From Marinitenerispora sediminis (GTDB taxonomy: Bacteria > Actinomycetota > Actinomycetes > Streptosporangiales > Streptosporangiaceae), in the NCBI RefSeq assembly GCF_003336425.1, contig NZ_QEIO01000020.1:1-52065 (forward strand): 52,065 nucleotides of DNA, written 5' to 3'. The notes beneath the pieces are model-generated. The model ran no database searches and was not told the DNA's origin. It saw only the letters and a program-made list of their open reading frames with translations. Position numbers and translations under genes: made by a program. Positions 1 through 52,065 of the stretch are shown one piece after another (position 1 is the stretch's first letter; each line of letters starts with the position of its first letter).

Positions 1-1
1 C

Positions 2-214
2 GGCGCCGTGGCGCGCGAGCGGATCGCCGACCGTGAGCGCGAGATCCGGCGGCGGAGTGCCGCCCGGGCGCGCCGCGACGAGCGGGGGCGGGCCAGCGGC
101 TCCGGCGGCGACGCCGGTGGTGGCACCCCGGCCGCCACCGCGGTGACTCCGGCCGCTCCGGCCGACGCGCCGCCGACGGACGGCCGGGAGCTCGCGGCGG
201 CGGGGCGGCGCTGA
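2..214 (+). CDS. C-terminal fragment of unrecognised protein (runs in from left edge)
   Basis: An open frame enters from the left edge and stops at 214. The visible part begins with a short run of Arg/Glu-rich residues (likely helical) and then a low-complexity Ala/Pro/Thr/Gly tail, as often seen at the end of actinobacterial membrane or regulatory proteins. A GTG at base 8 could serve as a start, but nothing like a ribosome binding site can be seen because the window begins there, so a truncated longer gene is more likely. Function cannot be assigned. Confidence 0.45.
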   Translation, partial: GAVARERIADREREIRRRSAARARRDERGRASGSGGDAGGGTPAATAVTPAAPADAPPTDGRELAAAGRR

Positions 215-236
215 CCGCCCCCGCCCGCGGGGCGCA

Positions 237-330
237 CGGTATGCGGCCCGGGCCTGGTTGGTCCCACGGCGGCGCCCACCGGGCGGCCCGAAAAATTGAT
301 TCCGGCATACCGTCCCAGAACGGCATACTG
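237..330. promoter_or_regulatory. Candidate operator: three copies of GCATACYG before the LuxR gene
   Basis: GCATACCG lies at 305-312, GCATACTG at 323-330, and the reverse complement CGGTATGC at 237-244. The two direct copies start 18 bp apart and the last one ends 6 bp before the ATG at 337, overlapping the Shine-Dalgarno GGAG. An AT-containing 8-mer seen three times in about 95 bp of this very GC-rich DNA is unlikely to be chance. Autoregulation by the LuxR protein is an inference. Confidence 0.4.
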
Positions 331-336
331 GAGGTC

Positions 337-3336
337 ATGAGTTCGCACGGCACCAGTCCGGTTCTCGTCGGGCGGGCGGCGGAACTGCGCACCCTGCTCG
401 ACCACGCGCACGCCGCGCGGACCGGCGGGGCGGGCACCATCCTCATCGGCGGCGACGCCGGAGTCGGCAAGTCCCGCCTGCTGCGCGAGTTCGCCGAGCA
501 GGTGCCCGGCGGACCGGTCGTCGCGGGCGGGTGCCTGGAACTGGGCGTCGACGGCCTGCCGTTCGCCCCCTTCGTCACCGTGCTGCGCCACCTGCTGCAC
601 GAACTCGGCCAGGAGCGTTTCGCGAGCCTGGTGACCGGCGGCGGGAAGGAGCTCGCCCGCCTGCTGCCCGAGCTGGGCGAGCAGCCCGGCGAGCACCGCG
701 AGGCACGCAACCGCCTCTTCGAGGAGGTGCTGCGGGTGCTGGCCGGCGCCGCCGAACCCGCCGGGCTCACCGTCGTCCTGGAGGACCTGCACTGGGCCGA
801 CGCCGCCACCCGCGACCTGCTGGTGTTCCTGGTGCGCAACCTCGACACCGCGCACGTGCAGATCGTCGCCAGCTACCGCTCCGACGACCTGCACCGGTCG
901 CATCCGCTGCGCCGGCTGATCCCCGAGCTGGAACGGCTGCCCACGGTCGGCCACCTGACCCTGCGGCCGCTCTCCCCCGAGGAGGTCGCCCAGCAGGCCG
1001 CGGCGATCCGCCGGAGGGAGCTGGCGCCGGAGCAGGCGGCGGCGCTGTACGAGCGCACCGCCGGCAACCCGCTCTTCGTGGAGTCGTTCCTCGACTCCTG
1101 CGACCTCGGCGACATCCTGGACTCACCGGTCCCCAGCCAGCCGCGCGAACTGCTGCTGGCCGGCGTCGACCGGCTCCCCGAACGAGCGCGCAGCGTCGTC
1201 CGGATCGCGTCCGTGGGCGCGGTCAGCGGCGACCACGTCGGCCATGCGCTGCTCGCGCACGTCGCCGGGCTCGGTTTCGACGAGCTCGACGAGGCGCTCG
1301 GCGCGGCTGTCAACGCCAACGTCCTGCGGGTGGACGGCGAGGGCTACCGGTTCCGCCACTCGCTGCTGCGCGAGGCGGTGCACCAGGAGCTGCTGCCCGG
1401 CGCGCACGCCCGGCTGCACCTGCGGTTCGCCGAGGCGCTGGAGGTCCGGCCCGATCTGGTGCCGGCCGACCGCCTGGCCGCCGTGCAGGCGCACCACTTC
1501 CACGCCGCGCACGAGCTGCCGCGCGCGCTGAGCGCCGCCTGGTGGGCGGCGGTGCGGGCCGGCGAGGCGCTGGCCTTCGCCGAGCAGCTGCGCATGCTGG
1601 AGCGCGTCATCGAGCTGTGGGACCGGGTCCCGGAGCCGGGCGCGCTGGTGGACGCCGACCTCGTGGAGGTACTGCGGCACGCCGTGATGGCGGCGTTCGA
1701 GAGCGGGGAGTTCCGGCGCGGCCGGGAACTGGCCGATCTCGCGCTCTCCCTGCTTCCCGACACCGACGACGCCGGGACCCGCACCCGCCGTGCCGTCCTC
1801 CTGCGCAGCCGGGGCCGCATCCGCATCCAGCTCGGCGACGACGCCGCCATGGAGGACCTGCTCGCGGCGCTCGACCTGCACCCGCCGGAGCACCACGGCT
1901 ACGGGTGGCTGCTGGCGATCATCGCGCGCGAGCTGATGCTGCGCGGCGGCACGCTGCCCACCGACCGGCTCGCCGCCGGCATGCTCGCCCTCGACAGCAC
2001 GCACTGCAGGCTCACCGCGGCCGAGCTCGCCACGGAGGCCCTGGCGCGGTCCACCGAGCACGGTGACTTCTGCGCCGTGTCCGACGCCGTCATCACCCTG
2101 GGCACCGTGCAGGGCGAGACCGGTGACGTGGAGGCGGGCATCCGGAGCATGCGGCGCGGCATCGCGCTGGCCGTCGAGATCCACGAGCCCGAACTGGAGC
2201 TGCGCGGTATCGGCAACCTGTCCTCGCTGCTGCGCGACTTCGGCCGGCACCACGAGGCGCTGGAGCTGACCGGGCACGGCTTGGAGCGGGCGCGCGAACT
2301 CAGCATGCTGCGCTCCAAGGGGGCGTTCGTCGCGCTGAACCGCGCCGAGATCATGTTCGAGCTCGGGGATCTGCACGAGGCGGCGGTGCTCATCGACGCC
2401 GCGCTGAGCTGGTCGCCGGCGCCGCTGCACGCCTCGCTGCTGAAGGTGCTGCGCGGCCGGGTGGCGCTGGCCCGCGGGGACCAGGCCGCCGTCGCCGCGT
2501 CGCTCGCGGACCTGCGCACCGACCGGGTCCTCGTCACCGGCCGGGTGCAGTCAGTGATGTCGCTGGCCATGCTGACCATGGAGGCCGCACTGGCCGAGGG
2601 CGAGGCGCTGCGGGCGCTGGACATCGCACTGCGGACCTTCGAGCGCGTGGACGTGCGGGCCGGCGCCTGCTACCGCTGGGAGTTCAGCAGCCTGGCCGCG
2701 CGGGCACTGGCCGCGAGCCGCGACGCCGTGGCCGGGCTGCCCGAGCACGCCGAACAGGCGGCCGGACTGCGGCGCAGGCTGTTGGACGTCCACGAGACGA
2801 TCACCGCCCACGGACCGGCCCGCGCGGCGCACCACGACATGGTGCTGGCGTGGATCGCGGTGTTCGACGGCGCGGCCCCCGAGGTGCTCCGGGACGCGTG
2901 GGAGCGGGCGGTGGCCTCCGGCTCGTCGACGGAGTACCGGCTGGCGCACGCCGAAGCGCTGCTGCAGGCCGCCGACGCGGCCGCCTGCTGCGGCGACCGC
3001 GTACTGGCCCGCGAGCGGCTCCGGTCGGCCGCCGACATCGCCAAGGAGTTCGGCGCCGCCCTGCTGGAGCTCCGCGTGACCGACCTCGCCCGGCGCCTGG
3101 GCCTGTCGCTGGACGCGTCGGCGTCGGCTCCCCCGTCCGCACCGGCCGGCCTGACCGCGCGGGAGACTGAGGTGCTGCGGCTGCTGGCCCGGGGTTACAC
3201 CAACGCCCAGATCGCCACCGAGCTGTTCATTTCGGCGAAGACCGCGAGCGTGCACGTGTCGCGCATCCTCGCCAAACTCGACCTCCCCAACCGCGGCCAG
3301 GCCGCCGCCCGCGCCCGCGACCTGGGGCTGGGCTAG
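337..3336 (+). CDS. Large ATP-binding LuxR-family (LAL) transcriptional regulator
   Basis: This 999-residue protein has the architecture of the MalT/LAL family. An N-terminal AAA-type ATPase carries Walker A GGDAGVGKSR near residue 39 and a Walker B-like VVLEDLHWAD near residue 150. A long helical middle region resembles TPR repeats, and a C-terminal LuxR helix-turn-helix begins LTARETEVLRLLARG in about the last 60 residues. The ATG at 337 is preferred to the upstream in-frame ATG at 241 because GGAG sits 4 bases before it and homology to the family begins at once (LVGRAAEL). Such proteins sense a ligand and activate nearby operons, but no target operon is intact next to it. The stop codon TAG lies in a CTAG that directly touches an insertion-sequence end, so the last few residues may have been altered by that insertion. 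Confidence 0.9.
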   Translation: MSSHGTSPVLVGRAAELRTLLDHAHAARTGGAGTILIGGDAGVGKSRLLREFAEQVPGGPVVAGGCLELGVDGLPFAPFVTVLRHLLHELGQERFASLVTGGGKELARLLPELGEQPGEHREARNRLFEEVLRVLAGAAEPAGLTVVLEDLHWADAATRDLLVFLVRNLDTAHVQIVASYRSDDLHRSHPLRRLIPELERLPTVGHLTLRPLSPEEVAQQAAAIRRRELAPEQAAALYERTAGNPLFVESFLDSCDLGDILDSPVPSQPRELLLAGVDRLPERARSVVRIASVGAVSGDHVGHALLAHVAGLGFDELDEALGAAVNANVLRVDGEGYRFRHSLLREAVHQELLPGAHARLHLRFAEALEVRPDLVPADRLAAVQAHHFHAAHELPRALSAAWWAAVRAGEALAFAEQLRMLERVIELWDRVPEPGALVDADLVEVLRHAVMAAFESGEFRRGRELADLALSLLPDTDDAGTRTRRAVLLRSRGRIRIQLGDDAAMEDLLAALDLHPPEHHGYGWLLAIIARELMLRGGTLPTDRLAAGMLALDSTHCRLTAAELATEALARSTEHGDFCAVSDAVITLGTVQGETGDVEAGIRSMRRGIALAVEIHEPELELRGIGNLSSLLRDFGRHHEALELTGHGLERARELSMLRSKGAFVALNRAEIMFELGDLHEAAVLIDAALSWSPAPLHASLLKVLRGRVALARGDQAAVAASLADLRTDRVLVTGRVQSVMSLAMLTMEAALAEGEALRALDIALRTFERVDVRAGACYRWEFSSLAARALAASRDAVAGLPEHAEQAAGLRRRLLDVHETITAHGPARAAHHDMVLAWIAVFDGAAPEVLRDAWERAVASGSSTEYRLAHAEALLQAADAAACCGDRVLARERLRSAADIAKEFGAALLELRVTDLARRLGLSLDASASAPPSAPAGLTARETEVLRLLARGYTNAQIATELFISAKTASVHVSRILAKLDLPNRGQAAARARDLGLG

Positions 3337-4153
3337 ATCGTTGATGGGAGCTTGGTGTCCTGGTCAGTGGTCATAAGCGGTCAGTGACCGCTTGACCGGG
3401 GCGCCGATCAGCCAGTTGTGCAGATGGCGGCGTTGAGGGCGAGGACGCGCTGACACACTGCGCCCACTGCCCCTCGGTGGTGCGTGCGGCGTGGCGCTTT
3501 CAGGCCGAGCTGGTTCTTCAGGGTCCAGATGACCGCCTCGATGCGCTGGCGCAGCCATCCGGGGAACACACCGGTGTCGGGCTCATCAGCGCGGGCGGGA
3601 CGGATGAGCACATGGCCCAGGCCCGCCATGGCCGCCTCGATCCCGGCCCCGGCGAAGCGTTTGTCGCCCACGACGGGGCAGGGCCCCGGTGCGATGGGCA
3701 CCGCGGTGAGCAGGTGCACCGCCTGCTTGCGTTCGTCCCGCTCCCTGGGGTTGGCCAGGGAGAACGCGGTGACGGCTCCGTCTGCGGTGATGATGGGCAG
3801 GAGCTTGGCGCCCCGGTAGAAGGCGTGGTGGAAGGCGTCACGCCTCTAGCCAGCGATCTCGCCCAGGCCCGAGCGGTCCACCGTGGCGCGCGAAGCCCCG
3901 CAGGGCAGCGGGGTGCCGTCCATCAGCCGGTGTTTCTCCTGGTAGGTGGGGGTGGCGCGGGCCAGCCGCCGGGCCACCGCGAAGAGCACCGGGGCTAGGG
4001 CGCGCAGGTGCCGGTTGTACTTCGATTGGCCGGGCAGGCGCGGGAAGAGGTGCCCGGTCCGGGAGGGTGCCGCGTGCATCCAGTGGTGCTCAGAGTCGAG
4101 CGCAGCAGGAGCACTTGGGCTACCGCGACGCGGACGAGTTCGGCGTCGGGGAC
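3337..4153 (-). pseudogene. Decayed IS982-type transposase with one terminal end
   Basis: Minus-strand fragments align in order with the IS982-type transposases common in actinobacteria. They are an N-terminal VPDAELVRVAVAQVLL, the block around GHLFPRLPGQSKYN, the first catalytic Asp region (LMDGTPLPCG), a second (VVGDKRFAG), the Glu block (LRQRIEAVIWTLKNQLGL) and the characteristic C-terminus VKRSLTAYDH ending at 3364. It is broken three ways: a frameshift near 4090, an in-frame TAG at 3846-3848 where the family has Tyr, and a one-base loss near 3430 that shifts the final 18 residues. The terminal sequence ATCGTTGATGGG starts at 3337 directly after the LuxR stop codon. The other end of the element is lost where it meets an IS630 fragment. 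Confidence 0.8.
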
Positions 4154-4291
4154 GGCGAACCACCGCCCGACCAGGTTCGGCCGGGAAGCGCTGGCCTGGG
4201 TGAACCGCATGCGCGACCGGGGACGGGCCAGCAGCCGCCGCTCGATCGCGGGCGTCTTGTGCGTGGCGCGGTCGCCGCGGACCAGGTGCAC
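4154..4291 (-). pseudogene. IS630-type transposase remnant (first of two)
   Basis: About 46 residues on the minus strand read like the catalytic core of IS630-family transposases: HLV..D.ATHKTPAIERRLL, then MRFTQASASRPNLVGRWFA. The family has a Glu where this copy reads Gly (VERWF to VGRWF), so the catalytic triad is lost. The fragment continues in frame straight into the IS982 fragment at 4153, which shows that one element landed in, or recombined with, the other. Nothing recognisable flanks it upstream. Confidence 0.6.
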
Positions 4292-4493
4292 GGTCCGCGA
4301 TGCCGCCGGCCTGCACCTGAATCCCTCCGACGATGCCCGCGGTGCCGGGCCACCAGACCCGCGACCGCGTTCGGGCTGGTACGGCCCCCGTGTTCGCGGT
4401 CCTGGACGCGGCGTCGGGGCAAGGCGGCCTCCTCCCGCCTCCGCAGGCACCGCGCCGCCGAGCTCCGGAAGTTCCTGGTCCGGGCCGACGGGG

Positions 4494-4830
4494 AAGCACC
4501 TCGTGGGCTTGACGTTCCGTCTCGTGCTGGACGGCTACGGAACGCGCGAGGCGCCGGCCATCAGGGACTGCCTGGATGCTGGCCCCCCGTTTCCCGCTGC
4601 GTTCCATCCCCACCCACTCCGGTCGGATGGACGTGGCGGAGCGGTTCCTTTCCCGATCACCCGCCGGATGGTCCGGCGGGGTACCTCTCTCTACGTCCGG
4701 CAAAGCACGTGAGCTTGCCCTGCGGTCATGGATCGACCACTGGAATGAGCATCCCCGGCCGTTCGCAGGGGCGAAGACCGCCGAAGAGATCCCCGAGACC
4801 GCCACCGCGTATCCGCGTCGAATCGACGGC
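4494..4830 (+). pseudogene. IS630-type transposase remnant (second, opposite strand)
   Basis: Two frames on the plus strand together give the C-terminal half of an IS630-type transposase. The first runs from 4494 to about 4580 (FRLVLDGYGTREAPAIRDC) and the second to about 4830 (MDVAERF, then ALRSWIDHWNEHPRPFAGAK and TAEEI). A frameshift separates them and no N-terminal half is visible. The residues differ clearly from the minus-strand remnant at 4154-4291, so these are two different IS630 elements and not two arms of one. Confidence 0.65.
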
Positions 4831-5256
4831 CGGAGCACGAGGGCGTGCCAGGTGGCAGCGGATCCGGCCTGGCCGGGCCCCTGGCCGACAGCCGTCGCGG
4901 TCAGACCGGTGAGCCGGCCGACGCACGTGGCCGGTGGCAGCGCTCCTCACCGCCGGCCACGCCGGCGACTGGGCCGTGCCCGGGCAGGCCGCACCGACTG
5001 AACCACGCTCATCCCCGAGCTGCGCGGCCGGCGCATCGGCCGGGCCGCAGGGGCCGACTCGCCCGAGAGGGCCGGTCGGCCGGACGGGGTGGTAGCGCCC
5101 GGCGCGGGGCGGGGCGGCCGGTAGGCCGCGGCGGCCGAGCGGCCTGGCCGGCACCGGCGACGTGCGGCGGTGGTGTGCGGGCCGATGCGGGACCGCCTCC
5201 CGGGTTACCGGGAGCGGCGGACCCGCGTCGGTCCTCGATGCGGTTGTGGCGCGGGG
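4831..5256. other. GC-rich stretch without a recognisable gene
   Basis: About 425 bases between the IS630 remnant and the small Cys-rich gene. Several frames are open only because stop codons are rare at this GC content. Their translations are Arg/Gly/Pro/Ala-rich and match no family I know. No promoter, terminator or repeat stands out. Confidence 0.5.
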
Positions 5257-5559
5257 TCAGTCGGTCTCCTGCCCGGTGGCGTAGCGACGGGCCTCGCGCC
5301 GCCCGGCGTAGCGTTCCCTGCGGTTGGCGGCCCTGACCATCGCCTGCCACTCCCGGATGTGGGAGCGCACGCGGCACCCCGAGCAGCAGGTGTGGCCGAA
5401 CACCACCATGCCGGGGTACCAGCGGCAGCGGGTGCCGCTGTCCTCGCGCGTCGGATGCGGCGGCAGGTCGCAGGGGCCGAAGCGGTGGTCGTGGACCGGC
5501 CGGTGGCCGTGCTCCGCGAGGCGCACCCACAGCGGCTTCGTCTTGTCCGTGCGGGACAT
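5257..5559 (-). CDS. Small conserved actinobacterial protein, Cys-rich
   Basis: A 100-residue protein beginning MSRTDKTKPLWVRLAEHG. Proteins with this start and a following HDHR..GPCDLPP block are familiar from streptomycetes and relatives as hypothetical proteins. Cys residues occur at GPCDLPP, TRCRW and HTCCSGC, and with nearby His residues they could bind a metal, though this is inference. The start at 5559 is chosen because GGAAGGA lies just upstream on the minus strand and the protein-like composition begins there; the frame is open further upstream but low in complexity. It is the only gene in the 3.3-6.7 kb decayed zone that looks intact. Confidence 0.7.
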   Translation of the reverse strand: MSRTDKTKPLWVRLAEHGHRPVHDHRFGPCDLPPHPTREDSGTRCRWYPGMVVFGHTCCSGCRVRSHIREWQAMVRAANRRERYAGRREARRYATGQETD

Positions 5560-6332
5560 CTCGTTCCTTCCGGAACCCGCCGCCCGAGCTCCCGGACCTT
5601 CCGGGCGGGCGGCTAGGGCAACCGCCGCACGGCGCCACCTCCCTTCCGTCGTCCTCGCACCAGCCGCGCGCCATCCCGCCGGACCGGCACCGCCGCGTGC
5701 CGTGCTCCGGTGGACGCCCCACGGCGACCACGCCTTCCGCGGTCCCCGGATGGACGGCCACTCAGGGGCCCGGTCCACGGGAGCGGAAAGCCTTCCAGGC
5801 TATCGGCGGGCCCGGCCGTGGGCAAGGCGATCCCGGCAGAGGCCGGCTGCCGCGCCCCGAGGGGAAGGAGCTCCCGCCGGACACCGGGGCGGCGTCCTGG
5901 AACGGGACGGCGGCGCTCCCGCTCGTACCGACCACGGCGCTCCGGGCCTTCACGGACCCGGGCCCCGACCAGCTGTCGCGGTGCGGCGCCCGGCCGCCGC
6001 ACCGCGACGGCCACCTCCCCGAGGTGGCGGCCGCCACCACCGTGAACGGGGGTTCTCCGTGCCGGGGCCCGGGGAACCGGGGCAGCGTGCACCGGGGGCA
6101 CCGGGCGTCGCCTGCCCGGTGACCGCCGCGGCTCGCCGCGGGGCAGGCGCGAGTTCCGCCCGCTGCCGCGTGGCGGCGGACGTCAGCAGACGTTTGCCGC
6201 GGTGGTGCGCGATGTCCGGCAGCTGCTCGGAACCTGCGGTCCGCCGCGGCGAGACGAGGTTGCTGTCAGGCGCCAGGGCGAGGCACCAGGCCGAGGCACC
6301 AGCATGCCCGCGCCGGGAGCGCCGAGGGCCGG
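5560..6332. other. GC-rich stretch without a recognisable gene
   Basis: About 770 bases with overlapping open frames on both strands, all of low-complexity Arg/Pro/Gly/Ala composition, with no ribosome binding site in front of any of them and no family motif. I read this as decayed or non-coding DNA continuing the degenerate zone. Confidence 0.5.
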
Positions 6333-6667
6333 CTACCCGGTGATGGACAGCCCCTCGCCCCCGACCCGGGTCCCGGCGGCCGGGGTAGCCCTCGCGGCGC
6401 AGCAGCCGCGCGTACCGGGGAGCGGCGGGCGGCGGGGACGCCCCGCACACCGAGTCGCCGGCGACGGTCTCCCCGCAGCCGTCCGCCGAGGTCCCGGAGG
6501 GCTCGAAGCCGGCCGCCTGCTCGGGGCTGAGCAGGTCGCGGGTGGCGGCCGGAGAGGCCGGTCTCCACGGCCGGGAAGGACGAGCATCCCGCGACCGCGA
6601 ACCCCAGGACCACGGCCGACCAGCGCCACCTCCGGGGCGGCCGTGCCACCGCCGCCACCTCCGCCAC
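6333..6667 (-). pseudogene. Broken small lipoprotein gene
   Basis: On the minus strand an N-terminus starting at 6667 reads as a lipoprotein signal peptide: basic residues RPPRRWRW, a hydrophobic core SAVVLGFAVAG and a Cys at the lipobox (VAGC), then SSFPAVETGLSG. The protein-like sequence then continues in a second frame (ATRDLLSPEQAAGFEPSG, Cys residues at GCGETVAGDSVCG, then RYARLLRREGYP) and finishes in a third frame (AAGTRVGGEGLSITG, stop at 6333). Two frameshifts are therefore needed. It lies 28 bases downstream of the 6696-7049 gene on the same strand and may once have shared its transcript. Sequencing error is the alternative to real decay. Confidence 0.45.
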
Positions 6668-6695
6668 GGCGGGAGCCGGCGCCCGCCGGCGCCGC

Positions 6696-7049
6696 TCAGC
6701 GGAACTCGTGGACCACCTCGATGCGGCCGACGATGTGCGCGTTGAACAGGTCGAGCTCCTCAGCCGGGACCCACAGCTCCAGGATGGTCCGGCCGCCGGC
6801 CTGCCGTACCGGGTAGCGCTCCAGGAACGCCGACTCGACCTCGAAGCGGGTGACGAAGCCGGCGCCGTCGTGCCTGACGTTCCAGTCGCGCGCGATCCGC
6901 ACCGCGTAGTCCTCGTTGAGCACCGGGTAGAAGATCGGCTGCTCGGGAAGCCGCGGCGGCCACGCCCGCCAGTCCAGCGCGCGGACCAGGTCCAGTTCCG
7001 CGGGGCCGGTCGGCCGCCACAGGGTCGTCGTCGCGTGCTGGCTGGTCAT
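6696..7049 (-). CDS. Conserved hypothetical protein (sometimes labelled ADP-ribosylation/crystallin J1)
   Basis: A 117-residue soluble protein with no signal peptide or membrane segment. It contains the conserved stretches TTTLWRPTGPAELDLV, WPPRLPEQPIFYPVLNEDYA and ELWVPAEELDLFNAHIVGRI that recur in many actinobacterial hypothetical proteins, some of which carry the annotation ADP-ribosylation/crystallin J1. No catalytic motif supports that label. The ATG at 7049 has GGAGAG about 10 bases upstream. It is on the same strand as nadE and 184 bases downstream of it, with strong hairpins in between, so it is probably transcribed separately. Confidence 0.75.
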   Translation of the reverse strand: MTSQHATTTLWRPTGPAELDLVRALDWRAWPPRLPEQPIFYPVLNEDYAVRIARDWNVRHDGAGFVTRFEVESAFLERYPVRQAGGRTILELWVPAEELDLFNAHIVGRIEVVHEFR

Positions 7050-7125
7050 GGGATTCGCTCTCCGGTCCGGGCGGCCGCGGGCGGGGGAACCCTACCGGCG
7101 CGGCCCTCGGGCGGCCAAGCCGTTT

Positions 7126-7204
7126 CCTCCCCGGCCGCCGGACCGTGCCCGGTCGGGCCGCCGGGGAGGGGCCCGGACCGGGTCCCCGCCCGGACCGGGT
7201 CCCG
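7126..7204 (-). terminator. Hairpin plus 16-bp direct repeat downstream of nadE
   Basis: CCTCCCCGGC at 7126-7135 pairs with GCCGGGGAGG at 7160-7169, with further imperfect pairing inside. Next to it GCCCGGACCGGGTCCC occurs twice (7171-7186 and 7189-7204), each copy itself largely palindromic. The cluster sits 30 bases past the nadE stop and is the likely terminator of nadE. Confidence 0.55.
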
Positions 7205-7233
7205 GCCCGGGCGCCGCCGCCCGCGGCGTCCGG

Positions 7234-8979
7234 TCAGCTCCAGCGGCTGGTGATGGGCAGCCGCCGGTCGCGGCCGAAGTTGCGCTTACTGATCTTGGGG
7301 CCGGGCGGGTACTGGCGCCGCTTGTACTCGGCGCGGTCGACCAGCCGGATCACCCGGTCCACCAGCGCGGGGTCGTGGCCGGCCGCGATCAGCTCGGCGC
7401 GGCCCAGGTCGGTGCCGATGTAGTCGTCCAGCAGCGCGTCGAGCACCGGGTAGTCCGGCAGCGAGTCGGTGTCGAGCTGGCCGGGGCGCAGCTCGGCGCT
7501 CGGCGGCTTGGTGATGGAGTTCTCCGGGATGGGCGGGACCTCGCCGCGGCGCGCCGCCTCGGCGTTGCGCCAGGACGCCAGCTCCCAGACCAGCGTCTTC
7601 CAGGCGTCCTTGATCGGACCGAAGCCGCCCGCGGAGTCGCCGTACAGGGTGGAGTAGCCGGTGGCCAGCTCGCTCTTGTTGCCGGTGGTGAGCACCAGGT
7701 GCCCGTACTGGTTGGACAGCGTCATGAGCAGCTGCCCGCGCACGCGGGACTGCAGGTTCTCCGCCGCCAGGCCGTCGATGTCGACCGCCGCCTCGAAGGC
7801 GTCGATCATCGGGCCGACCGCCACCGTGCGCGCCGTGATGCCCTGGCGCTTGACCAGTTCCTCGGCGTCGGTGACGGAGTGCTCACTGGAGTAGCGGCTG
7901 GGCATCAGCACCACGTTGACCATCTCGGGGCCGAGGGCGTCGGTGGCGATGGTCGCGGTGAGCGCGGAGTCGATGCCGCCGGACAGGCCGAGGATGACCG
8001 AGCCGAAGCGGTTCTTGCGGACGTAGTCCCGGGTGCCGGTGACGATGGCGGCGTACACCTCGGCGAGGTCGTCCAGCCGGTCGGCGATGGTGGACGGGCG
8101 CGGGTCGTAGGGGTCGACCGGCCGCTCCGACAGCGTGTGCCGGCGGATCTCGATATCCGTGGTGGCGAGGGTGTCGTCCGGGCGCGGCTCGCTGGGAGCC
8201 GGCAGCTCCAGGTCGGTGACCAGCAGCGCCTCCTCGAACTGCGCGGCGCGCGCCAGCAGGGCGCCCTCGGCGTCGACCACGAGCGAGTCGCCGTCGAAGA
8301 CGAGCTCGTCCTGGCCGCCCACCATGTTGACGTAGGCGAGCGCGGCGCCCGCCTCGCGGGCGCGGCGCCGGCAGAGCGCCAGCCGCTCGTCGTCCTTGTC
8401 GCGTTCGTAGGGGGAGCTGTTGAGCACGACCAGCAGCCCGGCGCCGGCGTCGCGCACGGCCGCCACGGGTCCGCCGTCCTGCCACAGGTCCTCGCAGATC
8501 GCGAAGGCGACGTCCACGCCGTGCACCCGCACGACGGGCAGCGTGTCGCCGGGCACGAAGTAGCGGAACTCGTCGAACACCCCGTAGTTGGGCAGGTGGT
8601 GCTTGGCCGAGACCACCCGGACCTCGCCGCGGTACAGCAGCGCGAGCGCGTTCTGCGGCATGCCGGTGGGCTGGCCGTAGCGCTGCGCGGCCCCCTCCCG
8701 GCGGTCGAGGAAGCCGACCACGGCGGGGAGCTCGCCCAGTCCCTCGTCCGCGAGCCGCGCCGCGAGCCGGCGCACGGCGCCGATGGAGGCCTCGACGAAG
8801 GACCGGCGCAGCGCGAGGTCCTCGACCGGGTAGCCGGTCAGCGCCATCTCGGGGAACGCGACGAGGTGCGCGCCGTCGTCGGCTGCCCGCCGCGCGTACG
8901 CGGCGATCAGGTCGGCGTTGCCGTCGAGGTCTCCGACCGTGCAGTTGATCTGAGCCAGAGCGATCCGCAGTTGTGCCAC
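7234..8979 (-). CDS. nadE: Glutamine-dependent NAD+ synthetase
   Basis: NadE makes NAD+ from nicotinic acid adenine dinucleotide, ATP and glutamine, the last step of NAD biosynthesis. The 581-residue protein has both expected parts. The N-terminal nitrilase-type glutaminase has catalytic Glu in FPEMALTGYP, Lys in SAKHHLPNYGVFDE and Cys in FAICEDLW. The C-terminal synthetase has the PP-loop LGLSGGIDSALTA and a YGDSAGGFGPIKD segment. The GTG at 8979 is chosen because family members begin at (M/V)AQLRIALAQIN; an in-frame ATG six codons upstream (8997) is the alternative. It is divergent from the glutamine synthetase gene with about 200 bases between them. Both genes use or make glutamine, so shared nitrogen control is plausible. 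Confidence 0.95.
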   Translation of the reverse strand: MAQLRIALAQINCTVGDLDGNADLIAAYARRAADDGAHLVAFPEMALTGYPVEDLALRRSFVEASIGAVRRLAARLADEGLGELPAVVGFLDRREGAAQRYGQPTGMPQNALALLYRGEVRVVSAKHHLPNYGVFDEFRYFVPGDTLPVVRVHGVDVAFAICEDLWQDGGPVAAVRDAGAGLLVVLNSSPYERDKDDERLALCRRRAREAGAALAYVNMVGGQDELVFDGDSLVVDAEGALLARAAQFEEALLVTDLELPAPSEPRPDDTLATTDIEIRRHTLSERPVDPYDPRPSTIADRLDDLAEVYAAIVTGTRDYVRKNRFGSVILGLSGGIDSALTATIATDALGPEMVNVVLMPSRYSSEHSVTDAEELVKRQGITARTVAVGPMIDAFEAAVDIDGLAAENLQSRVRGQLLMTLSNQYGHLVLTTGNKSELATGYSTLYGDSAGGFGPIKDAWKTLVWELASWRNAEAARRGEVPPIPENSITKPPSAELRPGQLDTDSLPDYPVLDALLDDYIGTDLGRAELIAAGHDPALVDRVIRLVDRAEYKRRQYPPGPKISKRNFGRDRRLPITSRWS

Positions 8980-9082
8980 GCGATCGAGCCTAGCCATTCG
9001 TCCGGGTTCCGGCGCGTCCGGGGGCCGCTGACCTGGCGGTCCGCGCCCCGATCCGGCGCCGGGAACCCCGTTTACCTGGTGC

Positions 9083-9103
9083 GTTAACGTCGGGGAAACC
9101 CCG
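9083..9103. promoter_or_regulatory. Candidate GlnR-type site and small hairpin in nadE-glnA2 interval
   Basis: TTAAC at 9084-9088, six bases, then GAAAC at 9095-9099 matches the actinobacterial GlnR half-site pattern gTnAC-n6-GaAAC in 9 of its 10 specified or near-specified bases by my alignment. An upstream TTTAC at 9071 may be part of a second half. The same bases form a perfect small hairpin, CGGGG-AAA-CCCCG (9091-9103). The site is about 80 bases before the glnA2 start. Confidence 0.4.
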
Positions 9104-9179
9104 AGTGGGCATAGTTGGGGTATCACGTCTGGTAGGAACGCGTACGGACGTGCGTGATGATTCATGAGGAAGGTGGACC

Positions 9180-10541
9180 GTGAACCGACAGCAGGAATTC
9201 GTGCTCCGCACGTTGGAGGAGCGCGATATCCGGTTCGTGCGACTGTGGTTCACCGACGTGCTCGGGTACCTCAAGTCGGTGGCCGTCGCTCCGGCCGAGC
9301 TCGAAGCCGCCTTCGCCGAGGGCATCGGCTTCGACGGCTCGGCGATCGAGGGCTTCGCCCGCGTGCACGAGGCCGACATGCTCGCACAGCCGGACCCCTC
9401 GACCTTCCAGGTCCTTCCGTGGCGCAACGAACCGCACGGAACGGCGCGGATGTACTGCGACATCCTCATGCCGGACGGCACTCCGAGCTACGCCGATCCG
9501 CGCTACGTCCTCAAGCGCCAGCTCAGCAAGGCGTCCGACCTCGGGTTCACGTTCTACACGCACCCCGAGATCGAGTTCTACCTGCTGAAGAAGAAGCCGG
9601 AGTACGGCGAGTTCCCGGAGCCGAACGACTCGGGCGGCTACTTCGACCACACGCCGCACAACAGCGCCCACGACTTCCGGCGCAACGCCATCATGATGCT
9701 GGAGGCCATGGGCATCTCGGTGGAGTTCAGCCACCACGAGGGCGGCCCCGGCCAGCAGGAGATCGACCTGCGCTACGCCGACGCGCTGACCACCGCCGAC
9801 AACATCATGACGTTCCGGCTGGTCATGAAGGAGGTGGCGCTGGAGCAGGGGGTGTACGCCACCTTCATGCCGAAGCCGTTCACGGAGTTCCCGGGCTCCG
9901 GCATGCACACCCACCTGTCGCTCTTCGAGGGCGACCGCAACGCCTTCCACGAGCCGGGCGCCGACTACCAGCTCTCCAAGGTGGGCCGGGGCTTCATCGC
10001 CGGACTGCTGCGCCACGCCACGGAGATCACCGCGGTCTGCAACCAGTGGACCAACTCCTACAAGCGGCTGTGGGACCAGGCGGCGGCCTCCGCCGGCGCC
10101 GGCGGCGAGGCGCCCGCCTACGTCTGCTGGGGGCACAACAACCGCTCGGCGCTGGTGCGGGTCCCGATGTACAAGCCGACGAAGAGCAACTCCAGCCGGA
10201 TCGAGTTCCGCTCGCTGGACAGCGGCGCCAACCCCTACCTCGCCTACGCCCTGATCCTGGCCGCCGGGCTCAAGGGGATCGAGGAGGGGTACGAGCTGCC
10301 GCAGGGCGCCGAGGACGACGTCTGGGCGCTCACCGACGCCGAGCGCCGCGCGCTGGGCATCTCGCCGCTGCCGCAGAGCCTCGACGAGGCGATCCGGGCG
10401 ATGGAGAACAGCGAGCTGGTGGCCGACACGCTCGGCGAGCACGTGTTCGACTTCTTCCTGCGGAACAAGAAGGCGGAGTGGCAGGAGTACCGCCGCCAGG
10501 TGACGCCGTACGAGCTGAACCGGTACCTGCCGACCCTGTGA
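9180..10541 (+). CDS. glnA2: Glutamine synthetase, GlnA2 type
   Basis: A 453-residue type I glutamine synthetase family enzyme with the GS beta-grasp N-terminus (FVRLWFTDVLG, then GIGFDGSAIEGF), metal-binding Glu in HPEIEFYLL, PGSGMHTHLS, the ATP-site block KPTKSNSSRIEFRS and an NPYLAYALIL stretch. The C-terminal region (GYELPQGAEDDVWALT to the terminus) resembles mycobacterial and streptomycete GlnA2, not the adenylylated GlnA1. In Streptomyces, GlnA2 is reported to act as a gamma-glutamylpolyamine synthetase, so polyamine assimilation is as likely as ammonium assimilation here. Start: GTG at 9180 with GAGGAAGG just upstream. A strong hairpin follows the stop. Confidence 0.92.
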   Translation: MNRQQEFVLRTLEERDIRFVRLWFTDVLGYLKSVAVAPAELEAAFAEGIGFDGSAIEGFARVHEADMLAQPDPSTFQVLPWRNEPHGTARMYCDILMPDGTPSYADPRYVLKRQLSKASDLGFTFYTHPEIEFYLLKKKPEYGEFPEPNDSGGYFDHTPHNSAHDFRRNAIMMLEAMGISVEFSHHEGGPGQQEIDLRYADALTTADNIMTFRLVMKEVALEQGVYATFMPKPFTEFPGSGMHTHLSLFEGDRNAFHEPGADYQLSKVGRGFIAGLLRHATEITAVCNQWTNSYKRLWDQAAASAGAGGEAPAYVCWGHNNRSALVRVPMYKPTKSNSSRIEFRSLDSGANPYLAYALILAAGLKGIEEGYELPQGAEDDVWALTDAERRALGISPLPQSLDEAIRAMENSELVADTLGEHVFDFFLRNKKAEWQEYRRQVTPYELNRYLPTL

Positions 10542-10564
10542 GGGCGCCGGCTCCGTGAGCGTCC

Positions 10565-10602
10565 GGAGGCGCCCGGCCGCCGGGTGGCGGCCGGGCGCCT
10601 CC
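10565..10602. terminator. Bidirectional terminator between convergent genes
   Basis: A perfect 17-bp stem: 10565-10581 pairs with 10586-10602 around a GGGT loop. It lies between glnA2 (plus) and the 10623-10919 gene (minus) and can serve both. Confidence 0.75.
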
Positions 10603-10622
10603 TGCGCGCGGGGCTCGGCCGG

Positions 10623-10919
10623 TCAGGCGCCCGCCGCCGGGTGCAGCCGCACGCCGTTCCAGCCGACGGGCGACCACCGGTCCGGGAGAGCGGCCTCCAG
10701 CGGGTAGAAGTCGCGCTCCGCCGGTGTCACGATCTCGTCGGCTGATGTGGTCCCCCACACGCACCAGCCGCGGTCCAGCACCCGGAAGACCGCGTGCCGC
10801 AGCTCCGCGGGCACGTCCTCGGGGACCGCCGCGTTCCAGTCCACGGTGATCCCCCGCCGTTCCGCTTCCTTCCGCGCGACGTGGCGGGTGAACGTCTCCC
10901 GGGTGTGGGTCTCGGGCAC
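10623..10919 (-). CDS. Hypothetical protein, 98 residues
   Basis: A soluble protein starting VPETHTRETFTRHVARKEAE, with a middle DVPAELRHAVFRVLDRGWCVWG and an acidic/aromatic C-terminus. I do not recognise the family. The start is decided by the ribosome binding site: a perfect AGGAGG six bases before the GTG at 10919 on the minus strand. The in-frame ATG at 10940 has no such site and would put AGGAGG inside the coding region. It stands alone, convergent with glnA2. Confidence 0.65.
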   Translation of the reverse strand: MPETHTRETFTRHVARKEAERRGITVDWNAAVPEDVPAELRHAVFRVLDRGWCVWGTTSADEIVTPAERDFYPLEAALPDRWSPVGWNGVRLHPAAGA

Positions 10920-11208
10920 TGCATGCCTCCTGGTTTCCATCCTGGATAGCTCCGCGGACGGTGCGCGTCCGCTGATCACCGCTGCCAGTGGACACCCACT
11001 GGCGCTGACCGGGTGGACATGGGCGGTCGGAGACGGTGACGTCCATGACAGTCCGTACTCACGCAGCGTACTGCCGACATGGCAGCCCTGTCCGCAGCGC
11101 CCTCGGCGTCCCCGGGAGCGTCCGCCCCCGGCCGGCGGGCACACCACACGCCTCACGGGCGCGGCCACCGCGCGGGAGGCGGGGGCCGGCGCGCTCACTC
11201 CGGGGCCC

Positions 11209-11222
11209 TACAATCCCCCGCA
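11209..11222 (+). promoter_or_regulatory. Leaderless promoter of small membrane protein gene
   Basis: A near-consensus minus-10, TACAAT (11209-11214), is followed after seven bases by the ATG at 11222. There is no Shine-Dalgarno sequence in between, so transcription probably starts at or next to the ATG. Confidence 0.6.
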
Positions 11223-11704
11223 TGCCCTCCCCTGAGATCCCGGCCCCGCGGGCCGCGGTGCTGCGCTGGACCCGCGTGCTGCTGGCGGTGCAACTCGGCG
11301 TGGCCCTGGTGGCCCTCGCCGCCACCGCTCTGCCCCTCCTCGGCGCGGTCGGGCTCCAGGTGCCCTGGCAGCTCCCGCTGCTGCCGGGGGCCGCGGCCGC
11401 CGTCGCGGGCGGGCTACTCACCGTCGTGGGGCGGGCGACGCCGGCGGTGTGGTGGTCGGTGGTCGGGTTGTCGGGGCTCCTGGTGGCCGCCTACGCGGCC
11501 ACGTCGGCGGGAGCGGCGACCGCGTCCTTCGGCTGGTTCGCCTACACCTCGGGCGACGACGTTCGGTGGCTGCGGTTCATGCTCGCCGCCCAGACCGCCG
11601 GCCGGGCGCTGACGCTGCTCGCCGTCGTCATCGGCGCGGTCAACGCTGTCCGGCTCTGCCTGCCGGGCGGCCGCGCGGCGTTCCGCGCGCTAGCCAGCGC
11701 CTGA
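11222..11704 (+). CDS. Small integral membrane protein, four predicted helices
   Basis: A 160-residue protein with hydrophobic segments around VLLAVQLGVALVALAATAL, LPLLPGAAAAVAGGLLTVVG, WWSVVGLSGLLVAAYAATSA and LTLLAVVIGAVNAVRLCL, consistent with four transmembrane helices. No transport or enzyme motif is visible and I cannot name a family. Translation probably begins at the very 5' end of the mRNA (see the promoter entry). The frame is open further upstream, but that part is Arg/Pro-rich and lies before the predicted transcription start. Confidence 0.65.
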   Translation: MPSPEIPAPRAAVLRWTRVLLAVQLGVALVALAATALPLLGAVGLQVPWQLPLLPGAAAAVAGGLLTVVGRATPAVWWSVVGLSGLLVAAYAATSAGAATASFGWFAYTSGDDVRWLRFMLAAQTAGRALTLLAVVIGAVNAVRLCLPGGRAAFRALASA

Positions 11705-11909
11705 CCGCACCGTTACCCCAGCGGACCTCAGTCCACCAGGCCCGGCTGCCGTGCCCGGGCTGCCGGCTCTCCTTCCGCCCGGTCGGGGCCAAGTCCATGG
11801 TCCGGCGGGACCATGGGCCCTTTTCCCCGTGCCGGGTGCGGCGGTCCGATGGACTGTGGGGAGTCCGGGCGGCGGGGTCCGGGGCTCGGGAGTCCGGAAG
11901 GGGGACGCC

Positions 11910-12401
11910 ATGGCTGACACCGCGACGCACCACCCGACCCGTGAGGAGGTGGCGAACTACACGGACCGTGTGGGCCAGGTCTTCGTCTCGGGCGACCTGC
12001 CCGAATCGTGGGGCCGGGTCGCCGGCTACCTGATGGTGTGCGATCCGGAGGCGCAGACGGCCGTCCAGATCTCCCAGGGCACCCGCCTCAGCACCGAGGA
12101 GGTCGGCGGCATCCTGTGCGCCTTCGCCGGAGCCCGGGCCATCCAGCAGAACGGGGAGCCGGGCGGGGCGGACACGACGTTCCAGATGCCGCCGCGTGCG
12201 CACTGGGAGGAGCTGTTCCGCACGCGTGCCCGGATGGTGGCCGAGCTGCGCGACCTGACCGGGGAGGAGCTGGACCTCGTCAACGACCGCGAGGGCCGGG
12301 GGCCCGGTCGGCGGCTGCGGGACGTGCACGACCTGTACTCCCGCGTGGCGGAGGGGCTCGGCAAGGCCCGCGAGGCCGGCTCCAGGGTGCCGCGGCAGTG
12401 A
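11910..12401 (+). CDS. GbsR/MarR-like winged-helix regulator
   Basis: A 163-residue protein whose first half follows the pattern of GbsR/MarR-type regulators: an N-terminal helix, WGRVAGYLMVCDPEAQTAVQ (family: WGR..G.L..C.P..QT), then a helix-turn-helix candidate QISQGTRLSTEEVGGILCAF and a short wing around ADTTFQMPP. The C-terminal half is a long helix with LRDLTGEELDLVN, suited to dimerisation. The recognition helix is less conserved than in typical members, so DNA binding is likely but not certain. GGAAGGGGG precedes the ATG at 11910. No obvious target gene is adjacent. Confidence 0.65.
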   Translation: MADTATHHPTREEVANYTDRVGQVFVSGDLPESWGRVAGYLMVCDPEAQTAVQISQGTRLSTEEVGGILCAFAGARAIQQNGEPGGADTTFQMPPRAHWEELFRTRARMVAELRDLTGEELDLVNDREGRGPGRRLRDVHDLYSRVAEGLGKAREAGSRVPRQ

Positions 12402-12450
12402 GGCGCGCCGGCCGGCGTGCGCCGTCGCAGTGCCGGGCGGCGCACGCCGC

Positions 12451-12495
12451 GCCGCGCTATGCCTCGCCGCGCTACGCCTCGCCGCGCTATGCCTC
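12451..12495. repeat. Three tandem 15-bp repeats
   Basis: GCCGCGCTAYGCCTC is repeated at 12451-12465, 12466-12480 and 12481-12495, with one C/T difference in the middle unit. The copies lie at the 3' end of the decayed oxidoreductase gene on the minus strand, and its TAG stop falls inside the last copy. A fourth partial unit follows. Confidence 0.8.
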
Positions 12496-12877
12496 GCCGC
12501 GCGTTTCGCGGAGCAGGTCGAGGGTCCGCCGCCGCTCGGCGGGGCCGCCGGCCGGGATCACCACCCGCTCCGTCACCCCGGCGTCGGCGTAGCGGCGGAA
12601 CTCCCGGGCTACGGCGGCGTCGTCCCCGGCCACGACGGTGTCGACGATCCCCGCCTTGCCCTGCGGGTCCAGGATCGACCGGTAGTTCGCCAGCTCGCTG
12701 CGCGGTGAGGGCGTGGGAGGCGAGTGCGAGGGGATGGCGGGGATAGGTCGCAATGCTGGAGGTTCCCAGTCCGACCCCCGCACGCGTGGCCCCAGCAGCG
12801 CCGCGAGGGTCAGCGCGTCCCACGCCGCCGTCTGGGAGAGGTAGACGGCGTCCATCCCGGCCATGGCCCCGCACGGG
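12487..12877 (-). pseudogene. Decayed F420-type luciferase-like (LLM) oxidoreductase
   Basis: The minus strand holds only the two ends of an LLM-class flavin/F420 oxidoreductase. The start reads AGMDAVYLSQTAAWDALTLA in one frame and GVGLGTSSIATYPRHPLALA in another frame (a frameshift near 12780). The C-terminus is ELANYRSILDPQGKAGIVDT, followed by AREFRRYADAGVTERVVIPA. The central part, roughly 150 residues in intact members, is missing. The remaining start is divergent from a TetR gene, an arrangement common for LLM genes, so the regulator may have lost its target here. Confidence 0.7.
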
Positions 12878-12951
12878 CCTCCCCCACGAGGGACTCTAGG
12901 TCGAGTCCGTCACTGTTGATGTACGCACCTGTCCGCACCGTCGCCTCAAAG

Positions 12952-13004
12952 CGGAATCGGATGTTCCGGTTCACTACGATAACGTGAAGCCAACATTCCG
13001 GTTC
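12952..13004. promoter_or_regulatory. Candidate TetR operator and promoter
   Basis: The interval before the TetR gene contains CGGAA-n7-TTCCG (12952-12968), TTCAC-n9-GTGAA (12970-12988) and two copies of TTCCGGTTC (12964-12972 and 12996-13004). A minus-10-like TACGAT lies at 12975-12980, inside the second inverted repeat. This fits an autoregulated TetR promoter, though the exact operator cannot be fixed by eye. Confidence 0.45.
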
Positions 13005-13023
13005 CTGACGGAGAAGAGGAAGC

Positions 13024-13560
13024 GTGCGAGCCGACGCGCGACGTAACCGCGAGCTCATCGTCACGACCGCCGCCGATCTGTTCGTCGAGCGCGGTCCCGA
13101 GGTGTCGATGGAGGAGATCGCGCGGGCGGCCGGGGTCGGCGTCGGCACGCTCTACCGCCACTTCCCCGACCGGCGGGCGCTGGTGGAGGCCATCTCGGTC
13201 GACGCGCTGCAGCGGCTCCTCGACTACGGCCGGGCGGTGTCGGAACAGGACGTCTCCGGCTGGGAGGCGCTGCGGCTGATCGTGCGCAGGTGCACGGAGC
13301 TGCCGCTCGCGCTCGCCACGTCGGTCACCGGCGGCTCCGCCCTGCCCGGCCGCGCCGAACTCCCCGGTCTCGTCCAGGCGGTGAACGCCGAGCTCGAATG
13401 GGCCGCCGCGCGGGCGCAGCGGGAGGGCACGCTGCGCCGGGACATCCCCGCTCGCGAGGTCATCGCCCTGATCAGCGTGGCCGTCTGCCGTCCGGGCGCG
13501 CGGATCGACGACCCGCTCGTCAGGGTGGTCTTCGACGGCCTGCGGGCCACGGGGGCCTAG
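13024..13560 (+). CDS. TetR-family transcriptional regulator
   Basis: A 178-residue protein with the standard N-terminal TetR DNA-binding domain: RRNRELIVTTAADLFVERG, then the helix-turn-helix VSMEEIARAAGVGVGTLYRH and FPDRRALVEAI. The C-terminal ligand domain has the LARGE-type SVTGGSALPGRAELPGL block often found in actinobacterial TetR proteins. GTG at 13024 follows GAGGAAG. Candidate targets are its own promoter, the decayed LLM gene, and the convergent MFS exporter. Its TAG stop lies in a CTAG directly joined to an insertion-sequence end, exactly as for the LuxR gene at 3336. Confidence 0.9.
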   Translation: MRADARRNRELIVTTAADLFVERGPEVSMEEIARAAGVGVGTLYRHFPDRRALVEAISVDALQRLLDYGRAVSEQDVSGWEALRLIVRRCTELPLALATSVTGGSALPGRAELPGLVQAVNAELEWAAARAQREGTLRRDIPAREVIALISVAVCRPGARIDDPLVRVVFDGLRATGA

Positions 13561-13602
13561 ATCGTTGATGGGGGTTCCTCAATGGTCGTAAGCCACGAGC
13601 GG
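13561..13602 (-). mobile_element. Solo end of an IS982-type element
   Basis: Directly after the TetR stop codon the sequence ATCGTTGATGGG recurs exactly as at the end of the IS982-type element at 3337. It is followed by TTCC and a minus-strand stretch that encodes LVAYDH and a stop, matching the SLTAYDH terminus of the transposase at 3364. Nothing more of the transposase is present, so this is a short relic of a second insertion between the TetR and MFS genes. Confidence 0.7.
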
Positions 13603-13649
13603 CACCGGCGGCCGGGGGACCGCCGGGTCCCCGGGGTTCTCCGGGCCGC

Positions 13650-15284
13650 TCACTCGTCCCGGCGGGGCGGGGTCCCGGCGCCGGGTGCCGGGTGGCCGGC
13701 CTCGGCGTCCCCGCCCCCGCCTCCGCCCACCGCCGGGCGGTCCGCGCGGGCGCGGGGCTCGGGAGCCGACGCCCGGGCGCTGTGCCGCGGCAGCCAGATC
13801 AGCACGATCACCATGCCGGTGATCCCGACGGCGAACGAGCACAGCGCCGCCAGGTGCATCCCGGCCAGGAACGCCTCCTTGGCGGGCGCGACCAGGTGCT
13901 CTCCCGCCGCCCCCATGCGGCGGGCCACGGCCAGCGTCGCCTCGATCGACTCCCCCGCCGGCTGCCGAACCGCCGCCGGCAGGTCGTGCAGCAGCGGCCC
14001 GGTCCGCTCCCGGTAGACCGCCGAGACGACCGCCCCCAGCACCGCCACGCCCAGCGCCGTGGCGACCTGGCGCACCGTGTTCTGGACCGCGGAGGCCGCC
14101 CCTGCGCTCTCCCTGGGAACCGAGGACATGATGGACTCGGTCGCCGGCGGCATCACCAGCGCCATGCCGGCGCCCTGTGCGAAGAAGACCGCCTCGATCA
14201 TCCACACCGGGGTGTCGGTCGAGGCCAGCGAGTAGCACCCGAGGGCCGCCGAGGCGAGGCCGATCCCGCTCGCGCACACCGCCTTGGGTCCGAACCGCGC
14301 GACCAGCAACGGGCTGACCGGCGCCACGAGGATCTGGGCCAGGGCGACCGGGATGACCAGCAGGCCCGCGTGCAGCGGGGTGAAGCCGCGCACGCTCTGC
14401 CAGTAGAAGTTCATGAAGAACAGCACGCCGGACAGCGCGAAGAACATCAGCATGATCGCCGCGACGGCCACCGCCAGGCGGGGGTTGCGGAACAGCCGGA
14501 CGTCCAGCGCCGGGTGGTCGGTGCGCGCCTCGTGCACGACGAACGCCGCGAGCACCGCCGCTCCGGCGGCGAGGGCGCCGTAGACGTCGGGGTCGGCCAG
14601 GGACCCGCGCTCCCCCGCGGCGATGATGCCGTAGACCAGCAGCACCAGGCCGACGATGGAGAGCAGCACGCCGAGCGGGTCCAGCCGCCCGGGGCGCTCG
14701 TTGCGCGACTCCGGCACCAGGAACGCCATGAGCACCAGGCCGACCGCCACGATCGGCACGTTGATCAGGAAGACCGAGCCCCACCAGAAGTGCTCCAGCA
14801 GCAGGCCGCCCAGCGGCGGCCCGATGCCCAGCGCGAGCCCCACGGCGCCGGACCAGATGCCGATGGCGCGGGCGCGCTCGCCGGGGTCGAAGACGTTGGT
14901 GATGATGGAGAGGGTCTGCGGCATGATCGCCGCGCCGCCGAACCCCATGAGCGCGCGGGCGAGGATGAGCTGGTCGGGGCTGTGCGCGTAGGCCGACGCG
15001 AGCGAGCCCAGCCCGAAGATGGCCAGCCCCGTCATCAGCACCCGCTTGCGCCCGAGCCGGTCGCCGACGATCCCCCAGGTGAAGAGCAGGCCGGCGAACA
15101 CCAGGGTGTAGGAGTTGATGGCCCACGCGAGCTCGCTCTGGCTGGCGCCCAGCCCCTCCTCGGGGTCGGAGATGACCCGCAGGGCGACGTTGAGGATGGT
15201 GTTGTCGAGCACCGCCACCAGGAGGCTGATGACGAGGACGCCCAGGATGACCCAGCGCCTCGGATGTCCCCCTGCGTGCTCCAC
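13650..15284 (-). CDS. MFS drug exporter, DHA2 (14-helix) type
   Basis: A 544-residue proton-driven efflux protein. Visible DHA2 signatures include [13 protein letters not shown] at the first helix, the loop motif [33 protein letters not shown], and [20 protein letters not shown] matching motif C. The number of hydrophobic segments fits 14 helices. The C-terminus is a Gly/Pro/Ala-rich cytoplasmic tail. The GTG at 15284 follows GGAGGGG. It is convergent with the TetR gene, from which it is separated by an IS relic, so control by that TetR is plausible but not shown. The substrate is unknown. Confidence 0.9.
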
Positions 15285-15568
15285 GGCCCCTCCATGAGGA
15301 CGTCATTCGACGGGCGCGCACCATTCCAGTACGGGCCGCCGCGTTTCACAAGCGGACCCGCCCGTCCTGCCCTTCTTCTCCCCAACCCGCCACGCGCCGG
15401 AATTCATCCGCCCGTGCCGGCGCGGAGCCGGACCGCGGCCGGGTACGCCGGGAAGCCGCGTGCGAAAATGTGAGCACCGGCCGGAAACCGCACACCCCGT
15501 GGTCCGGCACCGTTACCGACTACGTCCGGGGACGCCGTTCGGCGCTTCGAGACGACGGAGGGAACGCA

Positions 15569-16411
15569 ATGAGCACGACAACGTCCGCCGCCCCCGCCCT
15601 GTACGGCGGAGCCTCGACCCGGCGGGTGACCGTCCGCGACATCGCACTGGCCAAGGAGCGCGGGGAGCGCTGGCCGATGCTGACGGCCTACGACGCCCTG
15701 ACCGCCCGCGTCTTCGACGAGGCGGGCATCCCCGTCCTGCTGGTCGGCGACTCCGCCGCCATGGTGGTCTACGGCCACGACTCCACCATCCCGGTCACCG
15801 TGGACGACCTCGTCCCGCTGACCGCGGCGGTCGCGCGGGCCACCCGGCGCGCCCTCGTCGTCGCCGACCTGCCGTTCGGCTCCTACCAGGCGTCGCCCGC
15901 GCAGGCCCTGGACTCCGCCGCCCGGCTCATGAAGGAGGGCGGCGCACAGGCCGTCAAGCTGGAGGGCGGCCGGCGGGTCGCCCCGCAGGTGGAGGCCCTG
16001 GTGGCGGCCGGGGTCCCGGTCATGGGCCACCTCGGCCTCACCCCGCAGTCGGTGCACACGCTCGGCGGCTACCGGGTGCAGGGCCGCGGCGAGGCCGCGG
16101 CGGGGCTGCTCGCCGACGCCAAGGAACTGGAGCGGGCGGGCGCCTTCTCCGTGGTCCTGGAATGCGTGCCGGCCGAGCTCGCGACCCGCGTCACCGCCGA
16201 GCTCGGCATCCCGACCATCGGCATCGGGGCCGGGTCCGGGACCGACGCGCAGGTGCTGGTGTGGCAGGACATGGCCGGCCTGAGCCCCCGGGTGGCGAAG
16301 TTCGTGAAGACCTACGCCAACCTCGCCGACACGCTGGCGGACGCGGCGCGCAGCTACGCCGAGGAAGTGGTCTCGGGCGCCTTCCCGGACCCGGAGCACT
16401 CCTACAGCTGA
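15569..16411 (+). CDS. panB: 3-methyl-2-oxobutanoate hydroxymethyltransferase
   Basis: PanB transfers a hydroxymethyl group from methylene-tetrahydrofolate to ketoisovalerate, the first committed step to pantothenate and coenzyme A. The 280-residue protein is full length and shows [20 protein letters not shown], the metal-site block [35 protein letters not shown] and the [17 protein letters not shown] loop. The ATG at 15569 is preceded by GGAGGG; the frame is open upstream but without similarity to the family. No other pantothenate gene is adjacent. A strong terminator follows. Confidence 0.95.
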
Positions 16412-16427
16412 GCCGCGCCCCCGCACA

Positions 16428-16460
16428 GACCGCCCCGGCGGCCCCGCCGCCGGGGCGGTC
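16428..16460 (+). terminator. Rho-independent-like hairpin after panB
   Basis: A perfect 15-bp stem: 16428-16442 pairs with 16446-16460 around a CCC loop, followed by ATTCGTGT. It starts 17 bases after the panB stop. Confidence 0.75.
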
Positions 16461-16547
16461 ATTCGTGTGCCCGGCCCTCGAAACCGAACCCTACTCGGCG
16501 GTAGCATGAGCCGGTCCGGAGGCGACCGACAGGGAAGGCCACGTCAG

Positions 16548-17585
16548 ATGCGCATCTCCATGCCGTTGGGTTACGCGGGGGACCTGAAGCGGTCGGTGGA
16601 CCAGGTCGTGGAACTGGAGAAGGCGGGACTCGACACCGTCTGGGTCGCCGAGGCGTACGGGTTCGACAGCCCGACCCTCATGGGCTACCTCGCGGCGCGC
16701 ACGGAGCGGGTGCTGATCGGCGCGAGCATCCTGCCCGTCTACACGCGCACCCCCACGCTCATCGCGCAGACCGCCGCCGGGCTGGACCACCTCTCCGGCG
16801 GCCGCGCGGTCATCGGGCTCGGCGCCAGCGGGCCGCAGGTCATCGAGGGCTGGCACGGGGTCCCCTACACCCGCCCGCTGGCGCGCACCCGCGAGGTCAT
16901 CGAGATCTGCCGCAAGGTGTGGGCGCGGGAGGAGCCGCTGACCCACGACGGCGCGGTCTTCACGCTGCCGCTGCCGCCCGACCGGGGCACCGGGCTCGGC
17001 AAGCCCCTGAAGATCATCAACCACCCGGTCCGGCCGCGGATCCCGCTGTACGTGGCCGCGCTCGGCGAGAAGAACGTCGAGATGACCGCCGAGATCGCCG
17101 ACGGCTGGCTGCCGATCCTCTTCATCCCGGAGAAGGCCGACCAGGTGTGGGGGGCGGCCCTGGCCGCGGGCCGCACCCGGCGCGACCCGGCGCTCGGCCC
17201 GCTCGCGGTGGCGGCCGGCGGCATGATCGCCATCGGCGAGGGCGAGGACACCAGGCGGCTGCTCGACCTCGCCCGCCCGCAGATCGCGCTGTACGTGGGC
17301 GGCATGGGGGCGCCGGGACGCAACTTCTACAACTCGCTGGCCCGCCGGTACGGCTACGGGGAGGCCGCCGAGCGGATCCAGGAGCTCTACCTGGCCGGAC
17401 GCAAGGAGGAGGCGGCCGCTGCCGTGCCACGGGAGATGGTGGAGCTGACCAACCTCGTCGGCCCGGAGGGCTACGTCCGCGAGCGCGTCGAGGCGTTCCG
17501 CGAGGCGGGCGTCACCCACCTCAACCTCACCCCGGTCGCCGGCGACCCGGTGCGGCTGCTGGAGAAGGTGCGCGGCTGGCTGTAG
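16548..17585 (+). CDS. LLM-class F420-dependent oxidoreductase
   Basis: A 345-residue bacterial luciferase-like protein. It begins MRISMPLGYAGDLKRSVDQV, then AGLDTVWVAEAYGFDSPT, and carries the typical AARTERVLIGASILPVYTRT and GLDHLSGGRAVIGLGASGP blocks, GWLPILFIPEKA, and a C-terminal VREAGVTHLNL-like segment. Many actinobacterial members of this subgroup use F420H2. An npdG gene, which supplies F420H2, lies 0.9 kb away on the other strand and supports that cofactor. The ATG at 16548 is chosen because AGGGAAGG lies upstream and the family starts here. The substrate is unknown. Confidence 0.88.
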   Translation: MRISMPLGYAGDLKRSVDQVVELEKAGLDTVWVAEAYGFDSPTLMGYLAARTERVLIGASILPVYTRTPTLIAQTAAGLDHLSGGRAVIGLGASGPQVIEGWHGVPYTRPLARTREVIEICRKVWAREEPLTHDGAVFTLPLPPDRGTGLGKPLKIINHPVRPRIPLYVAALGEKNVEMTAEIADGWLPILFIPEKADQVWGAALAAGRTRRDPALGPLAVAAGGMIAIGEGEDTRRLLDLARPQIALYVGGMGAPGRNFYNSLARRYGYGEAAERIQELYLAGRKEEAAAAVPREMVELTNLVGPEGYVRERVEAFREAGVTHLNLTPVAGDPVRLLEKVRGWL

Positions 17586-17612
17586 GGCTCCGCCAGGCGG
17601 CGCCTTACAGCC
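17578..17612 (+). terminator. Terminator hairpin overlapping the LLM stop codon
   Basis: GGCTGTAGGGC at 17578-17588 pairs with GCCTTACAGCC at 17602-17612 (10 of 11 pairs plus one G-U). The TAG stop at 17583-17585 is inside the left arm. Confidence 0.6.
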
Positions 17613-18510
17613 CCGAACCGCGGGCGGCGTACGTCGGCGGGGCGCCGGAGGGGCCGCCGCGCTCCCGGATAGCCGCCGGCCGCCGGCACGTCGGGCGCCG
17701 ACCGGGCGCGGGGGCGGGCCCCGCTCGCAGGGGGACCGGCCTTCGGCTGTCGCGCGACACCCGGCCCCGCCCTGCGGACCGGGCAGGGCGGCCGCCGCAG
17801 CGGGGAGGCGTTCTCCCGGCTGCGCCCGAGCGCACGGTGCGCGGCGCTGCCGGCCGGCCTGGCCGAGCACGGACGCGCGTGCCGGGACCGCCCGGTGAAC
17901 GACCAGTCGTACGCGCCGCACGCGCTACCGGCCGGCTTCCCCGTACCCGGGTCCGCCCCGACCCAAGCGGGCCGCCCCTCGGCACGGAGGGCCGGACAGC
18001 TCCTCGCCGGCACGGTCGCCCCCGCCCCCGGAACCACGACTCCCGTCCGACCGGAGCCGACGGGGCGGGCCGGAGCGGCCAACGGAAGACCTGCTTATGC
18101 GGCGTCTCTCCGAGGTAAGCCGGAAACCCGGCGTGGGGCGGGTCTTCAGGCGGACGCGGCGCCTCCGGCGGCCGACGCCAAGGACGCCTCCGCGCCTACC
18201 GGGCCGGGCCGGCCGCTGCCCACCGCCAGGCGGGCGGCCGTCGGGCTACCACCGGCCGCACGGGAGCGTGCCCGCTGCGGGCGGGGCCGGCTCCGTGGTC
18301 CGGCAGGCCACCGCCGGCCTCGGCGGGCAGGCCCGGCACACGGCCGTACCCGTGCTGGCCGCCCTCGGCCGGCTGCGCGACCACCTCCTGACGCACCCGC
18401 GGGAGCCCGCGGCGGCCGCCAGCGGGGCCCGCGCGGCGCCGGCCGGGCCGGCGCGGCAGGTGCCGCGCGGCGCCGTCGCCTCCCCCGTCCGCGCCGGCCG
18501 GGGGAAGGGC
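17613..18510. other. 900-bp GC-rich interval without a recognisable gene
   Basis: Long open frames exist on both strands, but their translations are Arg/Pro/Ala/Gly-rich, lack ribosome binding sites and match no family. A short plus-strand stretch near 18300-18400 reads more like protein (TAVPVLAALGRLRDHLL) and could be a relic of a gene. No riboswitch or RNA gene was recognised. Confidence 0.45.
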
Positions 18511-19197
18511 TCACACGTCGGTGACGCGCAGGCCCGCGTGCGCCTTGTAGCGGCGGTTGATGGAGATGAGGTTCGCGGTGAACGCCTCGACCTGGTGGGC
18601 GTTGCGCAGCCGGCCCCCGTAGATGCCGCGGACGCCCGGGATGCGGGCGGCCAGGGCGCGGACGGTGTCCGTGGCCGCGCGGTCGTCACCGAGAACGAGG
18701 ACGTCGAGGTCCACCTCGTCCACGGCGGGGTCGAGGAGCACGGCGGCGGACACGTGGTGGAACGCGGCCACCACCCGGCTGCCGGGCAGCACGGCCGCGG
18801 CCTGCTGTGCGGCGCTGCCCTCCTCGACCGGCAGCGCGAACGCGCCCTGCTTGTCGAACCCGAGCGGGTTGACGCAGTCCACCACGATCTTGTCGGCGAG
18901 GCGGTCGGCGAGGCCGGCGAGCAGGTCGCGGTGGCCGTCCCACGGTACGGCGACGATGACCACGTCGCCCTGCTCGGCGACGGCGGCGTTGTCGGCACCG
19001 CTCACCGGGAGGCCGTCGCCCAGCTCCGCGGCGGCGGTCCGGGCGCGCTCCGCGCTGCGCGAGCCGATGACCACCTCGTGCCCGGCCAGGGCGAACCGCC
19101 GGGCCAGGCCGCGTCCCTGGTCGCCGGTGCCGCCGAGGACCGCGATCCGCAGCCCGGACACGTCGGGAAGGTCGTGCGGTGACTTCTGGTCTGCCAT
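18511..19197 (-). CDS. npdG: F420H2:NADP+ oxidoreductase (NADPH-dependent F420 reductase)
   Basis: NpdG exchanges hydride between NADPH and coenzyme F420 and so supplies F420H2 to LLM-type enzymes. The 228-residue protein has the Rossmann start LRIAVLGGTGDQGRGLARRF, the NADP-selective GSRSAERA block (Ser-Arg after the second strand), VVIVAVPWDGH, VVDCVNPLGFDKQGAF and a C-terminal LRNAHQVEAFTANLISINRR typical of the family. The ATG at 19197 is chosen because the frame upstream is low in complexity; GAATGAT six bases before it could be a leaderless minus-10. Context: an intact LLM oxidoreductase lies upstream and a decayed one lies 6 kb away. Confidence 0.93.
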   Translation of the reverse strand: MADQKSPHDLPDVSGLRIAVLGGTGDQGRGLARRFALAGHEVVIGSRSAERARTAAAELGDGLPVSGADNAAVAEQGDVVIVAVPWDGHRDLLAGLADRLADKIVVDCVNPLGFDKQGAFALPVEEGSAAQQAAAVLPGSRVVAAFHHVSAAVLLDPAVDEVDLDVLVLGDDRAATDTVRALAARIPGVRGIYGGRLRNAHQVEAFTANLISINRRYKAHAGLRVTDV

Positions 19198-19391
19198 GCC
19201 CCGATCATTCCAGGGGTGCGCGCCGTGCGCTGCCGACGGGGGGCCGTGTTCGGCCGGATCCGAGCACCGGCCCGCCGCCCGCCTCCCCCTGGCCTCCCCG
19301 GACGCGCCCCGAGGGGAGCAGTCCCGCAACGGCGGCGGTCTCTTCGGCGGCATGACTGCGCGCGGCCGGACGGATACGGCACCATGGGGGT

Positions 19392-19985
19392 GTGGAAGCC
19401 GAGCACGTAGCGACACTGCGCGAACTCCTCGCCGCCACTCCGTGGCTGGAGCGCACCGAGGAGTTCGCCCGCGCCCTGCGCGACACCCGTGAGGCCGGGG
19501 GGCTGCTGCTCGTGGGCACCCCCGAGGAGGAGCCCTGGCACCTCGCGGCCCATCTGGCCGACGAGAGCCGCTACGCGGGCCTGCCGCAGCTCTCTCCGAC
19601 CCTGCTGCGCTGGAACCCCTCCCCCGACGCCCCCGCGCACCTGCGGATCGGCCTGGACCGGTTGGCGGAAGCCCGGCGCGGCGAGACGCTGTTCGTGGTC
19701 AGCCCGGAGCGGGAGGCGCCCATCCCGCTCCTGGAGCGGATCGACGACGCCCGACGCACCGGGGCGACGATCCTCGCGCTGGACCAGGGCGACCGCGAGC
19801 TCGCGGCGCTCGCGCACGACGCCATCAGCCTCGACCCGGTCGAGGCACCGGTGTCGTTCGAGGGGATGCAGCACCTGGTGAGCAGCGCGGCGGGCAAGCC
19901 CGCGGAGCGGCGGCAGCGCCACGGCCTGCGGGACCGCATCTCGCGGTTCCTCGACGTCGTGAGCGGGCCGCGCATCCTGGACTGA
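19392..19985 (+). CDS. Conserved hypothetical protein with SIS-like pattern
   Basis: A 197-residue soluble protein. The order of elements (GGLLLVGTPEEEPWHLAAHL, then GETLFVVSPEREAPIPLLER, then RRTGATILALDQGDRELAAL) alternates strands and helices in the manner of SIS (phosphosugar-binding) folds, but the usual Ser-rich sugar-phosphate loop is not present, so this is only a fold guess. The GTG at 19392 has no clear Shine-Dalgarno sequence; TACGGC 11 bases upstream may be the promoter of a very short leader. It is divergent from npdG and convergent with the small SPOR-type gene. Confidence 0.7.
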   Translation: MEAEHVATLRELLAATPWLERTEEFARALRDTREAGGLLLVGTPEEEPWHLAAHLADESRYAGLPQLSPTLLRWNPSPDAPAHLRIGLDRLAEARRGETLFVVSPEREAPIPLLERIDDARRTGATILALDQGDRELAALAHDAISLDPVEAPVSFEGMQHLVSSAAGKPAERRQRHGLRDRISRFLDVVSGPRILD

Positions 19986-20026
19986 CCGGCCCCTTCCCGG
20001 GGGTCCGGGGCCGGCCGGGCCCCGTG

Positions 20027-20224
20027 TCAGTCCCGCTCGTCCTCCTCGTCCCACTGCTCATTGCGCCGGGCGACGGTGGCCAGGGCGTCGCCGGCCGCCG
20101 CCTCGTCCGGGTACGGGCCGAGCCGGTACTTGTTGGGGCAACCGGGCCCGTACTCGGGGCGGTTGTGCCTCAGGCAGAACCACCACTGGTGGTCGCCGTC
20201 CGGCAGTTCGTCGCGGTCCCTCAT
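20027..20224 (-). CDS. Small SPOR-like protein, 65 residues
   Basis: A short acidic protein with the sequence core [20 protein letters not shown], then [20 protein letters not shown] and a final [11 protein letters not shown]. Similar 60-70 residue proteins are widespread in actinobacteria and are annotated as SPOR-domain proteins. Two Cys residues flank the Pro/Gly-rich centre. AGGAGAGG just upstream of the ATG at 20224 on the minus strand supports translation. Role unknown. Confidence 0.75.
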
Positions 20225-20352
20225 CCGGTACCTCTCCTCCGCGCCGCGTCACACCGGCCGCCGTGCGCGACGGCCGGCTCCACGGAGCTCCTACCCGCCC
20301 GCGGCGGGCGCCCCACCTGCGTCGGCGTTCCCGGCATCCCGGACACAGCAAC

Positions 20353-20367
20353 TACACTCTGTCCCCA
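20353..20367 (+). promoter_or_regulatory. Leaderless promoter of map
   Basis: TACACT at 20353-20358 is placed as a minus-10, with the ATG only eight bases later and no Shine-Dalgarno sequence. The transcript probably starts at or within two bases of the start codon. Confidence 0.55.
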
Positions 20368-21218
20368 TGACTACTCCGCTGGTTCCCGGGCGCCTGTCGC
20401 CGCCCCGTCCGGTCCCGTCCCACATCGAGCGGCCGGAGTACGTCGGGCGCAAGCGGCCGGTCGAGGGCGTGCTCGGTGACGTCCAGACCCCCGAGACCAT
20501 CGAGGCCATGCGCGTCGCCGGCCGTATCGCCGCGCAGGCGCTGGAGGAGGTCGGCAAGCACGTCGAGCCGGGCGTGACCACGGACGAGCTCGACCGGGTC
20601 GGCCACGAGTTCCTGTGCGACCACGGGGCCTACCCGAGCACGCTCGGCTACAAGGGCTTCCCCAAGTCGCTGTGCTCGTCGCTGAACGAGGTCATCTGCC
20701 ACGGCATCCCGGACGACACCGTCATCTCCGACGGCGACATCGTCAACATCGACATCACCGCCTACATCCGGGGCGTGCACGGCGACACCAACGCCACGTT
20801 CCTCGCCGGCGACGTGGACGAGGAGTCGCGGCTGCTGGTCGAGCGCACCCGCGAGGCGACGATGCGCGGCATCCGGGCCTGCCGGCCGGGTCGGCAGATC
20901 AACGTCATCGGGCGGGTGATCGAGTCCTACGCCAAGCGGTTCGGCTACGGCGTGGTGCGCGACTTCACCGGCCACGGGGTGGGCCCGGAGTTCCACTCCG
21001 GCCTGGTGGTGCCGCACTACGACGACCCCCGCGCCGACACCGTCATGGTGCCGGGCATGACGTTCACCATCGAGCCCATGATCACGCTGGGCGGGATCGG
21101 CTACGACCTGTGGGACGACGGGTGGACGGCCGTCACCTCCGACCGCAGCCGCACGGCCCAGTTCGAGCACACCATCGTGATCACGGACGACGGCGCGGAG
21201 ATCCTCACCCTCCCGTGA
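20367..21218 (+). CDS. map: Type I methionine aminopeptidase
   Basis: Map removes the initiator Met from nascent proteins. The 283-residue protein has the five metal ligands of the pita-bread fold: Asp in VNIDITAY, Asp in GDTNATF, His in [10 protein letters not shown], Glu in TFTIEPMI and Glu in QFEHTIV. The N-terminal extension of about 40 residues with [15 protein letters not shown] is the Pro-rich linker seen in the longer actinobacterial MetAP. The ATG at 20367 is chosen for its leaderless promoter and because the open frame upstream is not protein-like. This gene stands alone, with the peptidase operon starting 112 bases downstream. Confidence 0.95.
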
Positions 21219-21316
21219 TCCCCGGCGGAGGCCGCCTCCCGCGCACCTGTGGCCCCACCCGCCACCAGCGCCCACGGGCTTGAGTGGAACAGGTGCGCCG
21301 CACAGGCGGAAAGGCA

Positions 21317-21331
21317 TAGGGTCGGGCCCCG
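21317..21331 (+). promoter_or_regulatory. Leaderless promoter of peptidase operon
   Basis: TAGGGT at 21317-21322 followed after eight bases by the GTG at 21331, with no Shine-Dalgarno sequence directly before the start. This is the same layout as at map and other genes in the window. Confidence 0.45.
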
Positions 21332-22164
21332 TGAAGATCCTCATCTCTGCCGACATGGAGGGCGCGACCGGGGTGACCTGGCCGGCCGACGTGGAACCGG
21401 GGACCGAGCAGTGGCAGCGGTGCCGCGCGATGTTCACCTCCGATGTCAACGCCGCCGTCGCGGGCTTCCTCGCCGGCGGGGCCACCGAGGTGCTCGTCAA
21501 CGAGGCCCACGCCACCATGCGCAACCTGCTCCTGGAGCGGCTCGACGACCGCGCCGTCATGCTGACCGGCCGCCACAAGGACCTCAGCATGGTGGAGGGC
21601 GTGCAGCGCGGCGACGTCGACGGGGTGGCGTTCCTCGGCTACCACGCCGGAGCCGGCGCCGAGGGCGTGCTCGCCCACACCTACCTGCCCAACTCCGTCA
21701 CCGGAGTGTGGCTGGACGGCGAGCCCGCCAGCGAGGGGCGCCTCAACGCCCAGGTCGTCGCGGAGTTCGGTTCGCCGGTCGTCCTCGTCACCGGCGACGA
21801 CCGCGCCTGCGTCGATGCCGCCGGCTACGCGCCGCAGGCCCGCACCGTCGCGGTCAAGGAGTACGTGTCGCGCTACGCCGCGGTCTGCCGGCCGCCCGCG
21901 CGCACCGCGGAGGACATCCGCGCGGCGGCCGAGTCCGCCATGGCGCTGGCCGGCCGGGGCGAGCCCGTCCGGCACGACCCGCTCACCGTCGAGGTGGAGG
22001 TGGACGCGGCGCACCTGGCCGGCGCCGCCGCCCTGGTCCCGGGCGTCCGGCGGGTCGCCGAGCGGCGGGTGCGCTATACGTCGCGGGACGCCTTCGCGAT
22101 GATCCGCTGCTTCAAAGCCGTCATGACCCTCATCTCCAACGCGGTGGAGTCCAACTATGGCTGA
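21331..22164 (+). CDS. M55 D-aminopeptidase (DppA family)
   Basis: A 277-residue zinc peptidase of the family that includes Bacillus subtilis DppA, which removes N-terminal D-amino acids, especially D-Ala. Seen here are the metal ligands Asp and Glu in VKILISADMEGATGV near residue 8, His in VNEAHATMRNLL, His in FLGYHAGAG and the active-site block LDGEPASEGRLNAQV. Start: the GTG at 21331 matches the family N-terminus; a longer frame from 21280 adds a non-conserved leader before the predicted transcription start. It is the first gene of an overlapping four-peptidase operon (its stop lies inside the next gene), which suggests D-Ala-containing peptides, that is, cell-wall fragments, as substrates. 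Confidence 0.9.
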   Translation: MKILISADMEGATGVTWPADVEPGTEQWQRCRAMFTSDVNAAVAGFLAGGATEVLVNEAHATMRNLLLERLDDRAVMLTGRHKDLSMVEGVQRGDVDGVAFLGYHAGAGAEGVLAHTYLPNSVTGVWLDGEPASEGRLNAQVVAEFGSPVVLVTGDDRACVDAAGYAPQARTVAVKEYVSRYAAVCRPPARTAEDIRAAAESAMALAGRGEPVRHDPLTVEVEVDAAHLAGAAALVPGVRRVAERRVRYTSRDAFAMIRCFKAVMTLISNAVESNYG

Positions 22165-23533
22165 CCGTACGGTGCCCGGCGCCCCCGGCGGCGACTGGGC
22201 GGTCGTCGACGACGAGGTCGTCCGCTTCACGTCCGAACTGATCCGCATCGACACCACCAACCGCGGCGGCGGCGACGGCCGGGAGCGTCCCGCCGCCGAG
22301 TACGTCGCCGAGCGGCTCTCCGACGCCGGGCTGCGGCCGCGGATCCTGGAGTCCGCCCCCGGCCGCGCCAACGTGGTGGCGCGCGTCGCCGGGTCCGACC
22401 CCTCGGCGCCGGGCCTGCTCCTGCACGGCCACCTCGACGTGGTGCCGGCCGACCCCGCGCTCTGGAGCGTCCCGCCCTTCTCCGGCGAGGTGCGCGACGG
22501 CATGGTGTGGGGGCGCGGGGCGCTCGACATGAAGAACGCCGTGGCGATGACGCTCGCGCTGGTGCGGGCGTGGGCGCGCACCGGGCGGCGCCCCCGCCGC
22601 GACGTCGTGCTCGCGTTCACCGCGGACGAGGAGGACAGCGCCGCCTACGGGGCCGAGTGGCTGGTGCGCGAGCACGCCGACCTGTTCGAGGGGTGCACCG
22701 AGGGCGTCAGCGAGTCGGGCGGCTACACCCACCACGCGCGCTCCGTCACCGGGCGGCCGGTTCGGCTCTACCCGGTGGCCGCGGGCGAGCGCGGCACGGC
22801 GTGGCTGCGGCTCACCGCGCACGGTACCGCCGGGCACGGTTCGCGGAGCAATACCGACAACGCGGTCGGCGCGCTGGCGGAGGCGGTGGCCCGGATCCAC
22901 GCGCACCGCTGGCCGGTCCGGCTGACCCCGGTGACCCGCGCGGCCATCACCGAGATCGGCGCGGCCATGGGGGTGAAGGTCGACCTGGACGCACCCGGCT
23001 TCGTCGTCGAGCGCGACCTCGACCCGCTGCTGGAGCGGCTGGACCCGACCGGCCAGTTGATCGCCGGGACCGTGCGCAACAGCGCGAACCCGACCATGCT
23101 GGCGGCCGGCTACAAGGTGAACGTGATCCCGGAGTCGGCGTCGGCCGGAGTCGACGGCCGGGTACTGCCGGGGGCGGCGGCCGAGTTCGAGCAGACCCTG
23201 GACCGGCTCACCGGGCCGGCGGTGGAGTGGGCGTACCAGCACCGCTCACAGCCGCTCGTCTCGCCCGTGGAGTCGCCGACCTTCGCCGCGATGCGCTCCG
23301 CCCTGCTCGCGCACGACCCCGAGGGCCACGTGGTACCGGTCTGCCTGAACGGCGGGACCGACGCCAAGCAGTTCGCGGCGCTCGGCATCACCGGCTACGG
23401 GTTCACGCCGCTGCGGCTGCCCCCGGACCTCGACTACGGCACGCTGTTCCACGGCGTCGACGAGCGCGTCCCGGTGGACGCGCTGCGGTTCGGCGCGCGC
23501 GTCCTGGACCGGTTCCTGACGTCCGCCGGCTGA
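22157..23533 (+). CDS. M20-family metallopeptidase
   Basis: A 458-residue cytoplasmic dizinc peptidase or deacylase. The M20 pattern is complete: LLLHGHLDVVPADPALWSVP with the first His and Asp, WGRGALDMKNAVAMTLAL with the bridging Asp, and FTADEEDSAAYGAEWLV with the catalytic Glu. It also has the dimerisation domain (GTAGHGSRSNTDNAVGALAE) and a C-terminal metal His in GTLFHGVDERVPVD. The ATG at 22157 overlaps the M55 gene by eight bases, so translation is coupled. Members cleave dipeptides, acyl-amino acids or diaminopimelate derivatives; the neighbours favour peptidoglycan-derived di- or tripeptides. Confidence 0.9.
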   Translation: MADRTVPGAPGGDWAVVDDEVVRFTSELIRIDTTNRGGGDGRERPAAEYVAERLSDAGLRPRILESAPGRANVVARVAGSDPSAPGLLLHGHLDVVPADPALWSVPPFSGEVRDGMVWGRGALDMKNAVAMTLALVRAWARTGRRPRRDVVLAFTADEEDSAAYGAEWLVREHADLFEGCTEGVSESGGYTHHARSVTGRPVRLYPVAAGERGTAWLRLTAHGTAGHGSRSNTDNAVGALAEAVARIHAHRWPVRLTPVTRAAITEIGAAMGVKVDLDAPGFVVERDLDPLLERLDPTGQLIAGTVRNSANPTMLAAGYKVNVIPESASAGVDGRVLPGAAAEFEQTLDRLTGPAVEWAYQHRSQPLVSPVESPTFAAMRSALLAHDPEGHVVPVCLNGGTDAKQFAALGITGYGFTPLRLPPDLDYGTLFHGVDERVPVDALRFGARVLDRFLTSAG

Positions 23534-23633
23534 CCGGCGTCCCTCCTCCGTGCCGCCGGCGGGACCGGCGGCCGACCCATCCGCCCCCGCTCCCGTCGAC
23601 GACCGGGAGACCAGGAACAGGAAGGACCCCGGA

Positions 23634-25694
23634 GTGAGCAAGAGAACCCTGCCCTACGGCGCCTGGCCGTCCCCCATCGACGCGGGCGCGGTGGCGCGCC
23701 ACGACGGCATCCCCAACTGGCCGACGGCGCTCGGCGACGAGGTCTGGTGGACGGAGCCGCGCCCGCACGAGCAGGGCCGCGTGACGCTGTGCCGGTCCCG
23801 GCTGGACCTCCCCTCCGTTCGGGCCGAGACGGTGCTGCCCGCGCCGTGGAACGTGCGCAGCCGGGTGCACGAGTACGGCGGCCGGCCCTATGTCCTGGCA
23901 CGCGGCGGCGCCGGCTCGGGGCCGGTCGTGGTCTTCAGTGAGTACTCCGACCAGCGGCTGTACCGCTTCGAGCCGGGCCCGGCGCCGGGTCCGGACGGGC
24001 GGGAACCGGCCGAGCCGCCGGCCGCCGCGCCGCTGACTCCCCAGCCGCCGGTCCGCTCCGCGATCCGCTACGTCGAGCCGATCATCCCGCCGGGCGGTAC
24101 CGAGGTGTGGTGCGTGCGGGAGACCCACCTCGGCCCGGACCCGACGGACGTGCGGCGCGACATCGTGGCCGTGCCGCTGGACGGCTCGGCGGCCGAAGAC
24201 CCGTCGGCGGTGCGGGTGATCGTGGCCGGCGGGCACTTCCTCGCCTGCCCGCGCGTGTCCCCCTCCGGCGACCGGCTGTCCTGGATCAGCTGGGACCACC
24301 CCGACATGCCGTGGGACGCCACCCGGCTGCACGTGTGCGAGGTGTCGGCCGACGGCCGGGCCGGGGAGGCCCGCACGGTGGCGGGCGGGCCGCACGAGGC
24401 GGTCGTCCAGGCGGAGTGGGGCGCCGACGACACGCTGTACTGCCTCACCGATCCCGACGGCTGGTGGAATCCGTACCAGGTCAGCCTGTCCCCCGAGGGT
24501 CGGGCCGAGCGCGGACCCGTGAACCTGGCGCGGCGCGAGGAGGAGTTCGGCGGGCCGCTGTGGCAGCTGGGGAGCTCCTGGCTGCGGCCGCTGCGCGACG
24601 GCCGGATCGCGGTGGTGCACGGCCGCGCGACCACCGCGCTGGGCCTGCTCTCCCCCGACTCCGGGACGATCACCGATGTCGCGACCCCGCACACCGAGTG
24701 GTTCGGCAAGTTGACGTCGGGCGGCGCCGCGGACGCCTGGGTGATCGGGGTCGCCGCGGCCGACGCGCTGCCCGCCGAGGTGGTGGCGGTCTCCACGGTC
24801 ACCGGCGAGTGGCGGTCGCTGACCCGTCCGCGCTCCCAGGACCGGCCCGAGGATCCGTTCGCCGACTTCCTGCCGCGGCCGCAGGCGCGGGTGTTCACCG
24901 GCGAGGACGGCCGGGAGGTGCACGCGAACGTGTACCAGCCGCGGCATCCGCAGGCCGCCGGCCCGCAGGGCGAGCTGCCGCCGTTCGTGATCTTCGTGCA
25001 CGGCGGGCCGACCAGCCGGTCGCCCATGGTGCACGACCTGGAGGTCAGTTACTTCACCAGCCGCGGCATCGGCGTGGCCGAGGTCAACTACGGCGGCTCC
25101 ACCGGACACGGCCGCGCCTACCGGGAGCGACTGCGGGAGAGCTGGGGCGTCGTCGACGTCGAGGACTGCGTGTCGGTCGCCCGCGCGCTCGCCGACCAGG
25201 GGGTCGCCGACCCGCGCCGGCTGGCGATCCGGGGCGGCAGCGCGGGCGGATGGACCACGGCGGCGGCCCTCACCTTCACCGATGTCTTCCGGTGCGGGAC
25301 GATCCAGTACCCGATCCTGGACCTGGCCGGCTGGCGGACCGGCGAGACGCACGACTTCGAGTCCCGGTACCTGGAGAGCCTGGTCGGCCCATGGCCGGCG
25401 GCGCGGGAGCGCTACGAGGAGCGGTCCCCGGTCAACCACGCCGAGCGGATCACCGCGCCGTTCGTGCTGCTGCAGGGGCTGGAGGACGAGATCTGCCCGC
25501 CGGTGCAGTCGGAGCGCTTCCTGGAGCGCATCGCCGGGCGCGGTGTCCCGCACGCCTACCTGACGTTCGAGGGCGAGCAGCACGGCTTCCGCAAGGAGGA
25601 GACGATCGTGGCGGCACTGCACGCGGAGCTGTCGCTGTACGCGCAGGTCTTCGGGTTCGAGGCCGACGTGCCGCACGTGGAGCTGCGGCCGTGA
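23634..25694 (+). CDS. S9-family prolyl oligopeptidase-like peptidase
   Basis: A 686-residue serine peptidase: an N-terminal beta-propeller of about 400 residues (repeated strands such as SGDRLSWISWDHPDMPWD) and a C-terminal alpha/beta hydrolase. The nucleophile Ser is in IRGGSAGGWTTAAAL, the Asp in LLQGLEDEICPP and the His in FEGEQHGFRKEE. An oxyanion-type FVHGGPTSRSPM lies before them. There is no signal peptide, so it acts in the cytoplasm. The GTG at 23634 follows GGAAGGA by eight bases, 100 bases after the M20 gene. S9 members cut short peptides, often after Pro or Ala, or acyl-peptides. Confidence 0.9.
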   Translation: MSKRTLPYGAWPSPIDAGAVARHDGIPNWPTALGDEVWWTEPRPHEQGRVTLCRSRLDLPSVRAETVLPAPWNVRSRVHEYGGRPYVLARGGAGSGPVVVFSEYSDQRLYRFEPGPAPGPDGREPAEPPAAAPLTPQPPVRSAIRYVEPIIPPGGTEVWCVRETHLGPDPTDVRRDIVAVPLDGSAAEDPSAVRVIVAGGHFLACPRVSPSGDRLSWISWDHPDMPWDATRLHVCEVSADGRAGEARTVAGGPHEAVVQAEWGADDTLYCLTDPDGWWNPYQVSLSPEGRAERGPVNLARREEEFGGPLWQLGSSWLRPLRDGRIAVVHGRATTALGLLSPDSGTITDVATPHTEWFGKLTSGGAADAWVIGVAAADALPAEVVAVSTVTGEWRSLTRPRSQDRPEDPFADFLPRPQARVFTGEDGREVHANVYQPRHPQAAGPQGELPPFVIFVHGGPTSRSPMVHDLEVSYFTSRGIGVAEVNYGGSTGHGRAYRERLRESWGVVDVEDCVSVARALADQGVADPRRLAIRGGSAGGWTTAAALTFTDVFRCGTIQYPILDLAGWRTGETHDFESRYLESLVGPWPAARERYEERSPVNHAERITAPFVLLQGLEDEICPPVQSERFLERIAGRGVPHAYLTFEGEQHGFRKEETIVAALHAELSLYAQVFGFEADVPHVELRP

Positions 25695-26641
25695 CCGCGG
25701 GGGCGGGCCCGCGCCGCCGGGTGGTCCGGCCGCCGCGGCTGCGCCCGGGCGACCGCGTGGCGGTGGTCGCCCCGTGCAGCCCGCCGACCCCCGAGCGGCT
25801 GGCGGCGGCGTGCGAGGTGCTGCGCGGCTGGGGGCTGGAGGTGGTGCTGGGCCGGCACGTGCGGGACCGGCATCCGCGCTTCGGCTACCTGGCCGGGCTG
25901 GACGCGGACCGGGCCCGCGACCTCCAGGACGCGTGGCTGGACCCCGGCATCGCGGCGGTCCTGTGCGCCCGCGGCGGCGACGGCGCCCACCGGACCGTGG
26001 ACCTGCTGGACTTCGCCGCGATGCGCCGTGCTCGGCCGAAGGCGCTGGTGGGCTACAGCGACGTGACCGCGCTGCACGAGGCGTTCACGACGGAGTTGAG
26101 CGTGGCCACCCTGCACGGCCCGGTCATCGCCAGCCGCGACTTCCTGGAGGACGCCCGTACTCCGGCGGAGCTGCGCGCCACCCTGTTCGAGCCGGAGTCG
26201 CGGTTGGAGCTGACCTCGCCGGGCGCCGCCACGCTGGTGCCCGGCCGGGCGCGCGGCACCACCATCGGCGGCAACCTCAGCCTGCTCAGCGACGGGCTGG
26301 TCACCCCGCACAGCCGCGGGTCCGCGGCGGGCGGCATCCTGCTGCTGGAGGACGTCGGGGAGGACGTCTCCCGCATCGACCGCATGCTCACCCAGCTGCT
26401 GCGCAGCGGCTGGCTGCGCGGGGTGGCGGGGATCGCGCTCGGCTCGTGGCAGGACTGCACGCCGGACCTGGACGTGATCCGCGACCTCCTGCTGGAGCGG
26501 CTCGCCCCGCTCGGCGTCCCGGTCGTGTGGGAGCTGGGGTTCGGCCACTGCCCGAGCCAGCTCACGGTCCCGCTGGGCGTGCCGGCGGTCCTGGACGCCG
26601 ACCGCGCCGTCCTGACCCTGGACCGGCCGGCGCTGACCTGA
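25691..26641 (+). CDS. S66 LD-carboxypeptidase family protein
   Basis: LD-carboxypeptidases remove the terminal D-Ala from murein tetrapeptides during cell-wall recycling. The 316-residue protein has the nucleophile Ser in KALVGYSDVTALHEAF, Glu in GGILLLEDVGEDVSRID and His in WELGFGHCPSQLTVP. There is no signal peptide, as in cytoplasmic recycling LdcA. The GTG at 25691 overlaps the S9 stop by four bases (GTGA), so the genes are coupled. Together with the M55 D-aminopeptidase this makes muropeptide or D-peptide degradation the best reading of the operon. It ends in a strong palindrome. Confidence 0.9.
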   Translation: MTAGAGPRRRVVRPPRLRPGDRVAVVAPCSPPTPERLAAACEVLRGWGLEVVLGRHVRDRHPRFGYLAGLDADRARDLQDAWLDPGIAAVLCARGGDGAHRTVDLLDFAAMRRARPKALVGYSDVTALHEAFTTELSVATLHGPVIASRDFLEDARTPAELRATLFEPESRLELTSPGAATLVPGRARGTTIGGNLSLLSDGLVTPHSRGSAAGGILLLEDVGEDVSRIDRMLTQLLRSGWLRGVAGIALGSWQDCTPDLDVIRDLLLERLAPLGVPVVWELGFGHCPSQLTVPLGVPAVLDADRAVLTLDRPALT

Positions 26642-26656
26642 CCGGCCGATCGGACC

Positions 26657-26682
26657 GGGCGCCCCGGCCGGCCGGGGCGCCC
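26657..26682 (+). terminator. Terminator palindrome after peptidase operon
   Basis: A perfect 26-bp palindrome (13+13, no spacer) begins 16 bases after the S66 stop codon. It would close the four-gene operon. Confidence 0.7.
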
Positions 26683-26828
26683 CTCCGGCTGCCAGCCGTC
26701 CCGGGGAACCGCCGGGCTTGACCGGACTCCAAACCCGCGCGCCTGCCGGTCTCACCCTCGGCGCGCATACTCGGGAGTGTCGGAGGGGTCCCGGCGGCCT
26801 CCCGGGGAGCAGGGGAAGGGTGACGACG

Positions 26829-27176
26829 ATGGCGAGCATCCACGCACCGCACCGGCCGAACGGTCCGCGGGGGTCCGCCGGCGGCTCCGCCCATCACGGG
26901 GTCCGCGACACGGCGCGGTTCCTCGGCGCACTGCTGGCGAGCGTCTTCGCGGCGGACGTGGTGGTCCCCGAGGCGAAACCGGGCGAGCTCCGCGCCCGGC
27001 TCGTCGAACTGGGCTACCTGGACACCACGTCGGTCCCCACCGAACTGCGCGCGGGCCTGCGCGCCTTCCAGCAGGCGCACGGCCTGCCCGCCGACGGGGT
27101 GGCCGACGCCCGCACGGTCACCGAACTGCTGCGCCCGGTCAGCGGACGGCGCGGGCCGCATGGCACCGAACGCTGA
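26829..27176 (+). CDS. Peptidoglycan-binding domain protein, 115 residues
   Basis: The C-terminal half is a single PG_binding_1 domain: ELRARLVELGYLDTTSVPTE, then LRAGLRAFQQAHGLPADGVA and DARTVTELL. The N-terminal half is Gly/Pro/His-rich followed by VRDTARFLGALLASVFAADV, which is not a convincing signal peptide, so export is doubtful. GGGAAGGG precedes the ATG at 26829. It follows the peptidase operon by 190 bases beyond that operon's terminator, so it may be linked in function but not in transcript. Confidence 0.75.
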   Translation: MASIHAPHRPNGPRGSAGGSAHHGVRDTARFLGALLASVFAADVVVPEAKPGELRARLVELGYLDTTSVPTELRAGLRAFQQAHGLPADGVADARTVTELLRPVSGRRGPHGTER

Positions 27177-27548
27177 GGCGGAGGTCAGAGCGGGCGGGCC
27201 CATCATGGTGGCCCGGGGTCCGTGCGTACCCGCACGGCGGTACACCGTCACATCCCCCTCGGCGGTCTGACGGCCGGCCGCCCTCTCACTCTCCCGCCGT
27301 TCGCCCGTCCACAACCACGGCTGGTCGGCCGCGATCGTGTCAGCCCACGAAGAGGCACCTCACCGTCGGCCCCGGCGGTGGGCTCCGCCTCGCTGACCTC
27401 CGCGGGGAGGGGTGAGCTGGTCCTTCCTCCTGGCGGCCGCCCCGGCGCCGGCGTGCTCCGACCACCACGGCCGCCGCCTTCCTTCGACGACCCCCGCCAT
27501 GGACTCCGAAAACCAGGAAGTACGACCGGCGGAACCGGGAAGTCCTGC
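27177..27548. other. Intergenic stretch, convergent genes
   Basis: 372 bases between two genes that converge. There is a modest hairpin-prone segment around 27365-27400. No gene, promoter or repeat was recognised. Confidence 0.5.
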
Positions 27549-29315
27549 TCACCGCTGTCCGGGCAGGTTCGCCGTGGACCACGCAGCCCACAGGTCGGCG
27601 TACCGGCCGCCCGCGGCCACCAGGGCGGCGTGCGGGCCGCTCTCCACGATCCGGCCCGCGTCGAGGACGACGACGGTGTCGGCGGTGGCCGCCTGGGTGA
27701 GGCGGTGCACCACGACCACCGCCGTACGTCCGGCCAGCACGCGGTCGGCGGCGGCCTCCAGTACGCGGGCGCCCGCGCTGCCGGCCTCGGCGGTGGCCTC
27801 GTCGAGCACGGCGACCTCGGGGTCGGCGAGCGCCAGGCGGGCCAGCGCGAGCTGCTGGGCCTGCGTGGCGGTCAGCCGGTGGCCGCCGTCGCCGACAGCC
27901 GTCGCCAGCCCCTGGGGCAGCGCCTGCGCCCACTCCAGGGCGCCGGCGAGGTCGAGGGCGGCACGCAGCTCCGCGTCGCCCGCCTCGGGGCGGGCGAGCC
28001 GCAGGTCGTCGGCGAGGGTACCGGCGAACACGTGCACCTCCTGCGTGACGAGCGCGACCCGCTCGCGCGTTCCGGCGGCCCCCAGGCTCTCCAGCGGCAC
28101 GCCGCCGATGGCGACCGTCCCGGCGGTGGGCTGGTGCACGCCCGCGATCAGCTTGGCGAGCGTGGTCTTGCCGGCGCCGCTCGCCCCCACGAGGGCGACC
28201 CGAGTGCCCGCCGCGATCTCCAGGTCGATACCGCGCAGCACGTCGTGGCCCGGCGTGTAGGCGTGGCGCACGCCGGCCACGCGCACCGACGCCCCCGCTG
28301 GGACGGGCGCTTCGGCGGGGTCCCGCGGCGGCTCCAGGTCGGCGATGCCGACCAGCCGCGCGAGCCCGGCGCCGGCCTCCTGCACCTGGTCGAAGAGGAA
28401 CAGCAGCACGTTGATCGGATCGAACAGCCGGATGAAGAACAGCGCCGCGGCCGCCACCGCCCCGATCGTCACGGCGTCGGCCCGGACCAGGAGGAACCCG
28501 GCGACCAGGATCGCCGCCAGGCCGGTGAACTCCGCGACGTTCAGCCGGGCGAAGAAGCGGTTGCGCAGGCCGACCACGCGCAGCGCGAAGTCCACGGCCG
28601 TCCGCGACCGCGCGGCGACCAGCCCGGTGTGCCGGTCGGACAGCCCGAAGGCCCGGACCGTGGCGGCGCCGCCGACGGAGTCGAGCAGCTGCTGCGCGCG
28701 CTCGCCCTCGGCGATGCGCTGCTCCGCGTAGAGCGGCCCGGAGGTCCGCAGGTAGCGGTGCAGCGCGAACGCCTGGATCGGCACCGCGCACAGCATGGCG
28801 GCCGCGAACCGCCAGTCCAGGGCCCCCAGCCCGATCAGGGTGAACCCCACGGTCAGACCGGCCCCGGCGAAGGCCGGCAGCGCCTCGCGCACGGCGGTGG
28901 CGATGACCGCGACGTCGCCGGCCACCCGCGCCACCACGTCGCCGCTCCCGGCCTGCTCCACCCGGCTCATGGGCAGCCGCAGCGCGCGGTCCATGACCCG
29001 CTCCCGCAGCCGGGCCAGTGCCGTCTCACCGAGCCGCGAGGTGAGAACAGTCCCCAGCGCGGACAGCGCCGCGTGCCCCGCGGCGACGGCCAGCAGCAGC
29101 ACGGCGGGGAGCACCAGCGCCGACGCGGGACGGCCGTCGGCGATGACGTCCACGACGTACCCGAGCAGCAGCGGCCCGGCCATCTGCACGGTGGCGCCCG
29201 CGACGAGGACGGCCAGCGTCGCGGCGGCGAGCGCCCGGTGCGGCCGCAGCAGCCGCGCGAGCGCCCGCCGGGTCTGCGCGGCGGTGGCGGTGGGCAGGGG
29301 GACGCGGGAGGTCAC
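27549..29315 (-). CDS. Half-ABC transporter subunit A (intact Walker motifs, degenerate signature)
   Basis: A 588-residue half-transporter: six membrane helices, then a nucleotide-binding domain. Walker A (LVGASGAGKTTLAKL), Q-loop (LVTQEVHVFAG), Walker B with its Glu (VAVLDEATAE) and H-loop (VVVVHRLTQ) are intact. The ABC signature is not LSGGQ but LTATQAQQLAL. Its partner at 30367 shows the opposite pattern, so the two should form a heterodimer with one working ATP site. The GTG at 29315 is chosen because the transporter fold begins there; the frame is open far upstream but of low complexity, and the Shine-Dalgarno sequence is weak. It lies downstream of the partner on the same strand after an odd 1-kb gap, with an iron box before the partner, so it is probably iron-regulated siderophore traffic of IrtAB or exporter type. 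Confidence 0.9.
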   Translation of the reverse strand: MTSRVPLPTATAAQTRRALARLLRPHRALAAATLAVLVAGATVQMAGPLLLGYVVDVIADGRPASALVLPAVLLLAVAAGHAALSALGTVLTSRLGETALARLRERVMDRALRLPMSRVEQAGSGDVVARVAGDVAVIATAVREALPAFAGAGLTVGFTLIGLGALDWRFAAAMLCAVPIQAFALHRYLRTSGPLYAEQRIAEGERAQQLLDSVGGAATVRAFGLSDRHTGLVAARSRTAVDFALRVVGLRNRFFARLNVAEFTGLAAILVAGFLLVRADAVTIGAVAAAALFFIRLFDPINVLLFLFDQVQEAGAGLARLVGIADLEPPRDPAEAPVPAGASVRVAGVRHAYTPGHDVLRGIDLEIAAGTRVALVGASGAGKTTLAKLIAGVHQPTAGTVAIGGVPLESLGAAGTRERVALVTQEVHVFAGTLADDLRLARPEAGDAELRAALDLAGALEWAQALPQGLATAVGDGGHRLTATQAQQLALARLALADPEVAVLDEATAEAGSAGARVLEAAADRVLAGRTAVVVVHRLTQAATADTVVVLDAGRIVESGPHAALVAAGGRYADLWAAWSTANLPGQR

Positions 29316-30366
29316 GGCGACACCACCATCTGGGGTTCGGGACGGCCGGGCGGCTGCCGGAGCCGGGAGGGCCGCTGGCGCGGATGCCGGCCGATCGGGT
29401 GTTCGGTCCGCGCCGTCCGTACACGGCGGCAGGCGCGAGCGGCCCCGCGCGGTCGGCGGCGGGGGACGCGAGGCGTGCGCACACCGGTCCGGCGGGAGGA
29501 CGCGCCGGAGGCCGGGCGGCCCCGGTCGGAGGCCGCGGGAGCACCCGCGTCGCCCGTCAGGGGCGCCGAGCAGCCCGCCTCTACTCCGGCCGCCCGGCCG
29601 GGGACGCGGCCGTCCCCGCGACGCCGGGCGCCCGGGGTCGGCCGTGGTGGCACTCCGGCCCGCCCGGCGCCGCCGCGCGGACGGCACCGACCGGCAGCGA
29701 CGGGAGCGGGCCCGTGCCGCGCCGGGACCGGCCGCCCGGCCGCCGCGGGCCGGGGCACCGGAAGGTCGGGCCCACACCGCATGCGCACATCGGTGCGGTG
29801 GTCGCGAAGGCCGCGCACCGGACGGCACCTGCCGGCAGCGGCCCGGCGGTGCTCCCGCCCGTCGCCCCTGGAGGCGCGGCCGTTCCGACCCGGGTAGCCG
29901 GCTCCCACGGAATCCGTTGCCCCGCATGTCGGGCACCGCGGCGCCGGCAGCCCGCACCGATGCGGCGACAGGCCGCGCCGCGTGGCCGAGACCGCCGGGC
30001 GGCAATGGCGCGGGAGGGTCCGGAGCGCGCCGGACACACCGGCCCCGGGGGCTTCGGCCTCCCGGCCCGGCCCACCCCGGTACGGCGGTACCGCGGACAC
30101 CTGCCGCCGTTTCCACGCACGATCGTCCGGCGGGGCCGCGAGGCGAATCCACGGGCCTGGGCACCCGGTGGAGCGAGGCCCATCAGCGGCTCCCCGGCCG
30201 AACCCGTGCCGCGCCGGGACCGGCCGGCCGGCCGCCGCGGGCCGGGGCACCGGCTCCCACGGCGCCCAGCCCCCGGCCGGGCCGAGAAAGTACCGGTGGG
30301 CGCCGAGGGTGCGGTGCCGAGCCGCCGCTGGACGGTCCGCCGGCGCTCCGGGATGGCGGCGGGACC
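29316..30366. other. 1.05-kb gap between the two half-transporters
   Basis: The gap separates two genes that should act together. Minus-strand frames remain open right across it, but the translation is Arg/Pro/Gly/Ala-rich with scattered Cys and no family motif. It contains a 51-bp direct repeat (separate entry) and smaller repeats such as CCGGCTCCCACGG near 29900 and 30250. I see no convincing gene; a decayed gene or repeat-driven expansion are the two options. Confidence 0.5.
29711..30253. repeat. 51-bp direct repeat, copies at 29711-29761 and 30203-30253
   Basis: Two 51-base copies agree at 50 of 51 positions (one C/G difference) and start 492 bases apart inside the gap between the half-ABC genes. 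On the minus strand both encode PVPRPAAAGRPVPARHG in the same frame. Confidence 0.8.
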
Positions 30367-32148
30367 TCATGACAGCACCGCCGCGCGGTAGTCGGCGTTG
30401 TCGCGCACCAGATCCGCGTGTCGTCCGGTTGCCGCGATCCCGCCGTCGAGGACCAGCACGACACGGTCGCAGACCGCCAGCAGCGCCGGGCCGGTCGTCA
30501 GCACGACGGTGGTGCGGCCGGTGCGCAGCGCGCGCAGGCCGGAGGCGACGCGAGCCTCGGTGACGGCGTCGATGGCACTGGTCGGATCGTGCAGGACGAG
30601 CACCGGCGGGTCGGCGGCCAAGGCCCGGGCGAGGGCGACGCGCTGGCGCTGGCCGCCGGAGAGCGAGCGTCCGCGTTCGGAGACGACCGTGTCCAGGCCG
30701 TCGGGGAGGCCCGCGGCGACCTCGTCGGCCGCGGCGGCGGCCAGCGCGTCGGGGACCCGGCCGTGGTCGCGGGCCGCCGCGGTGACGTTGGCCAGCACGC
30801 TGCCCTCGAACAGGTCGGCCTCGTGGTCGGAGACCAGGATCGCGGCGTGCGCCCGGTCCGGTGCGAGGCGGTCCAGCGGCACCCCGTCCAGCAGCACCGC
30901 GCCCGCCGCCGGGCAGACGCGGTGGCCGAGGCAGTCCAGCAGCGCGGTGGCGGCGGCCTGATCCGGCACCACGACTCCGGCGACCTCGCCGGGCGCGACC
31001 TCCAGCGTGAGGCCGCGCAGGGCGCCGTGGGCGAGGCCGTCCAGCCGCAGCGCGCCCGCGGTGTCCGCGGGTTCGGTCGTGCCCGCCCCGACCGCCGGTG
31101 GCGCCGACAGCACCTCGGCGACCCGGTCGGCCGACGCCCGCACCTGGGCGAACACCGCGCCGGCCCGGAACAGCCGCTGCATGGGCCCGATCAGGAACTG
31201 GGCCAGCCCGACCACCGCGATGAGTTCGCCGACCGTGATGTCGCCCGCCAGCGCGAGGCGGCCACCGACGTAGGCGACGAGCGCCAGGAAGGCTCCGGTG
31301 ACCAGGGGGGCGCCGCTCTCGTACAGCCCTTCGGCGCGGGCGGCGAGCAGGGTGGCGCGCAGCGAGTCGCGGCTGGCCGCGCGGTAGCGATCGGCCGCGG
31401 CGCGTTCGGCGCCGATGCCCTTCAGCACCCGCAGCCCGCGGACGAGGTCGGTGGCCAGCCCGGCGGCGCGGGCGACCCGCGCCTGCTCTACCGCACTTCG
31501 CCGCTCCAGCGGGCGGCCGAGCGCGTGGGTCAGCCACAGCACGGGCGGCAGGCCGACGGCCACCAGCAGGCCGAGCGGGACCGACACCCGCAGCAGAGCC
31601 ACGACCGTGACGGCGAGGGCGGTCACGGCGGCCGCGGTGATGGCGACGGCGGTGGTGAGCATGGCGGTCCGCTGCGCGTCGGACGTCGCGACGCTGAGCA
31701 GCGCGCCGGGCTGCCGGCCGCGCTCGGCTCCGCCGCGCGGGTGCAGCACCCGCCGGGCCAGCTCCACCCGGAGTTCGTGCTCGGCTCCCTGGGCCACGCC
31801 CTCGATGATCCGCGCCCCGATCCGGTAGCTCCAGGAGAACGCGACGAAGACGGCCGCGAGCAGCCCGAGCCCGAGCAGCCCGCGGCGCACGTCGCCGGTG
31901 GCCACGGCACCGTCGATGACCAGCCCGACGATCACCGGGACCATGGCCTCGCCGACCTGGTGCGCCATGATCAGCGGAAGGGCGGCGGCGAGCGCGCCCC
32001 ATTTGCGCACCAGCACGTGCCGCAGCAGGGAACGGCGGGTCCAGGCGGTGAGGGGGGCGGGCGACGGCGGCAGGTCCGCGCCCTGCTCGGGGGCGGGCGA
32101 CCCGGATGGACCGGATCCGGTCGGGCGCGGCGCCTCCGTCGTCGTCAC
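30367..32148 (-). CDS. Half-ABC transporter subunit B (degenerate Walker motifs, intact signature)
   Basis: A 593-residue half-transporter with six membrane helices and a nucleotide-binding domain that cannot bind ATP normally by itself. The P-loop reads GVVVPDQAAATALL with no GKS/T, the Q-loop is altered (LVSDHEADLFEG), Walker B reads VLVLHDPTSAID with the Asp-Glu pair changed to His-Asp, and the H-loop His is absent (VVLTTGPALL). The signature [15 protein letters not shown] is perfect and would complete the site formed by subunit A. The GTG at 32148 is selected because GGGAGG lies eight bases before it; a GTG at 32169 would precede that site. A 16/19 iron box lies 33 bases upstream. Likely an iron-repressed siderophore transporter. 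Confidence 0.9.
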   Translation of the reverse strand: MTTTEAPRPTGSGPSGSPAPEQGADLPPSPAPLTAWTRRSLLRHVLVRKWGALAAALPLIMAHQVGEAMVPVIVGLVIDGAVATGDVRRGLLGLGLLAAVFVAFSWSYRIGARIIEGVAQGAEHELRVELARRVLHPRGGAERGRQPGALLSVATSDAQRTAMLTTAVAITAAAVTALAVTVVALLRVSVPLGLLVAVGLPPVLWLTHALGRPLERRSAVEQARVARAAGLATDLVRGLRVLKGIGAERAAADRYRAASRDSLRATLLAARAEGLYESGAPLVTGAFLALVAYVGGRLALAGDITVGELIAVVGLAQFLIGPMQRLFRAGAVFAQVRASADRVAEVLSAPPAVGAGTTEPADTAGALRLDGLAHGALRGLTLEVAPGEVAGVVVPDQAAATALLDCLGHRVCPAAGAVLLDGVPLDRLAPDRAHAAILVSDHEADLFEGSVLANVTAAARDHGRVPDALAAAAADEVAAGLPDGLDTVVSERGRSLSGGQRQRVALARALAADPPVLVLHDPTSAIDAVTEARVASGLRALRTGRTTVVLTTGPALLAVCDRVVLVLDGGIAATGRHADLVRDNADYRAAVLS

Positions 32149-32180
32149 GCTCAGGTCCTCCCACCCCACCGGAAATCTGG

Positions 32181-32199
32181 CGAAGTTAGCCTAACCTAA
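32181..32199. promoter_or_regulatory. Iron box (IdeR/DmdR-type operator)
   Basis: The 19 bases match the palindromic actinobacterial iron-box consensus TTAGGTTAGSCTAACCTAA at 16 of 19 positions. The mismatches are at positions 1, 2 and 4. It is the most AT-rich patch in the area and sits 33 bases before the start of the half-ABC gene on the minus strand. Binding of an Fe2+-loaded IdeR/DmdR repressor would switch the operon off when iron is plentiful. Confidence 0.85.
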
Positions 32200-32435
32200 C
32201 GCGAACCGGGCGCCCGCTTCGGGGGCGCCGCCCGTCCCGGGTATCAGGCGGGGGCCGACCTGACTCGGGGCGCCGCGACGTCACACTCGGTGAAGTGCCC
32301 GATATGCCGATCCGGCGGCGACGTCACGTCCGGGGTACCACGCAGATGCCGTTGACCGAGATCGGACAACCGCCTGACCAGGCACGTTACGGCGGCTACG
32401 CTCACCGCACCACGTCCACCCGCTCTGGAGGTCGC

Positions 32436-32549
32436 ATGGGTCGCCACGAAGGCCAGCCCAAGCCCGGCCAGCCGTACGAGCCACCGCCGACCAACCCCGA
32501 CCCCCAGTCGCCCGGCGGCGGGACGCGGGAGAAACCCCAACCCCCATGA
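32436..32549 (+). CDS. 37-residue Pro-rich peptide, coupled to methyltransferase
   Basis: A very short gene with a strong ribosome binding site (GGAGG four bases before the ATG at 32436). The peptide begins MGRHEGQPKPGQPYEPPPTN, contains a single Asp (NPDPQ) and ends GGGTREKPQPP. About a third of its residues are Pro and there is no Cys. Its TGA overlaps the ATG of the next gene (ATGA), so the methyltransferase is translated by coupling to it. A peptide substrate of the PIMT-like enzyme (RiPP-like) and a mere leader ORF are both possible. No ATP-grasp or other modification enzyme is adjacent, so a RiPP reading is speculative. Confidence 0.55.
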   Translation: MGRHEGQPKPGQPYEPPPTNPDPQSPGGGTREKPQPP

Positions 32550-33682
32550 CCCTGCCCGCCACTCTCGTGGCCGCTCTCAGCCGGTCGGGGCAGCTGACCG
32601 ACCAGCGCTGGCGGGAGGCGATGCTCGCGGTGCCCCGGGAGCACTTCATCCCGCCGGTGGCCGTCGCCGTGTCCGCCGACACCACGCGGCGGTACCCGAT
32701 CGACCGGCACACCGCCCCGGACGTCTGGTGGCAGGCGGTCTACTCCGACACCGCGATCGTCACCCAGCTGGACGACGGCGACACCCCGCTGGCCGCCGGC
32801 GACGGCGACTCCACCAGTTCGGCGTCCGCTCCTGGCATGGTGGCGGCGTTCCTCGAACTGCTGGCGCCGCTCCCGGGGGACCACGTGCTGGAGATCGGCA
32901 CCGGCACCGGGTGGACCGCCGCGCTGCTGGCCGCTGTCCTCGGGGCCGACCGGGTAACCAGTGTCGAGATCGACCCCCACGTCGCCGCGCGGGCCGCGGC
33001 GAACCTGCGCGCGGTCGGGTTCGCCCCCGGACTCGTCGTGGCCGACGGCGCAGCCGGATGGCCGGGCGGCGGACCCTACGACGGCGTGCACGTCACCTGC
33101 GGCGTCCGCGACATCCCGCACGCGTGGGTGGTGCAGACCCGGCCGGGCGGCACGATCGCGCTGCCCTGGCTGCCCGGCATCGGTTACGGGCACCGGCTCC
33201 GGCTCGCCGGCACCGGCGACGGCCGCGCGGTGGGCCGGCTCACCGGCGGCTGCTCCTACATGGTGCTGCGCGCCCAGCGTCCCGTCGCCCCCGACTTCGC
33301 CGCCGACGGCGGGTGGCGGGAGAGCTCCACCCTGCTGGACCCGCGCCGGGTCCTGGACGGCCCTCCCGGTGCGCACGCCGCCGTCGCCGGGCAGCTGCCG
33401 GGCGTGTTCGGCCACGGCGCCGGCGGAACGGACGGCCGCTACCAGGCGTGGTTGTGGAGCGCCGACTCCCAGGCCCGGGTCGCCTATGACCCCGGCTACC
33501 TGCGCCGCGGCGTCGAGCAGCGCGGCCCCCGCGACCTCTGGGACGAGGCGGAGCGGGCCTACCTCACCTGGGTCGGCTGGGGGCAGCCGGAACGCGAGCG
33601 GTTCGGGGTCACGATCGACGCGGCCGGGCAGCGGGTGTGGCTCGACGTGCCCAGCAACGTCCTGCCCGTCCAGGCTCAGTAG
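32546..33682 (+). CDS. Protein-L-isoaspartate O-methyltransferase-like enzyme
   Basis: A 378-residue SAM-dependent methyltransferase of the PCMT type. The N-terminal part holds AMLAVPREHFIPP, the family signature before the active site; SAM motif I is HVLEIGTGTGWTAALLAAVL, followed by VTSVEIDPHVAARAAANL and the post-motif GLVVADGAAGWPGGGPYDGV. The C-terminal 150 residues are an extension absent from housekeeping PIMT. Extended PIMT-like enzymes occur in actinobacterial ribosomal-peptide loci (with ATP-grasp or lanthipeptide synthetases), where they methylate an Asp of the peptide. Here only the 37-residue peptide gene accompanies it, with four bases of overlap. Repair of damaged proteins is the alternative. 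Confidence 0.8.
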   Translation: MTLPATLVAALSRSGQLTDQRWREAMLAVPREHFIPPVAVAVSADTTRRYPIDRHTAPDVWWQAVYSDTAIVTQLDDGDTPLAAGDGDSTSSASAPGMVAAFLELLAPLPGDHVLEIGTGTGWTAALLAAVLGADRVTSVEIDPHVAARAAANLRAVGFAPGLVVADGAAGWPGGGPYDGVHVTCGVRDIPHAWVVQTRPGGTIALPWLPGIGYGHRLRLAGTGDGRAVGRLTGGCSYMVLRAQRPVAPDFAADGGWRESSTLLDPRRVLDGPPGAHAAVAGQLPGVFGHGAGGTDGRYQAWLWSADSQARVAYDPGYLRRGVEQRGPRDLWDEAERAYLTWVGWGQPERERFGVTIDAAGQRVWLDVPSNVLPVQAQ

Positions 33683-33703
33683 CGACGCGCGGCTGGCGGG
33701 CCG

Positions 33704-34771
33704 TCAGTCCTCCGTTGCGCCGCTGCGCGCCGCTGCCGCCGCGTAGTGGCACGCCACCTGGGCCGTGGTCGCGCTGGTGAGGACACCCGGGTCCTCGGTG
33801 CGGCAGCGGTCCGCCACTCCGGCCCGCTCGGCCTCACCGGAGGACAGCACCTGGCAGCGGGCGTGGAACCGGCAGCCGCCGGGGATGCGGGCCGGGTCGG
33901 GGGGTTCGCCGGTGAGGACGACCGGGGTACGGCCGGGGGCCTCCGGGAGGACCGACAGCAGGGCCTGGGTGTAGGGGTGGCGCGGCGCGGTCAGCACCTC
34001 CTCCACCGGGCCGACCTCGACCACCCGGCCCAGGTACATCACCGCGACCCGGTCGGCGATGTTCCAGGCGAGGCCGAGGTCGTGCGTCACCACCAGGGCC
34101 GACAGGCCCAGGTCCTCGCGCAGGCGCAGCAGCAGCGCCAGGATCTCGCCGCGCACCGACGCGTCCAGCGAGGCCACCGGCTCGTCGGCGACGATGACCT
34201 CCGGCTCCAGCACCAGAGCGCCCGCGATCACCACCCGCTGCCGCTGCCCGCCCGACAGCTCGTGGGGGTAGCGCAGGAAGAACCGCTCCGGCGGGCGCAG
34301 GCCGGCCCGGGCCAGCGCGGCGGCGACCCGCTCCCGTTCGTCCGGGGCGCTCCCGTGGTGGATGCGCAGGCCCTCCGCGACCGCGTCGTACACGGTGTGC
34401 CGGGGGTTCAGCGAGCCGCTCGGGTCCTGCAGCACCAGCTGCACCCGGCGGCGGAACGCCTTCAGTTCCTTCGCGCGGTAGCCGAGCGGCCGGCCCTCGA
34501 AGGCGACCCGTCCGGCGGTGGGCCGTTCCAGGCCGAGCAGGGTGCGGGCCAGCGTCGTCTTGCCGCAGCCGGACTCACCCACCAGGGCGACGATCTCGCC
34601 GGCGCGCACCTCCAGGTCGACCCCGTCGACCGCGCGCGCCGTACCGCGCCCGTCGCGGGCCCGGAACTCCACCCGGACACCGGCGGCGCCGAGCACCGCC
34701 GGACCGGTTCCGGGCACTCCGGCTACCGGCGGCGCCCCCGGCCGGTCCGGCTGCTCGGTCTCGGCTGTCAT
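33704..34771 (-). CDS. Peptide ABC importer ATPase, OppF/DppF type
   Basis: A 355-residue ATPase, last gene of a five-gene minus-strand importer operon. Walker [21 protein letters not shown], a [14 protein letters not shown]-loop segment, signature [19 protein letters not shown], Walker [17 protein letters not shown] and H-loop VVTHDLGL are intact. The C-terminus carries the oligopeptide-type domain with Cys residues ([14 protein letters not shown], then DRCR and VACHY), a segment that binds a 4Fe-4S cluster in DppD/DppF-type ATPases. The ATG at 34771 overlaps the preceding gene (ATGA). It ends only 21 bases from the convergent methyltransferase gene. Confidence 0.92.
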
Positions 34772-35820
34772 GGCGTCCGGCCTTCCTTCTCGGGGTGGGC
34801 GGCGACCTGCTCCGCCGGCGCGGCGCCGCCGGCCGGCACGCCCGCCCCCCTCGCCTGTTCGTCGCTGAGCACCCGCACGCAGGCGGCGGCCCGGTCGGGC
34901 CCGGCCGGCCACAGCACGGGGTCGGTCTCCGCGCAGCGGGGCTCGGCCACCGGGCACCGCGGTCCAAAGGCGCAGCCCGCCGGCATCGCGGCCGGGTCCG
35001 GCGGATCGCCCGGCAGGCCGCGCGGGCTGCGGCGCGAGGCGGGGTCGCCGATGGTCGGGAAGGCGGCGCCGAGCGCCGCACCGTAGGGGTGCCGGGCCGA
35101 GCGGAACACCTGGTCGGCCGGCCCCTCTTCGACCACCCGCCCCGCGTACATGACGGCGAGCCGGTCGCAGGTGTCGGCGAGCACCGACAGGTCGTGGCTG
35201 ATCATCAGCATGCTGATGCCGTGCTCGCCGACCAGCTGGTCGATGAGCCGCAGGATCTGCGCCTGGATCATCACGTCCAGCGCGGTGGTGGGCTCGTCGG
35301 CGACGATGAGCCGCGGCCCGCACGCCAGCGCCATGGCGATCATGACCCGCTGGCGCTGGCCGCCGGACAGCTCGTGCGGGTAGGCGGCCGCGCGGCGGGC
35401 CGGCAGCCCGACCTGCTCCAGGAGCTCTCCGGCGCGGCGGGCCGCCGCGGCCGGGGTGGCGTTCTCGTGCAGCAGGATCGGTTCGGCGATCTGGTCGCCG
35501 ATCCGGTGCACCGCGTTCAGCGAGTGCATGGCCCCCTGGAAGACGATCGAGGCACCGGCCCAGCGCACCGCGCGCAGCCGCCCCCAGCGCATCGTCAGGA
35601 CGTCCTCGCCGTCCAGCAGGATCCGGCCGCCCATGCGCGCCGAGGCGGGCAGCAGCCGCAGCAGGGCCAGCGCCACCGTGGACTTCCCGCAGCCCGACTC
35701 CCCCGCGATCCCGACCTTGCTGCCGGGCGCGACCGCCAGGTCGACGCCGCGCACGGCCGGCAGCTCGCCGGCGGCCGTCCGGTAGCTGACGGTCAGGTCC
35801 TGGACCTCCAGGTAGTTCAC
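34768..35820 (-). CDS. Peptide ABC importer ATPase, OppD/DppD type
   Basis: A 350-residue ATPase paired with the OppF-type one. Walker [41 protein letters not shown] (the OppD-typical Q-loop), signature [18 protein letters not shown], Walker [19 protein letters not shown] and SHDLSVLAD are present, followed by a Cys-containing oligopeptide-type C-terminus ([20 protein letters not shown]). The GTG at 35820 overlaps the permease stop (GTGA). It energises peptide uptake through the two permeases upstream. Confidence 0.92.
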
Positions 35821-36785
35821 CGGCGTTCCCTCAGTCGCGGGTTGAGCACGCCCTCCAGCGCCCGCCCGCACAGGGTGAAGGCGAGGGCGACGAGCGCGAT
35901 GGCGAGCCCCGGCGGCAGCAGGTACCACCACACCCCGGAGCTGACCGCTCCGGCGTTGCGCGCGTCCTGCAGGATGCCGCCCCAGGAGATCGTGGTGGGG
36001 TCGCCGAGGCCGAGGAAGGCGAGCGTCGACTCGGCGATGATGGAGCTCGCCACCATCAGGGTGGTCTGCGCGAGCACCAGCGGCATCACGTTGGGCAGCA
36101 CGTGCCGCCCCATGATGTGCCAGTGGCCGCCGCCCAGGGCCCGGGCCCGCTCGATGTAGGGCCGCGCCTCCACCGCCAGCGTCTGCGCCCGCACCAGCCG
36201 CGCCGTGGTCGGCCAGGCGGTGATGCCGATGGCGAGGATCACCGTGAAGACGCTGCGGTCCAGCACGGTGGCCAGCGCGATGGCGAGCACCAAGGTGGGC
36301 AGCACGAGGAACCAGTCGGTGACGCGCATCAGCACGGTGCCGGTCCATCCCCCGAAATGCCCGGCCACCACCCCGATGAGCGCGCCGAGCGCCACCGACA
36401 CCAGGGTGGCCAGGAAGCCGACCGTCAGCGAGACCCGCGATCCCCAGACGACGAGGTCGAGGACGGACCGGCCGAAGTTGTCGGTGCCGAGCGGATACTC
36501 CGCGCTCGGCGGCTGGTAGGGGCTTCCGGGTGCGCGGGTGACCGACAGGTCGGCGGTGTCCACGAACAGCGGCGCGCTCAGGGCGACCAGGATGAACAGC
36601 AGCAGCCCGGCCAGCCCGGCCACGCCCGCGGGGTTGGCCGCGTAGGCGCGCCAGAACGCCGCCGCGGCCCGGCGGCGGCGCTGCCGGGCGAGCGCCCGCG
36701 GGCCCGGGCCGCCCGCACCGGGCGGCGGCTCGGACCCGGCGCCGGTCCCGCCCGCCGCGGCGGGCGGCGGCTCGACCGCACTCAC
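35817..36785 (-). CDS. Peptide ABC importer permease, OppC/DppC type
   Basis: A 322-residue inner-membrane permease. A Pro/Gly/Arg-rich cytoplasmic leader of about 45 residues precedes AGLAGLLLFILVALSAPLFV, the OppC-typical LGTDNFGRSVLDLVVWGSRV, and the coupling (EAA) loop around YIERARALGGGHWHIMGRHV. The end LAFTLCGRALEGVLNPRLRE is standard for DppC. The GTG at 36785 overlaps the stop of the OppB gene (GTGA), so the start is set by coupling and not by a separate ribosome binding site. Confidence 0.92.
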   Translation of the reverse strand: MSAVEPPPAAAGGTGAGSEPPPGAGGPGPRALARQRRRRAAAAFWRAYAANPAGVAGLAGLLLFILVALSAPLFVDTADLSVTRAPGSPYQPPSAEYPLGTDNFGRSVLDLVVWGSRVSLTVGFLATLVSVALGALIGVVAGHFGGWTGTVLMRVTDWFLVLPTLVLAIALATVLDRSVFTVILAIGITAWPTTARLVRAQTLAVEARPYIERARALGGGHWHIMGRHVLPNVMPLVLAQTTLMVASSIIAESTLAFLGLGDPTTISWGGILQDARNAGAVSSGVWWYLLPPGLAIALVALAFTLCGRALEGVLNPRLRERR

Positions 36786-37888
36786 GTGCGCACCCGCGGG
36801 TCCAGCAGCGGGTACACGAGGTCGGCGAGCAGGTTCATGAAGATCACCGAAGCCGAGAAGAAGATGAACAGGCCCTGCACCAGGGGAAGGTCGGGCACCC
36901 GCAGCGCCTCGTAGAAGAGCATCCCGAGACCGGGCCAGGAGAACACCGCCTCGACGAGGATCGCGCCGGCGACCACCCCGCCGAGGTTGAGGAAGATCAG
37001 GGTCACGGTGGGCAGCAGCGCGTTGGGAACCGCGTGCCGGCGCAGCACGAGGGCGTCGCGCAGCCCCTTGGCACGGGCGGTCACCAGGTAGTCGCCGCCC
37101 ATCTCGTCCAGCAGCGACGAGCGCATGATCAGGAGGTACTGGGCGTAGACCACCGCGACCATCGTGGTGACCGGCAGCACCATGTGGTGCGCGACGTCGA
37201 GGACGCCCGGCAGGAAGCCGGTGACGCCGGGAGAGGCCATCCCGCCCGTGGGGAACAGGTGCGGCAGCACACCGCCGAGGCCGCCGGCGAACACCACGAT
37301 GAGGATCAGGCCCAGCCAGAAGGTGGGGACCGACCACAGCGTGAGGGCGACGCCGGTGCTGAGCCGGTCGGTGACGGACCCGCGCCGCCACGCTGCCCGG
37401 GTGCCCAGCCACAGGCCGAGCATGGCGGCGATGACCGTTCCGGTGCCCACCAGCAGGACGGTGGGCCACAGCCGCTCGGCGATGAGCTCGGCCACCGGTG
37501 CCCGGTACTGGAACGACGTGCCCAGGTCGAACCGGAGCAGCCCGAGGCAGTAGTCGAGGAACTGCTGCGGCAGGGGCTTGTCCAGGCCGAACTGCCGGCG
37601 CAGCTCGGCCAGCTGCTCCACGGTGACCGCGCGGCCCTGGGTCATGGTGCGCACCGGATCGCCGGGCAGGATCCGGAACAGGAAGAACCCGGTGAGCATG
37701 ACCGCGAGCAGCGACACCACCGAACCGAGCACCCGGCCGCCGATGTGCCGCAGCAGCGCACGGTAACGCGAACGCCTCCGTGGCTGGGAACGGCTGGACC
37801 CGCTCCGTGGCTGGGAACGGGCGACCGCCCCGCCCCGGGTGCTCCCCGGGGCGGCGGCCGGCGTCGGTGGCGGCGGTGAACCTGTCAC
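36782..37888 (-). CDS. Peptide ABC importer permease, OppB/DppB type
   Basis: A 368-residue permease with the OppB start (GGRVLGSVVSLLAVMLTGFF, then LFRILPGDPVRTMTQGRAV), FGLDKPLPQQFLDYCLGLLR, a WSVPTFWLGLILIVVFAGGL segment, the coupling loop DYLVTARAKGLRDALVLRRH and VEAVFSWPGLGMLFYEAL. The first 45 residues are unusual: Pro/Ser/Arg-rich, with RSQPRSGSSRSQPRRRS generated by an in-frame repeat in the DNA (37776-37820). The GTG at 37888 is six bases after the binding-protein stop. A shorter start within the leader is possible. Confidence 0.9.
   Translation of the reverse strand: MTGSPPPPTPAAAPGSTRGGAVARSQPRSGSSRSQPRRRSRYRALLRHIGGRVLGSVVSLLAVMLTGFFLFRILPGDPVRTMTQGRAVTVEQLAELRRQFGLDKPLPQQFLDYCLGLLRFDLGTSFQYRAPVAELIAERLWPTVLLVGTGTVIAAMLGLWLGTRAAWRRGSVTDRLSTGVALTLWSVPTFWLGLILIVVFAGGLGGVLPHLFPTGGMASPGVTGFLPGVLDVAHHMVLPVTTMVAVVYAQYLLIMRSSLLDEMGGDYLVTARAKGLRDALVLRRHAVPNALLPTVTLIFLNLGGVVAGAILVEAVFSWPGLGMLFYEALRVPDLPLVQGLFIFFSASVIFMNLLADLVYPLLDPRVRT
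37776..37820. repeat. In-frame 18-bp repeat in permease leader
   Basis: CTCCGTGGCTGGGAACGG occurs at 37776-37793 and 37803-37820. The 27-base period equals nine codons and repeats RSQPR in the cytoplasmic leader of the permease. Confidence 0.75.
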
Positions 37889-37894
37889 GCGGTG

Positions 37895-39724
37895 CTACTC
37901 CCGGTCTTCGGCGGTCGCGGAACGGCGGCGCAGCACGAGGAAGCCGATACCTCCGCCGAGGACGAGGACGGCCGCCGCGATCCCGACGATCGCCGTCACG
38001 GGGACGCCTCCGCCGTCACCGCCCGCGGCCTCGACCGGGGTGGCCGACCACCAGCTCCAGTAGCCGTCCTGGTTCCAGATGTTGCCGCCGGGCTCCGGCT
38101 GGACCTGGATGTCGGCGATCTGGTCGGAGCGGTACGCCTCCAGCATGTCCGGGTAGGTGAGGACGTTCACGACCGCCTCGTCGTAGAGGATCTGCTGCAT
38201 CTCCCGGACGATCTCGGCGCGGCGGGCCGGGTCGTACTCCTGGATCTGCTGGTCGTAGAGCTCGTCGTAGCGCTCGTCGCAGAAGAACGAGTCGCTGCGC
38301 ATCGTGCCGGGCTGCTCGGGCAGCGCGTCGCAGGTGTGGATGCCGAGCACGAAATCGGGGTCGGGGTTGACGTTCCACGACGTGAAGATCAGGTCGTACT
38401 CGCCGTTGTTGAGGCGGTCGGTGATCTGGTTGGGGTCGACGTAGTTGCCCTCGACCTCGATCCCGATGTCGGCCAGCCACTCCTCCATGAACTGGCCGGT
38501 CTGCACGAACGCCGGGCGGTCGTTGTGCACGAACATCCGGAAGGTGAGCGGGTCGCCGTCGGGCGAGACGCGGACGCCGTCGTCGCCGCGCTCGTAGCCG
38601 GCCTCGTCCAGCATCTCGTTGGCGGCGTCGGGGTCGAAGTCGAGCCGGTCGCCGTCCTCGGGAGCCCAGTAGTAGTCCGAGTAGCGGGCCGGGATGTAGC
38701 CCTCGGCGGCCTCGGCGTAGCCGCCGTGCACGGTCTCGACCAGCGCGTCCTTGTCGATGGCGCGCATGATGGCCTGGCGCACCACCCGGTCCTGGAGCGC
38801 GGGGTGGCCGTCGCCGAACTCGTCGCCGTCGGCGGTGCGGGCGCCCGGGTTGATGGTGAAGCCGTTGAACCGCTTGCCGTCGGCGGCGTTCACGGTGACG
38901 GCGTCGTTGCCCTCCAGGGAGTCGGCCTGCGCGGGGGTGAGGTCGGGGACGAAGGAGACCTCGCCGCTGCGCAGCGCCTCGACCATGGCGTCCTGGTCGT
39001 TGTAGTAGGTGAAGACCAGCCGCTCGAACCCGGGCGCGCCGCGCCAGTAGTTCTCGTTGGCCTCCAGGGTGATGGACTGGTTGGGCCGGTGCTCGGTGAG
39101 CACGAACGGGCCGCTGCCGACGATGGGGAGGTCGTCGTTGTTGAACTCGGCGTAGTCGTCGACGTCCTCCCACACGTGCCGGGGCAGGATCGGCACGTCG
39201 AGCGCCAGCATGGTGGCCTGCGGCTCGCGGAGCTCGATCACGACGGTGTGCTCGTCGGGCGCGGTGACCTGCTCGAAGTTGGCGACGAAGTTGCCGTTGG
39301 CGGTGGCGGCGGCCTCGTCCTCCATCATGGTGGTGAAGGTCCACGCGACGTCGTCAGCGGTGAGCGGCTCGCCGTCGCTCCACTCCAGGCCGTCCCGGAT
39401 GGTGTAGGTCCAGGTCAGCTGGTCGTCGGACGCCTCCCAGGACTCGGCCAGCGCGGGGATCGGCTCGTTGGTCTCGGCGTCGTAGTTGGTGAGGAAGTCG
39501 TAGATCAGCCGGTGGATGTTGGTGCTGATGGCCCGCTGGGCGAGGAACGGGCTCAGCGAGTCGACCGGCTGGGACGCCGCGACGGTCAGCGTGGAACCGC
39601 TCCCGCCCGCGGTGTCGGCGCCGGCGGCCGCGGGCGGCGCGGCGAGGACGAGAGCCGCGATGGCAGCCACGGCCGTCAGCCGGCGGGGCGTGCGTCGTCT
39701 GGAGGGGACCTGCCGAAGGAGCAT
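37895..39724 (-). CDS. Peptide-binding protein with C-terminal membrane anchor
   Basis: A 609-residue family 5 extracellular solute-binding protein, first gene of the importer operon. It has a Sec signal peptide (RRRTPRRLTAVAAIAALVLA, AAPPAAAGA) with no lipobox Cys. SBP_bac_5 features include IYDFLTNYDAETNEPIPALA, YTIRDGLEWSDGEPLTADDV and GSGPFVLTEHRP. Instead of an N-terminal lipid it ends with a Gly-rich linker, a hydrophobic helix (TAIVGIAAAVLVLGGGIGFL) and a basic stop-transfer RRRSATAEDRE, so it is tethered at the C-terminus. The start ATG is at 39724. The acidic composition is typical of salt-tolerant actinobacteria. Confidence 0.9.
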   Translation of the reverse strand: MLLRQVPSRRRTPRRLTAVAAIAALVLAAPPAAAGADTAGGSGSTLTVAASQPVDSLSPFLAQRAISTNIHRLIYDFLTNYDAETNEPIPALAESWEASDDQLTWTYTIRDGLEWSDGEPLTADDVAWTFTTMMEDEAAATANGNFVANFEQVTAPDEHTVVIELREPQATMLALDVPILPRHVWEDVDDYAEFNNDDLPIVGSGPFVLTEHRPNQSITLEANENYWRGAPGFERLVFTYYNDQDAMVEALRSGEVSFVPDLTPAQADSLEGNDAVTVNAADGKRFNGFTINPGARTADGDEFGDGHPALQDRVVRQAIMRAIDKDALVETVHGGYAEAAEGYIPARYSDYYWAPEDGDRLDFDPDAANEMLDEAGYERGDDGVRVSPDGDPLTFRMFVHNDRPAFVQTGQFMEEWLADIGIEVEGNYVDPNQITDRLNNGEYDLIFTSWNVNPDPDFVLGIHTCDALPEQPGTMRSDSFFCDERYDELYDQQIQEYDPARRAEIVREMQQILYDEAVVNVLTYPDMLEAYRSDQIADIQVQPEPGGNIWNQDGYWSWWSATPVEAAGGDGGGVPVTAIVGIAAAVLVLGGGIGFLVLRRRSATAEDRE

Positions 39725-39950
39725 GCTGGTAACCCGTCGTGCTCGGGGGAGGTGCCACCGGCCGCCGCCGGGAGGCGGCTGAGGTGGTGGTTGGTTGTCT
39801 ACCAGCGCCGCGGAGACAGCGTCAATGATTTACGGTCCGTTGCGCCCGCGCCGTCACAGAACATTTACGATGTTGGGGGCCGCCGTCCGCGGGGCGTGTC
39901 GACCGCGCGTTCCGTGCTGTACGGAATTCGCCAGGAACAGCGCCAACCGC

Positions 39951-39964
39951 TACGGTTCCCGCCA
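39951..39964 (+). promoter_or_regulatory. Leaderless promoter of 39964 gene
   Basis: TACGGT at 39951-39956 with seven bases to the ATG at 39964 and no Shine-Dalgarno sequence. Confidence 0.5.
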
Positions 39965-40677
39965 TGATGGGGCATTCGCACGCTCTCAGCGGCGTGGTCG
40001 GTTGGATGGCGGTCGTTCCACTCCTGCAGGGTGCGGAGGTCTTCGGCGTCAGCTTCGATCTCGGCTCGGGCGAGATCATCGCCGGCGCGCTCGTATGCGC
40101 GGGGGCCGCGCTGATCCCCGACCTCGACCACAAGAACGCCACCATCACCCAGACCTACGGCTTCGTCACCCAGGCGCTGGGCGGCCTGCTCAACTGGCTG
40201 TTCGGCGGCCACCGCAACGGCACGCACTCACTGCTGTTCGCCCTCCTCATGGGCGCCATCACCCAGGGGCTGGCGCTCTGGTCCGACCTGGCCGTGCAGA
40301 TCTTCGTCTTCCTGCTGGTGGGCATCGCGATCAACGGCCTCGGGTTCGGCATGGACAAGAACCGCACGGCCGCCGGCATCATCAACGCGCTGGCCACGGC
40401 CGGCATCGTGCTCGCGCTGTACACCAGCGGGGTGGACTACACCTGGATGGGCCTCGCCGTGGCGTTCGGCTGCGTCCTGCACTTCGTCGGCGACTGCGCG
40501 ACGAGCATGGGCTGCCCGCTGCTCTGGCCGTTCCTCAAGTACCGCTTCTCCAGCCCGATGGCGTTCGAGACGGACGGCAAGGTGGAGCGCAACGTCGTCA
40601 CCCCGCTGCTGACCATCGCCATCATCCTGTTCTCCGTCTACCTCTTCCCGTGGCGGGACCTGCTGCCCGAGGCGTGA
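39964..40677 (+). CDS. YdjM-type metal-dependent hydrolase, membrane protein
   Basis: A 237-residue membrane protein of the LexA-regulated YdjM/YvsG type. It has MMGHSHALSGVVGW at the start, GALVCAGAALIPDLDHKNAT and GHRNGTHSLLFALL, whose His and Asp residues are the putative metal ligands, and about five hydrophobic segments. CVLHFVGDCATSMGCPLLWP is the C-terminal conserved block. Two ATG codons stand in tandem (39964 and 39967). It is divergent from the peptide importer and convergent with the PucR gene. Role in the cell unknown. Confidence 0.85.
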   Translation: MMGHSHALSGVVGWMAVVPLLQGAEVFGVSFDLGSGEIIAGALVCAGAALIPDLDHKNATITQTYGFVTQALGGLLNWLFGGHRNGTHSLLFALLMGAITQGLALWSDLAVQIFVFLLVGIAINGLGFGMDKNRTAAGIINALATAGIVLALYTSGVDYTWMGLAVAFGCVLHFVGDCATSMGCPLLWPFLKYRFSSPMAFETDGKVERNVVTPLLTIAIILFSVYLFPWRDLLPEA

Positions 40678-40681
40678 CCGC

Positions 40682-40725
40682 GCCTACTCCGCCGCGGCCG
40701 GGCGCCCGGCCGCGGCGGAGTAGGC
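40682..40725. terminator. 44-bp perfect palindrome, bidirectional terminator
   Basis: 22+22 bases with no spacer, five bases after the stop of the YdjM-type gene and 30 bases after the stop of the convergent PucR gene. It is symmetric and so can terminate both. Confidence 0.8.
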
Positions 40726-40754
40726 GGCACCCGCCCCACCGGCCCCGTGCCCTC

Positions 40755-42278
40755 CTACACGAGCTTCCACGCGCGGCAGGCGAGGTGCACGGCGAGCCGC
40801 TGGTCGGGGTCGGACAGGTCGACGTCCAGCAGCGACAGGATGCGCTTGAGGCGGTAGCTGACCGCGTTGCGGTGCAGGTTGAGGGCGGCCGCGGTGGCAC
40901 TCAGCGACCCCTGGTGGTCGAGGTAGACCCGGAGCGTGCGCACCATCGTCGCCGCCTTGTCCCGGCCGAGGGCGTCGAGGGGGGCCAGCAGGTCGCGCAC
41001 CGCCGTGCGCGCGGTGTGCGTGGTGTACCACTCCACCAGCATGCGGTGCAGGCCGAGGTCGTCGAACATGACCACCGCCGGCGCGGCCGAGCCGGAGTCC
41101 GGGTCGTCGCTGAGCAGCGCTGCCCGCGCCTCGGCCCACGAGGCCCGCAGCCCCTCCACCGACTCGTGCGCGCTGCCGATACCGCACCGCACCGGACGCT
41201 CGGGCATCCGCCGGGTCAGCTCCGAATGCACCGACTCGACCGAGCCGCGCAGCGCGCGCAGCTCCTGCTCGCCGGGGCGGCGCCGCCACGTGCGGACCAG
41301 CAGCGGCGCGCGGTCGATGTAGGCCAGGTGCCACCCCGAGCCACCGCCCTCGCCCTGGCCCTGGTTCGCGCCGGAGCGGCCGACGGTCTGCAGCGCGACC
41401 GGTCCGAGGATCTCCGCGACGCCGAGCCGCTGCACCTCGTCCAGCCCCCGCAGGTCGATCCGCATGTCGACCACCACGTGCCAGTCGTCCACCGCGAGCC
41501 CGAGGGCGCGGGCGCGCGGCACCAGCTCGGCCACGTGCTGCGGGTCCGCCACCAGCAGCTCGCTGAGGATGCGGGTGCGGGACCGGATCGGCAGCTCGGT
41601 GGCGCGCTGCCGTTCCATGGCGGCCCGGCCGGCCGCCTCGGCGGTCATCCAGGCCAGCAGCCGGGCGAGGTCGCCGTCGCTGCCGGCGCGGTCCGGCACC
41701 GCGACGTGGTCCACCTCGACGCCGTCCACCATGACCGGGACGCCGTACTCGCCGGTGGCCGCGTGGCGGCGCGGCTCGACCGGGATCCCGCTGATCCGGC
41801 TGACCTGCTCGCACAGCGCCGCGGTCCCGCCCTCCTCGCCGGCGCCCGCGCGCAGCGCCTCGGCCACGGCGGAGGCCCGGCGCAGCGCGACCTCGGCGCC
41901 CTCGTCGATCCCGCGTCCGATGTCGCGGACCAGGTGGGCGGCCTCGATCTTGGCCGGCACGCACCCGATGGCCACGTCGGAGCGGCGGGCGATGCGGATG
42001 GCGCTGCGCGGGACCTCCCCGGTCTCGCGGCCGTGCAGGAGCAGGGCCGTTATGCCGAGTTCGGCCACCCGTCGGCACCAGATGTCGAATTGGTAACCTT
42101 CCGCTTGGGCGCTGAGCCGCGGGGTCAGCAGCACGATTCCGTCCGGAACGCCCTTGTGCAGATCGGCGGGATCGTCCACCATGACGATGTCGGTCACCTC
42201 ACGGTCCAGGCCGACCTCGGCGACGAGGGCCACGGTTTCCAGCCCCGGAGTGGTCAACAGCGCGCGCAGCTTCGCCAT
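40755..42278 (-). CDS. PucR-family transcriptional regulator
   Basis: A 507-residue regulator. The N-terminal PucR domain (VTDIVMVDDPADLHKGVPDG, LTPRLS) is followed by a long middle region and the C-terminal CdaR-type helix-turn-helix TLRVYLDHQGSLSATAAALN, LHRNAVSYRLKRIL. PucR-type proteins control purine, hydantoin and related nitrogen-compound catabolism, which fits the divergent DUF917/hydantoinase genes. The ATG at 42278 is preferred to one at 42302 because the minus-10 TATTGT (42306-42301) overlaps the latter. A perfect inverted repeat in the same place suggests that it represses its own gene. Confidence 0.9.
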   Translation of the reverse strand: MAKLRALLTTPGLETVALVAEVGLDREVTDIVMVDDPADLHKGVPDGIVLLTPRLSAQAEGYQFDIWCRRVAELGITALLLHGRETGEVPRSAIRIARRSDVAIGCVPAKIEAAHLVRDIGRGIDEGAEVALRRASAVAEALRAGAGEEGGTAALCEQVSRISGIPVEPRRHAATGEYGVPVMVDGVEVDHVAVPDRAGSDGDLARLLAWMTAEAAGRAAMERQRATELPIRSRTRILSELLVADPQHVAELVPRARALGLAVDDWHVVVDMRIDLRGLDEVQRLGVAEILGPVALQTVGRSGANQGQGEGGGSGWHLAYIDRAPLLVRTWRRRPGEQELRALRGSVESVHSELTRRMPERPVRCGIGSAHESVEGLRASWAEARAALLSDDPDSGSAAPAVVMFDDLGLHRMLVEWYTTHTARTAVRDLLAPLDALGRDKAATMVRTLRVYLDHQGSLSATAAALNLHRNAVSYRLKRILSLLDVDLSDPDQRLAVHLACRAWKLV

Positions 42279-42286
42279 GGTCGTTG

Positions 42287-42305
42287 ATTGTGCCCCATGC
42301 ACAAT
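42287..42305. promoter_or_regulatory. Operator: perfect inverted repeat at the PucR promoter
   Basis: ATTGTGC (42287-42293), five bases, GCACAAT (42299-42305). It overlaps the minus-10 TATTGT of the pucR-type gene on the minus strand and lies 55 bases before the minus-10 of the divergent DUF917 gene. A 7-bp AT-rich perfect repeat in this GC content is a strong operator candidate. Confidence 0.65.
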
Positions 42306-42359
42306 AAGAATTGGAAACGTCGTGCGTGAGGGACCATGTTCCTGCCCAGACCAGCCGCC

Positions 42360-42372
42360 TAGGCTGCACCCG
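42360..42372 (+). promoter_or_regulatory. Leaderless promoter of DUF917 gene
   Basis: TAGGCT at 42360-42365 with six bases to the GTG at 42372 and no Shine-Dalgarno sequence. Confidence 0.55.
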
Positions 42373-43460
42373 TGCTACTCGATGAGACGACGTTGCCCTA
42401 CTACGCGCGGGGAGCGGCGATCCTGGGGGCGGGCGGAGGCGGGTCGACGAGATCCGGCCTGCTCGCCGCCCTCCAGGCCGTGCAGGAGCTCGGACCCGTC
42501 GAAGTCGTGTCCCTCGACGACGTCCCCGACGACGCGCTGATCCTTCCCACGGCGGGCCTGGGATCCCCCGACATCACGCTGGAGAAGATCGGCAATCCCC
42601 AACAGGGGGTGTGGCTGCGCGACGCCATGGAGCGCGAGCTGGGCCGGCCGGCCTACGCCTGGATGGCCGCGGAGGTCGGCGGCAACAACGCGCTGAAGCC
42701 CGTGGTGTGGGCCGCCCACACCGGGCTGCCGCTGGTGGACGCCGACGGCATGGGACGCGCCTACCCCGAGGTGCAGATGATCTCGATGCACCTGCACGGC
42801 GTGCCCGCCACCCCCACCGTGCTCGTGGACGAGCGCGGGCACCACGTGGTCTTCCGCGACATGGACGCCCAGTGGCTGGAGCGCACCGCCCGCGCCCTGT
42901 CCGTCGCCTTCGGCGGCTTCTCGGTGACCGTCGACCACAGCCTGGACGGCGCCACGGCGCGCACGGCCACCGTGCGCGGCAGCGTGAGCCGGGCGGTGCG
43001 CATCGGTGAGATCCTGTCCGACACCTCCCTCGGCGACACCGTCGACCGCCTGGCTCCGCTGGGCGGCCACGTGCTGGTCACCGGCAAGATCGCCGAGGTC
43101 AACCGGCGCACGGTCGGCGGCTTCGCCCGCGGCAACGTGCTGGTCGACGGCGTGGCCGGCGACCGCGACCGGCTGGTCCGGGTGGAGATCCAGAACGAGA
43201 ACCTCGCCGTGCTGGAGGAGGGCGAGGTCCTCGCGAGCGTGCCCGACGTCATCACCGCGCTGGACTCCCAGACCGGTGAGGTGATCTTCACCGAGGAGCT
43301 GCGCTACGGCCAGCGGGTGACCCTCGTGGCGCTGCCCGCCCCGGACATGTGGCGCACCGAGGCCGGGCTCGCGCTGGTGGGACCGCGCGCATTCGACTAC
43401 GACTTCGACTACATCCCCGTGGAGGAGCTCGTGGCCCGACGAAAGGAGTCCGTCTCGTGA
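42372..43460 (+). CDS. DUF917 protein (S-methylthiohydantoin desulfurase-like domain)
   Basis: A 362-residue protein of the DUF917 family (PF06032). It has the typical start LPYYARGAAILGAGGGGSTR, then LDDVPDDALILPTAGLGSP, AWMAAEVGGNNALKPVVWAA, LPLVDADGMGRAYPEVQMIS and VEELVARRK at the end. Relatives sit beside hydantoinase/oxoprolinase-type proteins and PucR regulators and are thought to act on hydantoin-like rings. The reaction is not established for this protein. The stop overlaps the start of the next gene (GTGA), so the two are co-translated and may form a complex. Confidence 0.88.
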   Translation: MLLDETTLPYYARGAAILGAGGGGSTRSGLLAALQAVQELGPVEVVSLDDVPDDALILPTAGLGSPDITLEKIGNPQQGVWLRDAMERELGRPAYAWMAAEVGGNNALKPVVWAAHTGLPLVDADGMGRAYPEVQMISMHLHGVPATPTVLVDERGHHVVFRDMDAQWLERTARALSVAFGGFSVTVDHSLDGATARTATVRGSVSRAVRIGEILSDTSLGDTVDRLAPLGGHVLVTGKIAEVNRRTVGGFARGNVLVDGVAGDRDRLVRVEIQNENLAVLEEGEVLASVPDVITALDSQTGEVIFTEELRYGQRVTLVALPAPDMWRTEAGLALVGPRAFDYDFDYIPVEELVARRKESVS

Positions 43461-45028
43461 CCTCCGCCGACCTGCGCATCGGCATCGACGTCGGCGGTAC
43501 CAACACCGACGCCGTGGTGCTCGACGGCTCCAAGGAGCCCGTCGCCCGCACGAAGGTGCCGACCACCCTCGACATCACCGGCGGCATCAACCACGCGCTG
43601 CGGGAGGTGCTGTCCGCTCCCGCCGTGCGCGCCGAGCGGATCGGCCACGTCATGGTCGGGACGACGCACGCCACGAACGCCGTGCTGCAGCGGCGCGGCC
43701 TGCGCCGGGTCGCGGCGATCCGGATCGGGGCTCCGTCGTCCACCTGCATTCGTCCGATGTTCGGCTGGCCGGACGACCTCCATCGGGTGATCTCGGCCGG
43801 GGGTCGCATCGTGGCCGGCGGCATGGAGCTGGACGGCGGCGAGATCGTCCCGTTCGACGCCGACGCGGTCGCGCGCTTCTGCGGCGAGGTGGCCGGGACG
43901 GCCGAGGCCGTCGCCGTGACGAGCGTGTTCGCACCGGTCTCCCCCGCCCACGAGCAGCTGGCCGCCGAGGTGATCCAGCGGGAACTCGGCGACATCCCCA
44001 TCTCGCTCTCCCACGAGGTCGGTTCGCTCGGCCTGCTGGAGCGTGAGAACGCCACCATCCTGAACGCCGCCCTCGGCCGGGTGGCCGCGAACATCATCGA
44101 GGCGATCGAGGAGGCGCTGGACGCCCACGACCTCGGCCACGCGGTGCCGTTCTTCGCGCAGAACGACGGCACGCTGATGAGCCTGGCCTTCACGGAGCGC
44201 ACGCCGGTGCTCACCATCGGCAGCGGCCCCGCCAACAGCCTGCGCGGGGCGGCCTTCCTGAGCGGTCAGGAGAACGCCCTGGTGGCCGACGTCGGCGGTA
44301 CCTCCACCGACATCGGCGCGCTGATGACGTCGTTCCCCCGCGAGTCGGCGTTCGGCGTCGAGGTGGGCGGGGTGCGCACCAACTTCCGCATGCCCGACCT
44401 GGTCAGCATCGCGATCGGCGGCGGCACCGTGGTCCGGGAGGGGGACCGCGGTGCCGCGCTGGTCGGCCCCGACAGCGTCGGCTACCAGCTGGACCGCGAC
44501 GCGCTCGTGTTCGGCGGCGACGTGGCCACGCTCTCCGACGCCGCCGTGGCAGCGGGACGGGCCGAGATGGGCGGCGCCCCGCCGCCCGCGCACGCCGGCG
44601 ACCTGCTCGGCGCGGCGCTCGCCGAGGCCGACCGGCAGATGGCCGACGCCATCGACCGCATCAAGGTCACGCGCGGTGACCTTCCGCTCATCGCGGTGGG
44701 CGGCGGCAGCGTCCTCATCCCGGACCGTGTGCCGGGAGTCACTGAGGTTATCCGTCCCGCGCACTACGATGTAGCGAACGCGATCGGTGCGGCTATCGGA
44801 ACGGTAAGCGGCCAGATCGACCGCATCTACGCTGTTGGGTACGGCGAGCGCAGCCGCGCGAAGGCCGTCGAGACCGCCCGCCAGGCGGCGATCGACAACG
44901 CCGTGAGCGCCGGCGCGGACGCCGGTGCCGTGAAGATCGTCGAAATCGACGAGATCCCGCTGGCTTACCTACGGGAGCCGGCGGTGCGGCTCCGCGTCAA
45001 GGCGGCCGGACCCCTCAGCAAGGTGTAA
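43457..45028 (+). CDS. Hydantoinase/oxoprolinase-family protein (HyuA-like)
   Basis: A 523-residue protein of the ATP-dependent hydantoinase/5-oxoprolinase family, which opens five-membered cyclic amides. It has the actin-like phosphate-binding motifs RIGIDVGGTNTDAVVLDGSK and ENALVADVGGTSTDIGALMT, GTTHATNAVLQRRGLRRVAA, the SHEVGSLGLLERENATILNA block and a final IGAAIGTVSGQIDRIYAV. It is shorter than full HyuA/oxoprolinase A subunits, and no HyuB partner is present; DUF917 may take that role. The GTG at 43457 has AAAGGAG upstream and overlaps the DUF917 stop. Confidence 0.9.
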   Translation: MTSADLRIGIDVGGTNTDAVVLDGSKEPVARTKVPTTLDITGGINHALREVLSAPAVRAERIGHVMVGTTHATNAVLQRRGLRRVAAIRIGAPSSTCIRPMFGWPDDLHRVISAGGRIVAGGMELDGGEIVPFDADAVARFCGEVAGTAEAVAVTSVFAPVSPAHEQLAAEVIQRELGDIPISLSHEVGSLGLLERENATILNAALGRVAANIIEAIEEALDAHDLGHAVPFFAQNDGTLMSLAFTERTPVLTIGSGPANSLRGAAFLSGQENALVADVGGTSTDIGALMTSFPRESAFGVEVGGVRTNFRMPDLVSIAIGGGTVVREGDRGAALVGPDSVGYQLDRDALVFGGDVATLSDAAVAAGRAEMGGAPPPAHAGDLLGAALAEADRQMADAIDRIKVTRGDLPLIAVGGGSVLIPDRVPGVTEVIRPAHYDVANAIGAAIGTVSGQIDRIYAVGYGERSRAKAVETARQAAIDNAVSAGADAGAVKIVEIDEIPLAYLREPAVRLRVKAAGPLSKV

Positions 45029-45203
45029 CGGATCGTCACCGCCCCGTTGTCTGCTCGTGACCCGGTGCCTCTTCGCTCTGTAGCGGACGCCGGGCCATGA
45101 CCGTCGCGGCCGCCGCGGTGCCCCGCCGCCCAGGCGGCCGCGGCCCGGTGCGCACCGGCACCGTTGCCTTCCCCATAACAACCACCCCCAACCAAGGCAG
45201 ACG

Positions 45204-46811
45204 ATGACAACCAACGACCGACCCCTGAAACCTGGTCCGCTCCGCAGGACCGGGGCCGTCGCGGCGATCGCGACGTCCCTCGCGCTCGTCGCCAGCGGCT
45301 GCGCGTCCGGCGGCTACGGCGCTGCCGGAGCCGACTCCGGGACGTTCACCTACCTCACCAACACCGAGCTCGTGACCGAGTGGGACCCCGCCGCCTCCTA
45401 CTCCAACGAACTCGCCGCCTTCCCCAACATGTACGAGACGCTGACCCGCTACAACGCGGAGCAGCAGGAGGTCGAGCCGCTGCTGGCGACCGAGTGGGAG
45501 TCCTCCTCGGACGGCCGTACCTGGACGTTCACCCTGCGTGAGGGGGTGACCTTCCACACCGGCAAGGCGCTGACCTCCGAGGCGGTCAAGGCCGCCATCG
45601 AGCGGACCATCGAGGAGGGCGCCGGCGCCGCCTACCTGTGGGGCCCGGTCTCCTCCATCGAGACGCCGGACGAGCAGACGGTCACCTTCAAGCTGAGCCG
45701 GCCCGCACCGCTGGACCTCATCTCAAGCGCCTCCTACGCGGCCTACATCTACGACATCCCGGCCAGCGCCGACGACTTCACCGGCGCGTCCTTCGGCACC
45801 GGGCCCTACACGGTCGAGAGCTGGGAGGCCGGCAGCGAGAACGAGCTCACGCTGACCCGCTACGAGGAGTACTGGGGCGGCTGGGAGGGCGACCACTACG
45901 AGAACGTGCTGTACCGGGTCGTCCCGCAGGCGTCCACCGCCGCGCAGCTGATGACCTCCGGTGAGGCCCACTACGCCCGCCAGCTGCCGACCAACCTGCT
46001 GGAGCCCATGCGCGGCGAGGACGGCCTGGAGATCACCTCGGGCACGTCCTGGCAGAACCTCTTCGGGATGATGAACACCGAGAAGGCCCCGCTGGACGAC
46101 GAGCGGGTGCGGCAGGCCGTCGCGCACGCGGTCAACTACGACGAGCTGATCGACGCCTCCGAGGGCGCGCTCACCGACGCCGACGGGGTCATCCCGGAGG
46201 GCCTGCTCGGCCACTCCAGCGACCTCAACCTGCGGCTGTACGACCCCGACCGCGCCGAGGAGCTGCTCACCGAGGCCGGGTACGGGCCGGACAGCGGGGA
46301 GATCCTGCAGCTCGACCTCACCTACACCGAGGGCAACGAGACCACGGCGACCGTCGCCACCCTGATGCAGTCGCAGCTCGCCGCGGTCAACATCGAGCTC
46401 AACATCGAGGCGCTGCCGTGGGACTCCGGCGTGTGGCCGCGGGGACAGGAGGAGAACCCCGAAGACCGCCAGGACATCCTGCTCACCTACTGGTGGCCGG
46501 ACAACCCGGAGCCCATCTCCTGGTTCCAGAGCGTGTTCCGCACCGAGGAAGAGATCAACATGAATCTCTCCTACTACTCCAACCCCGACCTGGACGAGAT
46601 GATCGACGAGGTCGGCGCGGTCACCGCCGTGGACCCGGACGAGGCGCAGTCGATGTACGAGGAGATGCAGTCGGTGGTCATCGCCGACGCGCCGGTGCTG
46701 CTGCTCGGTGACGTCATGTACCAGCGGGCCATCAGCAGCTCCTTCGAGGGCTTCGTGGAGAACCCCGCCTACCCGAACGTGGTGTTCGTCTACGACCTCC
46801 AGCCGGCCTGA
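45204..46811 (+). CDS. Peptide-type binding lipoprotein of the hydantoinase locus
   Basis: A 535-residue family 5 solute-binding protein. The lipoprotein signal is clear: RRTGAVAAIATSLALVASGC with Cys at the lipobox, then a Gly/Ser linker. SBP_bac_5 features are NMYETLTRYNAEQQEVEPLL, WTFTLREGVTFHTGKALTSE, FGTGPYTVESWEAG and VRQAVAHAVNYDELID. Its ligand is unknown; its position directly after the hydantoinase gene suggests a cyclic amide, N-carbamoyl compound or small peptide. A hairpin between it and the permease gene could raise its expression above that of the membrane components. Confidence 0.9.
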   Translation: MTTNDRPLKPGPLRRTGAVAAIATSLALVASGCASGGYGAAGADSGTFTYLTNTELVTEWDPAASYSNELAAFPNMYETLTRYNAEQQEVEPLLATEWESSSDGRTWTFTLREGVTFHTGKALTSEAVKAAIERTIEEGAGAAYLWGPVSSIETPDEQTVTFKLSRPAPLDLISSASYAAYIYDIPASADDFTGASFGTGPYTVESWEAGSENELTLTRYEEYWGGWEGDHYENVLYRVVPQASTAAQLMTSGEAHYARQLPTNLLEPMRGEDGLEITSGTSWQNLFGMMNTEKAPLDDERVRQAVAHAVNYDELIDASEGALTDADGVIPEGLLGHSSDLNLRLYDPDRAEELLTEAGYGPDSGEILQLDLTYTEGNETTATVATLMQSQLAAVNIELNIEALPWDSGVWPRGQEENPEDRQDILLTYWWPDNPEPISWFQSVFRTEEEINMNLSYYSNPDLDEMIDEVGAVTAVDPDEAQSMYEEMQSVVIADAPVLLLGDVMYQRAISSSFEGFVENPAYPNVVFVYDLQPA

Positions 46812-46836
46812 CCGGCCGCGGTCCCCACGTTCCCCC

Positions 46837-46883
46837 GGCGGCCCGGGGTCCGGCGCGCACGGCGCGTCGGCCCCCGGGCCGCC
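46837..46883 (+). terminator. Intra-operon hairpin after binding-protein gene
   Basis: GGCGGCCCGGGG (46837-46848) pairs with CCCCGGGCCGCC (46872-46883), and the inner bases pair further. It lies in the 103-base gap between the binding-protein and permease genes of one operon, where partial termination or mRNA 3'-end protection is common for importers. Confidence 0.55.
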
Positions 46884-46914
46884 CCGGCCACGTCCACGAA
46901 GAAGGTAACCACCC

Positions 46915-47931
46915 GTGATTGCGTATACGGCCCGAAGGCTCGGGCTGTCGGCGCTCGTCGCGCTCGGGGTCGTCGTGCTGACGTTCGTCATCGCCCGGCT
47001 GGTGCCCGGCGACCCCGCCGCCGGCTGGGCCGGGCCGCGCGCCAGCCCCGAGGAGCGGGCGCGGGTGCGCGAGGAGCTCGGGCTGGACCGGCCGACCCAC
47101 GAGCAGATCATCGACTACGTCGGCGGCGTGCTGCGCGGCGACTGGGGCATCTCGGTGCGGACGCACCGGCCGGTGCTGGACGACCTGCTCTCGCTGCTGC
47201 CCAACACGCTGCAACTGGTGCTCGCCGGCCTGCTCATCGGCCTGCTGGTGGGCGTGCCGGCCGGGCTGCTCGCGGCCCGCTGGCACAACCGGCTGCCCGA
47301 CGTGCTGGTCCGGAGCGCCGCGATCGTGGGCGCCTCCATGCCGGTGTTCTGGCTCGCCCTGCTGCTCCAGACGTTCTTCGCCGGGCAGCTGCGGCTGCTC
47401 CCGGTGGCCGGCAGCTGGGACGCCGACATGCTCGCGCAGTACCCGCTGGCCAAGGTCACCGGCCTGCCGCTCGTGGACGCCCTCGTCACCGGCAACTGGC
47501 CGATGCTCGCCAGCGTCTTCGACCACCTGCTGCTGCCGGCGCTCGTCGTGTCCGCCTACCCGGTGGCGGTGATCGCCCGGCTGGTGCGGGCGAGCGTGCT
47601 GGACACGCTCGGCGAGACGCACATCCAGATGGTGCGCTCCCTCGGATTCGCCGAGCGCGCCGTCCTCGGCCGCTTCGCCGTACGGCTGTCCTGGAACCCG
47701 GTGCTGCAGCTCTGCGCGCTGATCTTCGGCTACTCGCTGGTCAACAGCTTCCTCGTCGAGGCGGTGTTCAACTACCCCGGGCTCGGGCGCTACGCCGCGA
47801 ACTCCGCCACCGTCCTCGACGTCCCGGCGATCGTCGGGGTCACGCTGCTCGTGGCCCTGCTCTACATCGCCGCCAACCTCATCGTCGACCTCGTGCACGC
47901 CGCCCTCGACCCACGAATCCGGCTCCGGTGA
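46915..47931 (+). CDS. ABC importer permease, DppB type
   Basis: A 338-residue permease with IAYTARRLGLSALVALGVVV, LTFVIARLVPGDPAAGWAGP, LGLDRPTHEQIIDYVGGVLR, GDWGISVRTHRPVLDDLLSL, the coupling loop HIQMVRSLGFAERAVLGRFA and VEAVFNYPGLGRYAANSATV. These are the standard DppB landmarks. The GTG at 46915 has GAAGAAGG upstream. Its stop overlaps the next gene (GTGA). Confidence 0.92.
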   Translation: MIAYTARRLGLSALVALGVVVLTFVIARLVPGDPAAGWAGPRASPEERARVREELGLDRPTHEQIIDYVGGVLRGDWGISVRTHRPVLDDLLSLLPNTLQLVLAGLLIGLLVGVPAGLLAARWHNRLPDVLVRSAAIVGASMPVFWLALLLQTFFAGQLRLLPVAGSWDADMLAQYPLAKVTGLPLVDALVTGNWPMLASVFDHLLLPALVVSAYPVAVIARLVRASVLDTLGETHIQMVRSLGFAERAVLGRFAVRLSWNPVLQLCALIFGYSLVNSFLVEAVFNYPGLGRYAANSATVLDVPAIVGVTLLVALLYIAANLIVDLVHAALDPRIRLR

Positions 47932-48833
47932 CCGCTTCCCCTGATTCCCCAGCCTCCCCGTCCGCCGCCCCGGCGCGGCCGTCCGCGGCCCGCCGGACGC
48001 TGGCCGAACTCCGGCGCTCCCCCGCGATCGCGGTGGCCGCCGGCCTGCTGCTGCTCATCGCCCTGGTGGCGCTGCTGGCCCCCTGGCTGGCGCCCCACCC
48101 GGAACACGCCAGTGGGGCCACCGACACCGGCCAAGCGCTGCGGCCGCCCTCGGCGGCGCACTGGTTCGGCACCGACGAACTGGGCCGCGACGTGTTCTCC
48201 CGCGTGCTCTACGGCGCCCGCTTCGGGCCGACGATCGCGCTGGTCGTGGTGGTCGTCTCCCTGCTAGTCGGCACGGTGGTCGGCCTGGTCGCCGGCTACT
48301 TCGGCGGCTGGATCGACGAGATCCTGATGCGCGTCACCGACGTCTTCCTGGCCGTGCCGGCGCTGCTGCTGGCGCTCGCCCTGGCGGCCGTCCTGCCGCG
48401 CGGACTGGTCGGGGTGACCATCGCCCTCGCCGTCACCTGGTGGCCGTGGTACGCGCGTCTGGTGCGCAGCGAGGCCGCCTCCGTGGCGGGGCGCCGGCAC
48501 ATCGAGGCGTGCCGCGCGCTCGGCCTGCCGCACTGGCGCATCCTGCTCCGGCACGTGCTGCCCGGGTCGGTCACGCCACTGCTGGTCCAGGCCTCCACCG
48601 ACATCGGCGGGGTGATCCTGGTCGCGTCCGGGCTGTCGTTCCTCGGCCTCGGCGCGCAGTCCCCCACGCCTGACTGGGGGCTCATGGTGCAGCAGTCGCA
48701 GAACCGCTTCATGACCGAGTGGTGGATCGGCACCTTCCCCGGTCTGGCGATCATGCTGGTGGCGGCGCTGTGCTACGTGCTCGGCGACGCGCTGCGCGAC
48801 CGGCTGGACCCCCGGCGCACCCCGCGGCTGTGA
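47928..48833 (+). CDS. ABC importer permease, DppC type
   Basis: A 301-residue permease: a Ser/Ala/Pro-rich leader, AVAAGLLLLIALVALLAPWL, the DppC-typical HWFGTDELGRDVFSRVLYGA, a coupling loop RRHIEACRALGLPHWRILLR, SGLSFLGLGAQSPTPDWGLM and a terminal ALRDRLDPRRTPRL. The GTG at 47928 overlaps the previous stop by four bases, so it is translationally coupled. Confidence 0.92.
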   Translation: MTASPDSPASPSAAPARPSAARRTLAELRRSPAIAVAAGLLLLIALVALLAPWLAPHPEHASGATDTGQALRPPSAAHWFGTDELGRDVFSRVLYGARFGPTIALVVVVVSLLVGTVVGLVAGYFGGWIDEILMRVTDVFLAVPALLLALALAAVLPRGLVGVTIALAVTWWPWYARLVRSEAASVAGRRHIEACRALGLPHWRILLRHVLPGSVTPLLVQASTDIGGVILVASGLSFLGLGAQSPTPDWGLMVQQSQNRFMTEWWIGTFPGLAIMLVAALCYVLGDALRDRLDPRRTPRL

Positions 48834-48930
48834 GGCCGACGGCGGCGAGGGGCACACCCCGGCCGCGGCGCGGCCGGCGGGACGCACCGCCGCCGACCCT
48901 TCGGACAAGGACCATCGAGGAGGCTGTGAC

Positions 48931-49722
48931 ATGAGCACGGCGGAGCCGCTGCTCGCCATCCGCGACCTGCGGGTGTCGTTCGGCGAGCGCACCCAGGTGG
49001 AGCTCGCCGAGCTCACGCTCGGGGCCGGTGAGATCCTCGGCCTCGCCGGGGAGAGCGGCGCGGGAAAGTCGCTCACCGGCCTGGCGGTACTCGGGCTGGC
49101 GCGGCGCGCCGGTGCCACCGTGACCGGAAGTATCCGGCTGGCCGGCGAGGAGCTGGTCGGTGCTCCGGAGCGGCGGTTGCGGCTGCTGCGCGGCAGCACC
49201 ATGGCCCTCATCCCGCAGAGCCCGGCCGGGGCGTTCAACCCGGTGCTCCCGGTGGGCACAACGGTGCTGCGCGCGCTGCGGCTGCACCGCGGGGCCGGCG
49301 CGACGGCGCGCGAGCGCGCCGAGTCGGCCATGCGCCGGGTGTGGCTCGATCCGGAGCACCTCGCGCGCTATCCGCACCAGCTCTCGGGCGGCCAGCTGCA
49401 GCGGGTCGCCATCGCCCTCGGCCTCGCCCTGGGGGCGCAGCTGCTCATCGCGGACGAGCCCACCAGCGCCCTCGACGTGACGGTGCAGGCCGAGATCTGC
49501 AAGCTGCTCGCCGAACTCCGCGACAAGGAGGAGATGAGCGTGCTGTTCGTCAGCCACGACCTCGCCGTGCTGGCCGGCCTGTGCGACCGGATCGCCGTCA
49601 TGCGGGCCGGACGCGTCATCGAGGCGCGACCGGCCGGCGAGCTGGTGGCCGATCCGCGGGAGGACTACACCAGGGAACTGCTCGCCGCGGTGCCGCGGCT
49701 GGGAGGTGCCACCCATGCTTGA
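48931..49722 (+). CDS. ABC importer ATPase, DppD type
   Basis: A 263-residue ATPase with Walker A ILGLAGESGAGKSLTGLAVL, STMALIPQSPAGAFNPVLPV, signature HQLSGGQLQRVAIALGLALG, Walker [18 protein letters not shown] and SHDLAVLAGLC. Unlike the ATPases of the other importer in this window it lacks the C-terminal Cys-rich oligopeptide domain. The ATG at 48931 follows GAGGAGG. It ends inside the next gene. Confidence 0.92.
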   Translation: MSTAEPLLAIRDLRVSFGERTQVELAELTLGAGEILGLAGESGAGKSLTGLAVLGLARRAGATVTGSIRLAGEELVGAPERRLRLLRGSTMALIPQSPAGAFNPVLPVGTTVLRALRLHRGAGATARERAESAMRRVWLDPEHLARYPHQLSGGQLQRVAIALGLALGAQLLIADEPTSALDVTVQAEICKLLAELRDKEEMSVLFVSHDLAVLAGLCDRIAVMRAGRVIEARPAGELVADPREDYTRELLAAVPRLGGATHA

Positions 49723-50470
49723 GGCCACCGACCTGAGCGTCCGGTTCGGCTCGACGGTCGCCGTCGACGGGGTCAGCCTGACACTGCCGGACGGGCCGTC
49801 CGGGCTCGGTCTGATCGGCGAGAGCGGATCGGGCAAGTCCACGGTCGGGCGGGCGCTGCTGCGCCTGGTCCGCCCGACCGGCGGCAGCGTCCGGTTCGAC
49901 GGCGAGGACGTGCTCGCCATGCGGCAGCTGCGCCCCTACCGGCAGGCCGTGCAGGTGGTGCTGCAGGACACCGAGGGCGCGCTCAGTCCGCGCATGCGGA
50001 TCGGCGCGGCGATCGCGGAGGTGCTGCGCACGCACCGCCTGGTGCCGCGCGCGGCCGAGCGGGACCGCGTGGTGGAGCTGCTCACCGACGTGGGGCTGGC
50101 GGCGGAGCACGCCGAGCGCTACCCGCACCAGCTCTCCGGTGGCCAGCGGCAGCGGGTCGCGATCGCCCGCGCACTCGCGGTGCGGCCGCGCGTGCTCATC
50201 CTGGACGAGCCGACGAGCGCGCTGGACGTGACCGTCCAGGCGCGGGTGCTCGACCTGTTCGAGCGGCTGCGCGAGGAGCACCGGCTCGCCTACCTGCTGA
50301 TCTCGCACGACCTCGCGGTGGTGGAGCGGTTGTGCGAGCGCACCGCCGTGATGTACCGCGGCCGGATCGTCGAGGAGGGGCCGACGGAGCAGGTGCTGCA
50401 CGACCCGCGGAACGACTACACGCGGACGCTGCGCGACGCCGTCCCGCGGCTGCCGGAGGCAGCGGGCTGA
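49715..50470 (+). CDS. ABC importer ATPase, DppF type
   Basis: A 251-residue ATPase: Walker [41 protein letters not shown], signature [20 protein letters not shown], Walker [21 protein letters not shown] and [11 protein letters not shown]. It is short because the Cys-rich C-terminal domain is missing. The ATG at 49715 is preferred over the GTG at 49706 because GGAGG (49702-49706) is correctly spaced for the ATG and would overlap the GTG. It overlaps the DppD gene by eight bases and is the last gene of the importer operon. Confidence 0.9.
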
Positions 50471-50474
50471 GCCT

Positions 50475-50507
50475 GCCGCGCGCGGTCCGACGCGGGCCGC
50501 GCGCGGC
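50475..50507 (+). terminator. Terminator hairpin after the importer operon
   Basis: GCCGCGCGCGG (50475-50485) pairs with CCGCGCGCGGC (50497-50507), starting five bases after the last ATPase gene. Confidence 0.65.
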
Positions 50508-50555
50508 GCTCCGCCACGGCCCGTGCCGCGAGGGTCTGTCCCGCGGGCGCCCGGA

Positions 50556-50568
50556 TACGCTGGCCCCG
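50556..50568 (+). promoter_or_regulatory. Leaderless promoter of O-methyltransferase gene
   Basis: TACGCT at 50556-50561 with six bases to the GTG at 50568 and no Shine-Dalgarno sequence. Confidence 0.55.
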
Positions 50569-51227
50569 TGACACGGAGCAGCGAGCACCTCAGCCCCGAA
50601 CTCCACGACTACGTCGTCGCGCACAGTGCGCCGGTGGACGGCGTCCTCCGCGACCTCGTCGCCGAGACCGAGCGCCGCTTCCCCGCCCAGGTGGGCCTGC
50701 AGATCGGCCCCGAGCAGGGCGGGTTCATGACGCTGTTCACCCGGCTGATCGGCGCGCGCGACGCCGTGGAGGTCGGTACGTTCACCGGATACTCCTCCAT
50801 CTGCGTGGCCCGCGGCCTCCCCGAGGACGGCACCCTGCTCGCCTGCGATGTCAGCGAGGAGTGGACGTCCGTGGCCCGCCGCTACTGGGACCGCGCCGGC
50901 GTCGCGGGGAAGGTGACCCTGCGCCTCGGCCCGGCGATCGACACCCTGCGTGCCCTCCCCGCGGAGCCGCTCTTCGACCTGGCGTTCATCGACGCCGACA
51001 AGGAGGGCTACATCGCCTACTGGGAGGAACTGGTCCCCCGTATCCGGCCGGGCGGCGCGCTGCTGGTGGACAACACGCTGTCCCACGGCAGGGTCGTCGA
51101 CCCGTCCGTCACGCTGCCGTCAGTGGAGGGCATCCGCGCGTTCAACGCCCACGCCCGGGACGACGACCGGGTGGAGCAGGTCCTGCTGCCGATCGGGGAC
51201 GGCCTGACGGTGGCCCGCCGGAGGTGA
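50568..51227 (+). CDS. SAM-dependent O-methyltransferase (class I, COMT-like)
   Basis: A 219-residue member of the Mg2+-dependent small-molecule O-methyltransferase family (Methyltransf_3, like CCoAOMT). It has IGPEQGGFMTLFTRLIGARD, SAM motif I AVEVGTFTGYSSICVARGLP, LLACDVSEEWTSVARRYWDR, the metal and SAM residues in FDLAFIDADKEGYIAYWEEL, and GGALLVDNTLSHGRVVD with the Asp-Asn metal pair. The substrate is probably a catechol-like compound but cannot be told from sequence. The GTG at 50568 is set by the leaderless promoter. Confidence 0.92.
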   Translation: MTRSSEHLSPELHDYVVAHSAPVDGVLRDLVAETERRFPAQVGLQIGPEQGGFMTLFTRLIGARDAVEVGTFTGYSSICVARGLPEDGTLLACDVSEEWTSVARRYWDRAGVAGKVTLRLGPAIDTLRALPAEPLFDLAFIDADKEGYIAYWEELVPRIRPGGALLVDNTLSHGRVVDPSVTLPSVEGIRAFNAHARDDDRVEQVLLPIGDGLTVARRR

Positions 51228-51269
51228 CGGCGGGGCGGTTCCTTGACCGCCGCGCAGTCCGACTCGCCA

Positions 51270-51420
51270 TGTTCGCCAATGGCGCGTCATGAGTTCATGG
51301 ACATCGGCCTCTCCGCCTCCCATGCACGCGATCGTTTCTCCGAGAGAGTCGACCGCGCGGTCCAGGCGGAGAGATCGCTTCACCAGTTCGGTAAACCAGC
51401 GCTGCGCCATTTCCATTGCC
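51270..51420 (-). pseudogene. Possible IS630-type transposase relic
   Basis: On the minus strand AQRWFTELVKRSLRLDRAVD, followed by SLGETIA, resembles the VERWF.ELT..RLRR..HRSV..LE..I block of IS630 transposases. The rest of the element is not visible. The match is short and I cannot exclude chance. Confidence 0.3.
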
Positions 51421-51566
51421 GATAACATCACGGTGAGTTCCTACGCCACGACGGTCGGTAGCGAGATTCGGCCCCACCGAGGTTCCGCTGCCGCGTTCGG
51501 CTCAGGAGGAGCCCCGCCAGCCGCCTCCGCACCTACGGCGGCAACGGCCTACACCCGGAGGTCCGC

Positions 51567-51863
51567 GTGTCCGAGATGTACCTCGTCAGTGTGCCGTTCG
51601 ACGCGACGACGGAGATCTTCCCGAAACTCGAATGGCTCCGGGAGCAGGTCCCGGACAAGGCCGACGAGATTCGCCGCTTGGCCGTCCTGCTCAGCGAGTT
51701 CGGCGGCCGGGAGCAGCCGCTCCCGCTCTCACTGACCCAGGCGCAGCTCCTGGCGGCACCGGGCCTGTGGGGGATCCGCCGCCACGACTACGAGAACTTC
51801 CTCGCCCAGTGGAAGGCGCAGCTCATCGACCACGGGCGGGTGGACATCGGCGTGGTGCTCTAG
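51567..51863 (+). CDS. Hypothetical protein, 98 residues
   Basis: A soluble, mostly helical protein (EMYLVSVPFDATTEIFPKLE, LREQVPDKADEIRRLAVLLS and a C-terminal HDYENFLAQWKAQLIDHG). I do not recognise the family. The GTG at 51567 is preceded by GGAGG at a good distance, so it is likely expressed. Its TAG stop lies in CTAG directly joined to the IS5-type element, so the true C-terminus may have been cut off by that insertion. Confidence 0.6.
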   Translation: MSEMYLVSVPFDATTEIFPKLEWLREQVPDKADEIRRLAVLLSEFGGREQPLPLSLTQAQLLAAPGLWGIRRHDYENFLAQWKAQLIDHGRVDIGVVL

Positions 51864-52065
51864 GTTCTGTTTCTTGGAAGGTCCGCGGAGTGAGCCGGTG
51901 CTCTGGTACCGCGTGTCGACGTGGTCCGGCGCCATGAACCCACCGACGTCGAGGGGGCCTGCCCGCCCCCGCTCATGCCCGCCCATCCCCGCAAAGGCCA
52001 GCGGTGGGCCGACCACCGCGGAACCGTCAACGCCATCCTGTTCCGCGCCCGCACCAGGACGGGGA
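51861..52065 (+). mobile_element. Left end of an IS5-type insertion sequence, truncated by the window
   Basis: The sequence from the CTAG at 51860-51863 onward (GGTTCTGTTTCTTGG and so on) leads into a transposase start and runs off the window, so the element's right end cannot be seen. The end position next to a host stop codon repeats the pattern at 3333 and 13557. Confidence 0.55.
51921..52065 (+). CDS. IS5-family transposase, N-terminal fragment (runs off right edge)
   Basis: The visible 48 codons begin VVRRHEPTD and include HPRKGQRWADHRGTVNAILF and RARTRTG. This matches the N-terminal DUF4096-type domain of IS5-family transposases (typically RRHELTD...LLP...G.RW.DHR..VNGILFR.RTG). The Trp and Leu/Pro positions between TD and HPRK are disturbed (VEGACPPPLMPA), so the copy may be degraded. 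A GTG at 51921 is the plausible start; none of the catalytic Asp/Glu residues lie in the window. Confidence 0.6.
   Translation, partial: MVRRHEPTDVEGACPPPLMPAHPRKGQRWADHRGTVNAILFRARTRTG

Follow-up and report, generated by a model that had tools for sequence, protein, structure and literature searches.

A preference of IS630 for CTAG is said to have been described by Tenzen and Ohtsubo in 1991. Similarly, the transposon TnRErm46 / ISRe46 of Rhodococcus equi, a member of the IS481 family, targets CTAG; according to the available parts of that report, the TAG of the target is the stop codon of some host genes, which are thus uninterrupted, and of the element's own transposase, and insertions within genes were also seen (PMC6794481). 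Copies of IS5 in E. coli are flanked by CTAG or CTAA (PMC11677980), and CTAG or YTAA has been reported for a short element (PMC3189936), as far as the accessible sections of these papers go. For the IS982 family, the consulted portion of a review records that 57 of 69 elements begin with AC and that the direct repeats vary from 0 to 9 bp, and names no target sequence (PMC7335449). The portions seen of PMC8024623, PMC13349160, PMC6735867 and PMC3189936 have no bearing on IS982 targets, and our literature search returned no description of CTAG as the target of an IS982 element.

Here, we analysed a stretch of 52,065 nucleotides from Marinitenerispora sediminis (the window), in which three genes end in a CTAG next to insertion sequence (IS) DNA. 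Based on sequence comparisons, we propose, with a probability of roughly 0.93, that CTAG is the insertion target of an IS982-type IS about 983 bp long and is duplicated in the process, and that the third border would be the same outcome produced by an unrelated IS5-type element which also targets CTAG.

Three gene stops beside insertion sequences

The original prediction held that the CTAGs at 3333-3336, 13557-13560 and 51860-51863 each provide a plus-strand gene with its TAG stop and are followed directly by transposon DNA. This is confirmed by the coordinates and the open reading frames (ORFs), with IS DNA beginning one base after the CTAG at all three borders. The features are as follows:

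241..3336, plus strand: AAA_16/LuxR regulator gene (Pfam AAA_16 and GerE); its TAG is formed by the last three bases of CTAG 3333-3336
3333..3336, no strand: putative target copy, a CTAG bordering the IS982-type element on its right (sequence)
3337..4152, minus strand: degraded remnant of the IS982-type element, covering its right-hand positions 169-983 (81% identity to L203:2904-3886)
4130..4845, both strands: IS630-type transposase pieces beside the IS982 remnant (tblastn with the L234 IS630 transposase, 33-48% identity)
13024..13560, plus strand: TetR-family regulator gene (Pfam TetR_N), stop within CTAG 13557-13560
13557..13560, no strand: putative CTAG target copy (sequence)
13561..13601, minus strand: solo right end of the IS982-type element (13557-13601 identical to ends on contigs C6, C17 and C428)
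51567..51863, plus strand: 98-aa gene, function unknown, stop within CTAG 51860-51863
51860..51863, no strand: putative target copy, a CTAG bordering the IS5-type element on its left (sequence)
51864..52065, plus strand: left end of the IS5-type element, truncated where the contig stops, with the transposase starting near 51975

CTAG had been judged scarce, with about eleven copies in 52 kb, and the count is indeed 11 compared to about 55 expected (mean 54.7, sd 6.8 in 100 dinucleotide shuffles). According to our own gene calls, one further CTAG serves as a stop codon: the one at 3846, which closes a low-scoring ORF within the IS remnant. This remnant carries the transposase on the minus strand, with protein pieces 72% and 83% identical, while at 13557-13601 the 45 bases are identical in three other home copies and the remainder of the copy is lost. 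The segment 51864-52065 has 10 matching places in the home genome, window included. IS630-type copies adjoin some copies of the IS982-type element; the L234 transposase used as tblastn query scores 274 bits on NF033545.

The IS982-type element and its flanks

The first two borders belong to a single element, about 983 bp long, which encodes a DDE transposase probably of the IS982 type. They share one exact string, as had been noticed; since these 16 bases consist of CTAG and the terminal repeat of a single element, the two sites are not independent element types, whereas the third border does come from a different type of IS. Border types GGTTCCTC.. and ATTTTGTTG.. were considered as two IS families with a common end, which was rejected, as each marks a different end of a single element. 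The ends read ATCGTTGATGGG or close variants, and the word CTAGATCGTTGATGGG occurs seven times in the home genome and its reversed form not at all.

The span between the ends is 978-999 bp, and the transposase frames are 297-312 aa long in 14 of the 17 listed loci (of 19) and broken in the other three. A single transposase gene between inverted repeats in an element of about 1 kb is a feature of the IS982 family. NF033520 (IS982) was the best match for all six close transposases tested, with 115-128 bits just under the cut-off of 130, and three transposases of plasmid relatives, which are annotated as IS982, reach 160-181 bits. The transposase at L203:2939-3859 matched only DDE_Tnp_1 in Pfam and only IS982 in NCBIfam and did not show the DDE_3 transposase feature of IS630 in either collection; no IS481 or rve match was found in Pfam or NCBIfam for the element's transposase. 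Its inverted repeats do not begin with AC, and most of eight plasmid IS982-type repeats begin with ATG; as 12 of the 69 registered IS982 elements also lack it, an AC start seems typical but not strictly defining, judging from the part of the review available (PMC7335449). Direct repeats of variable length were not found either, as the complete copies in relatives were flanked by CTAG throughout.

To be precise, 18 related genomes provided 47 complete copies, and CTAG was present at 94 of 94 borders; this set is not fully independent because nine copies come from one genome. The count leaves aside copies truncated by contig ends, repeated flanks and 10 partial matches at seven loci (L233, L237, L258, L279, L281, L282, L284), whose seven distinct outer ends are CTAG in six cases and CCAG in one (L282); a further partial copy in L205, also outside the count, has a CGAG border. 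Copies without CTAG, which had been named as evidence against targeting, thus exist among old or partial copies, but not among the complete copies in relatives. Of the 17 ends identified in the home genome, seven are off CTAG (CCAG twice, CTGG twice, CTCG, CGAG and one CTAG with three extra bases), and six of these seven differ by one T or A change. The home ends derive from 30 of 32 places with loci, 14 of which fall below the element-match threshold; the solo end in the window, one of these 14, was added by identity. The off-CTAG home ends are probably decayed, and some of them may instead be secondary targets.

CTAG flanks were also seen beyond the close relatives. A terminal-repeat scan of named genomes listed at least 80 loci; two of the seven inspected contained the element, each time with CTAG, namely those in Actinomadura rifamycini (L062) and Spirillospora albida (L096). 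For IS982 transposases on named actinobacterial plasmids, CTAG is present on both sides at 8 of 13 loci, and at one of these loci (L438) the end of an annotated gene coincides exactly with the left CTAG.

The left end of the IS5-type element adjoins CTAG in 7 of 10 home copies. In G021, 15 of the 16 borders of eight copies are CTAG and one is CTAA; the right ends were read from the sequences, the automatic search having found none. The 30-aa piece in the window reaches 20 bits on DUF4096 (cut-off 34.3), and the G021 relatives score 121 and 135 bits on NF033580 (IS5), above the cut-off of 110.

Gene stops as probable landing sites

We propose that the IS982-type element would enter at CTAG and duplicate it, leaving CTAG on both sides. 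Because CTAG is palindromic, insertion preserves the stop of a gene that ends in cTAG, whichever side the gene lies on, and two convergent genes sharing one CTAG both keep theirs. As CTAG is rare in these genomes, scarce within genes and in about one fifth of its copies a gene stop, many insertions would fall exactly at a stop. The transposase itself would recognise CTAG and duplicate its four bases, although duplicating just the central TA (2 bases) would have the identical appearance.

The flank comparison that had been suggested for related genomes supports the idea that these elements target CTAG, often at stops: a gene stop is found at 22 of 47 IS sites versus 52 of 237 other CTAGs (Fisher p 0.0009), at 18 of 37 versus 48 of 233 (p 0.0007) when sites within 250 bp of another transposase are excluded, and at 16 of 29 versus 30 of 154 in seven genomes matched by genome (odds ratio 4.9, p 0.0003). 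Two convergent genes stop in one CTAG at 5 of 47 IS sites versus 1 of 237 other CTAGs, while the CTAG lies within a gene at 1 of 47 versus 32 of 237 (1 of 37 versus 32 of 233 without transposase neighbours, p 0.06). Control CTAGs within 2 kb of the end of a stretch were excluded. The transposase set used for the neighbours was taken from the flanks of IS sites and from G021, so that neighbours of control sites may be undercounted, and genes were called with our own codon-usage caller, which was judged on the window only.

This excess could also arise if the element were steered to CTAGs at gene ends, for example by a terminator structure or the state of the DNA between convergent genes. In line with this, the surroundings are convergent at 16 of 34 IS sites versus 29 of 174 control CTAGs (p 0.0004; 3 of 37 IS and 27 of 201 control sites were dropped because their neighbours were not determinable). 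However, the same pattern arises without steering if insertions are lost from genes and from promoter-bearing gaps between divergent genes (5 of 34 versus 54 of 174), and we consider steering unlikely. We infer that the excess at stops comes mainly from the loss of harmful insertions.

Alternatively, the IS end might itself carry CTAG and thereby bring in a new stop that truncates the host gene. From sequence alone, a CTAG directly outside the repeat of every complete copy could indeed count as part of the repeat. However, at the one insertion site for which we compared empty sites (the L268 copy), 29 relatives span the uninterrupted place, 16 of which have CTAG there as gene stop, and others have different stops at the same position. 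As the stop was present before the insertion, this points to CTAG as the target, which was presumably duplicated on insertion. Six home ends also vary in the T or A within the four outer bases. In addition, the window genes agree with most of their homologues in where the protein ends, exactly or nearly so. For the AAA_16/LuxR gene, 5 of the 11 best non-self homologue loci have an identical implied length and nine are within 2 residues; one is 6 residues longer and the eleventh alignment ended early. For the TetR gene, six of 11 such loci are within 3 residues, two are longer by 6-7, one is 17 longer, one diverges past residue 154 and one leaves its contig. The 98-aa protein, which has no Pfam, NCBIfam or plasmid match, was found in 3 of 200 genomes, its own included; a 61% identical homologue in G018 ends at its residue 96, and a second match (35-38%) continues 22 residues beyond the end of the alignment. 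A stop supplied by the IS end, the other origin considered in the original prediction, is therefore refuted at the L268 site and very improbable overall. That three of eleven scarce CTAGs lie at IS borders by coincidence can be dismissed, small as the window is as a sample, given the uniform borders in relatives and the plasmid loci in other genera.

Comparison with known CTAG-targeting elements

Insertion at CTAG gives a simple rule for the landing sites of a widespread group of actinobacterial IS and a possible reason why genomes tolerate them, since the target is scarce within genes and its duplication preserves the stop codon. We tentatively speculate, though the odds are somewhat against it, that four or more unrelated IS families of GC-rich Actinobacteria (IS982, IS630, IS481 and IS5) converged on CTAG as a short gene-end word; a doubled CTAG would leave two landing sites for the next element and several elements would end their own transposase on the target TAG, which would make CTAG a shared, self-renewing safe harbour. 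Our results also suggest that IS lists may have counted a palindromic target duplication towards the terminal repeat. ISCef2 and ISCef3 are given a direct repeat of 0 in the part of the IS982 review seen (PMC7335449), and the Corynebacterium efficiens plasmid pCE3 carries an IS982-type copy, which may be one of these two elements, with CTAG on both sides.

The element shares the CTAG target with IS630, whose transposase is different (DDE_3). E. coli IS5 resembles the third border, which has a putative IS5-type end, and belongs to another family than the first two (PMC11677980, as far as available). In accordance with the accessible description of the IS982 family, the element measures about 1 kb, encodes a single transposase of some 300 aa flanked by inverted repeats and has IS982 as its best NCBIfam model; it differs in its ends and in the CTAG repeat of all complete copies (PMC7335449). 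Like TnRErm46 / ISRe46, it has a CTAG target whose TAG serves as host-gene stop, whereas TnRErm46 has an IS481-family transposase, other terminal repeats and a resistance gene, according to the portion of the report consulted (PMC6794481). Landing on a CTAG stop is thus already published, for an IS481-family transposon; new are the CTAG targeting in an actinobacterial IS982 group and the measured excess at stop codons, which selection may explain.

CTAG stops at the element borders of the window

Contig C102, which makes up the entire window, belongs to a home genome of 6.0 Mb in 441 contigs. CTAG had been noted as scarce here, and the 11 sites counted compare with 54.7 expected from dinucleotide shuffles. 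It had also been noted that the CTAGs at 3333, 13557 and 51860 each end a plus-strand gene, their TAG serving as its stop, which we could confirm for all three genes. The features concerned are:

AAA_16/LuxR regulator gene, plus strand, stop in the CTAG at 3333
3337-4152, decayed right part of an IS982-type element, adjoining IS630-type pieces
4130-4845, both strands, IS630-type transposase pieces
TetR regulator gene, plus strand, stop in the CTAG at 13557
13561-13601, solo end of an IS982-type element, no more of that copy present
gene for a 98-aa protein with no assigned function, plus strand, stop in the CTAG at 51860
IS5-type element, starting after the CTAG at 51860 and cut off by the contig end

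The right terminal repeat of one and the same element lies directly 3' of the CTAGs at 3333 and 13557, and the solo end at the latter site is identical to three home copies over 45 bases including CTAG. The IS630-type pieces lie on both strands and therefore represent at least two broken fragments. A tandem array of a 15-base unit (12446-12502, 3.8 copies) follows a gene ending at 12401. Among the best 11 non-self loci for the LuxR protein, the implied length was identical in 5 and at most 2 residues off in 9; one of the remaining loci was 6 residues longer and in one the alignment ended early. For TetR, 6 of the best 11 non-self loci differed by at most 3 residues, two were 6-7 longer, one was 17 longer, one diverged past residue 154 and one ran off its contig. 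A 61% homologue of the 98-aa protein stops at residue 96, and a weak homologue extends 22 residues further. Because homologue lengths mostly agree, the CTAG stops of the window genes appear, as far as homologues tell, to be natural gene ends.

CTAG as the target of the IS982-type element

Complete copies of the element, found in relatives whose contigs are long, measure 978-999 bp, and both of their ends read ATCGTTGATGGG or a near variant. The transposase frame comprises 297-312 aa in 14 of the 17 loci listed and is broken in 3 (19 loci submitted); for six close copies, IS982 was the top family model with 115-128 bits at a cut-off of 130. Copies were collected in a family-wide search of 297 genomes, with two candidates scored per genome, and in fuller searches of 15 and 24 selected genomes, from which all full-length copies with both ends on the contig entered the border count. 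The flanks of these 47 distinct copies from 18 genomes bear out the proposed association with CTAG, which was present at 94/94 borders. Outside CTAG the flanks are mostly unlike each other; where flanks do match, they mostly belong to the end of an element from a different IS family. Judged from the sequence, a duplication of the two bases TA within CTAG would yield the same arrangement.

Copies lacking CTAG would have spoken against the original prediction; there were none among full-length copies in relatives, but 7 of 17 home ends (16 identified by homology; the solo end at 13557 was recognised from its identical sequence) are off CTAG, the other 10 having it. Six of the seven carry a single change, at T or A, and the seventh has CTAG plus three additional bases. 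As the home search tolerated one mismatch in the repeat, older ends were missed. Ends of partial copies in relatives are CTAG in 6/7 cases and CCAG in 1/7, and a further partial copy (L205) has CGAG. The off-CTAG borders are most simply read as having decayed towards GC, while secondary targets are possible. CCAG replaces CTAG at three IS982 ends (loci L010, L023 and L282), whose flanks look IS481-end-like by eye.

Related transposases are found in 46 plasmid records, of which 13 (42-53% identity) were inspected. CTAG flanks the inverted repeat on both sides in eight loci, from Kitasatospora, Streptomyces, Rhodococcus and Corynebacterium, and is found at one end, recognised by eye, in three more. 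One locus at a record end shows TAG on its left side and lacks CTAG on its right, and one of the 13 has no CTAG. In Rhodococcus pseudokoreensis, an annotated gene terminates precisely in the left CTAG.

Excess of insertions at gene stops

Using our own small codon-usage gene caller, we compared joined empty sites with control CTAGs, which were taken from 56 stretches (20 kb each) in 8 genomes including the home genome. Few control CTAGs lie within genes, although the same caller assigns ~81% of the window to genes.

Positions of IS982-type insertions and control CTAGs
Class: IS sites; control CTAGs
At gene stop: 22/47; 52/237 (Fisher p 0.0009)
Intergenic: 24/47; 153/237
Within gene: 1/47; 32/237
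Single CTAG ending both convergent genes: 5/47; 1/237
Convergent surroundings: 16/34; 29/174
Divergent surroundings: 5/34; 54/174
At stop, sites ≤250 bp from another transposase removed: 18/37; 48/233 (p 0.0007)
Within gene, same sites removed: 1/37; 32/233 (p 0.06)
At stop, genome-matched, 7 genomes: 16/29; 30/154 (p 0.0003)

In an earlier round, 23 proteins terminated in CTAG across 41 sites; three are mobile-element proteins according to a family search, and the other 20 look by eye like host proteins. That the element is steered to CTAG at gene ends seems unlikely to us, as the few insertions within genes and divergent gaps are consistent with loss of harmful insertions.

The original prediction left open whether the stop was present beforehand or brought by the IS end. 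At locus L268 (genome G251), where a copy is inserted at a single CTAG in which two convergent genes stop, we searched the joined empty site in 65 genomes of the same genus. Of 30 loci returned, 29 cover the site, insert-free, and the left gene stops in CTAG in 16; the non-CTAG relatives have CTGA (3), CTAA, TTAG or gapped variants. Because insert-free relatives have the stop there, it is older than the insertion at this site, the sole one examined in this way, which favours a pre-existing CTAG stop here and speaks against its supply by the IS end.

A target shared between IS families

In genome G021, 11 matches to the IS5-type element were found and loci obtained for 8, with CTAG at 8/8 left and 7/8 right borders, the exception being CTAA; at home, the left end has CTAG in 7/10 copies. 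In G021 the transposase frame (L360 and seven further loci) reads into the right border, and thus the target supplies the transposase stop. Similarly, an IS630 transposase (274 bits; L234:400-1500) ends in a CTAG occupied by the IS982-type element. IS982 copies of L250, L234, L274, L275, L277, L278 (G282) and L226 (G187) adjoin IS630-type ends, reading CAGAACA-CTAG or CAGGACA-CTAG with the target. These copies occupy the CTAG of the IS630-type end, so the elements are nested exactly at a common target. Another mobile-element gene lay within 250 bp of 10/47 IS982 copies and 4/237 control CTAGs (p 4e-6), a count to be read with caution since the reference proteins came from the same flanks. As different IS families share the CTAG target, it can stack elements.

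In the open-access papers searched, we found no report of CTAG-specific insertion by an IS982 group or of a measured excess of IS at stops, and both are apparently new. A CTAG target is also reported for IS630, according to a title in the reference list of PMC2170065, and for IS5 (PMC11677980). The transposase of the published ISRe46 likewise stops in the flanking target CTAG, as do those of the IS5-type and IS630-type elements here. Whereas the IS982 review gives ends AC and variable direct repeats (PMC7335449), we find CTAG at every border of complete copies. A published parallel is TnRErm46 of Rhodococcus equi (PMC6794481), which shares the CTAG target serving as an intact host stop, but is an IS481 and not an IS982-type element.
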